Origin: Serratia nematodiphila DZ0503SBS1
GTDB lineage: Bacteria; Pseudomonadota; Gammaproteobacteria; Enterobacterales; Enterobacteriaceae
DNA length: 64,000 bases
Assembly (NCBI RefSeq): GCF_000738675.1
Contig: NZ_JPUX01000001.1
Span: 1,674,001 to 1,738,000, forward strand
Direction: 5' to 3'
Below the pieces are notes generated by a model. The model was not told the origin of the DNA and did no database searches. It saw only the letters and a program-made list of their open reading frames with translations. Below are positions 1-64,000 of the stretch, one piece after another (the stretch's first letter is position 1; each line of letters starts with the position of its first letter). Both the position numbers and the translations under genes were made by a program.

Positions 1-2045
1 GGGACAGCTGCGACGTGATCATCATCAGCGGCGACGCCTACGTCGATCACCCAAGCTTCGGCATGGCGATCATCGGCCGCATGCTGGAAGCGCAGGGCTT
101 TCGCGTCGGCATCATCGCGCAGCCGGACTGGAGCAATAAAGAAGACTTCATGCGGTTGGGGAAACCGAACCTGTTCTTCGGCATCACCGCCGGCAACATG
201 GACTCGATGATCAACCGCTACACCGCCGATCGCAAACTGCGCCACGACGATGCCTATACCGCCGGCAACGTCGGCGGCAAGCGGCCGGATCGCGCCACCC
301 TGGTCTACAGCCAGCGCTGCAAAGAAGCCTATAAAGACGTGCCGATCGTGCTGGGCGGCATTGAAGCCAGTCTGCGGCGCATCGCTCACTACGATTACTG
401 GTCGGATACCGTGCGCCGCTCGGTGCTGGTGGACTCCAAAGCCGACATGCTGATCTACGGCAACGGCGAGCGTCCGCTGGTGGAAGTGGCGCACCGTCTG
501 GCCGCCGGTGAGAAGATCGGCGATATCCACGATATCCGCAATACTGCGGTGATGCGCAAAGAAGCGCTGCCGGGTTGGAGCGGCGTGGATTCCACCCGCC
601 TCGACAAGCCGGGCCGCATCGAACCTATCCCGAACCCATACGGCGAGGATCTGCCGTGCGCCGACGGCGCCAAGCCGAAAGAGCCGGAAGCCAAGCCTGT
701 CACGGTGCGCGCCGCCAAACCGAAGCCGTGGGAGAAGACCTACGTGCTGCTGCCGTCCTTCGAGAAAGTGAAGGGCGATAAGGTGCTGTATGCGCACACC
801 TCGCGTATTTTGCACCATGAAACCAACCCAGGCTGCGCCCGCGCGCTGATGCAGAAACACGGTGACCGTTATGTGTGGATCAACCCGCCGGCGATCCCGC
901 TGACCACGCCGGAGATGGACAGCGTCTTCGCCCTGCCTTATCAACGCGTACCGCACCCGTCCTACGGCCAGGATCGCATTCCGGCCTATGACATGATCCG
1001 TTTCTCGGTGAACATCATGCGCGGTTGCTACGGCGGCTGTTCGTTCTGTTCGATCACCGAGCACGAAGGGCGCATCATCCAGAGCCGTTCGGAAGATTCG
1101 ATCGTTCGCGAAATCGAAGAGATCCGTGACAAGGTGCCGGGCTTTACCGGTGTGATCTCCGATCTGGGCGGCCCGACTGCCAACATGTACATGCTGCGTT
1201 GCACCAACCCGCGCGCTGAGCAGACCTGCCGCCGCGCCTCGTGCGTGTATCCGGAGATCTGCACCTATATGGATACCAACCACGAGCCGACCATCAAGCT
1301 TTACCGCCGCGCGCGTTCGCTGGAGGGCATCAAGAAGATCCTGATCGCCTCCGGGGTACGTTACGATCTGGCGGTGGAAGATCCGCGCTATATCAAGGAA
1401 CTGGCGACCCACCACGTCGGCGGCTACCTGAAGATCGCGCCGGAGCACACCGAAGAAGGCCCGTTGTCGAAGATGATGAAACCGGGCATGGGCAGCTACG
1501 ATCGCTTCAAGCAGCTGTTTGATCACTATTCGAAGCTGGCGGGCAAAGAGCAGTACCTGATCCCATACTTTATCTCGTCGCACCCGGGCACCCGTGATGA
1601 AGACATGGTGAACCTGGCGCTGTGGCTGAAGAAGAACCGTTTCCGCCTCGATCAGGTGCAGAACTTCTATCCTTCGCCGATGGCCAACTCCACCACCATG
1701 TATTACAGCGGCAAAAACCCGCTGAGCAAGGTGGGGTACAAGAGCGAAGACGTGGTGGTGCCGCGCGGCGATCGCCAGCGCCGCCTGCATAAGGCGCTGC
1801 TGCGTTACCACGATCCGGCCAACTGGGCGCTGATCCGCGCCGCGCTGGAAGAGATGGGCCTGAAGCACCTGATCGGCAGCCGCCGCGATTGTCTGGTGCC
1901 GGCGCCGAGCATCGACGAGCAGCGCGAAGCGAAACGCCTGCAGCGCCATACCCGGCCGGCGCTGACCAAACATACCGATATCAATCGGCAGCGCACGCCG
2001 TCCAACCGGCCGCCGCGCAAACCGATTCGCAAAGCCAAGCCGTAA
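1..2045 (+). CDS. ygiQ: YgiQ family radical SAM protein (5' end cut by window edge)
   Basis: The reading frame is open from base 3; the codons before the first GTG already match the YgiQ family ([11 protein letters not shown]), so the true start lies outside the window. The visible 681 residues follow E. coli YgiQ almost without gaps. A radical SAM cluster motif C-x3-C-x2-C (C-Y-G-G-C-S-F-C) lies near base 1024, in the second half, after a long N-terminal B12-binding-like domain. Family members are uncharacterised radical SAM enzymes thought to act with cobalamin; the substrate is unknown. The C-terminus is a basic tail rich in Arg, Lys and Pro. It converges on emtA with a shared terminator between them. 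Confidence 0.95.
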
Positions 2046-2067
2046 CGGCCGCACCGCGTGCGTAAAC

Positions 2068-2097
2068 AAAAAGGAGAACCCTCGGGTTCTCCTTTTT
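2068..2097. terminator. Bidirectional intrinsic terminator between ygiQ and emtA
   Basis: A 13-bp stem (left arm 2068-2080, loop CTCG, right arm 2085-2097) with A-rich 5' and T-rich 3' ends, so it can stop transcription from both converging genes. Confidence 0.85.
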
Positions 2098-2108
2098 ACT
2101 TTTGAGCG

Positions 2109-2714
2109 TCACAGCTGCTCGTAGGCGGCTTCCACTTTCATCAAATGGCGCGGCGCCTGCGGCGCGGGATGGTATTTGCGTACGTGCCAGTTAAAGGCCT
2201 CCGGCGACAGGTTGTTGATCATCGCGATCGCCTGCTGACGGTTGCTGGAGAAGGTGCGCAGCAGCGCGCCGGTGCCGTTGACGTAGGCGATGATGGTGGC
2301 GTAGCGCAGCGTGACGGGATTGGCGATCCCTTTAAGCTGTTGTTTTTGCAAGGTGGCCAGATAGGCGGCGCCAAGATCGATATTGGTGTCGGGATCCCGC
2401 AGGTCATCGTCGTCCGGGCAGCCGCGTTTGCCTTTGTAGCGATAGGCATCGCAGCCGGCGGTATCGGCTTTCAGCTGCATCAGGCCGATCGCATTGGATC
2501 TGCTCACTGCGGAAGGATTGAAGCCGGACTCCACCTGGATCATGGCGGTGATCAGCTTGGCGTCCACGCCGTATTCGCTGGCGGCGTCTTTAATGGCGCT
2601 GTCGAAGGCGTGGCGATCGTAGCTGACGCGCTGTTTCTTGCCGGCGCAACCCGCCAGCACCAGCATGATGCAAAGCATGCCCAGCCGTGACCCGTGTGAG
2701 AAAGAAAATTTCAT
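2109..2714 (-). CDS. emtA: Membrane-bound lytic murein transglycosylase EmtA/MltE-like lipoprotein
   Basis: A 201-residue SLT-family protein (E. coli EmtA is 203). The signal peptide ends in a lipobox L-A-G-C with the acylated Cys at 23, so it is probably anchored in the outer membrane. The catalytic Glu is residue 62 in V-E-S-G, followed by the family motif S-N-A-I-G-L-M-Q and, later, a Y-V-N-G-x-G segment. It would cleave glycan strands of peptidoglycan internally to give 1,6-anhydro ends. It sits alone between ygiQ and dkgA, which is not its E. coli position. The closest alternative is another family 1 lytic transglycosylase, but similarity to EmtA is clear along the whole length. Confidence 0.88.
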   Translation of the reverse strand: MKFSFSHGSRLGMLCIMLVLAGCAGKKQRVSYDRHAFDSAIKDAASEYGVDAKLITAMIQVESGFNPSAVSRSNAIGLMQLKADTAGCDAYRYKGKRGCPDDDDLRDPDTNIDLGAAYLATLQKQQLKGIANPVTLRYATIIAYVNGTGALLRTFSSNRQQAIAMINNLSPEAFNWHVRKYHPAPQAPRHLMKVEAAYEQL

Positions 2715-2820
2715 GGTGCTCCGTGCTTGTCTGTTTTTTTAACGGCGTGAACCGGCGGCCGGAGCCTCCGGCGTCGTCATCATAACGTCAGGCGGCGCAA
2801 GGGAGCAATGTGCGGGAAGG

Positions 2821-2847
2821 AAAAGCCCCCTCCGGCCGGAGAGGGCT
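2821..2847 (-). terminator. Terminator of dkgA
   Basis: A GC-rich inverted repeat (AAGCCC..CTCC / GGAG..GGGCTT) directly after the dkgA stop; on the minus strand it is followed by TTTTCCTT. Confidence 0.65.
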
Positions 2848-2855
2848 TGAGGGGG

Positions 2856-3680
2856 TTACAGGGTATCCGGATCCGGCCCCAGGCGGTTGCCGACATCCAG
2901 CTTGGCGATCTCGCCCAGTTCGTCCTTATCGAGTTTGAAATCAAATACCTCGAAGTTTTCGCGGATACGCGACGGCGTGACCGATTTCGGGATGACGATA
3001 AGCCCGCTGTCCAGGTGCCAGCGCACCACAATCTGCGCCGGGGTTTTCTCGTATTTCTCGGCCAGCGCCTTGATCAGCGGCTGGTCGAACACGCCTTCAC
3101 CGCCTTGCGCCAGCGGGCTCCAGGATTCGGTGGCGATATGGTGCGTGGCGTTCCAGGCGCGCAGCTGGCGCTGTTGCAGCAGCGGGTGCAGCTCGATCTG
3201 GTTGACGACCGGCGCCACGTTGGTTTCATCCAGCAGGCGCTGCAGGTGCGGCGTATGGAAGTTGCATACGCCGATGCTTTTCACCAGGCCCTGCTCGCGC
3301 AGTTTGATCAGTTCGCGCCAGGCGGAGACGTATTGATCCTGCTGTGGGCGCGGCCAGTGGATAAGATACAGATCCACATAGTCCAGCTTGAGTTTTTCCA
3401 GGCTGGTTTCCAGCGCCGCCAGCGGATCGCCCTGATCGTCGTTCCACAGCTTGGTGGTGATGAACAGGTCGCTGCGTGGCAGCGAGCTGGACTGCAGCGC
3501 GGCGCCGACGCCTTCCTCGTTCTTGTAGATCGCGGCGGTGTCGATGGAGCGGTAACCGATCTCCAGCGCTTTGCTCACCGCGCGGGTGGTCTCTTCAATA
3601 CTCGCCTGCCAAACGCCGAGACCCAACTGCGGCATCAGATTACCATCGTGGAGTTTGATGATGGGTTGTTGCGTTGTCAT
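2856..3680 (-). CDS. dkgA: 2,5-diketo-D-gluconate / methylglyoxal reductase, aldo-keto reductase
   Basis: A 274-residue aldo-keto reductase with the (beta/alpha)8 landmarks: G-Y-R-S-I-D-T-A near residue 45, the catalytic Tyr in Y-K-N-E-E, the Lys in T-T-K-L-W and the His in I-H-W-P. The C-terminal nucleotide-binding motif I-P-K-S-V-T-P-S-R is intact. E. coli DkgA is nearly superimposable. It reduces 2,5-diketogluconate and small aldehydes with NADPH. An ATG six bases upstream (3686) also exists, but AAGGAG ends directly against it and is correctly spaced (6 nt) for the ATG at 3680, so I chose 3680. It lies downstream of yqhD in the same direction, the E. coli arrangement, probably under YqhC. 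Confidence 0.93.
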   Translation of the reverse strand: MTTQQPIIKLHDGNLMPQLGLGVWQASIEETTRAVSKALEIGYRSIDTAAIYKNEEGVGAALQSSSLPRSDLFITTKLWNDDQGDPLAALETSLEKLKLDYVDLYLIHWPRPQQDQYVSAWRELIKLREQGLVKSIGVCNFHTPHLQRLLDETNVAPVVNQIELHPLLQQRQLRAWNATHHIATESWSPLAQGGEGVFDQPLIKALAEKYEKTPAQIVVRWHLDSGLIVIPKSVTPSRIRENFEVFDFKLDKDELGEIAKLDVGNRLGPDPDTL

Positions 3681-3943
3681 GCGCATCTCCTTGTGTACGG
3701 ATTGCGGCGCCTGCGGCGCCGAAACGGCTATAGATAAATTCTAGTTGGCAAAATGGGCGGTTGCCGGGTTTGCCAGCCTAATTTCAGCGGTGGCGGGAGG
3801 GCTATTTTCTCCCCGCTCTCCCTGCGAATGAGCGGTAAGACGAGTGGTGCGAAACGATCGGCGGCGCTGAAGCGCCCGACTGCGCCCGGTGATCGGCCGG
3901 GCGCAGGATGCGGCGAAAATGGCTGGCGGAGACTAAAGCCTAG

Positions 3944-3966
3944 CAAAAAATCGCCGTTTTGCGATT
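3944..3966 (-). terminator. Possible terminator/attenuator after yqhD
   Basis: A 6-bp stem AATCGC / GCGATT overlapping the yqhD stop codon and followed on the minus strand by TTTTTTGC. The short stem suggests partial termination before dkgA. The rest of the 284-base yqhD-dkgA gap shows no gene. Confidence 0.5.
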
Positions 3967-5128
3967 AACGCGCCGCTTCATAAATGCGGCGGCTGACGTC
4001 CAGGGTGATGTCCTGATGCTCCCCCAGGGCGGTCATGCCGTGCTGATGCAGCTTGTCGAGCAGCGCCGGAATGCTGCTGCCGTCGAGCTGATAATCCGCC
4101 ATGCGGGTCGGCACGCCCATCTGCTCGAAGAAGGCGCGGGTGGCGGCGATGGCGCCGTCGATGCGGCTGTCTTCGCTGCCTTCGCGCAGGCCCCAGACGC
4201 GGTCAGCATACTGCAGCAGTTTTTCGCGCTTCTGCGCTTTCTTCTCGTGCAGCAGCGCCGGCAGCACGATGGCCAGCGTTTGCGCGTGGTCGAGATCGTG
4301 CATGGCGGTCAGCTCATGGCCCAGCATGTGGGTCGCCCAGTCCTGCGGCACGCCTGCGCCGATCAGGCCGTTCAGCGCCATGGTGGCGCTCCACATCACG
4401 TTGGCGCGCACCGCATAGTTCTCCGGCTCGGCCAGCGCGCGCGGGCCGTCTTCCAGCAGGGTCAACAGCAGGCCTTCGGCGAAGCGATCCTGCACTTTGG
4501 CGTCGACCGGATAGGTCAGATACTGCTCCAGGGTATGCACGAAGGCGTCGACCACGCCGTTGGCGATCTGGCGCGGCGGCAGCGAGTAGGTCACCACCGG
4601 ATCCAGCACGGCGAAGCGCGGCTGCACCAGCGGTGAGAAGAAGTGCTGCTTGTCGCCGCTGCTTTTGCGGGTGATCACCGCGCCGCTGTTGGACTCGGAG
4701 CCGGTGGCCGGCAGCGTCAGCACGCAGCCCATCGGCACCGCGTCGGCGATGTGGCTGCCGACGGTCTGCAGAATGTGCCAGGCGTCGCTGCTGGCGGTAT
4801 AACGGGCGGCGGCGGCGATGAACTTGGTGCCGTCAACCACCGAACCGCCACCGACCGCCAGCAGGAAATCGATGTTTTCCGCTTTCACCACCTCGACCGC
4901 TTTCATCAGCGTTTCGTAGGTCGGGTTCGGCTCGATGCCGGAGAACTCCCGCACGTCGCGGCCGGCCAGCGCGCTATGCACCTGATCCAGCACGCCGTTT
5001 TTCTTCACGCTGCCGCCACCGTAGGTGATCAGGATGCGCGCGTCCGCTGGGATTTGGCTGGCCACTTCGGCAATTTGCTCCTTGCCGAACAGGATTTTGG
5101 TTGGGGTATGCAAAATGAAGTTGTGCAT
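3965..5128 (-). CDS. yqhD: NADPH-dependent aldehyde reductase / alcohol dehydrogenase YqhD
   Basis: An iron-type (group III) alcohol dehydrogenase of 387 residues, the length of E. coli YqhD, with near-complete identity in the G-G-G-S-V nucleotide loop (L-L-A-V-G-G-G-S-V-V-D-G) and the metal-binding His/Asp segments N-G-V-V-D-A-F-V-H and H-M-L-G-H-E..H-D-L-D-H. It reduces short and lipid-peroxidation aldehydes and protects against glyoxal and similar stress. The open frame extends 32 codons further upstream, but homology begins at M-H-N-F, preceded by GAGAGA, so 5128 is taken as start. It is divergent from yqhC, its expected activator. Confidence 0.95.
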   Translation of the reverse strand: MHNFILHTPTKILFGKEQIAEVASQIPADARILITYGGGSVKKNGVLDQVHSALAGRDVREFSGIEPNPTYETLMKAVEVVKAENIDFLLAVGGGSVVDGTKFIAAAARYTASSDAWHILQTVGSHIADAVPMGCVLTLPATGSESNSGAVITRKSSGDKQHFFSPLVQPRFAVLDPVVTYSLPPRQIANGVVDAFVHTLEQYLTYPVDAKVQDRFAEGLLLTLLEDGPRALAEPENYAVRANVMWSATMALNGLIGAGVPQDWATHMLGHELTAMHDLDHAQTLAIVLPALLHEKKAQKREKLLQYADRVWGLREGSEDSRIDGAIAATRAFFEQMGVPTRMADYQLDGSSIPALLDKLHQHGMTALGEHQDITLDVSRRIYEAAR

Positions 5129-5247
5129 GGTTGATTTCTCTCTTTCAGTCAGGCGGGCGCCAAAGCGGCGCAAAGGTGTCTGGCCCGTATTGTCAGGAAC
5201 CGGGCGGCAACGCACAATGCACATTTCTGTTTGGTTCTTGCCTATTC

Positions 5248-5263
5248 CTACAAGTCACTGTAG
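5248..5263. promoter_or_regulatory. Inverted repeat in yqhD/yqhC divergent promoter region, candidate YqhC site
   Basis: CTACA, six bases, TGTAG: a perfect 5-bp inverted repeat in the 196-base gap between the divergent genes, 120 bases before yqhD and 62 before yqhC. AraC-type activators often bind such sequences, but the assignment to YqhC is inference. Confidence 0.35.
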
Positions 5264-5324
5264 AAATCGCGAGTTTTAAATTATGATTTATGCCGAATCG
5301 TTCTGACTGTAAGAGGGTATTTCC

Positions 5325-6242
5325 GTGATTGAAATCGATGCGCTGCGCAGCCGCATGGCGCGCCAGGCGATGGCTATCGCCAGCGGCAACGGCTACACGC
5401 CGTCGCCGGTGCCGCGGGTGAAGATTTTGTATGTCGATCGCCACAGCCCGCGTCAGCCGGTGATGTATGAACCGGGGATCGTCATCGTTTTTCAGGGCCA
5501 CAAGGTCGGTTATTGCGGCAATAAGAAGTTCCAATACGATCCGCGCAACTACCTGCTGATGACGGTGCCGCTGCCGTTTGAATGCGAAACCTTCGCCAGC
5601 CCGGAACTGCCGCTGGTTGGATTGGCGGTCAACATCGATACCCAAATGCTGCAGGACTTGCTGATCGACATCGGCGATGACGACTACCTGATGCAACCGC
5701 GGGCGGAGAGCAACGGGGTGAACCTGGCGGAAATGACGGAAGAGTTGCTGTGCGCCACCGAGCGTCTGCTGGACGTGATGGCCAATCCGCTCGATGCCCG
5801 GGTGCTGGGGCCGCAGATCGTACGGGAGATTCTCTATTATGTGCTGCGCGGCGCCTGCGGCGCGTCGCTGCAGGAGTTGGTGAATCGCCATACCCACTTC
5901 AGCCAGATCGCCAAGGCGCTGCGGCGCATAGAAAATCAGTATGCTGACAATCTCAACGTCGAGCAGTTGGCCAGCGAGGTCAACATGAGCGTCTCGGCGT
6001 TCCATCACAACTTCAAGGCGGTAACCAACACTTCGCCGCTGCAGTACGTGAAGTCGTACCGGCTGCATAAGGCGCGCCTGTTGATGGTGCATGACGGTCT
6101 GAAGGCCAGCACGGCGGCGATCCGCGTCGGCTACGAAAGCGCGTCGCAGTTCAGCCGCGAGTTCAAACGGCTGTTCGGCATGACGCCGAGCGATGAAGTC
6201 GCCCGGCTGCGCGAGGCCAACCCGCTGCTGCTGGAGGGCTGA
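5325..6242 (+). CDS. yqhC: AraC family transcriptional activator, YqhC
   Basis: A 305-residue regulator with an N-terminal AraC_N-type sensor region (about 20-170) and a C-terminal double HTH (about 195-295; landmarks [17 protein letters not shown] and [15 protein letters not shown]). In E. coli YqhC senses reactive aldehydes and activates yqhD-dkgA; the divergent position next to yqhD here supports the same role. The start is GTG with GAGGG eight bases upstream. Conserved cysteines proposed as electrophile sensors in the family cannot be mapped with certainty, though Cys is present in the N-terminal half. Confidence 0.87.
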
Positions 6243-6249
6243 GCCGCGT

Positions 6250-7278
6250 TTATGGGATTAAGACGATCTTGCCGAATGGCCCGCGATCGAGGTGATCCAA
6301 CGCCTGCGACAGCTGATCGAAGCGGTATACCTGGTCGATCACCGGCTGCAGGTTGACGGCGTCCACGGCGCGCACCAGGTCTGCCAGCGCGCGGCGGTGG
6401 CCGACGCCGATGCCCTGAATCACTGCGGATTTTAATAGCAGTGGGCCGGCGGGAGCGGAAATCTCGTTGCCTTCCAGGATGCCGATTACCGAGATGCGTC
6501 CTCCCACCGCCACGGCGCGCACCGAGTTGCCGAGGTTGGTGCCGCCGACGGTGTCGATCACATGGTCGATGCCGCGATCCTGCGTCAGCGCATAAATCGC
6601 CTCCACCCAATCGCCGTCCAGCCGGTTGATGCCATGATTGGCGCCCAATGCCAGGGCTCGCGCCAGCTTTTCATCGCTGCCGGAGGTGACATAGACCTCC
6701 GCGCCGTGGGCTTTGGCGATCTGCAGCGCGAACAGCGCCACGCCGCCGGTGCCTTGCACCAATACCGAGTCGCCGGCGCGCAGTCTGCCTTGCTCCACCA
6801 GTGCGAACCAGGCGGTCAGCCCGGCGCACGGCAGGGTGCTGGCCTGGACGTCGTCCAGCGACGCCGGCGCCGCTACCAGCCAGTCTTCATGCAAAATCAC
6901 GTATTCCGCCAGCACGCCCTGATAAAAACCGCCGAGGGTGTGGTAAGGCACCCGGCGTGCATCGCCGTAGGGTTTTTGCTCGCCGTCGAGCCAACCGGGG
7001 CTGAAGGTGGAAATGACGCGCGCGCCGGGCTGAAAGCGGCTGACGCCGGGGCCGATGGCATCGACCTCGCCGGCCATGTCCGAGGCTGGCGTGAACGGCT
7101 GCGGCAGCGTGAGCCCCATACCGCTTTCTATCATCAGTTTGTCACGGTAATTGAGTGAGATAGCCTTCACTTTCACTCTGATTTCGTGCGGACCCGGCTG
7201 TGGGATGGCGCTTGCGCTCAGCTGCAGGTGCTCACGTCCCAGGGCGCTCATCGTCCAGCGTTGCATTGTATTGGTCAT
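6250..7278 (-). CDS. Zinc-independent MDR family NAD(P)-dependent oxidoreductase
   Basis: A 342-residue medium-chain dehydrogenase/reductase. The GroES-like half (about 20-130) lacks the G-H-E zinc motif, having F-T-P-A-S-D-M-A-G-E instead, and the structural zinc Cys cluster is absent. The Rossmann half carries V-Q-G-T-G-G-V-A (about 165) and an I-D-T-V-G-G segment. This is the pattern of quinone-oxidoreductase or enoyl-reductase-like members; the substrate cannot be told. The ATG at 7278 has GGAGA seven bases upstream, while the longer frame would need a TTG. It is divergent from a LysR gene 108 bases away, which probably controls it. Confidence 0.8.
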   Translation of the reverse strand: MTNTMQRWTMSALGREHLQLSASAIPQPGPHEIRVKVKAISLNYRDKLMIESGMGLTLPQPFTPASDMAGEVDAIGPGVSRFQPGARVISTFSPGWLDGEQKPYGDARRVPYHTLGGFYQGVLAEYVILHEDWLVAAPASLDDVQASTLPCAGLTAWFALVEQGRLRAGDSVLVQGTGGVALFALQIAKAHGAEVYVTSGSDEKLARALALGANHGINRLDGDWVEAIYALTQDRGIDHVIDTVGGTNLGNSVRAVAVGGRISVIGILEGNEISAPAGPLLLKSAVIQGIGVGHRRALADLVRAVDAVNLQPVIDQVYRFDQLSQALDHLDRGPFGKIVLIP

Positions 7279-7386
7279 GATGTTCTCCAAAGTCAGCGAT
7301 TAACAGACCTGCCGATAATATCGTTGATGAAGGTTCGCCAGTGGCGATAAGATTTCCGCAGATTGTTTCTTTCAGAGCGACAAATC

Positions 7387-8307
7387 ATGAGCGATCGGTT
7401 GAGCGGTATTTCGGTATTCGTTACCGCCGTGGAGGCGGGCAGTTTTGCAGTGGCGGCCAGTCGGCTGCATCTTTCGCGTTCGGCGGTGGGGAAAACGATC
7501 GCCCGGTTGGAGCAGCGGCTGGGGGTGCGGCTGTTTCATCGCACCACGCGCAGCCAGAGCCTGACCGACGACGGTGCGCTGTTCTACGAGCGCTGCCTGC
7601 GGGCGCTGGAGGAGATCCGCAGCGCGGAAACGCTGCTGGAGTCGGGCAAGCGGCAGGTCAGCGGCCGGCTGCGGGTGTCGATGCCGGTGCTGTTTGGCCG
7701 CATGTGCATTGCGCCGCTGCTGACCGAACTGACGCGCGAGCATCCTGGCCTGGAGCTGGAGCTGTCGTTCAGCGATCGGGTGGTGGATCTGATTGAGGAC
7801 GGCTTCGATATGGCGATCCGCAACGGTACGCTGGCTAACAGCAGCGGCTTGGTGGCGCGCCGAATCGGCGATCACCGTATGACGCTGTGCGCCTCGCCGG
7901 CCTATCTGCAGCGGTGCGGCGAACCGCACAGCATCGAGCAACTGGCGCAGCATGAGGCGGTGACCTATATGCGCGCCGGCGCGCGGCGCAGCTGGCTGGT
8001 ATTGGATAGCGACGGCAAGCCGCAGGACGTGATGCCGAATAACCGGCTGCAAATGGACGACCTGCAGGCCATTGCGGATGCGGCGACGGCGGGTTTCGGC
8101 ATTGCCTGGCTGCCGTGCTGGCTGGTGCGTGAGCAGTTGTTGAGTGGGGCGCTGGTGCGCTTGCTGCGCGATCGGCCGGGCGCCGCCTTTGAAGCGCATG
8201 CGGTGTGGCCGCACACGCCTCACCTGCCGCTGAAGGTGCGGCTGGCGGTGGATACGCTGGTGAGCAAACTGCCTGCCAGTCTGGCGTTGGTCGAGAAGGC
8301 GCTGTAG
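7387..8307 (+). CDS. LysR family transcriptional regulator
   Basis: A 306-residue LysR protein: N-terminal winged HTH (about 4-63, with A-V-E-A-G-S-F-A-V-A-A-S-R-L-H-L-S-R-S-A-V) and a C-terminal substrate-binding domain (about 95-300). The sequence type, with D-L-I-E-D-G-F-D-M-A-I-R-N-G, is that of the CrgA/AaeR-like subgroup that usually represses an adjacent oxidoreductase. The divergent MDR gene is the obvious target. The ATG at 7387 is chosen over a TTG eight codons upstream. It converges on yghB with a 10-base gap. Confidence 0.82.
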   Translation: MSDRLSGISVFVTAVEAGSFAVAASRLHLSRSAVGKTIARLEQRLGVRLFHRTTRSQSLTDDGALFYERCLRALEEIRSAETLLESGKRQVSGRLRVSMPVLFGRMCIAPLLTELTREHPGLELELSFSDRVVDLIEDGFDMAIRNGTLANSSGLVARRIGDHRMTLCASPAYLQRCGEPHSIEQLAQHEAVTYMRAGARRSWLVLDSDGKPQDVMPNNRLQMDDLQAIADAATAGFGIAWLPCWLVREQLLSGALVRLLRDRPGAAFEAHAVWPHTPHLPLKVRLAVDTLVSKLPASLALVEKAL

Positions 8308-8317
8308 CGCGCCCGGT

Positions 8318-8980
8318 TCAGGAAGAGGCGGCGCGTTTTTTACGCCAGATCACCAGCATGGCGCCCAGCAGGCCGACAAACAGCAGCAGCAGCGGCAGCA
8401 GCATCAGGCCGGTCATCACCTGGCTTTCGTAGCGTTTCACCAGAGGGATTTGGCTGAACGCGTAGCCGAGGCCGACCAGCGCGCAGACCCAGATCGCCGC
8501 GCTCAGCCAGTTGAACACCTGGAAGCGCGAGCTGTTGAGCCCGGAAATGCCGGCCATGGTCGGCAGCAGGGTGCGCACGAAACCGAGGAAGCGGCCGATC
8601 AGCAGCGCCGTCAGCCCGTGGCGGTTGAACAGGTTGTGCGCGCGCTGGTGGTACTGTGCCGGCAGTTGCAGCAGCCAGCTCTTCACCAGGCCGGTGTGGC
8701 CCAGCCAGCGGCCCTGGATATAGCTCAGCCAGCAGCCGAGGCCGGCGGCGGCGGTCAGAATCAACAGAGTGGGGGCAAAGCCCATCACGCCTTTGGCGAT
8801 CAGCGCGCCCGACAGCAGCAGCAGGCTGTCACCGGGAAGGAAGGAGGCGGGCAGCAGTCCGTTTTCCAAAAACAGAGTGGTGAAAAGTACGGCGTAAACC
8901 ACCCAAATTACGCTTGGATCGGCGAGGGCGATAAAGTCCTGCTGCCAAAGCGCATGAATAATCTCTCGTAATACATCCAT
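8318..8980 (-). CDS. yghB: DedA family inner-membrane protein YghB
   Basis: A 220-residue DedA/Tvp38 protein with several hydrophobic segments and the family motifs F-L-P-G-D-S-L-L (about 48) and the Arg pair motif [12 protein letters not shown] (about 130). It is closer to E. coli YghB than to its paralogue YqjA at the N-terminus, and the position between yqhC and metC is exactly that of yghB. These proteins are needed for envelope integrity, drug resistance and proton-motive force maintenance, and are thought to act as lipid or proton-coupled transporters. AGGACA precedes the ATG. It is followed by a short basic tail in the cytoplasm. Confidence 0.92.
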
Positions 8981-9125
8981 TTTATGTCCTGTTGCATGCC
9001 GGTTGCGCCCGGGGTCACGTTCTCCAGGATGCGGCGGGTACCGTATCTGACAGTTACCCGGTTAGTGTACCGCTAATAGCTTAAGCCGACATTAAACGAG
9101 ACGAAGAAAATTACCGGAATCCGCC

Positions 9126-10322
9126 TTAGCGCACGCCGTTGAGGCGATCGAAGCCGGCCGCCAGATCGGCGATCAGGTCTTCGACGTTCTCCAGGCCGAT
9201 ATGCAACCGCACCAGCGTGCCGGAAAAATCGACGCCGCCCGCCGGGCGGATCGCTTCCAGTTCTTCCGGCTGGTTGGCCAGGATCAGCGACTCGAAGCCG
9301 CCCCAGGAGTAGGCCATGCTGAAGTGGCTGAAGTTATCCAGGTAAGCGGCCAACTGCGTATCGTCCAGCCGTTCCTTCAGCACGAAAGAGAACAGCCCGT
9401 TGCAGCCGCTGAAGTCGCGGCGGTAGAACTCGTGGCCCTTGCAGCTCGGTAGGGCCGGATGATTGACCGTCGCCACCTCCGGCCGCGCCGCCAGCCAGTT
9501 GGCGACCTCGATGCTGCTACGTTCGTGCTGCTTCAGCCGCACGCTCAGGGTTCGCAGGCCGCGGCTCGCCATGTAGGCGGTGTCGGCATCCACCATCTGC
9601 CCCATCAGATAGGAGTACTCGCGCAGTTGATCCCAACAGCGCGCGTTGGCGACGGCGGTACCAAGCATGTAATCAGAATGGCCGATCAGGTATTTGGTGC
9701 CGGCCTGAATAGAAATGTCGATGTCGAAATCCAGCGCCTTGAACAGCACGCCCGCCGCCCAGGTGTTGTCGATCATGATCACCACGTCCGGCGCCACGGC
9801 GCGAATGGCCTGCACCATCGCCGGAATGTCCTGCACTTCCAGGGTGATGGAACCGGGGGACTCCAGGAACACCACGCGGGTATTGGGCTGGATCAGTTTG
9901 GCGATGTCTGCGCCGATCAGCGGATCGAAATAGGTGGTGCTGACGTTCATGCGGCCGAGGATATGGGTGCAGAAATCCTGGGTCGGTTCGTACGCAGAGC
10001 CGGTGACCAGCAGGTGATCGCCGGCGCCGACGAACGACAGGATCGCATTGGCCACCGCCGCCGCGCCGCAGGGGTACAGCACGCAGCCGGCGCCGCCCTC
10101 CAGCTCCACCATCGCATCCTGCAGGGCGAAGTGGGTCAGGGTGCCGCGTCGGCCGTAAAACAGCTCGCCGTGGGCGCGTTGCGCGGTGGCGTGTTTTTTG
10201 GCAGCGACGGAGTCGAAGACCAAAGAAGAGGCGCGTTGCGTGACGGGATTGACGGAGCCCTGGGTGTAGCGTTTGCCGCGGCCGGCGCCGATCAGCGCGG
10301 TTTCGATATGTTTTGACGTCAT
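9126..10322 (-). CDS. metC: Cystathionine beta-lyase
   Basis: A 398-residue PLP enzyme of the Cys/Met metabolism family, matching E. coli MetC throughout. The PLP lysine is residue 210 in [11 protein letters not shown]; Tyr111 (S-A-Y-E-P) and the Y-G-R-R-G-T segment near 57 are the phosphate and substrate contacts. It splits cystathionine to homocysteine, pyruvate and ammonia in methionine synthesis. It is divergent from exbB, as in E. coli. A met-box-like octamer in the upstream gap suggests MetJ repression. Confidence 0.95.
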
Positions 10323-10403
10323 GGTACCTGGCTCACCTCTGGTTGCTCTGCACGTGCCTGTTTACGATAGCCCTTACGTTAACATGAGTTAATATAGCCA
10401 TCC

Positions 10404-10411
10404 AGACGTTT
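10404..10411. promoter_or_regulatory. Candidate MetJ met box upstream of metC
   Basis: AGACGTTT matches the met box AGACGTCT at 7 of 8 positions, 82 bases before metC. The adjoining octamers on each side match only 4-5 of 8. MetJ needs at least two boxes, so the call is tentative. Confidence 0.45.
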
Positions 10412-10659
10412 TAACTTCCAGATATAGAAACGGCTATAATTGTCTGTCGGGCGTGCATTTCTCGCCTCATCCTTCTGCCGTGGTGCGAGAGAGAAGCCCA
10501 TTCATCGGTCAAGACGCCGTTCGGCAGCGTGGCGTTGTTGCGTCGTTGTGGAAGAAAAGTAACGAAATCACCCTATAAAAGGGGCATTTGGCGGTGAACG
10601 GACACAGATTGGCGCTTTGTGGCGATGCTGGCTAAAATTTTCTCGTTTATTTGGTAAAT
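10412..10659. other. Rest of the metC-exbB divergent region (431-base gap)
   Basis: Between the met-box-like sequence and the Fur box I see no open frame with a plausible ribosome site and no strong hairpin. The length leaves room for a small RNA or extra operators, but nothing supports one. Confidence 0.3.
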
Positions 10660-10678
10660 AATAATGAGAACCACTATC
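10660..10678. promoter_or_regulatory. Fur box of exbB-exbD
   Basis: AATAATGAGAACCACTATC agrees with the 19-bp Fur consensus at 15 of 19 positions and lies 75 bases before the exbB start. Iron repression of exbBD is expected from the family. Confidence 0.8.
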
Positions 10679-10753
10679 AATCCCCGGTTGGTTTGATATG
10701 ATCGCACGCTGAATTATTCCTTAATTTTGATCGGTAATGGGTGGAGGCACAGC

Positions 10754-11734
10754 GTGAAAACGGCTGGCAAGAATTTAAATCAAGGATCGTTCGGCCAGGG
10801 CCGGGCGCAGTGGGGCAAGGCCTTCGGCCGCAGCCTGATGGCATCTATGGTGCTGGTCGTAGGGCTGGCCGGCAGCGCGCAGGCCGCGCCAGCGAGCAAT
10901 CCGGCCGTTGCCGAAAGCGTTGCGCCGACCACCGCGCCTGCACCTGCTGCAGCCGCCGCGCCGGAGAGCATCACGCCGGTGAACCCGGCGCCAACGATCC
11001 AGCCACCGGAAACCCGCGGCATGGACCTGTCCGTTTGGGGCATGTACCAGCACGCCGACGCGGTGGTGAAAGCGGTAATGATCGGCCTGGTGCTGGCCTC
11101 GATCGTGACCTGGACCATTCTGTTCTCCAAAGGCAGTGAACTGCTGCGCGCCAAGCGCCGTCTGCGCCGCGAACAGCTGGCGCTGGCCGAAGCGCGCTCG
11201 CTGGATGAAGCCTCCGAACTGGCGCAAAACTTCGGTCCGGAGAGCGTCAGCGCGGTATTGCTGAACGACGCGCAAAATGAGCTGGAGTTGTCTGCGGAAT
11301 CCAACGACAACAACGGCATCAAAGAGCGCACCGGCTTCCGTCTCGAGCGCCGCGTGGCGGCCTACAGCCGCAACATGGGCCGCGGCAACGGTTTCTTGGC
11401 CACCATCGGCGCCATCTCGCCGTTCGTCGGTCTGTTCGGCACCGTGTGGGGCATCATGAACAGCTTCATCGGCATCGCCCATTCGCAGACCACCAACCTG
11501 GCGGTTGTGGCGCCGGGCATCGCGGAAGCGCTGCTGGCGACCGCGCTGGGCCTGGTCGCAGCGATCCCTGCCGTCGTTATCTACAACATCTTCGCCCGCG
11601 TCATCAGCGGCCACCGCGCGCAGGTGGGCGACGTGGCGGCGCAGGTCTTGCTGCTGCAGGGCCGTGATTTGGATCTGGCCGCGACGGCGGAAGCCAAGCG
11701 CTCACAGCACGCACATCAACTGCGGGCGGGGTGA
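10754..11734 (+). CDS. exbB: TonB system energiser ExbB with long N-terminal extension
   Basis: A 326-residue MotA/TolQ/ExbB family protein; E. coli ExbB has 244. The extra 80 or so N-terminal residues contain a cleavable-looking signal (hydrophobic stretch near 25-40, A-Q-A-A) followed by an Ala/Pro-rich periplasmic segment. Then come the usual three membrane segments, with the first at about residues 105-130 and the conserved [18 protein letters not shown] region near 215. It forms the proton channel with ExbD that drives TonB (and in Serratia HasB). The start is GTG, six bases after GGAGG; the longer frame needs TTG. Confidence 0.93.
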
Positions 11735-11737
11735 GTC

Positions 11738-12160
11738 ATGGCGATGCGCTTAAATGAAGATCTGGACGACAGCGGCGAACTGCATGAAATCAACGTGACG
11801 CCGTTTATCGACGTCATGTTGGTGCTGTTGATCATCTTTATGGTGGCCGCGCCGCTGGCAACGGTAGATATCCGCGTCGATCTGCCGGCCTCCTCCGCCA
11901 AGCCGCAGCCGCGGCCGGAAAAACCGGTGTTCCTGTCGGTGAAGGCCGACAAGCAGCTCTACGTCGGCGATCAGCCGGTGAATGCCGATCAGCTGACTTC
12001 GGTGCTGGATCAACGCACCCAGGCGAACAAAGAAACCACCATCTTCTTCCAGGCGGACAAGAGCGTGGACTATGAAACGCTGATGAGCGTGATGGACACC
12101 CTGCGTAAAGCCGGCTACCTGAAAGTGGGGCTGGTGGGCATGGAAGGCGCCGCCAAATAG
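11738..12160 (+). CDS. exbD: TonB system energiser ExbD
   Basis: A 140-residue ExbD/TolR protein starting three bases after exbB. One N-terminal membrane helix carries the essential Asp (T-P-F-I-D-V-M-L-V-L-L-I-I-F-M), residue 25, followed by a periplasmic domain. Length and sequence match E. coli ExbD (141). It works with ExbB in the inner membrane to harvest the proton gradient for TonB-dependent receptors such as the FecA-like receptor at 24.4-26.5 kb. Confidence 0.95.
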   Translation: MAMRLNEDLDDSGELHEINVTPFIDVMLVLLIIFMVAAPLATVDIRVDLPASSAKPQPRPEKPVFLSVKADKQLYVGDQPVNADQLTSVLDQRTQANKETTIFFQADKSVDYETLMSVMDTLRKAGYLKVGLVGMEGAAK

Positions 12161-12176
12161 CGGGCTGATGAAACAG

Positions 12177-12200
12177 AAAAGGGCGCTTCGGCGCCCTTTT
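12177..12200. terminator. Bidirectional terminator between exbD and scrR
   Basis: A perfect 10-bp stem AAAAGGGCGC / GCGCCCTTTT with a TTCG tetraloop, between two converging operons. Confidence 0.92.
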
Positions 12201-12216
12201 TACTGATTCAGAGAGA

Positions 12217-13260
12217 TCACTCTTCGGCCAACAAAGCCCGGGAACCGGCATGGCGCCAGCGGATACGGCCCGGCAGATAAAGCGCGTTCTGTTCCAGCGG
12301 CCGCTCGTCGATCAGTGCGGTGACTTGGTCGAAGCTATGTTGCGCCAGCGCCCGGCAGTCCTGTGCGACCGTATCGATCTTCAGCGTCATGCAGTCGAAC
12401 AGGTAGTGATCGTCGAAGCTGCACAGGTGGATGTCGCTCTCCATCAGCTGATGCTGAGTCAGATAACGCAACACCCCTTCCAACAGGCCGCAGGCGGCGG
12501 TAAACAGCGCTTTGGGCGGCCGCCCCAGCTGTGCGCAAAGCTGAGCGAACATCTCGTAACCTGAGCTGGGGTGATAGTTGCCGTTGATGATCCATTCCGG
12601 TTTGCACGTTACGCCGGCCCGCTCCAGGCCAAGCTGGAAGCCGGCCAGGCGATCGCGGGTCGGCGAAATGCGCGGCTGCCCGCCGAGAAAATAGATCTCA
12701 TCCGGATGTTGGCGCGCGACCGTTTCCACCAGGTCGGCGGTCGAGTTGACCGAATCGGTGATCACCAGCGGCAGTTCGGAACCGGCGATCAGACGGTCCA
12801 TCTGCACCACCGGCAGTCCGACATTGATCTTCTGGTATTCCGCGTCGTTTAGCTGGCTGGAGGCGACAATCAAGCCGTCCACCTGCCGCTGCACCAGACT
12901 GTTCACCGCCATCATCTCCTGCGCCGGGTTTTCATCGGTGCAGGCGATCAACAGCTGCAGGCCGGCTTCGCGGCACAGCGTTTCCAGCTCGCGCGAAATC
13001 ACCGCAAAACCGTAGTTGGTCATCTCCGGCACTACCAACCCCAGCGTGTGGCTGCGGTTGGAGCGCAAAGAGCGGGCGTGGATGCTGGGCTGATAATGGT
13101 GTTCGTGCGCCAGCGCCAGAATGCGATCGCGGGTGTCGTCGGACACCCGGTATTCCTTGCTGCGGCCGTTCAGCACCAGGCTGGCGGTCGATTTCGACAC
13201 CCCGGCCAGCGTGGCGATGTCACTGATGGTAATGCGTTTATTTTTTTTCACTGACGCCAT
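12217..13260 (-). CDS. scrR: Sucrose operon repressor, LacI family
   Basis: A 347-residue LacI/GalR regulator: HTH at about 10-30 ([18 protein letters not shown]), hinge (about 45-65) and a periplasmic-binding-like sensor domain. It is close to ScrR of Klebsiella and plasmid scr systems, including [11 protein letters not shown] and [11 protein letters not shown]. It should bind the AAACCGGTT-type operators found before scrK and scrY and be released by fructose or fructose-1-phosphate. It is last in the cluster, 21 bases after scrB. Confidence 0.93.
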
Positions 13261-13281
13261 CTGAAGTCATCGGAGGATGCG

Positions 13282-14694
13282 TCATTCTAGCATGCATGGC
13301 GCCAGCGGCCAGTATTCCAACGCCAGCGGCGCGCTCCCGCACAGCCGCAGTTGCGGCTCACCCGCCGGGAAGTAGCGTGCGCTCATCACCGCCTCGCCGT
13401 GGTTGATGAAAATCTCCACGCTGGAACGATCGAACAGCAGTTGCAGATGCGTGACCGGGCCGCGCCAGTAACGGTGCTCCGGCCGGCCGTCGGTCAGGGA
13501 AGCGCGCGTCAGCCGCAGCCTTTCGCCGTCCCAGTTCAGCGTCATCGCGTCGCCAAAGGTTGCGTTGAACGGGCCCTGCGGCGTCAATTGCAGCTCCGCG
13601 GCCCCCAGCGCATAGGCGGGGGCGTTATCGGCGCGGCCTTGCCAGCCTGCTCGCTCACCGCGCAGCTGTTGCAGCTCGCGCGCCGGGCGCTGGTGGAGGC
13701 GGCCATGCCGCAGCGACAGTTCGCGCGGGCAGGTCATGGTGTGGATCCAGCCGTAACGGCGCGTCGGATGGGCTTCTTCATCTTGCTCGGGCACGCCCAT
13801 CCAGCCGAACAGCAGGCGGCGGCCATCTTCCGCCAACGTCGTCTGCGGCGCGTAGAACTCGAAGCCGGCGTCCAGCTCGCGGAATTCGCCGTGGCTGAAG
13901 GCCGCCTGCCGGTAATCCAGCTTGCCGAGCAGATAACCGGCCTGATAACGGTTGAGATAGCGTTCCGGCTGCGGCGTCAGCCCCTGCGGACAGCAGATCA
14001 ACACCTCGTCGCCGTCCAACGAGAACAGGTCCGGGCACTCCCACATGTAGCCGAATTCCTCTAAGCCGTTCAGGCCGGAACCGGCGATCTCTCCCAGCGC
14101 TTGCCAGTCGCGCAGATCGCTGGAACGAAACAGCAGCACCTTGCCGCGATCCTGCAGGTCACGCACGCCGAGCACCATGTACCAGCCATTTTGATGACGC
14201 CACACTTTCGGATCGCGTACGTGACCGCTGTAGCCCTCCGGCAGCGGCAGCACCGGCCCGAGTTTGCGATATTCGCCCCGTTCGCTTTCCTGAGCCAGGC
14301 ATTGGTAAGCGGTGCGTGAGCCGTCTGGGAATTTTACGTTGCCGGTGTAGATCAGCGTGATTTTGCCTTCCGCCACCACCGCCGAGCCGGAGTAACAGCC
14401 GTGGCTGTCGTAACAGGCGCCGGGCGCCAGGGCGATTGGCTGGTGCTCCCAACGCAGCAAATCAGCCGACTGCCAGTGTCCCCAGCATTTGTTGCGATGA
14501 TCGCAACCCAGCGGATTCCACTGATAAAACAGATGATAAACGCCGTTGTGCTGGATAAAGCCGTTGGGATCGTTCAGCAGGCCAACGCTGGGCGCCAGAT
14601 GCCAGTCCGGTCGGTGCGGATCGCGCAGCGCGAGCGGCTGGCCGTTCATGACCGCCCGCAGTGCCTGTTTGATTAAGCTGAGTTCTTCCATCAT
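13282..14694 (-). CDS. scrB: Sucrose-6-phosphate hydrolase, GH32
   Basis: A 470-residue glycoside hydrolase family 32 enzyme. The nucleophile Asp is in N-D-P-N-G (41-45), the transition-state Asp in R-D-P (160-162) and the acid/base Glu in W-E-C-P-D (218-222). The five-bladed propeller is followed by a C-terminal beta-sandwich with the V-E-I-F-I-N-H-G-E signature. It hydrolyses cytoplasmic sucrose-6-phosphate to glucose-6-phosphate and fructose. The start is an ATG that overlaps the scrA stop (ATGA). The same frame stays open back through scrA to 15381, but that part is antisense noise. Confidence 0.95.
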   Translation of the reverse strand: MMEELSLIKQALRAVMNGQPLALRDPHRPDWHLAPSVGLLNDPNGFIQHNGVYHLFYQWNPLGCDHRNKCWGHWQSADLLRWEHQPIALAPGACYDSHGCYSGSAVVAEGKITLIYTGNVKFPDGSRTAYQCLAQESERGEYRKLGPVLPLPEGYSGHVRDPKVWRHQNGWYMVLGVRDLQDRGKVLLFRSSDLRDWQALGEIAGSGLNGLEEFGYMWECPDLFSLDGDEVLICCPQGLTPQPERYLNRYQAGYLLGKLDYRQAAFSHGEFRELDAGFEFYAPQTTLAEDGRRLLFGWMGVPEQDEEAHPTRRYGWIHTMTCPRELSLRHGRLHQRPARELQQLRGERAGWQGRADNAPAYALGAAELQLTPQGPFNATFGDAMTLNWDGERLRLTRASLTDGRPEHRYWRGPVTHLQLLFDRSSVEIFINHGEAVMSARYFPAGEPQLRLCGSAPLALEYWPLAPCMLE

Positions 14695-16061
14695 TGCGCG
14701 TCCGTGTTGTATTTCAGCAGTAGGGAGAGGACAAAGGCGCTGCCAAACGCGATTGCCAGGCCGATGATATAGCTGACCAGCGAACTGGCCTGCACGATCG
14801 CCATGCCGGGGATCGCCGTCAGCCCGACCGCGTTCATGCCGACATGGTTGGCCACCACCCAGGCGCCGCCGAGCGCGCCGCCCGCCAGCGCCGCCAGAAA
14901 CGGTTTCACGAAGCGCAGGTTGATGCCAAACAGCGCCGCCTCGGTGATGCCGAGCATGGCGGAAAAGGCCGAAGGCACCGCAATGGCTTTGATTTTGGCG
15001 TCGCGGGTTTTGAAATAGACCGCCAGGCAGGCGCCGCCTTGAGCGATGTTGGCCATCGACCAGATCGGCAGCAGGAAGTTGACGCCGATATTGGGGTTGC
15101 CGAGCAGCCCGGCTTCTACCGCGTGGAAACTGTGGTGGATGCCGGTGATGACGATAGCGGAATAGAGGCCGCCGAACAGCAGCCCGGCTAGCCACCCCGC
15201 ATGAGCAATCAGCGTGCTGAGCACGAAGGAGATGCCATCGCCCAGCGCGCGGCCGGCGGGGCCGATAAACAGCAGGGCGACAAAGCCTGAGATCACCACC
15301 GTCAGGAACGGCGTCAGGATCAGATCGAGCGCGTTGGGGATCACCTTGCGCAGCCGTTTTTCCAACAGGCTCATGAACCACACCGTCAGCAGCACCGGGA
15401 ATACCGTGCCCTGGTAGCCGATCATGGCGATGTCCAGACCGAAGAAGTTCATGGTGTGGAACCCTCCGGCGACGCCCCAGGCATTGGTCAGCGCCGGATG
15501 CGTCAAAATGCCGCCGAGCGTGGCGCCCAGATAGGGATTGCCGCCGAATTCGCGTGCGGCGGTGAAGCCGATCAGAATCGGCAGAATAATGAACGCCGCC
15601 GAGCTGAACATATCCAACATGATGAACAACGCGCTGTTGGCATCGGCCCAGCCGTAGGTTTTCACCATGCCGAGCAGCCCCATCAACAGGCCGGAAGCGA
15701 CGATCGCCGGGATGATAGGCACGAAGATGTTCGACAGCAGGCGGGCGATGCGCTGCAGCGGGTTGAGCTTTTTCGCCGCGATATCGGCGGCTTCGGCCTT
15801 GCTGGATTCGCTGACGCCCGCCGCCTTGATGAATTCCGCATGCACCTTGTTGACCAGCCCGGTGCCGAAGATCACCTGGATCTGGCCGGCGTTGCTGAAG
15901 CAGCCTTTAACGCCGTCCAGTTTGCCGATGGCCTCTTTGTCCACCTTGCTGTCGTCCACCAGCACCAGGCGCAGGCGCGTGGCGCAGTGGGCGGCGCTGG
16001 CGATGTTCTCTTTACCGCCGAGCAGCGGCAACAGCGCGTTGGCGGTTGCGGTAATGTCCAT
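14691..16061 (-). CDS. scrA: Sucrose-specific PTS enzyme IIBC
   Basis: A 456-residue PTS permease: N-terminal IIB domain with the phosphorylated Cys26 in A-H-C-A-T-R-L-R-L, then a IIC domain with about ten membrane segments from residue 105 on and the I-T-G-I-H-H-S-F-H motif of sucrose/beta-glucoside IIC proteins. No IIA domain is present, so phosphate must come from the glucose IIA (Crr), as in other ScrA proteins. It imports and phosphorylates sucrose. AAGGGG precedes the start. Translation is coupled to scrB. Confidence 0.95.
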   Translation of the reverse strand: MDITATANALLPLLGGKENIASAAHCATRLRLVLVDDSKVDKEAIGKLDGVKGCFSNAGQIQVIFGTGLVNKVHAEFIKAAGVSESSKAEAADIAAKKLNPLQRIARLLSNIFVPIIPAIVASGLLMGLLGMVKTYGWADANSALFIMLDMFSSAAFIILPILIGFTAAREFGGNPYLGATLGGILTHPALTNAWGVAGGFHTMNFFGLDIAMIGYQGTVFPVLLTVWFMSLLEKRLRKVIPNALDLILTPFLTVVISGFVALLFIGPAGRALGDGISFVLSTLIAHAGWLAGLLFGGLYSAIVITGIHHSFHAVEAGLLGNPNIGVNFLLPIWSMANIAQGGACLAVYFKTRDAKIKAIAVPSAFSAMLGITEAALFGINLRFVKPFLAALAGGALGGAWVVANHVGMNAVGLTAIPGMAIVQASSLVSYIIGLAIAFGSAFVLSLLLKYNTDAQ

Positions 16062-16124
16062 GTTGTCCCCTTGCTAAATAAAAATGCCGCCGCGCAGTTT
16101 GCAGCGCAGCGCCGTGAATCGATG

Positions 16125-17537
16125 TCAGAAGAAATACTTGAATCTGGCGCGCATGCCGTAACGCTGGTCGTTGTCGCCGTTGGCGATCTTGCTGTCGGCG
16201 TTGGCTTCCAGCAGCGACACATAGGCGCCTAAGTACAGGTTGAAATTCTTCATATTCATAATGTTAGGTATCTGATACGACGCATGAACGGTGTGGATGT
16301 CGTAGTTGCCCGGTTCGCTGAGCGGGTTGTGGATATCAGCGGCGATCCCGGCGGTATTGAACTCTTTGATGTTGTTGTGCGCATAGATATAACCCAGTTC
16401 GAAGCGCCGCCACAGCACGTTGACGCCGGCGGTGAAGTCTTGCTCGCCTGACGCATCCAGGTAGGCGGTGCTCAGGTTGGCCACCACGCCGTTGTCCGGA
16501 TCGGCGGCGCTGTTGTTCCAGCTCATCGTCATGCCGTAGCCGTTGCGCTTGGATTGATCGACGAAGCGGCCCTGGCTGTCCTGATAGCCGTAGGCGTTAT
16601 TCACCACGTTGCTTTCCATCGCCGCCGCGATGCTGAAGGCGTCTTTCTTCCAGGCGATCACCGGGCGCAAATAGGCGACGTTTTTCTTATTTTCCAGCGC
16701 ATTGCCGTGGTAGCTGTTGTCCTGGAACAGCGAGGTGCCGTCTTCCACCAGCGTGTTCAGTTCGAAATAGACATCCCCGGCGTATTTGCTCAGCATCAGG
16801 TTGCCGCCGCTGCTGCTACGGCCGCGGCCTTCTTTCATCATGTAGATATAGCCGAAGCCGTCGGCGTACAGGTCGTTGGCGGTATTGCCGGAGTATTGAA
16901 TGAAGGTGTCCTGATTCAGCGGGAACATGTCGTAGGCTTCGAAGCGGCCGATTTTGGTTTGCCAGTTCTTTTCATTGCCGAAGAAGAAAGCGGCGTCGTC
17001 CAGGTTCATTTTGCCGCTCATGTCCGCCAGCGGCTGGACGCTGAAGCCGGAGAAGTTACCGTCCGGATTGCGGCGGTAGCCGTCCAGCCCGACCAGAATG
17101 CGGCCGTTGATGTCCCAGCGCTCTTTGTTGCCGGGTTTCCAGTTCTTGTGGTCGCTGCCTTTCAACGATGTCAGCTGGCCGCTGCGGCTGGCGCCGTCCA
17201 GGTTGAACTCCACGTCGCCATACAGTTTCAGATCGTTGAAACCGTTCAGTTTCAGCGCGCTGGTCGGAGAGGATTGCGTTTCCAGCGTGGTGGCGCGCTG
17301 CGCGACCTGCGCGGTTTGCCTTTCGGTGCTGGCGGTGCGCTGTTCCAGCTGTTGTGCCCGGCGTTCCGCCGCCGTGGCGCGGGTTTCAGCCTGAGCGGCG
17401 CGCCGTTCCGCCTGCGCCAGACGTTGTTCCAGCGCGTTGAGACGCGCCTCGATACTGTCGCCGCCCGAGGCCGCAGCGGCAGACGTGGAGAGGAAAAGCC
17501 CTGTTGTTATCGCCAAATAGCTGAGTTTTTTCATCAT
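16125..17537 (-). CDS. scrY: Sucrose porin ScrY, LamB family
   Basis: A 470-residue outer-membrane porin; plasmid ScrY has 505. After a signal peptide (cleavage near A-A-A-A-S, 23) comes a coiled-coil extension (about 28-90) of repeated A-E-R-R-A-Q heptads, then an 18-strand maltoporin-type barrel ending in the terminal aromatic F-K-Y-F-F. The coiled coil is shorter than in the plasmid protein. It lets sucrose cross the outer membrane at low concentration. It sits 63 bases before scrA, with its own ScrR operators upstream. Two tandem ATG codons begin the gene; the ribosome site is weak. Confidence 0.93.
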   Translation of the reverse strand: MMKKLSYLAITTGLFLSTSAAAASGGDSIEARLNALEQRLAQAERRAAQAETRATAAERRAQQLEQRTASTERQTAQVAQRATTLETQSSPTSALKLNGFNDLKLYGDVEFNLDGASRSGQLTSLKGSDHKNWKPGNKERWDINGRILVGLDGYRRNPDGNFSGFSVQPLADMSGKMNLDDAAFFFGNEKNWQTKIGRFEAYDMFPLNQDTFIQYSGNTANDLYADGFGYIYMMKEGRGRSSSGGNLMLSKYAGDVYFELNTLVEDGTSLFQDNSYHGNALENKKNVAYLRPVIAWKKDAFSIAAAMESNVVNNAYGYQDSQGRFVDQSKRNGYGMTMSWNNSAADPDNGVVANLSTAYLDASGEQDFTAGVNVLWRRFELGYIYAHNNIKEFNTAGIAADIHNPLSEPGNYDIHTVHASYQIPNIMNMKNFNLYLGAYVSLLEANADSKIANGDNDQRYGMRARFKYFF

Positions 17538-17578
17538 CGTCTATCATCCGGGAAGGGTTGTTATTCTTTTTTGCTAAA

Positions 17579-17596
17579 TTGCTAAACCGGTTTTTC
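17579..17596. promoter_or_regulatory. ScrR operator upstream of scrY
   Basis: GCTAAACCGGTTTTTC (17581-17596) matches 14 of 16 positions of the symmetric sequence GCTAAACCGGTTTAGC. It lies 44 bases before scrY. Confidence 0.7.
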
Positions 17597-17640
17597 ATGG
17601 CGAAAGATAGCGATCGAGAAGCGGACTGGCAATCAAGTTT

Positions 17641-17656
17641 GCTAACCCGATTCAGC
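17641..17656. promoter_or_regulatory. Second ScrR-type operator upstream of scrY
   Basis: GCTAACCCGATTCAGC matches the same symmetric sequence at 13 of 16 positions, 60 bases (centre to centre) from the first site, a spacing that would suit looping or dual repression. Confidence 0.5.
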
Positions 17657-17692
17657 TATTGTGATCGAGTACGCAAATCGCGGGTTAAAAGA

Positions 17693-17716
17693 CCACGGCG
17701 CTAAGGGGCGCCGTGG
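17693..17716 (-). terminator. Hairpin after scrK
   Basis: A perfect 9-bp stem CCACGGCGC / GCGCCGTGG with a six-base loop, followed on the minus strand by TCTTTTAACC. It probably ends or attenuates scrK transcription before scrY. Confidence 0.6.
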
Positions 17717-17726
17717 ATGCAGGGGA

Positions 17727-18653
17727 TCAACGCAGGAAAGCAGCCAACTCGTCGGCGCGGGGCAGGGCGGTCATGGCGCCCTTGGCGGTGGTGGCCAGCG
17801 CGCCGCAGGCCTGAGCCTGAGCGATAACCGCCGGCCATTGCGCTTCCTGCGGCAATGCGTGAAGGCGCGCCAGCGCCGCTAACAGCCCGGCGACGAAGGC
17901 GTCGCCGGCGCCGGTGGTATCGACCGGCACGACAGGCGGCGCGCGGAAATGGCGCAGACGATGCCCATCGTGTACGCAGACGCCGTCGCCGCCCAGCGTC
18001 ACCAGCAGCAGGCGCAGCGGATAGGTTTGCATCATCCAGCGCATGGCGTTCTCCAGATCGTCAAGATGGCTGATGAAAGCCAGCTCTTCGCGCGACAGTT
18101 TCACCACGTCCGCCAGCAGCAGCGCCTTTTGCAGGCAGGGGCGCAGCGCTTCCGGCTGGCGCCAGACCTCTTCGCGGATGTTGGGATCGAAACTGACCCG
18201 GCCGCCGACTGCCCGCATGCGTTCCATCGCCGTAAAGGCCGCGCTGCGGCTGGGCTCCTGCGACAGCGCGATGGAGCAGAGGTGCAGCCATTCGCCCCGC
18301 TGGAAAGCCGGCAGATCGTCGGGCTGCAAAAACAGATCGGCGCTGGGCTGCACCATAAACGTGAATGAGCGCTCACCCTGAAGATCGAGATCCACCACCA
18401 CCGTGGAGGTGTGGTGTTCGGGATCCGGCCGCATATGGCCGATATCCACCCCTTCATCGCTCAGCACCTGCTGCAGAAAGGCGCCGAAGCTGTCTTGCCC
18501 CACCCGGCCGATAAAGGCGCTGTCGCCGCCCAAGCGGGCGATACCCACCGCCACGTTCGCCGGCGCGCCGCCGGGGCATTTGAGATAACCGTTGGCATTT
18601 TCCGGCACCAGGTCGATCACGGCGTCGCCCAGTACCCATACGCGATTCATCAT
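17727..18653 (-). CDS. scrK: Fructokinase of the sucrose operon, PfkB family
   Basis: A 308-residue ribokinase-type sugar kinase. The first signature G-G-A-P-A-N-V-A lies at 28-35 and the second, V-D-T-T-G-A-G-D-A-F, at 244-253 with the catalytic base Asp251. It phosphorylates the fructose released by ScrB. It is the promoter-proximal gene of the scrK-Y-A-B-R cluster, the same order as in Klebsiella. Two tandem ATG codons begin it. A ScrR-type operator lies 45 bases upstream. Confidence 0.93.
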   Translation of the reverse strand: MMNRVWVLGDAVIDLVPENANGYLKCPGGAPANVAVGIARLGGDSAFIGRVGQDSFGAFLQQVLSDEGVDIGHMRPDPEHHTSTVVVDLDLQGERSFTFMVQPSADLFLQPDDLPAFQRGEWLHLCSIALSQEPSRSAAFTAMERMRAVGGRVSFDPNIREEVWRQPEALRPCLQKALLLADVVKLSREELAFISHLDDLENAMRWMMQTYPLRLLLVTLGGDGVCVHDGHRLRHFRAPPVVPVDTTGAGDAFVAGLLAALARLHALPQEAQWPAVIAQAQACGALATTAKGAMTALPRADELAAFLR

Positions 18654-18697
18654 GCTTAATCCCTGTTTTTGTCGTTGTCAGATGGTGAGCTAAAATA

Positions 18698-18713
18698 GAA
18701 GAACCGGTTTAGC
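18698..18713. promoter_or_regulatory. ScrR operator upstream of scrK
   Basis: On the minus strand GCTAAACCGGTTCTTC, 13 of 16 positions of GCTAAACCGGTTTAGC and identical over the core TAAACCGGTT with the scrY operator. Confidence 0.65.
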
Positions 18714-18794
18714 AAGGCAATGAAATAATCCTCAGAGCCGCTTGGTCAGTGAGGAAGATCAATCTTTCTGCTGGGCTTGGGGAGAAGGGGATCT

Positions 18795-18816
18795 GCCCCG
18801 CGAACCGGCGCGGGGC
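18795..18816 (-). terminator. GC-rich hairpin after abgT
   Basis: GCCCCGCG / CGCGGGGC, 8-bp stem, 16 bases after abgT. There is no clear T tract, so it may stabilise or pause rather than terminate. Confidence 0.35.
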
Positions 18817-18831
18817 GAGATAGCGGGGCGT

Positions 18832-20358
18832 TTAGCCCAGCTTCGGATAGACGCCGGGACCGATTGGCAAGCCTAGCGCATACCAGACCAGCAGCAGCAA
18901 AATCCACACGCTGAAGAACACCAAAGGATAGGGCAGGATCAGCACGTAATAGGTGCCGAGCTGCGCGTCTTTGCGGTAGCGCTGCAGGAAGCCGAGGAAC
19001 AGCGGCAGGAACGGCGACATCGGCGCCAGCGGCAGCACCGCAGAGTCGGCGATGCGGAAGATCATCTGGGCGAACGCCGGGTGGAAACCGAGCAGCATAA
19101 ACATCGGCACGAAGATCGGCGCCAAAATTGACCAGATCGCCGAGCCGCTGGCGATGAACATGCACAGGAAGGCGGAGAGGAACATCAGGCCGAGAAATGC
19201 CGGTGCGCCGCTCATGCCGGCGGCTTCCAGCATATCGGTCAGGCCGACGGCCATAAACTTGCCCATGTTGCTCCAGTTAAAGAACGCCACGAACTGCGAC
19301 AGTGGAAACACCATCACGATGAAACCCGCCATGCTTTTCATCGGATCGAGCAAGTGGTGGGGAATATCGTCCGGCCGCCGGATCTGTTTGGTGACGACGC
19401 CATAGGTAATGGCGACGGTGAAGAAGAACAGGATGATGATCGGCACAATACCCTTGATGAACGGGGAAGGGATCACCGAACCGGTGTTCGGGTCACGCAG
19501 CGGCGCGGCCTCCGGCACCACCAGAGCGGCGATGATGGCGATAAACACCAGCGCGGCGATGCCGCTCATCATCAGCCCCCGGTTCTGCAGCGGGGTCAGC
19601 GCTGCGATTTTGTCTTCGGCGCCGCCTTGCCACTTCGGCAGACGGGGCTCGATAAACTTGTCGGTGAGCAGCGCGCCGGCGATGGTCAGCACGATCACGG
19701 AGGTGGCCATAAAGTACCAGTTGTCGATCACGCTGACGTGAACCGCGCCGTCCACCGCTTTGGTGGCTTCGGTGCTGATGCCGGAAAGCAATACGTCGGT
19801 GGTGACGATCAACAGGTTGGCGGTAAAGCCGGAGGCGACGCCGGCGATCGCCGCCAGCAGCCCGGCTATCGGGTGGCGGCCCACTGCGATAAACATCAGC
19901 GCGCCGAGCGGCGGCATCACCACCAGCGCAGCGTCCGACGATATATGGCTGAAGAAGGCGATAAACAGCACCATATAGCTGGCGTAGCGGGCGCTGACGC
20001 GCGAGGCCATTTTGTACATCAGCGCCTGCAGCAGGCCGACCTTTTCCGCCAGGCCGGCGCCTATCACCAGCGCCAAAATAGCCCCCAGCGGCGCAAAGCT
20101 GCTGAAGTTATGGATGATATTGGGAAATATCCACTGCATGCCCGCCACGCTCATCAGGTTATTCACCTTGATGAGCTCGCCGGTGGCCGGATTTTTCACC
20201 GCCACATCGAGCCAGGAAAACAGCGCGGTGGCCAGCATAAGCACCAGGATCAAATAGACGAACAGTAAAAACGGATTGGGGATCTTATTGCCGATGCGTT
20301 CCACCCAGTAAAAAACGCGTCCGGGGCTTTTATTGATTGGCGTTGTGGCCTCACTCAT
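18832..20358 (-). CDS. abgT: p-Aminobenzoyl-glutamate transporter
   Basis: A 508-residue AbgT family membrane protein, equal in length to E. coli AbgT, with about nine to eleven membrane segments and two re-entrant loops (landmarks F-S-H-I-S-S-D-A-A-L-V-V-M-P-P-L-G-A near 137 and A-S-G-S-A-I-W-S-I-L-A-P near 408). It imports p-aminobenzoyl-glutamate, a folate breakdown product; some family members export sulfonamides. It lies 100 bases after abgB in the same direction, probably one transcript. Confidence 0.92.
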   Translation of the reverse strand: MSEATTPINKSPGRVFYWVERIGNKIPNPFLLFVYLILVLMLATALFSWLDVAVKNPATGELIKVNNLMSVAGMQWIFPNIIHNFSSFAPLGAILALVIGAGLAEKVGLLQALMYKMASRVSARYASYMVLFIAFFSHISSDAALVVMPPLGALMFIAVGRHPIAGLLAAIAGVASGFTANLLIVTTDVLLSGISTEATKAVDGAVHVSVIDNWYFMATSVIVLTIAGALLTDKFIEPRLPKWQGGAEDKIAALTPLQNRGLMMSGIAALVFIAIIAALVVPEAAPLRDPNTGSVIPSPFIKGIVPIIILFFFTVAITYGVVTKQIRRPDDIPHHLLDPMKSMAGFIVMVFPLSQFVAFFNWSNMGKFMAVGLTDMLEAAGMSGAPAFLGLMFLSAFLCMFIASGSAIWSILAPIFVPMFMLLGFHPAFAQMIFRIADSAVLPLAPMSPFLPLFLGFLQRYRKDAQLGTYYVLILPYPLVFFSVWILLLLVWYALGLPIGPGVYPKLG

Positions 20359-20458
20359 GATTTTACCCTCTGTGTTTGCTCTGTTGTGTGATTGTTATTA
20401 TTTGATTTATTTATAATTATACTTAGTGGCCCGGTTGTCCGGGCCCTGTCTGTTCATG

Positions 20459-21910
20459 CTATTCCAATGGCGATGGTTGCACCCCCTGCGGGATTGGGCA
20501 GCGGTACGGCTGTTCGGCGCGCTGGCGCTCGAACTCGCTGCGGCAGCGCGCCAGCAGGGCGCTGTCGCTCAGCAGATCGATGGCGGTCGCCGCCATCACC
20601 TTGCCGGCCAGGCACATGCCCTTATGGGCGATAGCGGTACGGCCCTGCGCCACCAGTTGCCAGGTGTGCAGCGGAGTGCCGAGTGCGAAACAAGGACTGA
20701 AGCATTGGGCGGTCGGCGCCACCCAGCTCACGTCGCCAACGTCGGTAGAGCCGTACAGCAGGTCGTCGGATTCCACATAAGGCGCGACCTCGTCCATCAG
20801 CACCTTATCTCCCAACTGCTGCACCCACTCGCGTCCGGCCGCGCCGCCGGTGCGGGCAATATTGAGTTTGGCGTTGCGCAGGTCGTCTCGGCTCAGGGTC
20901 TGACGGATCTCCTCGGCGAAGCGGCGCTCGGCATCGCTGTACTCGGGCAGACCGAAATCGCACAGGTTTTGATACATCGCGCGTTCCAGGCTGCGGTTCG
21001 GCACATAGTTGGAGCAGGCCTTGTCGAAGCGCACTTCCACCTGGGTGTCAGTCATCAGCGCTGCGCCCTTGGCGATGTTGATCACCCGCTGGTAAATGTC
21101 CTGCGCCTGATCGAGCTGCGGCGCGCGGATCAGGTACAACACTTCGGCATCGGCCTGCACCACGTTGGGGGAGCTGCCGCCGGTGTGGGTGACCGCATAG
21201 TGCAGCCGCGCTTCCTGCACGATATGTTCGCGCAGGAAGTTGGCGCCGGTATTCATCAGCGTCACCGCGTCCAGCGCGCTGCGCCCCAGGTGCGGCGAGT
21301 TGGCGGCATGGGCGGCGACGCCCTTGAAGTGAAACGCCGCCTGAATGTTGGCCAGCGTACTGGTGTTGAACATGCCGCTGAAGCCTTCCGGGTGCCAGGT
21401 GAGTGCGGCGTCGACGTCGTCGAACAGGCCTTCGCGCACCATAAAGGTTTTGCCGGAACCGCCTTCTTCGCCGGGGCAGCCGTAGAAGCGCAGGGTGCCG
21501 CTCAGCCGGTTCTGCTGCATCCACGCCTTGGCGGCGAAGGCGCCGGCCAGCGCGGCGGTGCCCAGCAGGTTGTGGCCGCAGCCATGGCCGTTGCCGTTTT
21601 CCACCAGCGGCTGCGGCGTGGCGCAACCGGCCTGCTGGCTCAGCCCGGCCAGCGCGTCGTACTCGCCCAGCAGCGCGATAATCGGGTGGCCGCTGCCGTA
21701 GCTGGCGATAAACGCCGTCTCGATGTCGCCCACGCCGCGTTCAACCGAGAAGCCTTCCTGTTCCAGCGCATCGGCCAGCAACGTGGCGGAATAGGTCTCG
21801 TTAAAGCGCGTTTCCGGGTGGTCCCAAATCGCGTCGCTCAGCGCGCTGAAGCGGGACTGGCGTTGGTCAATGTAGTCGTCGATAAAGGCCTGCAGTTCTG
21901 AGTTGCTCAT
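20459..21910 (-). CDS. abgB: p-Aminobenzoyl-glutamate hydrolase subunit B
   Basis: A 483-residue M20 family metallopeptidase, nearly collinear with E. coli AbgB (481). Metal ligands are visible in [10 protein letters not shown] (about 106) and the Glu pair of G-C-P-G-E-E-G-G (about 146); the dimerisation lid domain lies at about 190-300. With AbgA it cleaves p-aminobenzoyl-glutamate to p-aminobenzoate and glutamate. Its ATG overlaps the abgA stop by four bases. Confidence 0.94.
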
Positions 21911-23223
21911 GCTCCGCTCCCGAATGTCGGCAGGTTCAGCGCCAGCGACGCCAGCGTTTTCACCGCCACCGCCATCACCTGCTCGTTGAAGTCGAATTTC
22001 TCGTTATGGTGCCCGGCGCTCAGCTCGGTGCCGAAAATGACGTATGAGGCCTGGCCGCCGTGCGATTTCACCCGTTCCATCATGTAGGTGGCGTCTTCTG
22101 AGCCGGCGGCCTGTTCGCGGCGATCGACCACCGAGGCCAGCTCGGTTATCTGCTGCGCCTGGCGGCGGATGTAATCCACCCACGGTTGGGTCGGTTTGCT
22201 GCTCTGCGCCGCGCCCATCAGCGCGATATCGCAGGCGACGCCGTGCATTTTGGCGGCGCCTTCGATGGCGTTCAGCGCCTGTTGATAAACAAACGCGTTG
22301 ATCTCATTGGTGGCGCCGCGCGTCTCCACCTTCATAAACGCCCGATCGGCAATCACGTTGCGGCCGGTGCCGGCCTGCAGCACGCCGACATTGATGCGCG
22401 AGCTGCCTTCGCTGTGGCGCGGGATGGCGTAAAGCCCCAGCGCAGCCTGCGCCGCCGCCAGCAGCGCGTTGCGGCCGTCTTCCGGCTTGGCGCCGGCGTG
22501 CGAGGCGACGCCGCGAAAGGTGACGTCCAGCTTGCTGGTGGCCATAAAGCTGTCGCTGCCGCACACCAGCTCACCGGCCGGCACGCCGGTGCCGATATGC
22601 ACCGCGGTGAAGAAATCGACGTCGTCCACCACGCCGGCCTCCACCATCGATTTTGCGCCGCGTGTGCCTTCTTCCGCCGGCTGGAAGATCAGTTTGACGG
22701 TGCCGCGAAGCTGGGACTCCAGGCTTTTGAACACGTGTGCCAGCCCCAGGCCGATGGTGGTATGGCCGTCATGACCGCATGCATGCATCATGCCGCTGTT
22801 GCAAGAGGCGAACCCTTCACGGAACGGCAGGTGTTCGGGTTCCAGCAATTCGTTGAGATCGAGGGCGTCCATATCCACGCGGTAAGCGATAGTCGGGCCG
22901 GGGCGGCCGGTATCGAGCGTTGCGACGATGCCGGCGAAGCCGCCGGAAAAATGCGGCAACCATTTTTCCAACGCCCCCTGATTGCGGGCGCGCTGTTCCT
23001 GCGCTTCCAGCTCGGCGGGCGAGGGCAGCCCCATGCGCGCCTCTGCCTTGATGACCTCGCGGCCCAGCTGCAGGCGATAGCCCAGCCGATCGAGTTCTTC
23101 CGCCACCAGGGTGGCGGTGCGGAACTCAAACCAGCCGGATTCGGCATAGCGGTGGAAGTCGCGGCGCCAGGCCTGCAATTGCGGGTACAAATCAGCCACC
23201 AACATCGAAAGCGAATTAGTCAT
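21907..23223 (-). CDS. abgA: p-Aminobenzoyl-glutamate hydrolase subunit A
   Basis: A 438-residue M20 family metallopeptidase (E. coli AbgA, 436). The metal-binding His/Asp motif is [10 protein letters not shown] (about 147-156) and the general-base Glu lies in Q-P-A-E-E-G (about 181). The C-terminal H-N-E-K-F-D-F-N-E is also typical. It is the first gene of abgA-abgB-abgT, divergent from abgR across 272 bases that hold both promoters but no other gene. Confidence 0.94.
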
Positions 23224-23495
23224 AGTGATATCTCATAAGTTATCGCGCGCTGGATCGCTCCAGGCAGCAGTTATGCTCTGAACTGAAATCAGACGGTGAA
23301 GCTATTGCAAAGAAAAAGGTGCGTTTGGTTACTAACTGCCGTGAATGGCGCTTATTGGCGCAGAAAATGCGCTTAATTAAGCGAAATAAGAATTTGGTTA
23401 TTTATTATGTTTTTTCCGAATGTACACAATGGAATCTGGCTAAATAAGATGCCAATATCTTGCTATTGATAAACAACGGTTATCGCCTTTCGCCT

Positions 23496-24392
23496 ATGCC
23501 AGCCTCGATAAAATTGCACCAATTACGTGCATTTGTGGACGTTAGCCGCCAGGGCAGCATCCGCGCCGCCAGCCGCACCTCTCGCCTTTCCCAGCCTGCG
23601 CTGACCAAGGCCATTCAGGAGCTGGAAGAGGTGCTGGGCGCCAAGCTGTTTATTCGCCGCAGTCAGGGGGTGGTATTGACCGACTGCGGCGATAACTTTT
23701 TCCAGCATGCCAGCCTGATCCTCGAAGAGCTGCGGGTGGCGCAGGAAGACATTCAGCAGCGGCTGGGGTTGGCGGGCGGCACGGTGAATATCGGCGTTGG
23801 CGGCAGCATTGCGCGCACCGTGATGCCGCAGGTGGTCACCCAGTTTCACCGTGAGTATCCCAACGTGAAGGTGCGCATCGTCGAGGGGCAACTGGTGTCG
23901 ATGATCCCAGAACTGCGCCAGGGCGAGCTGGATTTTACCGTCAATACCTATTATCCCAGCAGCCTCGACAACGAGCTGCAGTATGAACGGCTGATGGAAA
24001 AAGAGTATCGGGTAGTGGTGCGCAAAGGGCATCCGATGGAGGGGGCGACCTCGCTGAAACAGCTGCAGCACTGCGACTGGACCATGCCGACACCGAAAGG
24101 CAGTTACTATCGGCTATTGCACGATCTGTTCGGGGACTTGGGCATGGCGCCGTCGATCAGCGTGACCTGCGAGACCTTTATGGCCTGTACCAGCCTGGTG
24201 GCGCAGAGCGATTTTGTCAGCATTCTGTCGGTGGACGTGATTTCGGATCCGATTTTGGGCAAGCATTTGGTGCCGCTCGAGCTGGAAGAGCGTCTGCCGA
24301 AAGCGACGTTTTATCTTATCCAACGCAAGGACACCACCCTGACGCCGATGGGCGCGCACCTGGCGCGCCTGTTTCGCCTTTACTGTCGGTGA
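23496..24392 (+). CDS. abgR: LysR family regulator of the abg operon
   Basis: A 298-residue LysR regulator with HTH at about 5-65 (F-V-D-V-S-R-Q-G-S-I-R-A-A-S-R) and close agreement with E. coli AbgR (302) through E-G-Q-L-V-S-M-I-P-E-L-R-Q-G-E-L-D-F and W-T-M-P-T-P-K-G-S-Y-Y. It is divergent from abgA and probably controls it. The ATG at 23496 begins the homology; a longer frame would start at TTG. No good ribosome site is seen before either. Confidence 0.9.
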   Translation: MPASIKLHQLRAFVDVSRQGSIRAASRTSRLSQPALTKAIQELEEVLGAKLFIRRSQGVVLTDCGDNFFQHASLILEELRVAQEDIQQRLGLAGGTVNIGVGGSIARTVMPQVVTQFHREYPNVKVRIVEGQLVSMIPELRQGELDFTVNTYYPSSLDNELQYERLMEKEYRVVVRKGHPMEGATSLKQLQHCDWTMPTPKGSYYRLLHDLFGDLGMAPSISVTCETFMACTSLVAQSDFVSILSVDVISDPILGKHLVPLELEERLPKATFYLIQRKDTTLTPMGAHLARLFRLYCR

Positions 24393-24418
24393 TACCGGGG
24401 CCCTGCCGGGCCCCGGCA

Positions 24419-26542
24419 TTAGAAGGCGATCGACCCCTGCACGAAGAAGGTGCGCGGTTCGCCGACGTACTTGCCGAAGTTGTTGTCGTTGGAGCGGGTG
24501 AAGTAGCGCTGATCGAACAGGTTTTTCACCCCGGCACCCAGCGTCAGGTTCGACAGCTGCGGCCCGAAGTTATATTCCCCGCGCATATTCCACACCATGT
24601 AACCGGCGATATTGCCGAACTGGCCATCGGCGCTTTCCTGCGTGATGTACTCCGGCCCGGTGCCCGGCGAATGCTGTTTCGACTGCGCATAACCGTCCAG
24701 ATTCCATACCCAGTTGCCGGTGGCGTAACGTGTACCGACGGTATAGACCTGGCGCGAGTAGAACGGCAGATCTTTACCGGCGAAATCGCCCTTGTCGGTG
24801 CTGGCCTTGGTGTAGGTATAGCTGGTGTAGACGCTGGCGCCGTCGAGCGCGCGATTCAGATCGCTGAGATCGTAGCTGAGTGCCAGCTCGATGCCTTTGT
24901 GCTTGGTGGCACCCATGTTGGTCCAGCCCACGTCGTTGCTGATGTACTGCAGCTGGTTATCGAAGTCGATGTAGAACAGCGTGGCCTCGGCCTTGACTAC
25001 GGTGTCGTCGTAGCGAGTGCCGAATTCATAGGTGTGCGCTTTTTCCGCCGTTAGCCCCGGCGCCGGCTGGTTGCCGTTGCCGCCTTTGGTCAGTTGGAAA
25101 TACTGCATGCTGCCGAACGAAGTGTTGGCGTTGGCGAACAGTTTCCAGGCATCGGACAGGTGGTACATCACGTTCAATGACGGCAGCGGCTCGCTGTAGC
25201 TTTTCTTGCGGCTGATATTGTTGAACGAATCGTCCACGTGGGTGCGGATGCTTTCATAACGCAGGCCCGGCGTGACCGTCCAGTTGCCGACGTTAATGGT
25301 GTCGTCGATATAGAACGCGTTGGCCGCGGTGCCGCCGGAGGTGTGCTGGTAATAATCCGGGGTCTCCGGCGTCGAGCCGATATTCGCCGGGTTATACCAG
25401 GCCGAACGCGACGCCTTTTCATCCATGGTTTCATTCAGATAGCGGTAACCGAGAGTGATCTCGTGCGCCATATCCCAGAAACGGAAGACCTGCGAGTAAC
25501 TTGGTTCGATAGCCCAGGTTGAATAGTGGCGCGGATAGGAGACCATGCGCCGCTGGCCCGCGTTTTTGCCGGTGCCTTCCGATTCGATGTTGCTGCCGCG
25601 GTAGCTGTCGGTGAAGTAGGTCAACACTTCGAACTGTTTGTCGTCTTCCTGATGTTTGTACTTGAACGACATATCCTTGCGGCGGCCTTCGAACTGGTCC
25701 CACGGCCGCGTGGATTGGAACGGGTTTTGCGCGTATTGCGCGGTGCTCAGCCCGCCCGGCATGCCGGCTTTGGCGTCGTAGTAGTGGAAATTGGCCAGCA
25801 GCTCGTCACGATCGGTGAACGCATAACGCGTTTTCAGCATGAAATCGTCGATGTCGGTGTTGTCGTTGTTGTCGCGGTAACCTTGGCCGTGCAGCCCGGA
25901 GTAGAGCAGTTCGGCGCCGAGGCCGTTGTCTGCGGTGCCGCCCATGGAGGCGCTGGTCAGGGTCTTCAGGCCGCCGTGGCTGGCGCCCTGGGTTTGTACG
26001 CTGGCGGTGCCGCCAAACGTTTTGGGAATGTCGCGGGTAACGAAGTTGATCACGCCGCCGACGTTCTGCGGCCCGTAGCGCACCGCCCCGCCGCCGCGCA
26101 CCACGTCCACCGATTGCAGATTACCGATAGACAGCGGGGCCATCGACAGCTGCGGCTGGCCGTAAGGCGCGACCGCCAGCGGGACGCCGTCCATCAGAAT
26201 GGTGGAGCGTGGAGAAAGACGCGAAGTCAGGCCGCGCACGCCGACGTTAAGCGAGATGTCACTGCCGCCGGTGCCGTTGCTGTCGCGCACTTGCACGCCG
26301 GGTACGCCGCGCAGGCTATCGGCGATGGTTTGGTCGCCCTGTTCGTGCATTTGCTGCTGGGTGACGATGGAACGCGCGCCCGGATGGTTGAGCAGCACCG
26401 AACTGGTATCGGGGTTGTCCAGCCAGTTGCCGACGACGGTCACGGTGTCGGTATCGTTCTGAGATGAGTTATCAGTAGCAAGGACAGGGAATGCGACGGC
26501 GATGGAAGCCGTCAGCAGAGAAAGCCGAAAAAGAGGTGACAT
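24419..26542 (-). CDS. TonB-dependent FecA-like ferric-chelate receptor without signalling domain
   Basis: A 707-residue outer-membrane receptor. Signal peptide about 1-22; TonB box D-T-V-T-V-V-G at 32-38; plug domain about 45-165 with I-L-M-D-G-V-P and V-D-V-V-R-G-G-G-A-V-R-Y-G-P-Q; the rest a 22-strand barrel ending in F. Similarity to E. coli FecA is strong over plug and barrel (A-P-Y-G-Q-P-Q-L-S; Q-S-T-R-P; E-S-A-D-G), but the roughly 80-residue periplasmic domain that signals to FecR is missing, and no fecIR genes are near. Ferric citrate is the likely ligand by similarity only. A Fur box lies 53 bases upstream. Confidence 0.87.
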   Translation of the reverse strand: MSPLFRLSLLTASIAVAFPVLATDNSSQNDTDTVTVVGNWLDNPDTSSVLLNHPGARSIVTQQQMHEQGDQTIADSLRGVPGVQVRDSNGTGGSDISLNVGVRGLTSRLSPRSTILMDGVPLAVAPYGQPQLSMAPLSIGNLQSVDVVRGGGAVRYGPQNVGGVINFVTRDIPKTFGGTASVQTQGASHGGLKTLTSASMGGTADNGLGAELLYSGLHGQGYRDNNDNTDIDDFMLKTRYAFTDRDELLANFHYYDAKAGMPGGLSTAQYAQNPFQSTRPWDQFEGRRKDMSFKYKHQEDDKQFEVLTYFTDSYRGSNIESEGTGKNAGQRRMVSYPRHYSTWAIEPSYSQVFRFWDMAHEITLGYRYLNETMDEKASRSAWYNPANIGSTPETPDYYQHTSGGTAANAFYIDDTINVGNWTVTPGLRYESIRTHVDDSFNNISRKKSYSEPLPSLNVMYHLSDAWKLFANANTSFGSMQYFQLTKGGNGNQPAPGLTAEKAHTYEFGTRYDDTVVKAEATLFYIDFDNQLQYISNDVGWTNMGATKHKGIELALSYDLSDLNRALDGASVYTSYTYTKASTDKGDFAGKDLPFYSRQVYTVGTRYATGNWVWNLDGYAQSKQHSPGTGPEYITQESADGQFGNIAGYMVWNMRGEYNFGPQLSNLTLGAGVKNLFDQRYFTRSNDNNFGKYVGEPRTFFVQGSIAF

Positions 26543-26594
26543 AATAATGCCTTAAGAGTTTCAGACCCGGATGTGTTTTTTTAGAAAAGACAAT

Positions 26595-26613
26595 CTTAAT
26601 GATAATTATTGGC
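26595..26613. promoter_or_regulatory. Fur box of the FecA-like receptor
   Basis: CTTAATGATAATTATTGGC matches the Fur consensus at 14 of 19 positions, in the AT-rich 160-base gap between the binding-protein gene and the receptor gene. Confidence 0.75.
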
Positions 26614-26702
26614 AAGTAAATAGAATTGTTACGGGATAGTTAAGCGGGTAACTAAATAATGAATGCGGGAAACAGGGCCCGGCTGGCGGGCCCTGGCGGG
26701 GG

Positions 26703-27839
26703 TTATTGCGGCGTAAGCCAGAAGACGCCGCTGTAATCCAGCGCGGTGAATTTCCGGTGCACCATTTCGATATCCGCTTGCGGATCAATATCTTTAAACA
26801 GCGCCGGGTGCAGGAACTTGGCGATCGCCTCAACCGCGATAAAGTTGAGCGGCGTGTCGTAAAATTGATGGTAAATCGCCATCACGCGTTTTTCTTTCAC
26901 CGCTTTCAGCACGTTAATGCCGGTGCGATCCAGCAGGTGCGCCAGTTTCTTTTGGCTGGTGGCCATATCGGTGGCGTAACCCAGCGGCACCGCCAGCGTG
27001 CCGCGATGGCCGCGGCTCCAGTCGGCGCCGGTCAGCAGATAGAAATCCGGGTTGCTGCTGATCACCTGTTCGACGTTCACTTCACCGCCCATGTCTGAAA
27101 ATAGCGTGCTGCCGATATTATTGCCGCCGGCGGTATCGATGAACTGCCCGAAGCTGCCTTTGCCGAAGGTGTTGCAGCACTGTTCGCCTTTGATACCGGC
27201 GCTGCGCTCGATGAAGACGCTGGGGCGCTGCTCCGGTTTCAGCGTGGCGACCCGCTGCCGCACCAGCTCGAGGCGCTGCTGATAGAGACGGATGAAAGCA
27301 TCGGCATTGGGCTGCTCGTCAAATACTTTACCCAACAGCGCCATGCTGGCGACGGTGTTGGTCAGCGGCTGTTGGCGAAAATCGATGATCAGCACCGGGA
27401 TGCCGACTTTTTCCAACTGGGTCAGCACGCCGCTGTCTTTCAATTTGCTCAGCAGGCCAATGTCGAAAATGATCAGATCCGGTTGACGCACCACCGCGCT
27501 TTCTACGCTGAAATCACTGGTGTAGGGGTTGTCGAAGGTGGGGATCTGCATGACCTGTGGGAATTTTTTCGCGTAGGCTTCAACCAGATCCGGCGCTTTG
27601 ACCTTCAGCGAGTTGTCCCAGGCGATGATGTTTTTCAGCGGCTCCTGCGGATGCAGAATATTCAGCGCCAGCAGCGCGCGGGCATCGGCCAGGATAACGC
27701 GTTTGGCCGGTTGCGGCAGGGTGACCTGGCGGCCGGCGACATCGGTGACGACGATCGGCGCGGCTTGAGCGGCGCCGGCCAACAGTAAAACGCAGGCGGC
27801 CAACCAGCGGCCGGCTTTGGCGATAAGAACAGCGGGCAT
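26703..27839 (-). CDS. Periplasmic iron-chelate binding protein of an ABC importer
   Basis: A 378-residue helical-backbone metal-receptor protein (PF01497 type). The ATG at 27839 has AAGGATC upstream and gives a clear signal peptide (1-26, ending A-A-Q-A); 31 upstream codons in the same frame have no such support. The N-lobe V-T-D-V-A-G-R-Q-V-T-L-P-Q-P-A-K-R-V and C-lobe Y-H-Q-F-Y are typical. No permease or ATPase gene accompanies it, so it must use a partner encoded elsewhere. It probably receives iron chelate from the downstream receptor. A Fur-box-like sequence lies 34 bases upstream. Confidence 0.82.
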   Translation of the reverse strand: MPAVLIAKAGRWLAACVLLLAGAAQAAPIVVTDVAGRQVTLPQPAKRVILADARALLALNILHPQEPLKNIIAWDNSLKVKAPDLVEAYAKKFPQVMQIPTFDNPYTSDFSVESAVVRQPDLIIFDIGLLSKLKDSGVLTQLEKVGIPVLIIDFRQQPLTNTVASMALLGKVFDEQPNADAFIRLYQQRLELVRQRVATLKPEQRPSVFIERSAGIKGEQCCNTFGKGSFGQFIDTAGGNNIGSTLFSDMGGEVNVEQVISSNPDFYLLTGADWSRGHRGTLAVPLGYATDMATSQKKLAHLLDRTGINVLKAVKEKRVMAIYHQFYDTPLNFIAVEAIAKFLHPALFKDIDPQADIEMVHRKFTALDYSGVFWLTPQ

Positions 27840-27872
27840 GAAGATCCTTGGGTAATCGGCGAAGAACGAGAG

Positions 27873-27891
27873 CGCAATGATAAGCGATATC
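27873..27891. promoter_or_regulatory. Fur-box-like site before the binding-protein gene
   Basis: CGCAATGATAAGCGATATC matches 13 of 19 consensus positions and sits in the 85-base gap after the phospholipase gene, so the binding protein can be iron-regulated apart from that gene. Confidence 0.5.
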
Positions 27892-27924
27892 CTTTCGATT
27901 TTTGAACTCCCTCGATGCCGATAG

Positions 27925-30072
27925 TTACTCATGGCCCATCAGCGGGTCGCTGACGCTGTGTTCGCCATCTTCCAGCCGCCCCGCCAGGCGGCGCAGCCAG
28001 CCCCCGGCGCTTTGCAGCGTAATATCGTACCAACCGCCGCTGGCGCGGGCGTCAAACGCTTGCTGATGGCTGCCGCCCGCAGGCAGCGTGATAGGCCACG
28101 GGCCTTGCTGCGTGTAAGGGCAGCGTTCGAGGGTGACCGTTATCGCTTCGGGGGCCGGGTTATTCAACTGCAGCAGCAGGTTGCGCCCCGTCGGGCGCAA
28201 ACGCACCTCCGGCTGCGGCCGGCTCAGGGCGCCGCGCAACTCACGATGAAAGCCGTTGGGGCCAAGCAGCCACAGATGGTACTCATTCTCCGTTTGCCAG
28301 TCGTCGCTGACCGCCTTGCCCGCCTCGACGGTAAAACGGCGCGGGATCTGCGCCAGATCGCGCCGGTCGTAGACGTGAAACACCGCTCCCTGCTCGCCGG
28401 TATTGAACAGGTTCAGCGTCACGCGGCGTTGCTCGACCGCGACGCTGGCCTCGACGTGCAGCTGGTAGGGCAACGCGCGGGAAGGGCGCGCCAGGCGGCG
28501 TTGATGGGGTAAACGCTGGTGGGCGGGCGATGGCAGCGGTACTTGCGGCAGCTGTTCCTGACGCTGGCGCAGGCCGTCGGCGGCGTGGCGGCTGGTGGCG
28601 GGCAGGCTCGGCAGCGCTTCGCCGTTAGGATCGACAAAGTTGAACGCCGAAGTGAGATCGCCGCACACCGCGCGGCGCCAGGCGCTGATGTTGGGTTCAT
28701 GCACCTGAAAGCGCTTTTCCAAAAATTGCAGCACCGAGGTGTGATCGAAAACCTGCGAATTGACCCAGCCGCCGCGGCTCCAGGGCGACAGCACCAGCAT
28801 CGGCACCCGCGGGCCGGGGCCGTAGATGCGGCCGTCCGGCGGCGGTTGATCCTGCGAGCCGGGCGGCGCCACGTGCTGGAAGATCTCGGTGTCGAACGGC
28901 ACCGTCGATTTACCGGCGAAGCTGCCGTCTTCGCGCAGCGACGGCGCGGAAGGCGAAGGCATATGGTCAAAAAAGCCGTCGTTTTCGTCGTAGTTGACCA
29001 ACAGAACGGTTTTACTCCACACCTCCGGGTTGTCGGTCAGCGCGTTGAGGATCTCTTGGGTGAACCAGCCGCCCTGTACCGGGCTGGAGGGATCGGGGTG
29101 TTCCGAATAGGCCGCCGGCGCGATGATCCAGCTGACCTGCGGCAGTTTGCCCTGCTGCACGTCGGCGCGGAATCCGGCCAGCATGGCGTCCAGATCGTTG
29201 CCGTCGGCGGCCGGCAGAGTGTTGCCGTTGCCTTTGTACAGCGGTGCGGCCTCGTTGAGCGCATCGCTATAAGGCACGAAAGCGTTGAAGTCTTTCGGTG
29301 GCCACGCCGGGTTGCCCACTTGAATGCTGGCGGCGCGGTATTGGCGAAAACCCGCCAGCGGGTTGTCGGTAAAGTTGTCCGGCAGGAATTGATACACCTT
29401 CCAGCTGACGCCGCTTGCCTCCAGCCGTTCCGGATAGGTTGTCCACTGGTAGCCGCTGTCCGCCGGGCCGGGGCTGTCCCATTCGTTGACCACCACCGCC
29501 ACGTCGGCGGCGGACGGGCCGTTGGTGCCGGTCCAGTGGAACAGCCGGTTGGTGTTGGTGCCGGCGTGGATGGAGCAGTGATAGGCATCGCACAGGGTGA
29601 AGGCGTTGGCCAGCGCAAACTGGAACGGCAGCTCCTGCTGGCGGTAGTAGCCCATCGAGGCCGGCGTTTTGTAGGTGGGCCAGGCGCTCATGCGGCCGTG
29701 ATCCCAGGCGGCTTGCTCATCCACCCACGAGTGCGGCGTGCCGGTGACGCGCTGGGCGTTGCCGCGTTTGCTGTCCAGATGGTAGGGCAGCACCAGCCGT
29801 TCGGCGCCCTGTTGCTGCCAGACCAGGCGATCGCCGGGCAGTGGAATGGTAAATCGATCGCTGAAGCCGCGCACGCCCGGCAAGGTGCCGAAGTAGTGAT
29901 CGAAAGAGCGGTTCTCCTGCATCAGGATCACCACGTGTTCGACGTCGCGCAGGGTGCCGGTGCGGTTATTGGCGGGAATGGCTAGCGCTTTGCGAATCGA
30001 GGCGGGCAACAGCGAGAACGCCGATCCGATGGCGGCAGCCCGCAGGATGTCTCTGCGAGAAAGGTCAGGCAT
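27925..30072 (-). CDS. Tat-exported phospholipase C-like phosphoesterase
   Basis: A 715-residue protein of the bacterial phosphocholine-type phospholipase C family (PF04185 plus C-terminal DUF756 repeats). A twin-arginine signal S-R-R-D-I-L-R-A-A-A lies at 5-14. The catalytic-core landmark V-I-L-M-Q-E-N-R-S-F-D-H-Y-F-G is at 48-62, then N-Y-D-E-N-D-G-F-F-D-H near 350. The enzyme would split phosphatidylcholine or similar lipids in the periplasm or outside. The nearest recalled relatives are non-haemolytic PLCs of Pseudomonas and Burkholderia. It lies just before the iron genes but is separated from them by a Fur-like site; no phosphate box was recognised. Confidence 0.82.
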   Translation of the reverse strand: MPDLSRRDILRAAAIGSAFSLLPASIRKALAIPANNRTGTLRDVEHVVILMQENRSFDHYFGTLPGVRGFSDRFTIPLPGDRLVWQQQGAERLVLPYHLDSKRGNAQRVTGTPHSWVDEQAAWDHGRMSAWPTYKTPASMGYYRQQELPFQFALANAFTLCDAYHCSIHAGTNTNRLFHWTGTNGPSAADVAVVVNEWDSPGPADSGYQWTTYPERLEASGVSWKVYQFLPDNFTDNPLAGFRQYRAASIQVGNPAWPPKDFNAFVPYSDALNEAAPLYKGNGNTLPAADGNDLDAMLAGFRADVQQGKLPQVSWIIAPAAYSEHPDPSSPVQGGWFTQEILNALTDNPEVWSKTVLLVNYDENDGFFDHMPSPSAPSLREDGSFAGKSTVPFDTEIFQHVAPPGSQDQPPPDGRIYGPGPRVPMLVLSPWSRGGWVNSQVFDHTSVLQFLEKRFQVHEPNISAWRRAVCGDLTSAFNFVDPNGEALPSLPATSRHAADGLRQRQEQLPQVPLPSPAHQRLPHQRRLARPSRALPYQLHVEASVAVEQRRVTLNLFNTGEQGAVFHVYDRRDLAQIPRRFTVEAGKAVSDDWQTENEYHLWLLGPNGFHRELRGALSRPQPEVRLRPTGRNLLLQLNNPAPEAITVTLERCPYTQQGPWPITLPAGGSHQQAFDARASGGWYDITLQSAGGWLRRLAGRLEDGEHSVSDPLMGHE

Positions 30073-30161
30073 GCGTCGTTAATCTCCGTCAGTGTGCTTT
30101 GAAGATAGCCGCTGACGACGATAATGGCGAAAAATAACAGGGAGATGAAAGCGAGAGAAAC

Positions 30162-30183
30162 AATGCTCCCTGGCGGGAGCATT
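30162..30183 (-). terminator. Terminator of the XRE-VUT-queF unit
   Basis: A perfect 9-bp stem AATGCTCCC / GGGAGCATT with a TGGC loop, 11 bases after queF, followed on the minus strand by GTTTCTCTC. Confidence 0.6.
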
Positions 30184-30194
30184 GGGGATGAGGC

Positions 30195-31040
30195 TTACTG
30201 TCTGATCAGGCGGCCGAGCGTCGGCGCCGTTTCGAAATCGCTGCGGAAGGGGTTGATGTCCAGGCCGCCGCGGCGGGTGTAACGCGCGAACACGCTGAGT
30301 TTTTCCGGGCGGCAGCTCTGCTTGATGTCGTTGAAAATGCGCTCGACGCACTGCTCGTGGAATTCGTTGTGCTGGCGGAAGGAGATCAGGTAGCGCAGCA
30401 GGCTTTCGCGATCGATTTGGCGGCCTTCATAGCGGATCACCACGCTGCCCCAGTCCGGCTGGTTGGTGACCAGGCAGTTGGATTTCAGCAGATTGGAAGA
30501 CAGCGTCTCCGCTACGTGCTCCCCTTGATCGGCCGCGCCGCTCAGGTATTCCGGTTTGAAGGCGAAGTCATCGACCGCGATATCCAGATCGTCGATGTTG
30601 ATGCCCGGCAGACGATCGATCTGCGCCGGATAACCTTCCAGACCCGGATAGAGCTTGACGGTGACCTGGCCATTGGCCGCCTGCGACAGATCCTTCTGCA
30701 TAGCGGCGCTCACCTGTTCCACGCTGTCGAAGCGCGTTTGGTTGAAGCTGTTGAGATACAGCTTGAACGATTTGGATTCGATCAGGTTCGACGAGGAATG
30801 CGGGAAGGTAAATTCGCCGATGCCCACCACCGGCTTGCCCTTGGCGTTGAGCCACGACAGCTCGAAGGCGGTCCACAGATCAAAGCCGCTGAACGGCAGT
30901 TGCCGCTCGTCCACGCCGATCAGATCGCGGCCGCGGGCACGCGGCAAGGCTTCGAGCAATGCGGGAGCATATTGATCCGGATAATCGGAGTTCGCGCCAA
31001 GATGGGTGATTTTATCTTGCTTTTGGATATGCATATTCAT
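30195..31040 (-). CDS. queF: NADPH-dependent 7-cyano-7-deazaguanine reductase QueF
   Basis: A 281-residue two-lobed (unimodular long form) QueF. The thioimide-forming Cys is residue 189 in K-S-N-C-L-V-T-N-Q-P-D-W-G-S, with Asp196 as proton donor; the NADPH motif E-S-K-S-F-K-L-Y is at 88-95 and Glu in H-N-E-F-H-E-Q-C. It reduces preQ0 to preQ1 in queuosine synthesis. The N-terminal third differs a good deal from E. coli QueF, and the neighbours (regulator and VUT transporter) are unlike the usual chromosomal context, so it may be a second, accessory QueF. The start overlaps the transporter gene by 29 bases, with AAAGG upstream. Confidence 0.92.
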   Translation of the reverse strand: MNMHIQKQDKITHLGANSDYPDQYAPALLEALPRARGRDLIGVDERQLPFSGFDLWTAFELSWLNAKGKPVVGIGEFTFPHSSSNLIESKSFKLYLNSFNQTRFDSVEQVSAAMQKDLSQAANGQVTVKLYPGLEGYPAQIDRLPGINIDDLDIAVDDFAFKPEYLSGAADQGEHVAETLSSNLLKSNCLVTNQPDWGSVVIRYEGRQIDRESLLRYLISFRQHNEFHEQCVERIFNDIKQSCRPEKLSVFARYTRRGGLDINPFRSDFETAPTLGRLIRQ

Positions 31041-31908
31041 TGCCCTTTGCTTGTTCGGTATTGATGTAGCGATTAAACAGACTGCGGGTGGCGTAGATCG
31101 GCCCGACGCCCAGCAGGGCGTAAACCACCTTGATCAGGAACTGCGACAGGATCATGGTTTTGATGATGTCCCAGCTCAGCACGTTGTAGAACGCCAGCGT
31201 GCAGAACACCACGCTGTCGATGGCCGAAGCCACTACGGTGCTGGTGATCACGCGCACAAACAGGTAGCGGGAATTGGTCAACTCTTTGATTTTGCAGAGC
31301 AGGTAGGAGTTGACGTTTTCGGAGATCAGATAGGCCGCCGACGAGGCCACCAGCACCGCCATGATGCTGTGCACGATGCCGTTGTAGGTCTCGCTGTACT
31401 CCCACTGCGGAATGCTCGGCACCAGCGTCGTTACCCAAACGCCCAGGACGAAGGTCAGATTGGCGATAAACGAGATGATGATGGTGCGCCTGGCCAGCCG
31501 TAAGCCATAGAATTCGTTGAGGATATCCACCAGAATGAACGTGAGCGGGTAAATGAAGATCGCCGGCGGCGTGATGAGATTCAGCACCGGGATTTGGATC
31601 GGCTTGACGCCGCACAGCGTTGAGAAAATATAAATCACGCTGAGCGCCACGGTAATAATCAGGTAGGCGTACCAGGATCGTTCATGGCGATCGCTGAGCT
31701 CGTAGGCGGTTTTTTGTTGGTTGTCACCATAGAGTTTACGGTACAGCGCCTGCAGCTCATGCCGGCTTAAATCTTCTGATATTTCGCTGTCGGCCAGCTC
31801 ATTCAGCCCCATGGTGATGGTTTTGCCGGTGGCTAATACCATAACATTGGCCGCGATGGTGCCATGCCGGGTGAAGCCCAACAGCTTGAACTTCTGATTC
31901 GGTTCCAT
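31012..31908 (-). CDS. Queuosine precursor transporter, VUT (YhhQ/DUF165) family, with N-terminal extension
   Basis: A 298-residue protein. Residues from about 80 on hold six or so hydrophobic segments of the VUT family (I-F-I-Y-P-L-T-F-I-L-V-D-I-L-N-E-F-Y-G is the family's hallmark, near 117-135; D-S-V-V-F near 228). E. coli YhhQ, which imports preQ0/preQ1, has 221 residues. The first 75 residues are a hydrophilic extension (V-L-A-T-G-K-T-I-T-M-G-L-N-E-L) not seen in YhhQ; its role is unknown. The start codon abuts the regulator's stop (TAAATG), and the 3' end overlaps queF, so the three genes form one operon. Confidence 0.88.
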   Translation of the reverse strand: MEPNQKFKLLGFTRHGTIAANVMVLATGKTITMGLNELADSEISEDLSRHELQALYRKLYGDNQQKTAYELSDRHERSWYAYLIITVALSVIYIFSTLCGVKPIQIPVLNLITPPAIFIYPLTFILVDILNEFYGLRLARRTIIISFIANLTFVLGVWVTTLVPSIPQWEYSETYNGIVHSIMAVLVASSAAYLISENVNSYLLCKIKELTNSRYLFVRVITSTVVASAIDSVVFCTLAFYNVLSWDIIKTMILSQFLIKVVYALLGVGPIYATRSLFNRYINTEQAKGNEYAYPKAR

Positions 31909-32523
31909 TTATAGCCTTTCTCCAACGATGTAACCCAGGAATTGCACGGTGTCCTGAGGGCGTTTGTCCATGCTTTCGCTGTCTTTGTCGTCAACCACAA
32001 AGAAGCCGCTTTTTCCCGAGTGATACAGCAAAGGCGAATCGCAAATCAGTACCGGCGGGCGTTTGATGATGATGACTTCGCCGGGAATAAATGACCCTTT
32101 AATTTCGGTCTCTATTTTCATTGCCAACATGTTCGACTCATCGCCGAAGAAATAAGTCAAAGGGAACTCAGTGACCAGTTGCCCGATCTTGCGCTGCGAG
32201 ACGGCCAGGTAGCGCGACTGCGGGATCACCGGAATGGCGGAAGGGTTCTTGTTGCCTTCGGTGGACAGCGTTTCGTTAAGCAGCTCCAGCTTTTCCAGAT
32301 CGTAATCTTCGATCTCTTCACAGGAGACACCGAAGAAATCGGAGATCCGATTCACGGTGGATTGCTGAACGTTGTTCACTCTTCCGTCAAGAATTTTGTA
32401 GAGAGTCGTGCGCGTCAGGCCGCTGCGATTGGAAAAGGAAGCCTTGGTTTCACCGCGGGTACGCATCAGATATTCAATATTTTTAATGATGTTGATTTTG
32501 CGCTGTGCGTTGGTGGTTTTCAT
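31909..32523 (-). CDS. XRE family regulator with S24/LexA-like C-terminal domain
   Basis: A 204-residue protein. Residues about 12-70 are a Cro/CI-type HTH (K-A-S-F-S-N-R-S-G-L-T-R-T-T-L-Y-K-I-L-D-G-R). Residues about 110-200 resemble the peptidase S24 fold (A-M-K-I-E-T..F-I-P-G-E-V-I-I-I-K), but the G-D-S-M catalytic Ser motif is replaced by residues around E-I-K-G-S, so self-cleavage is unlikely and the domain may be a ligand or dimerisation module. It heads the XRE-VUT-queF operon and probably regulates it; repeated TTACGCA sequences flank its promoter's -10. Confidence 0.82.
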   Translation of the reverse strand: MKTTNAQRKINIIKNIEYLMRTRGETKASFSNRSGLTRTTLYKILDGRVNNVQQSTVNRISDFFGVSCEEIEDYDLEKLELLNETLSTEGNKNPSAIPVIPQSRYLAVSQRKIGQLVTEFPLTYFFGDESNMLAMKIETEIKGSFIPGEVIIIKRPPVLICDSPLLYHSGKSGFFVVDDKDSESMDKRPQDTVQFLGYIVGERL

Positions 32524-32541
32524 TGGCTGTCCTTACAAACA

Positions 32542-32582
32542 TTACGCAGGCTTCACTATAACTTACGCATTGGCGTTGTCCA
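32542..32582 (-). promoter_or_regulatory. Promoter and candidate operator of the XRE-VUT-queF operon
   Basis: On the minus strand a -35 TGGACA (32577-32582) and -10 TATAGT (32555-32560) are 16 bases apart. The heptamer TGCGTAA occurs twice in direct orientation (32542-32548 and 32563-32569), 21 bases apart, that is, two helical turns on the same face and bracketing the -10. This suits autoregulation by the XRE protein. Confidence 0.55.
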
Positions 32583-32869
32583 GATAAAAAGGCGCAGGCG
32601 AGCAGGTAACGAACTGATTATTAGTAGTAATTATTGTTTTCCGTCAGCCGTTTAGCGCAATGATATCAGCGGAGGCGGTCTGCTTCCTCTGCGCGAAAGA
32701 TAAAGCCGTGCAAATCAATTGATTAGGTTTCTCTTATGGAAAAGTGAACACAAAAGCCGGTTTTATGTTTACTTTTATGTTGACCAAAGCCGATTTCATG
32801 GGCTACTGTTCATGCAAGCTGAAGTTTCTCTTTACGATCAAAACACGGAAGCCGACAGTTTTTATAATA
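32583..32869. repeat. Non-coding stretch with tandem and inverted repeats upstream of the XRE operon
   Basis: No gene is seen here. TTTTATGTTKAC occurs twice head to tail (32761-32772 and 32773-32784), and AAAAGTGAACA (32740-32750) faces TGTTTACTTTT (32766-32776), 10 of 11 paired. The sequence is AT-rich compared with its surroundings. It could be a regulator-binding region or a remnant. Confidence 0.4.
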
Positions 32870-32903
32870 AAAAGCTCAGAGGGGGCGTTGCCACACTCTG
32901 AGC
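32870..32903 (-). terminator. Terminator downstream of the permease gene
   Basis: A perfect 8-bp stem GCTCAGAG / CTCTGAGC with a 14-base loop, followed on the minus strand by TTTTTATTATA. A second hairpin without T tract lies at 33009-33032 (CACTCC.. / ..GGAGTG), nearer the permease stop. Confidence 0.75.
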
Positions 32904-33052
32904 ATAATGGATAGCTTGCTACCGACACCAGGGACCCTAACCACCACGGCCGTTTATCTGCGCGATCGGCTCATTCTTTTGCATTGAATCCCCTTTTCGA
33001 GCGTTTAACACTCCCCCGTTACCGGAGGAGTGCATTACCGCGTTCACGAAAA

Positions 33053-34354
33053 TCAGAGCGATTTCTGTGATGCCAGCGGTTTTTGCGCCCGGCTGAAGAC
33101 CAGTTTAAGCAGCCAATACAGCAGGCTGGCAGCGACCAGGGAATTGATGGTCGGTACGCCCCATTCGGTCGCCAGGCCAACGGCGCCGCCGGCGATGCTG
33201 GCGACGATCGCCGCACAGCCGATAGTTGGCGTTTCGTTCGGCAACTGGCCGGTCCGGCGGCTCTCATCCAGGATCTTGCGATGGCTGCGCAGCAGATAAT
33301 AGTCCACCAGCATGATGCCGATAATCGGCGGGAAGACCACGCCAAGCACCGTCAGGAAGTCGACAAAACGGTCAAGAATGCCCAGCACCGACAGCGTGGT
33401 GCCCAGAATACCGATCACCAGCGTAGTGTAGGTGTACTTCAGCTTCTTGCCGGTGATGCCTTCCACCGCATTGACGATGCCCAGCGAAGAAGAGTACAGG
33501 TTGAGATCGTTGACGCGCAGGGTGGAGAACACCACCACCAGCAAACCGGCGCCGCCGGCCGCTTGCGACATGATGGTGACCACATCCGCGGTGCCCAGGG
33601 TTTTGGCGATCAGGATCGCCAGGCCGTTCACCACGAACTCGCCGGCGATAATGGTGAAGAGCGTGACGCCGAGCACGTGCTTGCCGTTTTTGGAGTAACG
33701 GGTCAGATCGGGGGTCATCAGGCTGGCCACGATGGCGCCACCGACGACGATGGTGATGCCGGCGCTGATGGTCAGCGGTTCACCCGGCGGTGCCAGCTGG
33801 ATGATCTCCTGCAGGTTATGGCCGGAAAGCGCGGTCACCGAAATATAGGCCACCAGCATGATGAACATCGGCACCGCGATACGGGCGGCGATGCGCAGCG
33901 CCTTGAAGCCGAATGCCACCAGGATGGTCAATAGCGTGCCCGAGAGCCCGGCGGCCAGGCCGAAGCCCAGCTTATTGCCGAGCGCGAAGTCGAGCGACTT
34001 GGCGAAAATGGCGTTCTGAATGCCGAACCAACCCAGCAGGCTGACGGCAACCACCACGCCGATCAGCACCGAGCCCAGACGGCCGAAGCCGCACCAGCGC
34101 GCCAGCAGGCTGCCGGAAATGCCTTCGCGCATGCCCGCCAGCCCCAGGCCGTAGGTCACCACGCCGAAGATCAGGCTGCCGACGAAGATGGCGGTGAAGG
34201 CGTCAATCAGCGTCATGGAATTGCCGAGTACGGCGCCGAGCATGAACTGGTCCAGCGCGGTCAGCATGCCCATATGCACGATGGCCACGCTTAAAAACGA
34301 AACTCGTTTATCCTGCGGCACCCGGGTGAGCGGATAATCTTCGATCTTTATCAC
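33053..34354 (-). CDS. Cytosine-permease-like NCS1 family transporter
   Basis: A 433-residue transporter with about twelve membrane segments, of the purine-cytosine permease family (G-W-F-G-I-Q-N-A-I-F near 110; L-M-T-P-D-L-T-R-Y-S near 210, both substrate-region motifs). The substrate is probably a nucleobase or related ring; it cannot be fixed from sequence. AAGGAAG lies eight bases before a GTG at 34354, which is taken as start; a TTG eight codons upstream would overlap the previous gene's stop. It follows a PAS/LuxR regulator and a GNAT gene on the same strand, with no deaminase nearby. Confidence 0.83.
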   Translation of the reverse strand: MIKIEDYPLTRVPQDKRVSFLSVAIVHMGMLTALDQFMLGAVLGNSMTLIDAFTAIFVGSLIFGVVTYGLGLAGMREGISGSLLARWCGFGRLGSVLIGVVVAVSLLGWFGIQNAIFAKSLDFALGNKLGFGLAAGLSGTLLTILVAFGFKALRIAARIAVPMFIMLVAYISVTALSGHNLQEIIQLAPPGEPLTISAGITIVVGGAIVASLMTPDLTRYSKNGKHVLGVTLFTIIAGEFVVNGLAILIAKTLGTADVVTIMSQAAGGAGLLVVVFSTLRVNDLNLYSSSLGIVNAVEGITGKKLKYTYTTLVIGILGTTLSVLGILDRFVDFLTVLGVVFPPIIGIMLVDYYLLRSHRKILDESRRTGQLPNETPTIGCAAIVASIAGGAVGLATEWGVPTINSLVAASLLYWLLKLVFSRAQKPLASQKSL

Positions 34355-34374
34355 GGTGAGATCTTCCTTGCGGT

Positions 34375-35064
34375 TCAAATAAATTGAATGCCTTTGGTTA
34401 TCAGGCGATCGGGAATGTAGTTATCCAGATTGGCGTATTTGCAGTATTCCTCAAATTGCTGCTGAGTATGCACGTTGGCCTTCTGGTAAATGTTATAAAT
34501 GCGGTTTTCGATGGTCTTATTGCTGACATTATAGATTTTGGCGATCTCTTTCACCGTAAATCTTTGCAGCATAAGGAAAATAACATCGAGTTCGGCACGG
34601 GTGAACAGCTCGTTATTGACTTCGGTGGTCAACACGCTGGGTTTTTGCTGATTGATATACTTCAGCGGCGACAGGCTGTTCATCGGCTTGGCGTTCCAGA
34701 TCACGCCAATCACCTGTTTGTCATCGTTGTACACCGGCAGCTTTTCGCTGATAAACGGCGTCAGGCTGTCTTTGCCGTACCAGTAGTGCGTTTCTATGAC
34801 CGTGACCCGATCGCGCGCCGCTTCGGTCATCTTGTCATGCTCGATAAAGTCGGCGGCGGAGTCGGCCCAGTCGGCGGGGAACTCGTGGTCATATTTGCCG
34901 GCGACGTCGAAATTCAGCGGCGTATTGGTATAGAGATAAGCGGCGCGGTTCATATAGAGGTGGCGGGACAGGTGGTCTTTGATGCCCCAGGGTTCGCTCA
35001 GGTGCTCCATCATGGTGATGAGGCCCTTAAAATAAGATTCATTATTTTTATGTGATGAACCCAT
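34375..35064 (-). CDS. PAS-type sensor with LuxR helix-turn-helix
   Basis: A 229-residue regulator. The first 150 residues look like a PAS-type sensor (Y-N-D-D-K-Q-V-I-G-V-I-W-N-A-K-P near 112), and 155-205 are a LuxR HTH (F-T-R-A-E-L-D-V-I-F-L; K-E-I-A-K-I-Y-N-V-S-N-K-T-I-E-N-R). No phosphoacceptor domain is present. It resembles the enterobacterial PAS/LuxR proteins that respond to small ligands. The ATG at 35064, five bases after GAGG, is preferred to a GTG two codons upstream. It lies 20 bases before the permease and probably controls it. Confidence 0.78.
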   Translation of the reverse strand: MGSSHKNNESYFKGLITMMEHLSEPWGIKDHLSRHLYMNRAAYLYTNTPLNFDVAGKYDHEFPADWADSAADFIEHDKMTEAARDRVTVIETHYWYGKDSLTPFISEKLPVYNDDKQVIGVIWNAKPMNSLSPLKYINQQKPSVLTTEVNNELFTRAELDVIFLMLQRFTVKEIAKIYNVSNKTIENRIYNIYQKANVHTQQQFEEYCKYANLDNYIPDRLITKGIQFI

Positions 35065-35091
35065 ACCCACCTCTGTGCCGCTCAGGCCGCG

Positions 35092-35502
35092 TTACAGGCT
35101 TTTAGCCAGATAATGGCGGGTGTGGCGATGCGCATAGTCGCCCAGCTCGCCGTAGACCCGGTAGCCCAATTTTTCGTAGAAGCCTCTGGCCTGGAAATCG
35201 AAGGTATCGACATAGGCCATATGGCAACCGCGCTTGCGGGCTTCTTCTTCGGCCAACTCCATCAATTGGCGGCCATACCCGCTTTTGCGGCATTGATCGC
35301 CAACCCACAGATACTGCACTTCCAGGCCGCCCCACCAGGTGCGCGCGACCAGGCCGCCGACGATCTGCTGGTTGTCGTCGGTAACGGTCAGGAACAGCGG
35401 GTGAATGTCTACGGGCTGGGTTTTGTGATTGTGCGCCCAAAGGCTGTCGATAACGAACTCTTCATCCTGCGGGTTGGGTTTGTCGGTGATATTAATATTC
35501 AT
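35092..35502 (-). CDS. GNAT family N-acetyltransferase
   Basis: A 136-residue GNAT protein. The acetyl-CoA pyrophosphate loop is Q-C-R-K-S-G-Y-G-R-Q-L-M (about 72-83), followed by A-R-G-F-Y-E-K-L-G-Y-R-V-Y-G (about 103-117), the beta5-alpha4 region. The acceptor is unknown. It is the first gene of a GNAT, PAS/LuxR, permease string with gaps of about 20 bases. It might acetylate a substrate or product of that permease, or be unrelated. Confidence 0.8.
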   Translation of the reverse strand: MNINITDKPNPQDEEFVIDSLWAHNHKTQPVDIHPLFLTVTDDNQQIVGGLVARTWWGGLEVQYLWVGDQCRKSGYGRQLMELAEEEARKRGCHMAYVDTFDFQARGFYEKLGYRVYGELGDYAHRHTRHYLAKSL

Positions 35503-35929
35503 TTTTAATATAATTCCCTGATTTAATTATTCAAAACTGAACTAGGCGCTTTCGCCCCAACCGCTTCTAATATCACTTTCGTTAATGTATTTCAAGGGTG
35601 GTTTTCACCCTTTTCCGCCTGGTGAGCGGGCGCTTATGATAGGCGCCACAGGGAGAAGAAAATAGTGAAACAGGCGGTATTAAAACGCTGAAATGCCCTG
35701 CTTACACCATCTTTTCCTACTTGCGCCTCACCAGGGCCCCACCGGGAAAACTGCAGTACTGTATGGCTCCACCGGATAGAGCAAGCTCACTTGCCGACGG
35801 GGGAGCCACTTTGTTTTTTGACGCGCCCGCCCGCGGCCACCGTTCTCTGTCTCAGATATTAAACACTCTTCTTATCAGAAGATATGCGCCGCAGATGAAA
35901 ATGTGGCCGATGCCTTCTGAGCTGCGAAT
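35503..35929. other. 427-base gap between GNAT and esterase genes
   Basis: No convincing gene. A hairpin AAGGGTG / CACCCTT with a TTTTCC tail on the plus strand (35594-35614) resembles a terminator, but no plus-strand gene leads into it. The part just upstream of the GNAT gene is AT-rich and probably holds its promoter. Confidence 0.4.
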
Positions 35930-36844
35930 TCAGTCTTCTGCGATGACGCTACCCAGCGCCGGCTCGATGGTCGCGCCCAGCATGGCGCCGTGCCCTAAGG
36001 CGGGCCATTCCCGATAGCCGACGGTGAAACCGTCGAGCTGCGCCAGCTGTTCGGCCAGCAAATGCGTCGCGTCCGCCGGCAGAGCGGGGCTCTTTACACC
36101 GGGCGGGGCCGCGCGATCGCGTTCCGCCAGGCCAACCCACAGTTGCAGCCTTACCGCCGGCGCCGCGCGCCGTTCCGTCATCCGCTGCGCTTCTTGCAGG
36201 ATCATGCCGTTGCCCCACCACAGCGAGGGTTCCACGGCGATATAGCGCTGAAAGGCGGCAGGATGGGTAAACAACGTGTGCAGAACGAAGAGCCCGCCGT
36301 AGGAGTGCCCCCACAGCGTCTGCCGCTGCGGATCGACCGCCAGTCTGGCGGCGATCGCCGGTTTGATCCGAGTTTCAATCAATTGCAGGAACGCATCCGC
36401 GCCCCCGCCGGCCCGCGGCGGTGTCTTCATGCCTGCCGGCAGAGGGAGCGTATAGTCGTAGGCGCGGCCGGCGGCATCGATGCGCAGATCGTTGTCATAG
36501 CCGATCATGACCAGCACCGGCGGCCGCTTCGCCGCCGCCAATTTGGCCAGTAAGGCGGCGTTCAGCTCCATCAGCACCGCGTTGCCGTCGAGGAAATAAA
36601 CCGTTGGATAGCCGCCCGGCTCAGGCGCCCGATGCGGTTGGGCGATGCGAACGCGGTAATGCCGTCGGCCATCGGCGGAGGTGAAGCGCAGGTCGCTGAA
36701 GCGGTAATCCGCAGAATCGCTATCGGCTACGGTAGTGCCGATCTTGCGTTCCAAATCGGGCCTGGCCAGCACGGAACCCGGCAGCCAAAGGCCGATGGCG
36801 AGCGCCAGAAGCGCAGAGATAAAATGCCGGTTGGACAAAAACAT
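35930..36844 (-). CDS. IroE/Fes-like periplasmic alpha/beta hydrolase
   Basis: A 304-residue esterase (PF00756 type). The N-terminus reads as a signal peptide (hydrophobic 8-25, V-L-A near 27). The nucleophile Ser is in G-H-S-Y-G-G (about 186-191), followed by L-F-V-L-H-T-L-F-T-H-P as in IroE; the catalytic His is probably in G-H-G-A-M-L near the end. IroE and Fes hydrolyse catecholate siderophores such as enterobactin or salmochelin. Other members act on unrelated esters. The start was taken at M-F-L-S-N-R-H; the frame is open 26 codons further. A weak Fur-like sequence lies 120 bases upstream. Confidence 0.78.
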   Translation of the reverse strand: MFLSNRHFISALLALAIGLWLPGSVLARPDLERKIGTTVADSDSADYRFSDLRFTSADGRRHYRVRIAQPHRAPEPGGYPTVYFLDGNAVLMELNAALLAKLAAAKRPPVLVMIGYDNDLRIDAAGRAYDYTLPLPAGMKTPPRAGGGADAFLQLIETRIKPAIAARLAVDPQRQTLWGHSYGGLFVLHTLFTHPAAFQRYIAVEPSLWWGNGMILQEAQRMTERRAAPAVRLQLWVGLAERDRAAPPGVKSPALPADATHLLAEQLAQLDGFTVGYREWPALGHGAMLGATIEPALGSVIAED

Positions 36845-36962
36845 GCGGGTTAACACCTTCGGAAAAAGGCCGATAGTAGCATCCGTTCGCGCCCGGCAAA
36901 AACCTACCTTTAGGGCGGACAAAACCCGGAAGAGGGCCGCCAGTTGCTTTGCCGGGTTAATA

Positions 36963-36981
36963 GCAACTCATTGTTATTATT
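36963..36981. promoter_or_regulatory. Weak Fur-box-like sequence before the esterase gene
   Basis: On the minus strand AATAATAACAATGAGTTGC, 12 of 19 consensus positions. It would make sense for a siderophore esterase but is near the noise level for an AT-rich stretch. Confidence 0.3.
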
Positions 36982-37091
36982 GGTAAGTCAGGAATAAGAG
37001 AGATTGCAATTAATTAGAAATAGTTATGGTTTCTATGGAGGGGTGAATGGCGAATAGCGGGGGAAATACACGGTTATCAACGATTTTTAGC

Positions 37092-37115
37092 AAAAAAAGC
37101 CCTATAAAATAGGGC
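37092..37115 (-). terminator. Intrinsic terminator, minus strand
   Basis: A 6-bp stem GCCCTA / TAGGGC followed on the minus strand by eight T residues. It would end transcripts coming from the ATP-grasp gene 340 bases upstream, keeping the esterase gene separate. Confidence 0.75.
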
Positions 37116-37365
37116 AAAGACACACAACAACACCAGGGAAACTTTCCGGTATCTTATATTATAGCTTCCTATACATATAGAACATTTTATTATAAATATG
37201 TAAGTGATTCTTATTGATCATTTAATATCATTATTTTTCAAATGGTTATGTGTACGGCTGAGGTATTGCGCCTGGGTCGGTTGCGGGCTATCAGGGATAG
37301 GTGGCGGGGTTTTTCTGTAACGGCGGTATGAACAAGCGAGATCATGGGCCCGATACCTTCAGGGC
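37116..37365. other. AT-rich non-coding stretch
   Basis: About 250 bases, much richer in A and T than the surroundings up to about 37245, without an open frame having a ribosome site. Several TATAAT-like hexamers occur (for example near 37157-37170) but no product is evident. Confidence 0.3.
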
Positions 37366-37404
37366 AATACCGGCCGGCAGGTTGCGAACATGCCGGCCGG
37401 TATT
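37366..37404. repeat. Perfect 14-bp inverted repeat
   Basis: AATACCGGCCGGCA and its exact complement are separated by an 11-base loop. No T tract follows on either side. It may end the ATP-grasp transcript (37460) or be a REP-like intergenic palindrome. Confidence 0.6.
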
Positions 37405-37459
37405 CCTCTCGCGCTGGGCACTGCGCCGCCCGATCTTCCCTGTGGGCGTCCGGTGAAAA

Positions 37460-38344
37460 TCAGTGCTGCTGCAGCGTCAGCATCTTGCCAAGCAAAATAT
37501 CGGTCGGCGGCAAAATATCCGTATCCAATCCGGCGGAGGGGGTAAAGGTTAGCTCGCCAAAAATGATGTGGCCTTGCGAGATGTAGAAATCAACGCGAAC
37601 AAACTCAAAGGGCGCCGACAAGCGAGTGGCGTACTCAAACAGTTCATCGTATCCCTCAGGCTTCACGAAAGCGTCTATCTCCTCCTGGCTCAATGCCAGG
37701 CAGTCTTCGCTATAGCAAAGGAACTTGAACTCTTTGTCGAAGAAGTAATATTTTGGCGTCCCGGTATCCCTGCCGACGCACAGCAAGGTGCAGTAAGGCA
37801 CACCGCGGAAACAATAGATTTTATAGTCTTCAGGCCCGTGACCATTGGCCGATTCGATATACTTTTCCCCAATGATCTTTTTTTGTATCCCTTTGTAGTT
37901 GAGTTCTACATAGGTTTTCCAGTAATCGTCTTTCATCCATCCATCGATCAGATGAGAGGCGTTTTTAATGTTCAACGATTGTTTGTTTTGGCAAATTAAA
38001 TTATACCCTGAACCGTGGTTTCCCTTAATGACAAACTTATCAGGCAGCGTTTCCCAGGGTATTTCCTGCACTGAATCACAGGAGAAATACAACTCATTGA
38101 GAATCTCTTCACATCCCTTTTCTTTGATGTACTCTCTCACCGCATATTTATCTGCACATTGAGTCACCAATGCGTTATTACTGTAGTCATTCAACTTAAG
38201 ATGATTTATTTTTTCATTCCAGGTTGAGGGCGACTGTAAATTCAGCGGTTTGCCAAATGCCCTTTTGTATATCAATCTGGCCTTGAACTCGGGGGCTAAT
38301 ACGGCCAGTTGATCTAGAATAAACTTCTTGAATTGTCTCTTCAT
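37460..38344 (-). CDS. TupA-like ATP-grasp ligase
   Basis: A 294-residue protein of the TupA-like ATP-grasp family (PF14305). Landmarks: S-T-W-N-E-K-I-N-H-L-K-L near 40; C-A-D-K-Y-A-V-R-E-Y near 63; K-F-V-I-K-G-N-H-G-S-G-Y-N near 102, the ATP-binding loop; E-D-Y-K-I-Y-C-F near 171; and F-V-R-V-D-F-Y..F-G-E-L-T-F-T-P-S-A-G near 265, the metal-binding end. Relatives couple amino acids to carboxylates, often in polysaccharide or teichuronopeptide synthesis. Here the partner is an N6-hydroxylase, not glycosyltransferases. The ATG at 38344 begins the homology. It lies 50 bases after the hydroxylase gene, so is likely co-transcribed. Confidence 0.82.
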   Translation of the reverse strand: MKRQFKKFILDQLAVLAPEFKARLIYKRAFGKPLNLQSPSTWNEKINHLKLNDYSNNALVTQCADKYAVREYIKEKGCEEILNELYFSCDSVQEIPWETLPDKFVIKGNHGSGYNLICQNKQSLNIKNASHLIDGWMKDDYWKTYVELNYKGIQKKIIGEKYIESANGHGPEDYKIYCFRGVPYCTLLCVGRDTGTPKYYFFDKEFKFLCYSEDCLALSQEEIDAFVKPEGYDELFEYATRLSAPFEFVRVDFYISQGHIIFGELTFTPSAGLDTDILPPTDILLGKMLTLQQH

Positions 38345-38394
38345 ATACGTAATTCCATCAAAGCATAGTGACAATGATTAAGACGTTCTTGTAT

Positions 38395-39690
38395 TTAAAA
38401 CGCGGGCGGTACGCTTTCACTGCGCCATTGAATGGCTGTCGGCGTTGTTCCCAGATCAAATGGCTTGTGGTCTAACGCCCGATTAAGAATGCGGGCCGAT
38501 CGCCAGGCCATCAGGCTCAGCTGAGGATCGGCAATGCCGTGATTATGCATACTGGCGTTCATCGCAAATAAGCAGTTCTCCACTGGGCCTTCCCACTCAA
38601 AGGTAAAGTCCGGGGCTATGCGGTATTCGCCGTCCGCAGTCTTTAACAACCGGTGGGCCAAAGGCTCAAGGAACTCAGGCGTCGCCGATTGATAACCGGT
38701 GGCAAAGATCACCACGTCCGCCTTGAAGGTTTCCTGGCCGTGATCGAGATGATGACGCGTTTCGAGCTGGTAGGCGTTATCCAGCGTGTGTTTCACGGCC
38801 GTCAGCGAACGGCTGGGCAGCAGGCGCACCCATAATTTCTCGCGCAGGACGTCGAAGCGGTGGTACATGGCGCGATAAATCGCCAGCAGCGACTCACTGG
38901 TGATGCCATCTGAGGTCATCTTCTGTTCGGCCAGCATATGCCGCTTGGCCGCGCTGTCCAGTGAGTAAAAGCTCTCGACGTAATCGGGCGTGAAGTATTC
39001 GTTGGCAAAAGCAGCCTCATCGAGCGCATTGTAGTTATTGCGGCGCGATATCCAGTCGAGCTGCGCCGGCTGCCCCCATTCTCCTTTAAACATATTCAGG
39101 AACAGATCTGCGCCGCTCTGGCCGCCGCCGACGATCGCCACGCGTTTGCCGGTCAGATCGGGGTTGCGCAGCATCATTTCGCTGGCATGGAAACAGCGAT
39201 CGCTTTGCATCGTCACGCAATCCGGCAACTTTATTTTCTTGCCTATGCCAATGCTGACGTGTTTGGCGTGGAAGACCTTATTCGAGGTGGTCACCACGAA
39301 CTGGCGCTGCCGATCGTCAAATTCGACCCGCTGAACGTCTTGATTGAATGCCAATGATCCCATCCCGGCGGCGGCCCAGGTGAGGTAATCGGCGAACTCT
39401 TCGCGCGATGCGGTGCGCTGCTCCGTCGTTAGGAAACGATAAAATTTTCTGTTTTTTACCAGATAGTTGAGAAAACTGTAGCGATTGGTTGGGGCAACCG
39501 CGCTCACTAAATCTTTTAAAAAGTTGGTCTGCATACTGCAATCCGCCAGGATCATCCCTGGGTGCCAGGAGAAATGAGGTTTGCGTTCAAGGAACTGTCC
39601 CGTAAATCCCTCTATTTCACTTCCTAAGGCTGCCAGGCTAAGATTCGACGGGCCAAGGCCAATACCGATGATATCCAAACGCTGATTCAT
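38395..39690 (-). CDS. IucD-class L-lysine N6-monooxygenase
   Basis: A 431-residue flavin N-hydroxylase (IucD has 425). FAD motif G-I-G-L-G-P-S-N-L-S near 10-19; substrate region F-S-W-H-P-G-M and M-Q-T-N-F-L-K-D-L-V; NADPH motif V-G-G-G-Q-S-G-A-D near 164; F-A-T-G-Y near 330; and the C-terminal H-G-I-A-D-P-Q-L-S-L-M-A-W-R-S-A-R. Agreement with aerobactin IucD is high along the entire length, so lysine is the likely substrate, hydroxylated on N6. None of iucA, iucB, iucC or iutA is in the window. GGAG lies seven bases before the ATG and a Fur box just upstream. Confidence 0.9.
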   Translation of the reverse strand: MNQRLDIIGIGLGPSNLSLAALGSEIEGFTGQFLERKPHFSWHPGMILADCSMQTNFLKDLVSAVAPTNRYSFLNYLVKNRKFYRFLTTEQRTASREEFADYLTWAAAGMGSLAFNQDVQRVEFDDRQRQFVVTTSNKVFHAKHVSIGIGKKIKLPDCVTMQSDRCFHASEMMLRNPDLTGKRVAIVGGGQSGADLFLNMFKGEWGQPAQLDWISRRNNYNALDEAAFANEYFTPDYVESFYSLDSAAKRHMLAEQKMTSDGITSESLLAIYRAMYHRFDVLREKLWVRLLPSRSLTAVKHTLDNAYQLETRHHLDHGQETFKADVVIFATGYQSATPEFLEPLAHRLLKTADGEYRIAPDFTFEWEGPVENCLFAMNASMHNHGIADPQLSLMAWRSARILNRALDHKPFDLGTTPTAIQWRSESVPPAF

Positions 39691-39703
39691 TAATAAGCTC
39701 CAG

Positions 39704-39722
39704 TATAATGAGAATAATACCC
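39704..39722. promoter_or_regulatory. Fur-box-like site before the lysine hydroxylase gene
   Basis: TATAATGAGAATAATACCC matches 13 of 19 Fur consensus positions with an intact ATAATGA-AAT core, 14 bases before the start codon. It suggests iron repression of the hydroxylase and ligase. Confidence 0.6.
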
Positions 39723-40608
39723 AGAAATACGACTGCAGATAGGGTGGCTTATAGCAACCAGGCTGCCTTTTTCTTATAAGTAAGCTTCACGAATTAAATG
39801 TAATTAAAAGGTGTGCGGGCCAAAAATACCGCAATTTTAAATGCCCGTTTAGAATTCGATAGCGCATCAGGCAAAGGCTACGGGCGTATTTCTTTCCATG
39901 AAAATCCCTATGAAGGTTTGCGCGTGTATTTAATGAATATTCCTAAGTAAAATTCCGATGCCCCCCTGATTCATCAAGCCATGAAAACGGCCACCAGGGA
40001 GGATGCCCACCGTATGAGTTCTTATCTGCTTTTCTGATGTATATGCCATTGCACTGCCGGGCTCGGTGTATTCGATGCTTAGAATAGCCTTAAAATAGGC
40101 GCGGGGAAGGTGAAATAACGTGATATTAGAGGCAGGATGCTTTTTGCAAAGATGAAATCGGAAGTGAAATTATGAAATCTGTGCGTTGTAAGTTGATTTT
40201 TATCATTTAATTCAATATGTTATTTTGCGGCAGGGCGTCACACTTTTTCACTAAGGTGATACGCACACTTCTGTACCTTTATCTCCTCTTGTTGCCCCCC
40301 GAACGGCAATATTTTACCCCGAGCTGCACCCTATGGACGCGGATGGTTCGCGTTAACTACCGGGGGAGGGTTCGTTTAATTAATGCCGGACAAAGACTGC
40401 CCGGAGAGGACGCTTGCTCGAGCCGAGTGTGAAAAAACCTGGCCACGCTGGTGCAACGATCGCGTCCGATCCGGCAGTCTGCCTTGTCATCGTCATTGAC
40501 CATTCTTACCGACAATAAAAATCTTTTCGTCAATTCGGGGCATTTTTGCACCCTGGACAGAATGACAACCGTTGCGCCAGAACCGCGAAGACCTGCCAGG
40601 TTGATCAA
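39723..40608. other. Long non-coding stretch between hydroxylase promoter and T6SS cassette
   Basis: Nearly 900 bases of lower GC without a supported gene. Short open frames occur (for example 40217-40432 plus, 40357-40608 minus) but lack family resemblance and good starts. One copy of a 16-base direct repeat lies at 40206-40221. The stretch may hold decayed genes. Confidence 0.4.
40206..40221. repeat. 16-bp direct repeat, copy 1
   Basis: TTTAATTCAATATGTT, identical to 42652-42667. The two copies bracket the three-gene Hcp cassette. The sequence is AT-rich, so chance cannot be excluded. Confidence 0.4.
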
Positions 40609-41469
40609 TCACGGGAGCTTCAAATTGCTGAGGTAGTCATACTGGGCTTGCGAAATGTCCAGTTCCCCATCGCTGAAAAAGACTTTTATAAACATATCGC
40701 CCTGGCCGACGATATCTACACGTTGGTAAGTTCCCGTCACAAAACGGCGCACGATAGCCTGAATGGCATCGGTATGATTAGCAGGAACTGCATTGTTATC
40801 CGTGACTTTCTGTTCAAAAGTAATAGGGTGCTGTGCCTGAGGATCGGGACTGTATTGTGCGCGCTTGGCTGCGCTTTCGAACTTGAAATCATTAAAGGCG
40901 TTGTGGGTGGAGTTAAACATATCGGCAAGGTTTTTGATATGTGCTGCCATCTGATTCACGACCATGGTTTTATTGGTCACGAAGCGTTTACCCAAATACG
41001 TGCCAGTCACTACCGCGAGCTGGGCGGCATTTCTGCCTAAAATGCTGCCAACGCCAGAACCGGCCCCCGTCCATAATCCCGCGATCAAAACCAGACCGGC
41101 TCCGCCGACGGTACTCGACGCGATATTCTCAAAATGCTGAACACGCGCCCCCATTTGCCATGAGGTTCCGGGAAAAGAGACATTAATGCGGTTATCCAGG
41201 TGATTAATTCTTCCGCCTGGTCGTTGTCCTGACTCAATATTATTGGCGGTCAATCGGCGGTTGTTTTCATCTTTGAGTTCACCCAGCGTAAATGCGATCT
41301 GGCCGGTCTCCGTTTTTGTTAATCGAAAGACTTCTTCTGGTGACAGAGACCTGACGAGGATCAGCGCCTCATTCAAAATCTCACGGGTCAAAAAGTTGGC
41401 TGACACCCGATTATTCGATTCGTGTTGCGATGTCAGAGCTAAAATTTCATGTGACTTAGGAAATGCCAT
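40609..41469 (-). CDS. Unrecognised protein downstream of two hcp genes, candidate T6SS effector
   Basis: A 286-residue protein I cannot assign. Residues 1-115 are mixed helical with E-V-F-R-L-T-K-T-E-T-G-Q. Residues about 118-160 are hydrophobic and glycine-rich (T-V-G-G-A-G-L-V-L-I-A-G-L-W-T-G-A-G-S-G-V-G), like a glycine-zipper membrane segment. Residues 165-286 are hydrophilic and end in a small beta-rich region. No signal peptide. It lies 36 bases after the second hcp gene on the same strand. By context it could be an Hcp-carried pore-forming or membrane-active effector, or an Hcp adaptor. No immunity gene is evident beside it. Base composition is lower in GC than the core genes. Confidence 0.6.
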   Translation of the reverse strand: MAFPKSHEILALTSQHESNNRVSANFLTREILNEALILVRSLSPEEVFRLTKTETGQIAFTLGELKDENNRRLTANNIESGQRPGGRINHLDNRINVSFPGTSWQMGARVQHFENIASSTVGGAGLVLIAGLWTGAGSGVGSILGRNAAQLAVVTGTYLGKRFVTNKTMVVNQMAAHIKNLADMFNSTHNAFNDFKFESAAKRAQYSPDPQAQHPITFEQKVTDNNAVPANHTDAIQAIVRRFVTGTYQRVDIVGQGDMFIKVFFSDGELDISQAQYDYLSNLKLP

Positions 41470-41505
41470 AATCCCCCCGCCATTACGATATGCACCGTAA
41501 TGTGA

Positions 41506-41988
41506 TTAGCTTTCTTTATTTTGCTTAATGTCCCAGCCCATCTGCACCGAAGCTCCTTTATTGCCTTGCTTCGCTTGCTCCCAGTATTCCATCGATACTT
41601 TACCGGCCTGAAAAGAGTATTCAATGCCTAGCGTGGAACCGTGCTCGACACCGATGAAGTCGGTATGAGTCACTAATACATCTTCCAGAGTAATGCGGGT
41701 ATATTCCACTTCCTGCCCACCGGCTTTGCAAAGCGACAACTGCACCTTGGCGAGGTGTTTACCGGCCGAACAGTATTTCAATAAGGCAGGTGTCGCTTTA
41801 TCTATCAGAGCCTGTACGGTCAGATCGCGAAAATTCACTTTACCCGTACCGCCGCCGCCGCCAACGGCCATATTGCCAGGCTGCCGCGCGCCCCAGTTAA
41901 AGGAGAAGACATCGATCCATTGCTTGTGATTCGCATTTTTCGATTCGCCATTAATGCCTTCAACTTTTAAAAACATATCCATTGCCAT
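41506..41988 (-). CDS. Hcp family type VI secretion tube protein, paralogue 2
   Basis: A 160-residue Hcp1-family protein (M-D-M-F-L-K-V-E-G-I-N-G-E-S at the start; F-S-F-N-W-G-A near 29; E-Y-S-F-Q-A-G-K-V-S-M-E-Y-W-E near 123). Hcp rings form the T6SS inner tube and carry small effectors in the lumen. No other T6SS gene is in the window, so this is an orphan hcp served by a machine elsewhere. It follows the first hcp copy by 47 bases; the two share most of their sequence, with the loop after the G-G-G-G-G run best conserved. GGTGAT precedes the start. Confidence 0.9.
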   Translation of the reverse strand: MAMDMFLKVEGINGESKNANHKQWIDVFSFNWGARQPGNMAVGGGGGTGKVNFRDLTVQALIDKATPALLKYCSAGKHLAKVQLSLCKAGGQEVEYTRITLEDVLVTHTDFIGVEHGSTLGIEYSFQAGKVSMEYWEQAKQGNKGASVQMGWDIKQNKES

Positions 41989-42035
41989 GATTTTATCACC
42001 CGATCATTAACGTATTGTTAGGTGCCCGAATGCAC

Positions 42036-42518
42036 TTAGCTCTCTTTATTCTGCTTGATATCCCAACCAGATTTGCTTTCAGCGCCTTTAGTGCCGCTGC
42101 TGCCTTGTTCCCAGTAACTCATGGTGACTTTTGACGCCTGGAAGGCGTAATCAACCAGGATCGCATCATTTTGACCGACACCATTAAAATCGGTTTGCGT
42201 CACCAGCACGTCTTCGAGAACGATTTTGGAATATTCCACCTGGTTGCCACCCGCTTTGCATACGGAAAGCTCAATTTTCGCGACATGTTTTCCACTGGAA
42301 CAATATTTAAGAATGGCGGGTGTAGATTTGTCGATAAGCGCTTGAATACGGAGGTCTTGATAATTCACTTTCCCGGAACCGCCTCCACCGCCGACAGCCA
42401 TATTTCCTGGCTGTGAAGCGCCCCAGTTAAACGAAAGTACGTCGGTCCATCCTTTATGATTGCTGTCTTGGGACTCGCCCGTCATTCCTTCAACTTTCAT
42501 ATACATATCAATTGCCAT
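42036..42518 (-). CDS. Hcp family type VI secretion tube protein, paralogue 1
   Basis: A 160-residue Hcp1-family protein, the first gene of the cassette. Start taken at M-A-I-D-M-Y-M-K-V-E-G, which aligns with the start of the second copy; an ATG six codons earlier overlaps a GGAGG that fits the internal start better. Differences from the second copy lie mainly at 85-125, the strands facing lumen or neighbours, so the two may carry different cargo or form mixed rings. Both end in W-D-I-K-Q-N-K-E-S. Confidence 0.9.
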   Translation of the reverse strand: MAIDMYMKVEGMTGESQDSNHKGWTDVLSFNWGASQPGNMAVGGGGGSGKVNYQDLRIQALIDKSTPAILKYCSSGKHVAKIELSVCKAGGNQVEYSKIVLEDVLVTQTDFNGVGQNDAILVDYAFQASKVTMSYWEQGSSGTKGAESKSGWDIKQNKES

Positions 42519-42850
42519 TGTCGCCGGATCCTCCATTATTTCGCGTTGGCAGCGGAATAGGATAAAAATGTCTTATCAATGGGTAAAATTCAGCATAGCC
42601 TTATATGAATGAATTAACAGCAATGTCGTTTTTATTCGGAATGTTCCTAGTTTTAATTCAATATGTTGTGATTTAACAAAGTGATACCTTTAGAGGTTCG
42701 TGGCTATATTCCATCACCGAATGACAATAAAAAACACTCGATAAACGGAGAATATGAGTGCGCTCGTTTGACGCGTGGAGGATTGGGGGCGGGCCTTTTG
42801 AGAAAGTGCACCTGTAATGCGAAATTGCACATCCATCGGATGATGCGGTG
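42519..42850. other. Promoter region of the hcp cassette and flank
   Basis: No gene seen. The part next to hcp is AT-rich and should hold its promoter. The second copy of the 16-base repeat lies at 42652-42667. Confidence 0.35.
42652..42667. repeat. 16-bp direct repeat, copy 2
   Basis: TTTAATTCAATATGTT, same orientation as 40206-40221. Confidence 0.4.
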
Positions 42851-42984
42851 GCGCTTTAGCGCTGGACCGCAGGGTGAGGCCGTAAGATCGAATAATCGAA
42901 CGCAGTTCGATGGAGAGTCCGTACCCCAGAAAGCGAAAAACCCGCCATAGGCGGGTTATTCTAAATATGGTGCCCGGACTCGGA
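42851..42984. repeat. 134-bp direct repeat, copy A (tRNA-Phe tail and terminator remnant)
   Basis: About 127 of 134 bases equal copy B at 43012-43145. It contains a terminator (AACCCGCC / GGCGGGTT) and, at 42968-42984, the last 17 or so bases of tRNA-Phe including the CCA, but not the rest of the tRNA. Confidence 0.85.
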
Positions 42985-43011
42985 CAACCGGCGCTGGCGC
43001 CGTGTTGAACA

Positions 43012-43145
43012 GCGCTTTAGCGCTGGCCCGCAGGGTGAGGCCTTTAGGCCGAATAATCGAACGCAGTTCGATGGAGAGTCCGTACCCCAGAAAGCGAAAA
43101 ACCCGCCATAGGCGGGTTCTTCTGAATATGGTGCCCGGACTCGGA
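43012..43145. repeat. 134-bp direct repeat, copy B (3' end and downstream flank of tRNA-Phe)
   Basis: Overlaps the 3' end of the intact tRNA-Phe gene and its terminator. Same length as copy A, no gaps, about seven substitutions. A 27-base spacer divides the copies. Confidence 0.85.
43101..43120 (-). terminator. Terminator of tRNA-Phe
   Basis: Stem ACCCGCC / GGCGGGT with a three- to four-base loop followed on the minus strand by TTTTTCG. A duplicate is at 42939-42957. Confidence 0.85.
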
Positions 43146-43204
43146 ATCGAACCAAGGACACGGGGATTTTCAATCCCCTGCTCTACCGACTGAGCTATCC
43201 GGGC
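43129..43204 (-). tRNA. pheV: tRNA-Phe (GAA)
   Basis: A 76-base tRNA on the minus strand: acceptor GCCCGGA / TCCGGGC, D-loop AGCTCAGTCGGTAGAGC, anticodon loop with GAA in ATTGAAAAT, T-loop GGTTCGATTCC, and encoded CCA. Its position next to speC is that of E. coli pheV, a known island insertion site. Confidence 0.97.
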
Positions 43205-43547
43205 AACGGGGCGCATTAAACCGTATTGGCCGGATGGCGTCAATCGCTTTCTGTCACAAAGCCGATCGGTTGCTCTATTTTCAGGCAGCAAGCCCGGAGG
43301 GGCGGGGGACGGGGGGATATCCGCATTCAATAAATATGCATATAAAACGTGTATTTATACCATCTTAAAACGCGCGATTTTTGGTTTTTCAATTAAATAA
43401 CAATGAATTATGCTTTAATCAATGGGCGTTCAATCAAGGCGATTCTCGCTTGAACCCTGCAACGAATCATGCAATCATTGCGCAAATTTTAGCACTCTCC
43501 GTTCCCTGACGGTGTTTCCGCTTCTTATAAGCCAGAGGGTTATTGGC
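43205..43547. other. Gap between tRNA-Phe and speC leader
   Basis: No gene. The AT-rich part around 43330-43425 should hold the tRNA-Phe or speC promoter; a TATGCT hexamer lies at 43407-43412. Confidence 0.3.
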
Positions 43548-43664
43548 ATGACTGGTTTTGTTGCTCAAGCGCTGTTGCGCACCAGACATCTGACGCCGCC
43601 ACCGTTCCGCCGTTGTTTCCTCCGCACGTCATCCGCCCGAATACGCCTGCCGGCCATGCGGTAA
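43548..43664 (+). CDS. Possible leader ORF upstream of speC
   Basis: A 38-codon frame starting M-T-G-F-V-A-Q-A-L-L and very rich in Arg (9 of 38), with GAGGG nine bases before the ATG. It ends 242 bases before speC. In E. coli the inducible paralogue speF is controlled by an Arg-rich leader peptide (SpeFL) that senses ornithine; this ORF has no evident match to the SpeFL motif, so the parallel is only positional. A second short frame, 25 codons, lies at 43690-43764 with a poor ribosome site. Confidence 0.3.
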   Translation: MTGFVAQALLRTRHLTPPPFRRCFLRTSSARIRLPAMR

Positions 43665-43906
43665 GGCCGCCTGACGCTCGCTGTTAGGCATGCGTAAAGC
43701 CAGCGCTGCGGCCCTGATTTTACTGATGCCTGTCGGACGCTGCCAAGACCAGTTCCCCCGATAGCCGCCTGATGATCCCCGATCATGAGCCGGTCACGCA
43801 CGCCGCTTATGCTGCCGTGCCCGGGTATCGCTTTTACCGGGATAACCGCGTTATCTCATTACCGTGCCGGTGGCACACCCTCATCCTTCACCGTTTGAGA
43901 GTCAGC

Positions 43907-46075
43907 ATGATGAAAGAATTGAAAATCGCGACCAGCGCCAGCCTGGTCGCCACCATTGAGACGCTGCGCCAGATCGTGCGCGTAGAGCAGACGGACTGCA
44001 CCGACGTGGCGGCGGCGGTGGTGTCGGTCGCCGACGTGAACGCAGGCATTCTGGCGCGCTTGCAGGCGACGGGGTTCGACATTCCGACCTTCGTGGCGGT
44101 GGAAGGGGACGAGCATCTCTCGCCGGACTATCTGCCGTTTGTCAGTGGTGTTTTCGCGCTGCTGGCCGGCGCCAGCAAGCCGTTCTACATGGCGCAGCTG
44201 GAGGCCGCCGCCGACGCCTACGAGCAGGCGCTGCTGCCGCCGTTCTTCAAAACGCTGAAGACCTACGTCGAGATGGAAAACTCGACCTTCGCCTGCCCGG
44301 GGCATCAGGGCGGCGAGTTCTTCCGCAAACACCCGGCCGGCCGGCAGTTTTTCGATTTTTACGGCGAGACCCTGTTCCGTTCCGACATGTGCAACGCCGA
44401 CGTCAAGCTGGGCGATTTGCTGATCCACGAAGGCTCGGCCAAGGATGCGCAAAAGCACGCGGCGCGGGTATTCAACGCCGATAAAACCTACTTCGTGCTC
44501 AACGGCACCTCGGCGGCCAACAAGGTGGTGACCAACGCGCTGCTGACCCGCGGCGATCTGGTACTGTTCGATCGCAACAATCACAAATCCAACCACCACG
44601 GGGCGCTGATCCAGGCCGGCGCCACGCCGATCTATCTGGAAACCGCCCGCAACCCGTTCGGCTTTATCGGCGGCATCGATGCGCACTGCTTCGACGAACG
44701 CTATCTGCGCGAGCAGATCCGCGAGGTGGCGCCGGAGAAAGCCGCGGCGGCGCGGCCGTTCCGGCTGGCGATCATTCAGCTCGGCACTTACGACGGCACG
44801 ATTTACAACGCTCGCCAGGTGATCGACACCATCGGCCACCTGTGTGATTACATTCTGTTCGACTCCGCCTGGGTGGGTTACGAAGGCTTTATTCCGATGC
44901 TGAAAGAGTGCTCGCCGCTGCTGCTGGAGCTGGACGAGCACGATCCGGGCATTTTCGTCACCCAGTCGGTGCATAAACAGCAGGCGGGGTTCTCGCAGAC
45001 CTCGCAGATCCATAAGAAAGACGACCATATCAAAGGGCAAAAACGCCACTGCAACCACAAGCACCTGAACAACGCGTTCATGCTGCATGCGTCGACCAGC
45101 CCGTTCTATCCGCTGTTCGCCGCGCTGGACGTCAACGCCAAGATGCACGCCGGCCCCGCCGGGCGCCGCATGTGGATGGACTGCGTCAAGCTGGGCATCG
45201 AGACGCGCAAACAGCTGCTCACGCGCTGCTCGCAGCTGAAGCCGTTTATTCCGCAGCAGGTGGCGGGCAAAGACTGGCAGGATTACGATACCGATCTGAT
45301 CGCCAACGACGCGCGCTTCTTCACCTTCGTGCCGGGGGAGACGTGGCACGGCTTCGAAGGCTATGCCCAGGATCAGTATCTGGTGGATCCGTGCAAGCTG
45401 CTGCTGACCACGCCGGGGATTGACGCCGCGACCGGCCAATACACCGAGTTCGGCGTACCGGCCACCATTCTGGCCAACTTCCTGCGCGAGAACGGCATCG
45501 TGCCGGAGAAGTGCGATCTCAACTCGATCCTGTTCCTGCTGACCCCGGCGGAGAACCCGGCCAAGATGGAACAGCTGGTGGAGATGCTGGCGCAGTTCGA
45601 ACGCTATGTCGAAGAGGATGCGCCGCTGAGCGTGGTGCTGCCGACGGTGTACCGCAAGAACGAGCAGCGTTACCGCGGCTACAGCATTCGCCGGCTGTGT
45701 CAGGAGATGCACGATCTGTACGTCAGCTTTGACGTTAAGCAGCTGCAAAAGGAGATGTTCCGTCAGGATCATTTCCCGCCGGTGGTGATGAACCCGCAGG
45801 ACGCCAACGTGGAGTTTATCCGCGACAACGTCGAGCTGGTGCCGATCGGCCAGGCGGAAGGGCGCATCGCGGCGGAAGGGGCCCTGCCGTATCCGCCGGG
45901 CGTGTTGTGCGTGGTGCCGGGCGAAGTGTGGGGCGGCGCGGTGCAGCGCTACTTCCTGGCGCTCGAGGAGGGTATCAACCGCCTGCCGGGCTTCTCGCCG
46001 GAGCTGCAGGGGGTCTACATCGAGAAAAAAGATCACGGCTGGAAGCGCATCTTTGGCTATATGATCAAGCAGTAA
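43907..46075 (+). CDS. speC: Ornithine decarboxylase
   Basis: A 722-residue PLP decarboxylase of the Orn/Lys/Arg family. The PLP lysine is 357 in S-V-H-K-Q-Q-A; N-terminal wing domain 1-110, catalytic core 120-560, C-terminal domain to the end. It makes putrescine from ornithine. Position beside mltC-yggX-mutY and tRNA-Phe is that of E. coli speC; the N-terminal wing reads closer to SpeF, so function is sure but the paralogue label rests on synteny. The frame is open back to 43772; start taken at M-M-K-E-L-K after GAGAG. Confidence 0.93.
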   Translation: MMKELKIATSASLVATIETLRQIVRVEQTDCTDVAAAVVSVADVNAGILARLQATGFDIPTFVAVEGDEHLSPDYLPFVSGVFALLAGASKPFYMAQLEAAADAYEQALLPPFFKTLKTYVEMENSTFACPGHQGGEFFRKHPAGRQFFDFYGETLFRSDMCNADVKLGDLLIHEGSAKDAQKHAARVFNADKTYFVLNGTSAANKVVTNALLTRGDLVLFDRNNHKSNHHGALIQAGATPIYLETARNPFGFIGGIDAHCFDERYLREQIREVAPEKAAAARPFRLAIIQLGTYDGTIYNARQVIDTIGHLCDYILFDSAWVGYEGFIPMLKECSPLLLELDEHDPGIFVTQSVHKQQAGFSQTSQIHKKDDHIKGQKRHCNHKHLNNAFMLHASTSPFYPLFAALDVNAKMHAGPAGRRMWMDCVKLGIETRKQLLTRCSQLKPFIPQQVAGKDWQDYDTDLIANDARFFTFVPGETWHGFEGYAQDQYLVDPCKLLLTTPGIDAATGQYTEFGVPATILANFLRENGIVPEKCDLNSILFLLTPAENPAKMEQLVEMLAQFERYVEEDAPLSVVLPTVYRKNEQRYRGYSIRRLCQEMHDLYVSFDVKQLQKEMFRQDHFPPVVMNPQDANVEFIRDNVELVPIGQAEGRIAAEGALPYPPGVLCVVPGEVWGGAVQRYFLALEEGINRLPGFSPELQGVYIEKKDHGWKRIFGYMIKQ

Positions 46076-46078
46076 AAA

Positions 46079-46102
46079 AAGGGCCGGTTCGCACCGGCCC
46101 TT
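46079..46102. terminator. Bidirectional terminator between speC and mltC
   Basis: A perfect 10-bp stem AAGGGCCGGT / ACCGGCCCTT with a TCGC loop, preceded by A7. Confidence 0.85.
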
Positions 46103-46123
46103 CTCCTATCCACGCGGGAAGCG

Positions 46124-47200
46124 CTACTTTCTGCGGTAGCTCTTCTGCGCGGTATTCACTTTCACCAGATAGCGGCGCGACTCGGCGGCCGGGTGCTTGG
46201 TGGTCAGCGTTTGGTACACGTCGCCCGGCTGCATGCCGTTGATGATGCCCACCGCGCGCGTCCTGTCGCTGGAGAACACCCGCAGCACGCTGCCGGCGCC
46301 GCCGTTGTAGGCGGTGATCACCGCATAGCGGCGCGAGGTCGGGTTCTGAATGCCGCCCAGGTAGTTGTTCTGCAGGATCGCCAGGTAGGCGGTGCCGGTG
46401 TCGATGTTGTTCTCTGGATCGAACAGGTAGCTGCGGCTCGGGGTGCCCCATTTGCCGCGCATCTGGAACACATCCTTACCGGCGGTGTGCTGCACCACCT
46501 GCATCAGGCCCAGCGCGTCCGAACCGCTCACCGCATACGGGTTGAAGCTCGATTCGGTCTGCATGATCGCCAGGATCAGCGATTCGTCCACGCCGTATTT
46601 TTCCGACGCCTTGCGCACCATCGGCAGATATTTGTGCGCACGTTTGTCCAGGTGGTTCGGCACCAGTTGGATGGTGACCGAGTAGATGACGTGCAGGCCG
46701 GAGGTGCGTTTTTGCAGCTTGGTCTGCAGCAGGTAATCGGCGAAGTGCGCCGCGCGCCATTCCCAGCGGATCGGCGCGCCTTTGTTATCCAGCACCTGGC
46801 CGTACAGGAACGGCTCTTTGCTGATCTGGATATCGTTGGCGTCGGAATAGAGATCGATGGAACTCGGATCGTCACCCATCAGCAGCGTGCTGATGATCGC
46901 CTGGCGCAGGTGCGCGGCCGGATCGGTGGTGGCGATGGTTTCGATGGTGATGGCACCGGTGTCGAAGTTGATGTGGCTGCGGGTTTGGTATTGGTCGGTA
47001 TATTTGACGTAGTCTTTCGGCCCGGCGATCAGAACTTCGTTCAGACCCCAGATGTTCTCGATGTTGTGAGCGAATTGCCCCATCAGAATGTCGAAGCCGT
47101 TGGTGTCTTTGATCCAGGCTTCGTTGATTTCTTCACTTTTTTTGCCGGAACAGGAGATCAGCAAAGGCGCTATTACGAGCAAAGCTAAAATTTTCTTCAT
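46124..47200 (-). CDS. mltC: Membrane-bound lytic murein transglycosylase C
   Basis: A 358-residue lipoprotein (E. coli MltC, 359). Lipobox L-I-S-C with Cys17; an N-terminal MltC-specific domain to about 185; then the SLT domain with catalytic Glu216 in Q-T-E-S-S-F-N-P and the G-L-M-Q-V motif. It cleaves peptidoglycan glycan strands to 1,6-anhydromuropeptides from the outer membrane. It follows yggX in the mutY-yggX-mltC string, 63 bases apart. Confidence 0.95.
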
Positions 47201-47263
47201 CTTAAAGCCGTTTGGAAGAAGTATAAGAGGATTGAAGCGGGCCAGCGCCTGGCCCCAACAGCG

Positions 47264-47536
47264 TTATTCGCTCGGCGGCGTATAGCCTTCGATGTGCACG
47301 TCGTGCCCTTCGAACAGGAACTTGATCATTTCCTCTTCCAGCAGTTTGCGATCATCCACGTTCATCATGTTCAGCTTCTTCTCGTTGATCAGCATGGTCT
47401 GCTTCTTCATCCACTCGCCCCAGGCTTCCTTGGAGATCTCGTTGTAGATGCGCTTGCCGACATCGCCGGGATAAAGCTGGAAGTCCTGGCCCTCGGCGTC
47501 GCGCTGCAGGAAAGTACAAAAAATGGTGCGGCTCAT
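47264..47536 (-). CDS. yggX: YggX, Fe(II)-trafficking / oxidative protection protein
   Basis: A 90-residue protein practically identical in pattern to E. coli Ygg[11 protein letters not shown] at the start with the conserved Cys7, and [10 protein letters not shown]. It supports iron-sulphur cluster repair and limits oxidative damage. The ATG overlaps the mutY stop by four bases. Confidence 0.96.
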
Positions 47537-48633
47537 GCTAATTCCTCGTCGATGGCGCTATCGCCATATAAGTTTTGTTGGATCGGGGGCTGCTTCGCCA
47601 GCTGTTGCAACAGGCGATCCACCGGCGCTGCCAGCCCGACCGACGGCGGCTGCGCTAAGTTATACCAGAGACCCGCGCCCTCATCCATGCCGCTGCCCGC
47701 CGCGTCGAGCGACAGCCACATCGGCACGATATCGAGATGGAAATGGCTGAACGTGTGGCGAAACGCGGTCAGCTGTTCCAGGCGCTTGCCTTTCAGACCG
47801 CGCTGCTGCAGCCAGAGTTCCACATCCACGCGCGCGCTGAACTGTGGGAAGCAGAACAGGCCGCCCCACAGGCCCACCGCCGGGCGCTGCTCCAGCCACA
47901 CGCGGTCGCCGTGCTGCAGCAATAAGAAGTAGGCGGTTTTTTCCGGCAGGGTCTGCTTGGGCTTCTTACCGGGGTAGTTGGCCCAGCTGTGATTGGCGTA
48001 AGACAGGCAGCCGACGTTGAGCGGGCAGAGTTCACACTTGGGCTTGGAGCGGGTGCAGACCATGGCGCCCAGATCCATCATCGCCTGGTTGAACTGGCCG
48101 ACGCCCTGCGCCGGGGTGACCTCTTCGCTGATTTTCCACAGCCGGTTTTCGACCTCTTTCTTGCCCGGCCAGCCTTCCACCGCGTAGCAGCGAGCCAGCA
48201 CGCGCTTCACGTTGCCGTCGAGGATCGGATAGTGTTGGCCCAGCGCCAACGACAGCACCGCGCCGGCGGTGGAGCGGCCGACGCCCGGTAAATCGGCGAT
48301 TTCTGCGAAGGTTGTCGGGAACTCGCCGCCGTGCTGTGCGACAATGGTCTGCGCCGCCTTGTGCAGGTTGCGGGCGCGGGCGTAATAGCCGAGGCCGGTC
48401 CACAGATGCAGCACTTCGTCCAGCGGAGCCTCCGCCAGCGCGCGCACGTTGGGAAAACGGGCCATAAAGCGCTGAAAATAAGGAATGACGGTGGCAACCT
48501 GAGTCTGTTGCAACATCACCTCGGAGAGCCATACTTGATAGGCGGTTTTCTCCAGCTGCCACGGCAGGGTCTTGCGACCGTAGCGTTGGTACCAGTCAAG
48601 CACCACCTGTGCGAATTGTTGTGCTTGCATCAT
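47533..48633 (-). CDS. mutY: Adenine DNA glycosylase
   Basis: A 366-residue HhH-GPD glycosylase. N-terminal catalytic domain with E-V-M-L-Q-Q-T-Q (catalytic Glu) and helix-hairpin-helix [11 protein letters not shown] near 120; Asp in L-D-G-N-V-K-R; the 4Fe-4S loop C-x6-C-x2-C-x5-C near 192-208; C-terminal MutT-like domain recognising 8-oxoG. It removes A mispaired with 8-oxoG. Two tandem ATGs (48633, 48630) begin the homology; the frame beyond is not conserved. It is divergent from trmB. Confidence 0.95.
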
Positions 48634-48810
48634 GAGCAGCGTCGTTATCCGGCAGAAAATGAAGCGAGATTGCAGCATAGAGTCATGATGCTGTAAACCG
48701 GAACTTTCCGACGCCGCACGGCGGGTACAGAAGATGAACACTTGCTAAACCAATGTATCTTTGCATAATGCGCGTTTCCCTAATTGGCAGCCAAACAGAC
48801 AGAAAGCACT

Positions 48811-49530
48811 ATGATTAATGACGTCATCTCCCCGGAATTTGATGAGAACGGCCGCGCGATGCGCCGTATCCGCAGTTTTGTCCGCCGCCAGGGGCGGCTG
48901 ACCAAAGGCCAGCAGCACGCGCTGGAGAACTATTGGCCGGTGATGGGCGTGGAGTATCAGGCTGACGCTGTCGATCTCGCCGCGCTGTTCGGCCGCGAAG
49001 CGCCGACGGTGCTGGAGATCGGTTTTGGCATGGGCGCCTCGCTGGTGACCATGGCGGGCAACAATCCGCAGCAGAACTTTTTAGGGATCGAAGTGCACTC
49101 GCCGGGCGTGGGCGCCTGCCTGGCCGACGCCCACGAGGCGAAGCTGAGCAACCTGCGCGTGATGTGCCACGATGCGGTTGAAGTGCTGGAAAACATGATC
49201 CCGGACGGCTCGCTGGACATGGTGCAGCTGTTCTTCCCCGATCCGTGGCACAAGGCGCGCCACAACAAGCGCCGCATCGTGCAAACGCCGTTTGTCGAAC
49301 TGGTGCTGCGCAAGCTGAAGACCGGCGGCGTCTTCCACATGGCTACCGATTGGCAACCTTATGCGGAACATATGTTAGAGGTTATGAACGGGGTCGCAGG
49401 CTACCGTAATCTTTCCAGCGATAATGATTACGTGCCGCGTCCGGATTCGCGCCCGCTGACGAAATTTGAATTACGCGGCCAGCGCCTGGGACATGGCGTT
49501 TGGGACTTGATGTTTGAGAGGAAAGAATAA
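48811..49530 (+). CDS. trmB: tRNA (guanine-46-N7)-methyltransferase
   Basis: A 239-residue SAM-dependent methyltransferase, the exact length of E. coli TrmB. SAM motif V-L-E-I-G-F-G-M-G near 69; [13 protein letters not shown] near 144, the active-site loop. It methylates G46 in the tRNA variable loop. The ATG at 48811 has AGAAAG upstream. The stop overlaps the yggL start by one base. Confidence 0.95.
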
Positions 49531-49856
49531 TGGCTAAGAACCGCAGTCGTCGTTTACGTAAAAAGTTGCACATTGAAGAATTTCAGGAGCTGGGTTTCTC
49601 CGTAGCCTGGCGTTTTGCCGAAGGCACGTCGGTGGAAGACATCGACAGCACGCTGGATACCTTCATCGATGAAGTGATCGAGCCGAACGGCCTGGCGTTT
49701 GACGGCAGCGGCTACCTGCAGTGGGAAGGTCTGATCTGCCTGCAGAAGATCGGTCACTGCACCGACGAGCATCGCGAACTGGTGAAAAACTGGCTGGAAG
49801 CGCGCAAACTGACCGACGTTAAGGTCAGCGATCTGTTCGATATCTGGTGGGACTGA
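49530..49856 (+). CDS. yggL: YggL family protein (DUF469)
   Basis: A 108-residue protein of the enterobacterial YggL family, starting K-N-R-S-R-R-L-R-K-K-L-H, a basic tract, and ending V-S-D-L-F-D-I-W-W-D. Its start overlaps the trmB stop (TAATG), so it is co-translated. E. coli YggL has been linked to 50S ribosome assembly; I only infer that here. Confidence 0.92.
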   Translation: MAKNRSRRLRKKLHIEEFQELGFSVAWRFAEGTSVEDIDSTLDTFIDEVIEPNGLAFDGSGYLQWEGLICLQKIGHCTDEHRELVKNWLEARKLTDVKVSDLFDIWWD

Positions 49857-49922
49857 TCGCGCTTGCCCGATGAGCGCGGCTTCGCGCCGCTTATTTCCCC
49901 CTAAATAATTGGATTTGCATCA

Positions 49923-50007
49923 CGGCGGCAAGAGTGTGAGTCCCCAGGAGCTTACTTCAGTAAGTGACTGGGGTGAGCGCTCGCAGCCAACACAGATGCG
50001 GATTCAA
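49923..50007. repeat. Intergenic palindromic repeat, copy 1
   Basis: About 85 bases sharing the blocks GGCGGCAAG, TGAGTCCCCAGGAGCT, AGTGACTGGGGTGAG and GCAGCCAAC with the inverted copy at 54090-54175. The two middle blocks pair imperfectly to form a stem. Lies between yggL and glsB. Confidence 0.75.
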
Positions 50008-50071
50008 GTATGACGGGGATGGATTTAAGGTGCCTTAACGGCGCCTTTGTTTTGCCCGGAGTGTGACCGAG

Positions 50072-50995
50072 GTGGTAACTACATTGGATAACGCGTTGCT
50101 GGAGGAGATCCTGCAACAGGTGCGCCCGCTGATTGGCCAGGGGAAAGTGGCCGACTACATCCCGGCGTTGGCGGAAGTGCCCGCCGATCGGTTGGCGATC
50201 GCCGTTTGCACGGTGGATGGTGAACTGTTCCAGGCCGGCGACGCCGCGGAGCGCTTCTCCATCCAGTCGATCTCCAAAGTGCTGAGCCTGACGCTGGCGC
50301 TGACGCGCTATCAGGAGCCTGAGATCTGGCGGCGCGTGGGCAAAGAGCCTTCCGGCCTGCCGTTCAATTCGCTGCTGCAGCTGGAGATGGAGCAGGGCAA
50401 ACCGCGCAATCCGTTTATCAACCCCGGCGCGCTGGTGGTGTGCGACATGCTGCAAACCCGGCTCAGCGCCCCCAAACAGCGCATGCTGGAGGTGGTGCGT
50501 CAGCTGGCCGGCGAAGACGACCTGGCCTATGACCTGCGGGTGGCGCGTTCCGAATTCGAACACTCCGATCGCAATGCGGCCATCGCCTATCTGATGAAGT
50601 CGTTCGGCAACTTCGAGAACGACGTGATCACCGTGCTGCAAACCTATTTCCATTACTGCGCGCTGCGCATGAGCTGCGTGGAGCTGGCGCGCAGCTTCGT
50701 CTATCTGGCCAATCACGGCCGCGATCTCAGCGGCGAGGCGGTGATCAGCCCGCTGCAGGCTCGGCAGATCAACGCCCTGATGATGACCAGCGGCATGTAC
50801 GATGGCGCCGGCGAATTCGCCTATCGGGTGGGAATGCCGGGCAAGTCCGGCGTGGGCGGCGGCATCGTGGCCATCGTGCCGGACGAGCTGTCGATCGTCG
50901 TCTGGTCGCCGGAGCTGGATGCTTCCGGCAACTCGCTGGCGGGAACTGCGGCGCTGGAACTGTTGTCTCAACGTATCGGTCGTTCGATTTTTTAA
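50072..50995 (+). CDS. glsB: Glutaminase
   Basis: A 307-residue serine-dependent glutaminase (PF04960). The catalytic S-x-x-K pair falls at Ser66 and Lys69 in S-I-Q-S-I-S-K when the GTG at 50072 is the start, the same numbers as in E. coli GlsA2 (308 residues). A GTG three codons earlier (50063) is possible but GGAG is too close to it and well spaced (10 nt) for 50072. It converts glutamine to glutamate and ammonia. Followed 30 bases later by yggN. Confidence 0.92.
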
Positions 50996-51025
50996 TCCCA
51001 GTCTGGATGGGAGTCAGGAGAAGCT

Positions 51026-51748
51026 ATGTTGAAGAAAACCGGGTTAGCCTTACTGCTGCTGGCGGCGACTGCCGCGCAGGCCCACGCCGAGTACCAATGC
51101 AGCGTTAAACCCCAGGACGATGTGATCATCAGCCCGCAGAGCGTGCAGGTGAAAGGCGCCAGCGGCGACCTGCAAATTTCGCCGGATGGCGACGTGATCC
51201 GCAACGGCCAGGCGTTGAGCCTGAACGATAGCCAGCGGCAGAAAGCCTTCAGTTACCAGAGCGCCTTGCGCAAGCAACTGCCGTGGATCGACGACGGCGC
51301 GCAGAAACACTTGGAGAAAGCCCGCGCAGCGCTGGATAAAGTGATCGTCAAAGAGCTGGGCAGCAACAGCAACGTGCGCAACCGGCTGACCACCCTGAAC
51401 GGCCAGCTGAAACAGCAGATGAACCGCATCATCGAGCACCGCAGCGACGGCCTGACCTTCCACCACAAGGCGATCGACCAGGTGGAACAGGATGGCCGCA
51501 ACATCGTGCAGCAGAGCATGGGCGGCGTGCTGCAGGACAGCCTGAACGAAATGGGCGTCAAACAGGCCGCCAACAGCGGCGGTAACCCGCTGCAGGCGAT
51601 CATGGGCAACCTGGGCGGCTTGCAGAAGGCGATCCAGAACGAATGGAACAATCAGGAGCAGGACTTCCAGAACTTCGGCCATGATGTGTGCAACCGCGTC
51701 ACCGCACTGGAAACCCAGCGCAAGGATCTGCTGAAAGCGTTGAAATGA
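51026..51748 (+). CDS. yggN: YggN, DUF2884 periplasmic protein
   Basis: A 240-residue protein with a signal peptide (cleavage near A-H-A, 21) and close agreement with E. coli YggN (S-P-Q-S-V-Q-V-K-G; R-I-I-E-H-R-S-D-G-L-T-F-H; G-G-N-P-L-Q). Mostly helical after residue 70. Function unknown. GAGAAG-type ribosome site before the ATG. Confidence 0.9.
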   Translation: MLKKTGLALLLLAATAAQAHAEYQCSVKPQDDVIISPQSVQVKGASGDLQISPDGDVIRNGQALSLNDSQRQKAFSYQSALRKQLPWIDDGAQKHLEKARAALDKVIVKELGSNSNVRNRLTTLNGQLKQQMNRIIEHRSDGLTFHHKAIDQVEQDGRNIVQQSMGGVLQDSLNEMGVKQAANSGGNPLQAIMGNLGGLQKAIQNEWNNQEQDFQNFGHDVCNRVTALETQRKDLLKALK

Positions 51749-51848
51749 TTTAAGAACCTTCTCGGCAGTCTGTTTTTTGACCTTCCGAAGCTTATCTGAC
51801 AGACTGGTCAAACTACGTACAGATTTATGGATGTTTACGGAGGACGCT

Positions 51849-52283
51849 ATGAGCCATACACGCTACGAAACCGATGTTGTTGCCTGGGCAAATGAACAGG
51901 CCGCTCTTTTGCGCTCCGGAAAATTGTCTGAGATCGATATTGAAAAGATCGCCGAGGAGATTGAGGACGTGGGGAAGAGCGAGCAAAGGGAACTTGCTAG
52001 CCGGATGACGGTGCTGATTGCACATTTGCTTAAATGGAAATATCAGCCGGCCAGGCGCGGAACCAGCTGGGAGAGAACGATTAAAGCGCAGCGTAAAGAG
52101 GTGCTTTACAGCTTGAAAGAGTCGCCTAGCCTAAAAGGTAAACTGGGCGATGCTGATTGGCTGGATGTCGTTTGGTCGAAGGCCGTTGCGCTCGCTACGG
52201 CCGAAACTGGGCTGGATGTATATCCGGAAAACGGCATCTGGGAAACTCAGCAGATTCTGTCTCAGACGTTTTACCCGGATTAA
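51849..52283 (+). CDS. DUF29 domain protein
   Basis: A 144-residue helical protein of the DUF29 family, marked by Y-E-T-D-V-V-A-W-A-N-E-Q-A, I-A-E-E-I-E-D-V-G-K-S-E-Q-R-E-L and H-L-L-K-W-K-Y-Q-P. Function unknown; DUF29 genes are scattered and often appear as accessory genes. GGAGG lies five bases before the ATG at 51849. It is not in the E. coli version of this region, so it is probably an insertion between yggN and hemW. Confidence 0.85.
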   Translation: MSHTRYETDVVAWANEQAALLRSGKLSEIDIEKIAEEIEDVGKSEQRELASRMTVLIAHLLKWKYQPARRGTSWERTIKAQRKEVLYSLKESPSLKGKLGDADWLDVVWSKAVALATAETGLDVYPENGIWETQQILSQTFYPD

Positions 52284-52290
52284 TACCAAT

Positions 52291-52322
52291 AAAAAAGCGC
52301 TGATTATTCAGCGCTTTTTTTT
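52291..52322. terminator. Bidirectional terminator between DUF29 gene and hemW
   Basis: A6-GCGCTGA, TTAT loop, TCAGCGC-T8: a strong symmetric terminator. Confidence 0.92.
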
Positions 52323-53463
52323 ACTCGTCGTCCGCCAGGAACAGTTCCAGCAGCGAGTTGAGAAACAGCTTGCCCTTCTCGGTGATCTGCCAGTGCTCTG
52401 CGGTTTCTTCCAGATAACCTTTGGCCAGCGCTTCGTCCAGCTGCGGACGAATGACGCTTTCCGCCAGCCCGGTGTAGTTGACGAAGTCGGCGCGCGGCGC
52501 GGCTTCCAGCAGGCGAAAGCGGTTCATGAAGAATTCGAACGGCCGATCCGCCGCCGCCACCTCATGCTGCTTGTCCATGTAGTCGCCGCGCATAAAGCCG
52601 CGCGGATGCTTGGTCTTGGCGGTGCGCAGGATGCGCCCGTCGCTGAAGGTCACCTTGCCGTGCGCGCCGCAGCCGATCCCCAGATAGTCGCCGAAGCGCC
52701 AGTAATTGAGGTTGTGTTGGCATTGGTAGCCCGGCTTGGCGTAGGCCGAGGTTTCGTACTGCTGATAGCCGGCGGCGCTCAACAGCCGGTGGCCGCGTTC
52801 GAAGATGTCCCACAGCGCATCGTCGTCCGGCAAAACCGGCGGGCGTGAGCTGAACAGGGTGTTCGGTTCGATGGTCAGCTGATACCACGACAGGTGCGGT
52901 GGATTGAGGGCGATCGCCTGGCGCAGATCGTCCAGCGCCTCTTCCAGCGATTGGTCCGGCAGGCCGTGCATCAGATCGAGGTTAAAGCTGCGCAGGCCAA
53001 GATCGGTCGCCAGCGTCGCCGCGCGCCTGGCCTCTTCCGGGCCGTGGATGCGCCCCAGACGGTTCAGCTTCTCGGCGCTGAAGCTTTGCACCCCGATGGA
53101 GATGCGGTTGACGCCGGCGCGCTGGTAGCCGCTGAAGCGATCGGCTTCCACGGTGCCGGGATTGGCCTCCATGGTGATTTCGGCGTCGTCGGCGACGCGA
53201 ATGCGCGCCCGCACCCCGTCCAGCAAGGCTTGCATCGCCTCGGCGCTCAGCAGGCTGGGGGTGCCGCCGCCGATAAAGATAGTGCTGATTTCCCGGCCGC
53301 CGGCCAGCGGCAGGTCGGCATCCAGATCCGCCAACAGATGCTCGACATACTCCTGATGCGGCACATCACCCTTCAGCGCATGGGAGTTGAAGTCGCAGTA
53401 CGGGCATTTCTGCACGCACCACGGGATATGGATGTAGAGACTCAGCGGGGGCAGCTTAAGCAT
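52321..53463 (-). CDS. hemW: HemW, radical SAM haem chaperone
   Basis: A 380-residue radical SAM protein. Cluster motif C-V-Q-K-C-P-Y-C at 16-23; G-G-G-T-P-S near 66; C-terminal HemN-like domain. It matches E. coli HemW (378), formerly miscalled coproporphyrinogen oxidase; the family binds haem and inserts it into respiratory proteins. It overlaps the rdgB 3' end by eight bases. Confidence 0.93.
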
Positions 53464-54049
53464 TGCGCATGGCTTCCAACATCAGCTTCAGCGCCTTGCC
53501 GCGGTGCGAAATCGCCCGCTTCTCGTCGCGGCTCAGCTCGGCGGCGGTGCGGACCAGCTCCGGCACGTAGAAGACAGGATCGTAACCGAAGCCGCCTTCA
53601 CCGGCGGCCTGCTCGGTGATTTCGCCGGCCCAGCTGCCGTGGAACACCAGCGGCGTCGGGTCTGCCGCATGGCGCAGATAGACCAGCACGCAATGGAATT
53701 GCGCGCCGCGCCGGCCCGGCGCCACGTCTTTCAACGCCGCCAGCAGCTTGTCGAGGTTCTGCCGATCGTCGGCATCTTCACCGGCATAGCGCGCGGAGTA
53801 GATGCCCGGCGCGCCGCCCAGCGCGTCTACTGCCAGGCCGGAGTCGTCGGCGATCGCCGGCAGGCCGGTGACCTGTGCCGCATGGCGCGCTTTCAGAATG
53901 GCGTTTTCGATAAACGTCAGGCCGGTCTCTTCGGCGGACTCCACGCCCAGATCGGTTTGTGCGACCACGTCCAGGCCGAAATCGGCCAACAGGTCGGCGA
54001 GTTCGCGCACTTTGCCCGGGTTACCGGTGGCAAGAACGACTTTTTGCAT
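53456..54049 (-). CDS. rdgB: XTP/dITP diphosphatase
   Basis: A 197-residue Ham1-family pyrophosphatase (E. coli RdgB, 197). N-terminal [19 protein letters not shown] near 47; D-D-S-G-L near 68 with the metal-binding Asp; G-F-G-Y-D-P-V-F near 151; S-H-R-G near 180. It removes deaminated purine nucleotides from the pool. Confidence 0.95.
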
Positions 54050-54089
54050 AAGTGACTACCTTGAAAATTATTCGATGATACTCTGCGTA

Positions 54090-64000: not shown

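Follow-up and report, generated by a model that had tools for sequence, protein, structure and literature searches.

A gene for a predicted IucD-type lysine hydroxylase and a gene for a predicted TupA-like ATP-grasp ligase lie side by side in Serratia nematodiphila, and we tentatively propose that they form a two-gene operon in which N6-hydroxylysine is made by the first enzyme and joined by the second to a carboxylate, most likely that of an envelope-glycan uronic acid (probability roughly 45%). The pair was studied in a stretch of 64 kb, referred to here as the window, in which the hydroxylase gene is followed by the ligase gene on the minus strand after a gap of 50 bases. The features are the following:

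38395..39690, minus strand: predicted IucD-type L-lysine N6-hydroxylase, first gene of the pair, 431 amino acids, ATG start
37460..38344, minus strand: predicted TupA-like ATP-grasp amidoligase, second gene, 294 amino acids from the conserved ATG
39704..39722, no strand assigned: candidate Fur-like site, 13/19, with 13 bases between the site and the hydroxylase ATG
37361..37409, no strand assigned: inverted repeat just past the ligase stop, 23-nt arms, 87% complementary, 3-nt loop

Both enzymes are members of known families; what would be new is their combination without NIS or NRPS partners alongside, and no description of such a two-enzyme pair or pathway was found in the open-access literature searched, a set without most subscription journals. 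If the proposal is right, it shows how a siderophore-type enzyme came to work with a ligase of the glycan type in Serratia, a genus with opportunistic pathogens among its members. It would also define a route by which two enzymes make conjugates of hydroxylysine and which is overlooked when genomes are mined for siderophores by way of NIS synthetases or NRPS. Because only two enzymes are involved, the chemistry of the pair is directly testable.

The Hydroxylase and Its Expected Substrate

The first-pass annotation of this DNA, made from the letters alone, described the hydroxylase as matching aerobactin IucD over its whole length, and this was borne out by a profile search (PF13434, 358.5 bits over residues 4–334, cut-off 21.3) and by comparison with the annotated iucD products of E. 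coli and K. pneumoniae, which are 57.1% and 60.1% identical to it over 98% and 99% of the length, respectively. IucD proteins from Serratia aerobactin clusters and IucD-type proteins of Yersinia are 74–77% identical to the window hydroxylase.

The best PDB sequence matches count against lysine as the probable substrate, as the top three are all of the diamine type: 6xbb, 5o8p, which is named as a desferrioxamine-biosynthesis enzyme, and the putrescine hydroxylase 7us3. We take 6xbb to be the cadaverine enzyme DesB, 5o8p to be DfoA, and the ornithine hydroxylase 3s5w to be PvdA. In the alignment, 3s5w and the lysine hydroxylase MbtG carry the K of an FLKDLV motif and the N of an FxNE motif, two residues that hold the carboxylate side of the amino-acid substrate, whereas 6xbb, 5o8p and 7us3 have S or A in place of this K and lack the N. 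Both residues, K59 and N230, are present in all 20 pair hydroxylases compared (class A), which thus match the 3s5w/MbtG pattern, and a cadaverine or putrescine hydroxylase, the candidate prompted by the PDB matches, was rejected on this ground. From the family, these two residues and the phylogeny described below, we strongly expect that L-lysine is the substrate and that it is hydroxylated at N6. Three substitutions, F15S, P49A and E388D, separate the 20 pair hydroxylases without exception from 24 IucD-type sequences, and two more, E280D and A288V, do so with one exception each.

The Ligase and Its Relatives

For the second gene the open reading frame list gave 37460–38374 with a TTG start, while the start common to its relatives is the ATG at 38344. 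The earlier assignment as a TupA-like ligase 50 bases after the hydroxylase was upheld by a profile search (PF14305, ATPgrasp_TupA, 138.4 bits, cut-off 25). The predicted structure is a confident ATP-grasp fold, which aligns, after re-ranking by VIA-align, to amide-forming ATP-grasp ligases; enzymes with this chemistry form amides of carboxylates via an acyl phosphate. The nearest named ligase, from S. ureilytica, is 94% identical, and the relatives outside Serratia are approximately 40–55% identical (best 80 of 370 confirmed relatives). The pair ligases carry clade-specific changes at positions 42, 108, 159, and 206. Those at 108 and 159 are changes from C to G that lie beside the invariant residues K107 and E160 and differ from the non-Serratia relatives, and the changes at 108, 159, and 206 are common to three sister proteins (P0007–P0009, 63–66% identity). 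The low identity to relatives and the changes beside invariant residues suggest that the ligase may have acquired a new substrate.

The expectation that TupA-like ligases usually sit among glycan genes agrees with the neighbourhoods of the family: the 123 genes immediately next to 65 non-Serratia relatives include 31 of the Wzx type and 15 for GT2 glycosyltransferases. The genome of the window itself contains another ligase of the same family, which is located in a glycan cluster. Seven of the 123 neighbours match alanine dehydrogenase/PNT domains. Carboxyethyl-amino-acid synthases are a possible analogy for these as opine-type partners, and no profile or structure gave them that name. The TupA-like C-terminal domain of Cj1438 from C. 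jejuni (Cj1438C) is reported to amidate glucuronic acid (PMC11800379).

Proposed Pathway and the Nature of the Acceptor

We propose that the hydroxylase is a derived enzyme of the aerobactin-IucD kind that would have changed its job in the ancestor of the pair-bearing Serratia species. In the first step, L-lysine would be converted to N6-hydroxy-L-lysine with FAD, NADPH, and O2, as family, residues and phylogeny suggest. In the second step, as judged from fold and family precedent, the ligase would activate a carboxylate as acyl phosphate and couple it with an amino group of N6-hydroxylysine. An envelope-glycan uronic acid would be the most likely acceptor, and a small acid a less likely one. 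This preference comes from the frequent position of ligase relatives next to flippases and glycosyltransferases and from the glucuronic acid amidation reported for the C. jejuni domain. Family precedent thus leans towards a glycan over a small metabolite, an option that the first-pass annotation had placed second. The main weakness of a glycan acceptor is that the pair is not accompanied by glycan genes: no glycan-assembly gene was found among the scanned neighbours in either of the chromosomal regions, and the acceptor is therefore a guess from the relatives. It also counts against such an acceptor that a glycan bearing a free N-hydroxylamine would be reactive, and that no hydroxylysine-bearing bacterial glycan was found in the titles and abstract openings of the open-access papers searched.

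The absence of glycan-assembly genes among the scanned neighbours speaks for a small soluble product instead, in which N6-hydroxylysine would be joined to a small acid such as citrate, succinate, a fatty acid or an amino acid to give a minimal iron chelator or signal, which would leave the cell and be recovered by general hydroxamate uptake. We consider this somewhat unlikely. The kinship of the hydroxylase to a siderophore enzyme also argues for it, but no dedicated exporter, receptor or binding-protein gene was recognised beside the pair, and the one family member for which a description of activity was consulted, the C. jejuni enzyme, is reported to act on a glycan (PMC11800379). A TonB receptor gene is present in the window at 24419–26542.

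Iron control is made plausible by the Fur-like site in one group of Serratia and is unsupported in the other. The 13/19 Fur-like site that had been noted before the hydroxylase was found again at 39704–39722. Such a score is weak by itself, as 15 positions in the 64-kb window score at least 13, and dinucleotide shuffles of the upstream DNA reached 13 in 31, 47, and 91 of 2000 cases for 60, 100, and 150 bases, respectively. Two overlapping 13/19 matches (38364 and 38370) within the gap between hydroxylase and ligase likewise indicate that these scores are common in A+T-rich spacers. Within 100 bases upstream, a score of at least 13 was reached by three of 50 window genes (script-called longest open reading frames of at least 150 amino acids), and the site of the pair ranks third. 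The two sites ahead of it belong to genes of the kind usually controlled by Fur, one of the ExbB family (15/19) and one for a TonB-dependent receptor (14/19). In the marcescens group, which comprises 12 loci, the score is 13/19 in ten of the 11 loci compared and 12/19 in one, whereas none of ten plymuthica-type loci has a score of at least 13 within 130 bases upstream, one of them reaching 13 at −196; the control, four intergenic regions of aerobactin clusters, scores 14. As the site is conserved in the first group and absent from the promoters of the second, the link to Fur is weaker than the first-pass annotation made it: Fur control appears plausible in the marcescens group and is unsupported in the plymuthica-type group. 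For a small hydroxamate, the third rank among the window genes and the conservation in the marcescens group are favourable, and the missing site in the plymuthica-type group is unfavourable.

Should the attack come from the N6-hydroxyl nitrogen, the product would be a hydroxamate formed without the acetyltransferase and NIS synthetases of aerobactin. We regard as unlikely a more far-reaching proposal, a new route to a hydroxamate under iron control. Here the ATP-grasp amidoligase would directly acylate the N6-hydroxyl nitrogen and take the place of the CoA acyltransferase as well as of the NIS synthetases; the outcome would be either an envelope glycan armed with iron-binding hydroxamates or a minimal chelator produced with two enzymes.

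Conservation of the Pair in Serratia

An orthologue of the ligase is present in 24 of 30 Serratia genomes, 12 with 87–100% identity (marcescens type) and 12 with 76–80% (plymuthica type), and it is absent from two full-size and four small genomes. Hydroxylase orthologues occur in the same 24 genomes, and in 22 of these both genes are intact and 29–78 bases apart; in the two others, the ligase starts at a contig end (G043) or both genes are broken (G022). The check on co-occurrence suggested with the earlier annotation thus found the pairing kept in most of the genus, and the pair is not confined to a single strain. The intact pairs occupy three chromosomal positions. The marcescens-type pair adjoins a block of esterase, GNAT, LuxR, and permease genes, at least part of which is common to all 12 genomes. 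The plymuthica-type pair lies in a different region at one of two nearby positions (11 of 12 genomes compared), either with amylase-like and GGDEF genes on either side (six genomes) or a few genes further, past a PLP-enzyme gene (five genomes).

Both genes are under strong purifying selection, with dN/dS values of 0.041–0.069 for the hydroxylase and 0.043–0.064 for the ligase in six marcescens-group comparisons; in the four plymuthica-type comparisons saturation left dS without a computable value for the ligase throughout and for the hydroxylase in two cases, the remaining two giving a hydroxylase dS of 2.2–2.7. Conservation, purifying selection and the changed positions together indicate that the pair is an old, selected unit which has stayed together while relocating. 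From the spacing and the conservation we infer that the two genes probably form one transcript. The inverted repeat at 37361–37409 is possibly its end; it is without a T run and was not called by the terminator scan. A scan of the window gave two promoter-like and two terminator-like sites, fewer than the shuffle means (5.7 and 4.4), and none at the ends of the pair on its strand.

Outside Serratia the combination was not encountered: no hydroxylase was found beside ligase relatives in 67 non-Serratia loci with flanks of up to 10 kb per side, drawn from the best 80 of 370 confirmed relatives. In samples drawn evenly from larger groups, with 394 genomes for the order and 198 for the family, three non-Serratia genomes match the ligase at 48–52% identity (E ≤1e-60), with no hydroxylase in the short flanks examined. 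In a tblastn search of the ligase against plasmids the best row had 48.1% identity.

These data bear on the idea that the two genes are independent, with a hydroxylase that feeds another consumer or is a relic, a ligase that attaches an ordinary amino acid to a glycan, and an incidental adjacency. The second family ligase in the glycan cluster of the same genome implies that such ligases can act without a hydroxylase, the G+C contents of 54.6% for the hydroxylase and 44.3% for the ligase are perhaps signs of a different origin, and between marcescens-group genomes the synonymous divergence of the ligase exceeds that of the hydroxylase. Nevertheless, we judge independence improbable, given that the genes have stayed adjacent in 22 of 24 genomes and across three chromosomal positions, that strong purifying selection acts on hydroxylase and ligase alike, and that the sole genome with a broken gene has both broken.

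Descent of the Hydroxylase and Its Separation From Aerobactin

In a tree of 46 sequences, rooted with a third Serratia paralogue, the pair hydroxylases form a single clade (14 rows, support 100/100). This clade lies inside a 36-row group (94/90, with an inner order that the tree does not settle) that also holds IucD-type proteins from Serratia, Yersinia, Xenorhabdus, and Cronobacter, whereas named proteins of the IucD type from Salmonella and Pantoea fall outside this group. Genomic context was compared for the Serratia IucD (75–77% identical to the window hydroxylase), whose gene stands, at four loci, among the same neighbours in the same order: two large genes, a further one, and one of the TonB-receptor type. 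At locus L037, where the content of the cluster was assigned by profile scan, the order is IucA/C, GNAT acetyltransferase, IucA/C, IucD, and TonB receptor, with a divergent MFS gene.

That the aerobactin partners are missing had been stated for the window, and for the synthetases this extends to the whole genome (5.2 Mb, 2 contigs), in which PF04183 (IucA/IucC) gave no match while the E. coli control was positive; consequently, there is no iucABC set lacking its own iucD. For IucB the statement stands less cleanly, since its acetyltransferase family (PF13523) has one borderline match elsewhere in the genome (27.8 bits, cut-off 27) and a second that falls short of this threshold, each of them located far away from the pair. 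Across the 30 Serratia genomes, PF04183 was detected in 15, namely all 12 of the plymuthica type, both full-size genomes without the pair, and one marcescens-type genome (G014); in 11 of the 12 marcescens-type genomes, that of the window included, no NIS synthetase was found by this search. The 12 plymuthica-type genomes each have two NIS synthetases and a separate iucD adjoining them. The hydroxylase has thus been retained without a NIS synthetase, and also alongside a separate iucD where aerobactin-type synthetases occur. Its own genome is without IucA/IucC, and wherever the pair occurs together with aerobactin-type synthetases (12 genomes) a separate iucD is present; the hydroxylase therefore does not serve aerobactin. 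A relic of an aerobactin cluster was rejected given the lack of PF04183 in the genome, the distribution of the synthetases, and the separate clade of the hydroxylase.

A back-up IucD for aerobactin or another NIS siderophore, as might be suggested by the 74–77% identity to IucD-type proteins and by a NIS cluster approximately 3.4 kb from the pair in G014, is highly improbable, since NIS synthetases are missing from 11 of the 12 marcescens-type pair genomes and each of the 12 plymuthica-type genomes has an iucD of its own in a cluster. The G014 cluster, for its part, runs on the strand opposite to the pair, falls in a stretch that is variable between strains, and resembles carboxylate (rhizoferrin-/staphyloferrin-like) sets by profile matches that are all below the curated cut-offs for these names.

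Comparison With Known Systems

With aerobactin IucD the pair hydroxylase shares similarity over the whole length and the pocket residues of the amino-acid type. It differs in forming its own clade, in a genome without IucA/IucC, in having an ATP-grasp ligase as partner, and in the changes F15S, P49A, and E388D that set it apart from IucD-type sequences. The pair ligase has the family match and the predicted fold in common with the TupA-like ATP-grasp amidoligases (PF14305), such as the C-terminal domain of C. jejuni Cj1438, but unlike these relatives it is located outside a glycan cluster, is partnered with a lysine hydroxylase and carries clade-specific changes. For the product kind expected from the pair, the closest likeness is provided by O-antigens in which plain or side-chain-modified lysine is amide-linked to a uronic acid: as listed in a review (PMC10609480), a lysine amide in Proteus mirabilis O27 and a carboxyethyl-lysine amide in Providencia rustigianii O14. 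These amides are known as product structures, and their occurrence speaks for the glycan reading.

Divergence and placement of the pair

37460-38344, minus strand: TupA-like ATP-grasp ligase of the pair
38395-39690, minus strand: IucD-type lysine N6-hydroxylase of the pair
35930-36922: PF00756 esterase, downstream of the pair
40609-42536: three genes (two Hcp, one of 286 aa) located between the pair and tRNA-Phe

When the window was compared with six other genomes of the marcescens group, the ligase showed dS values of 0.57-1.12 versus 0.19-0.44 for the adjacent hydroxylase, i.e., a synonymous divergence approximately 1.5 to 5 times as high. This difference suggests allelic exchange at the ligase gene. 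In the plymuthica-type species the pair occupies two positions, which are only a few genes apart in one region (L036, L047, L050, L088, and L090 for one; L040, L089, L092-L095, and L179-L181 for the other). Therefore, either the two genes have relocated together at least twice or the surrounding genes were rearranged.

In 11 of the 12 marcescens-group loci read, the esterase, which is weakly similar to enterochelin esterase, is located downstream of the pair; none was seen at the plymuthica-type positions. The Hcp genes and the 286-aa gene, the latter without a Pfam match, are found in some marcescens-group genomes, and other cargo takes their place elsewhere in the group.

Iron-related genes in the window and near the pair

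The two highest-scoring Fur-like sites upstream of genes in the window precede an ExbB-family gene (15/19; upstream region at 10727) and a TonB receptor gene (14/19; gene at 24419-26542) that adjoins a periplasmic binding protein gene. An NIS siderophore set of the carboxylate type (L171, 1072-11063) occurs in the Serratia genome G014; it lies on the opposite strand approximately 3.4 kb from the pair, in a region varying in content from strain to strain. Its profile matches comprise an FslA-like synthetase, an SbnA-like protein, a decarboxylase-like protein, an exporter, a TonB receptor, and a binding protein. Apart from the match to the general TonB receptor model, every one of them falls short of the curated cut-off for the assigned name.

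Relatives of the two enzymes

Of the 30 Serratia genomes, 14 carry a third paralogue of the hydroxylase with about 50% identity (e.g., L042, 9153-10466; also L038, L041, L046, and L049). In all five loci read it adjoins a 4'-phosphopantetheinyl-transferase-like gene, an FMN reductase gene, and one unassigned gene (names profile-based in L042 and similarity-based in the other four), and in four of these loci mnmE lies on the opposite side. The three sequences checked carry Q at the position of the lysine-type K59, the K in FLKDLV that is kept in amino-acid-type enzymes. A short alanine-dehydrogenase-like gene (approximately 320 aa), perhaps another amino-acid-modifying partner, comes after some distant TupA-like (PF14305) relatives of the ligase (L096, 7528-8502; also L119, L124, and L159).
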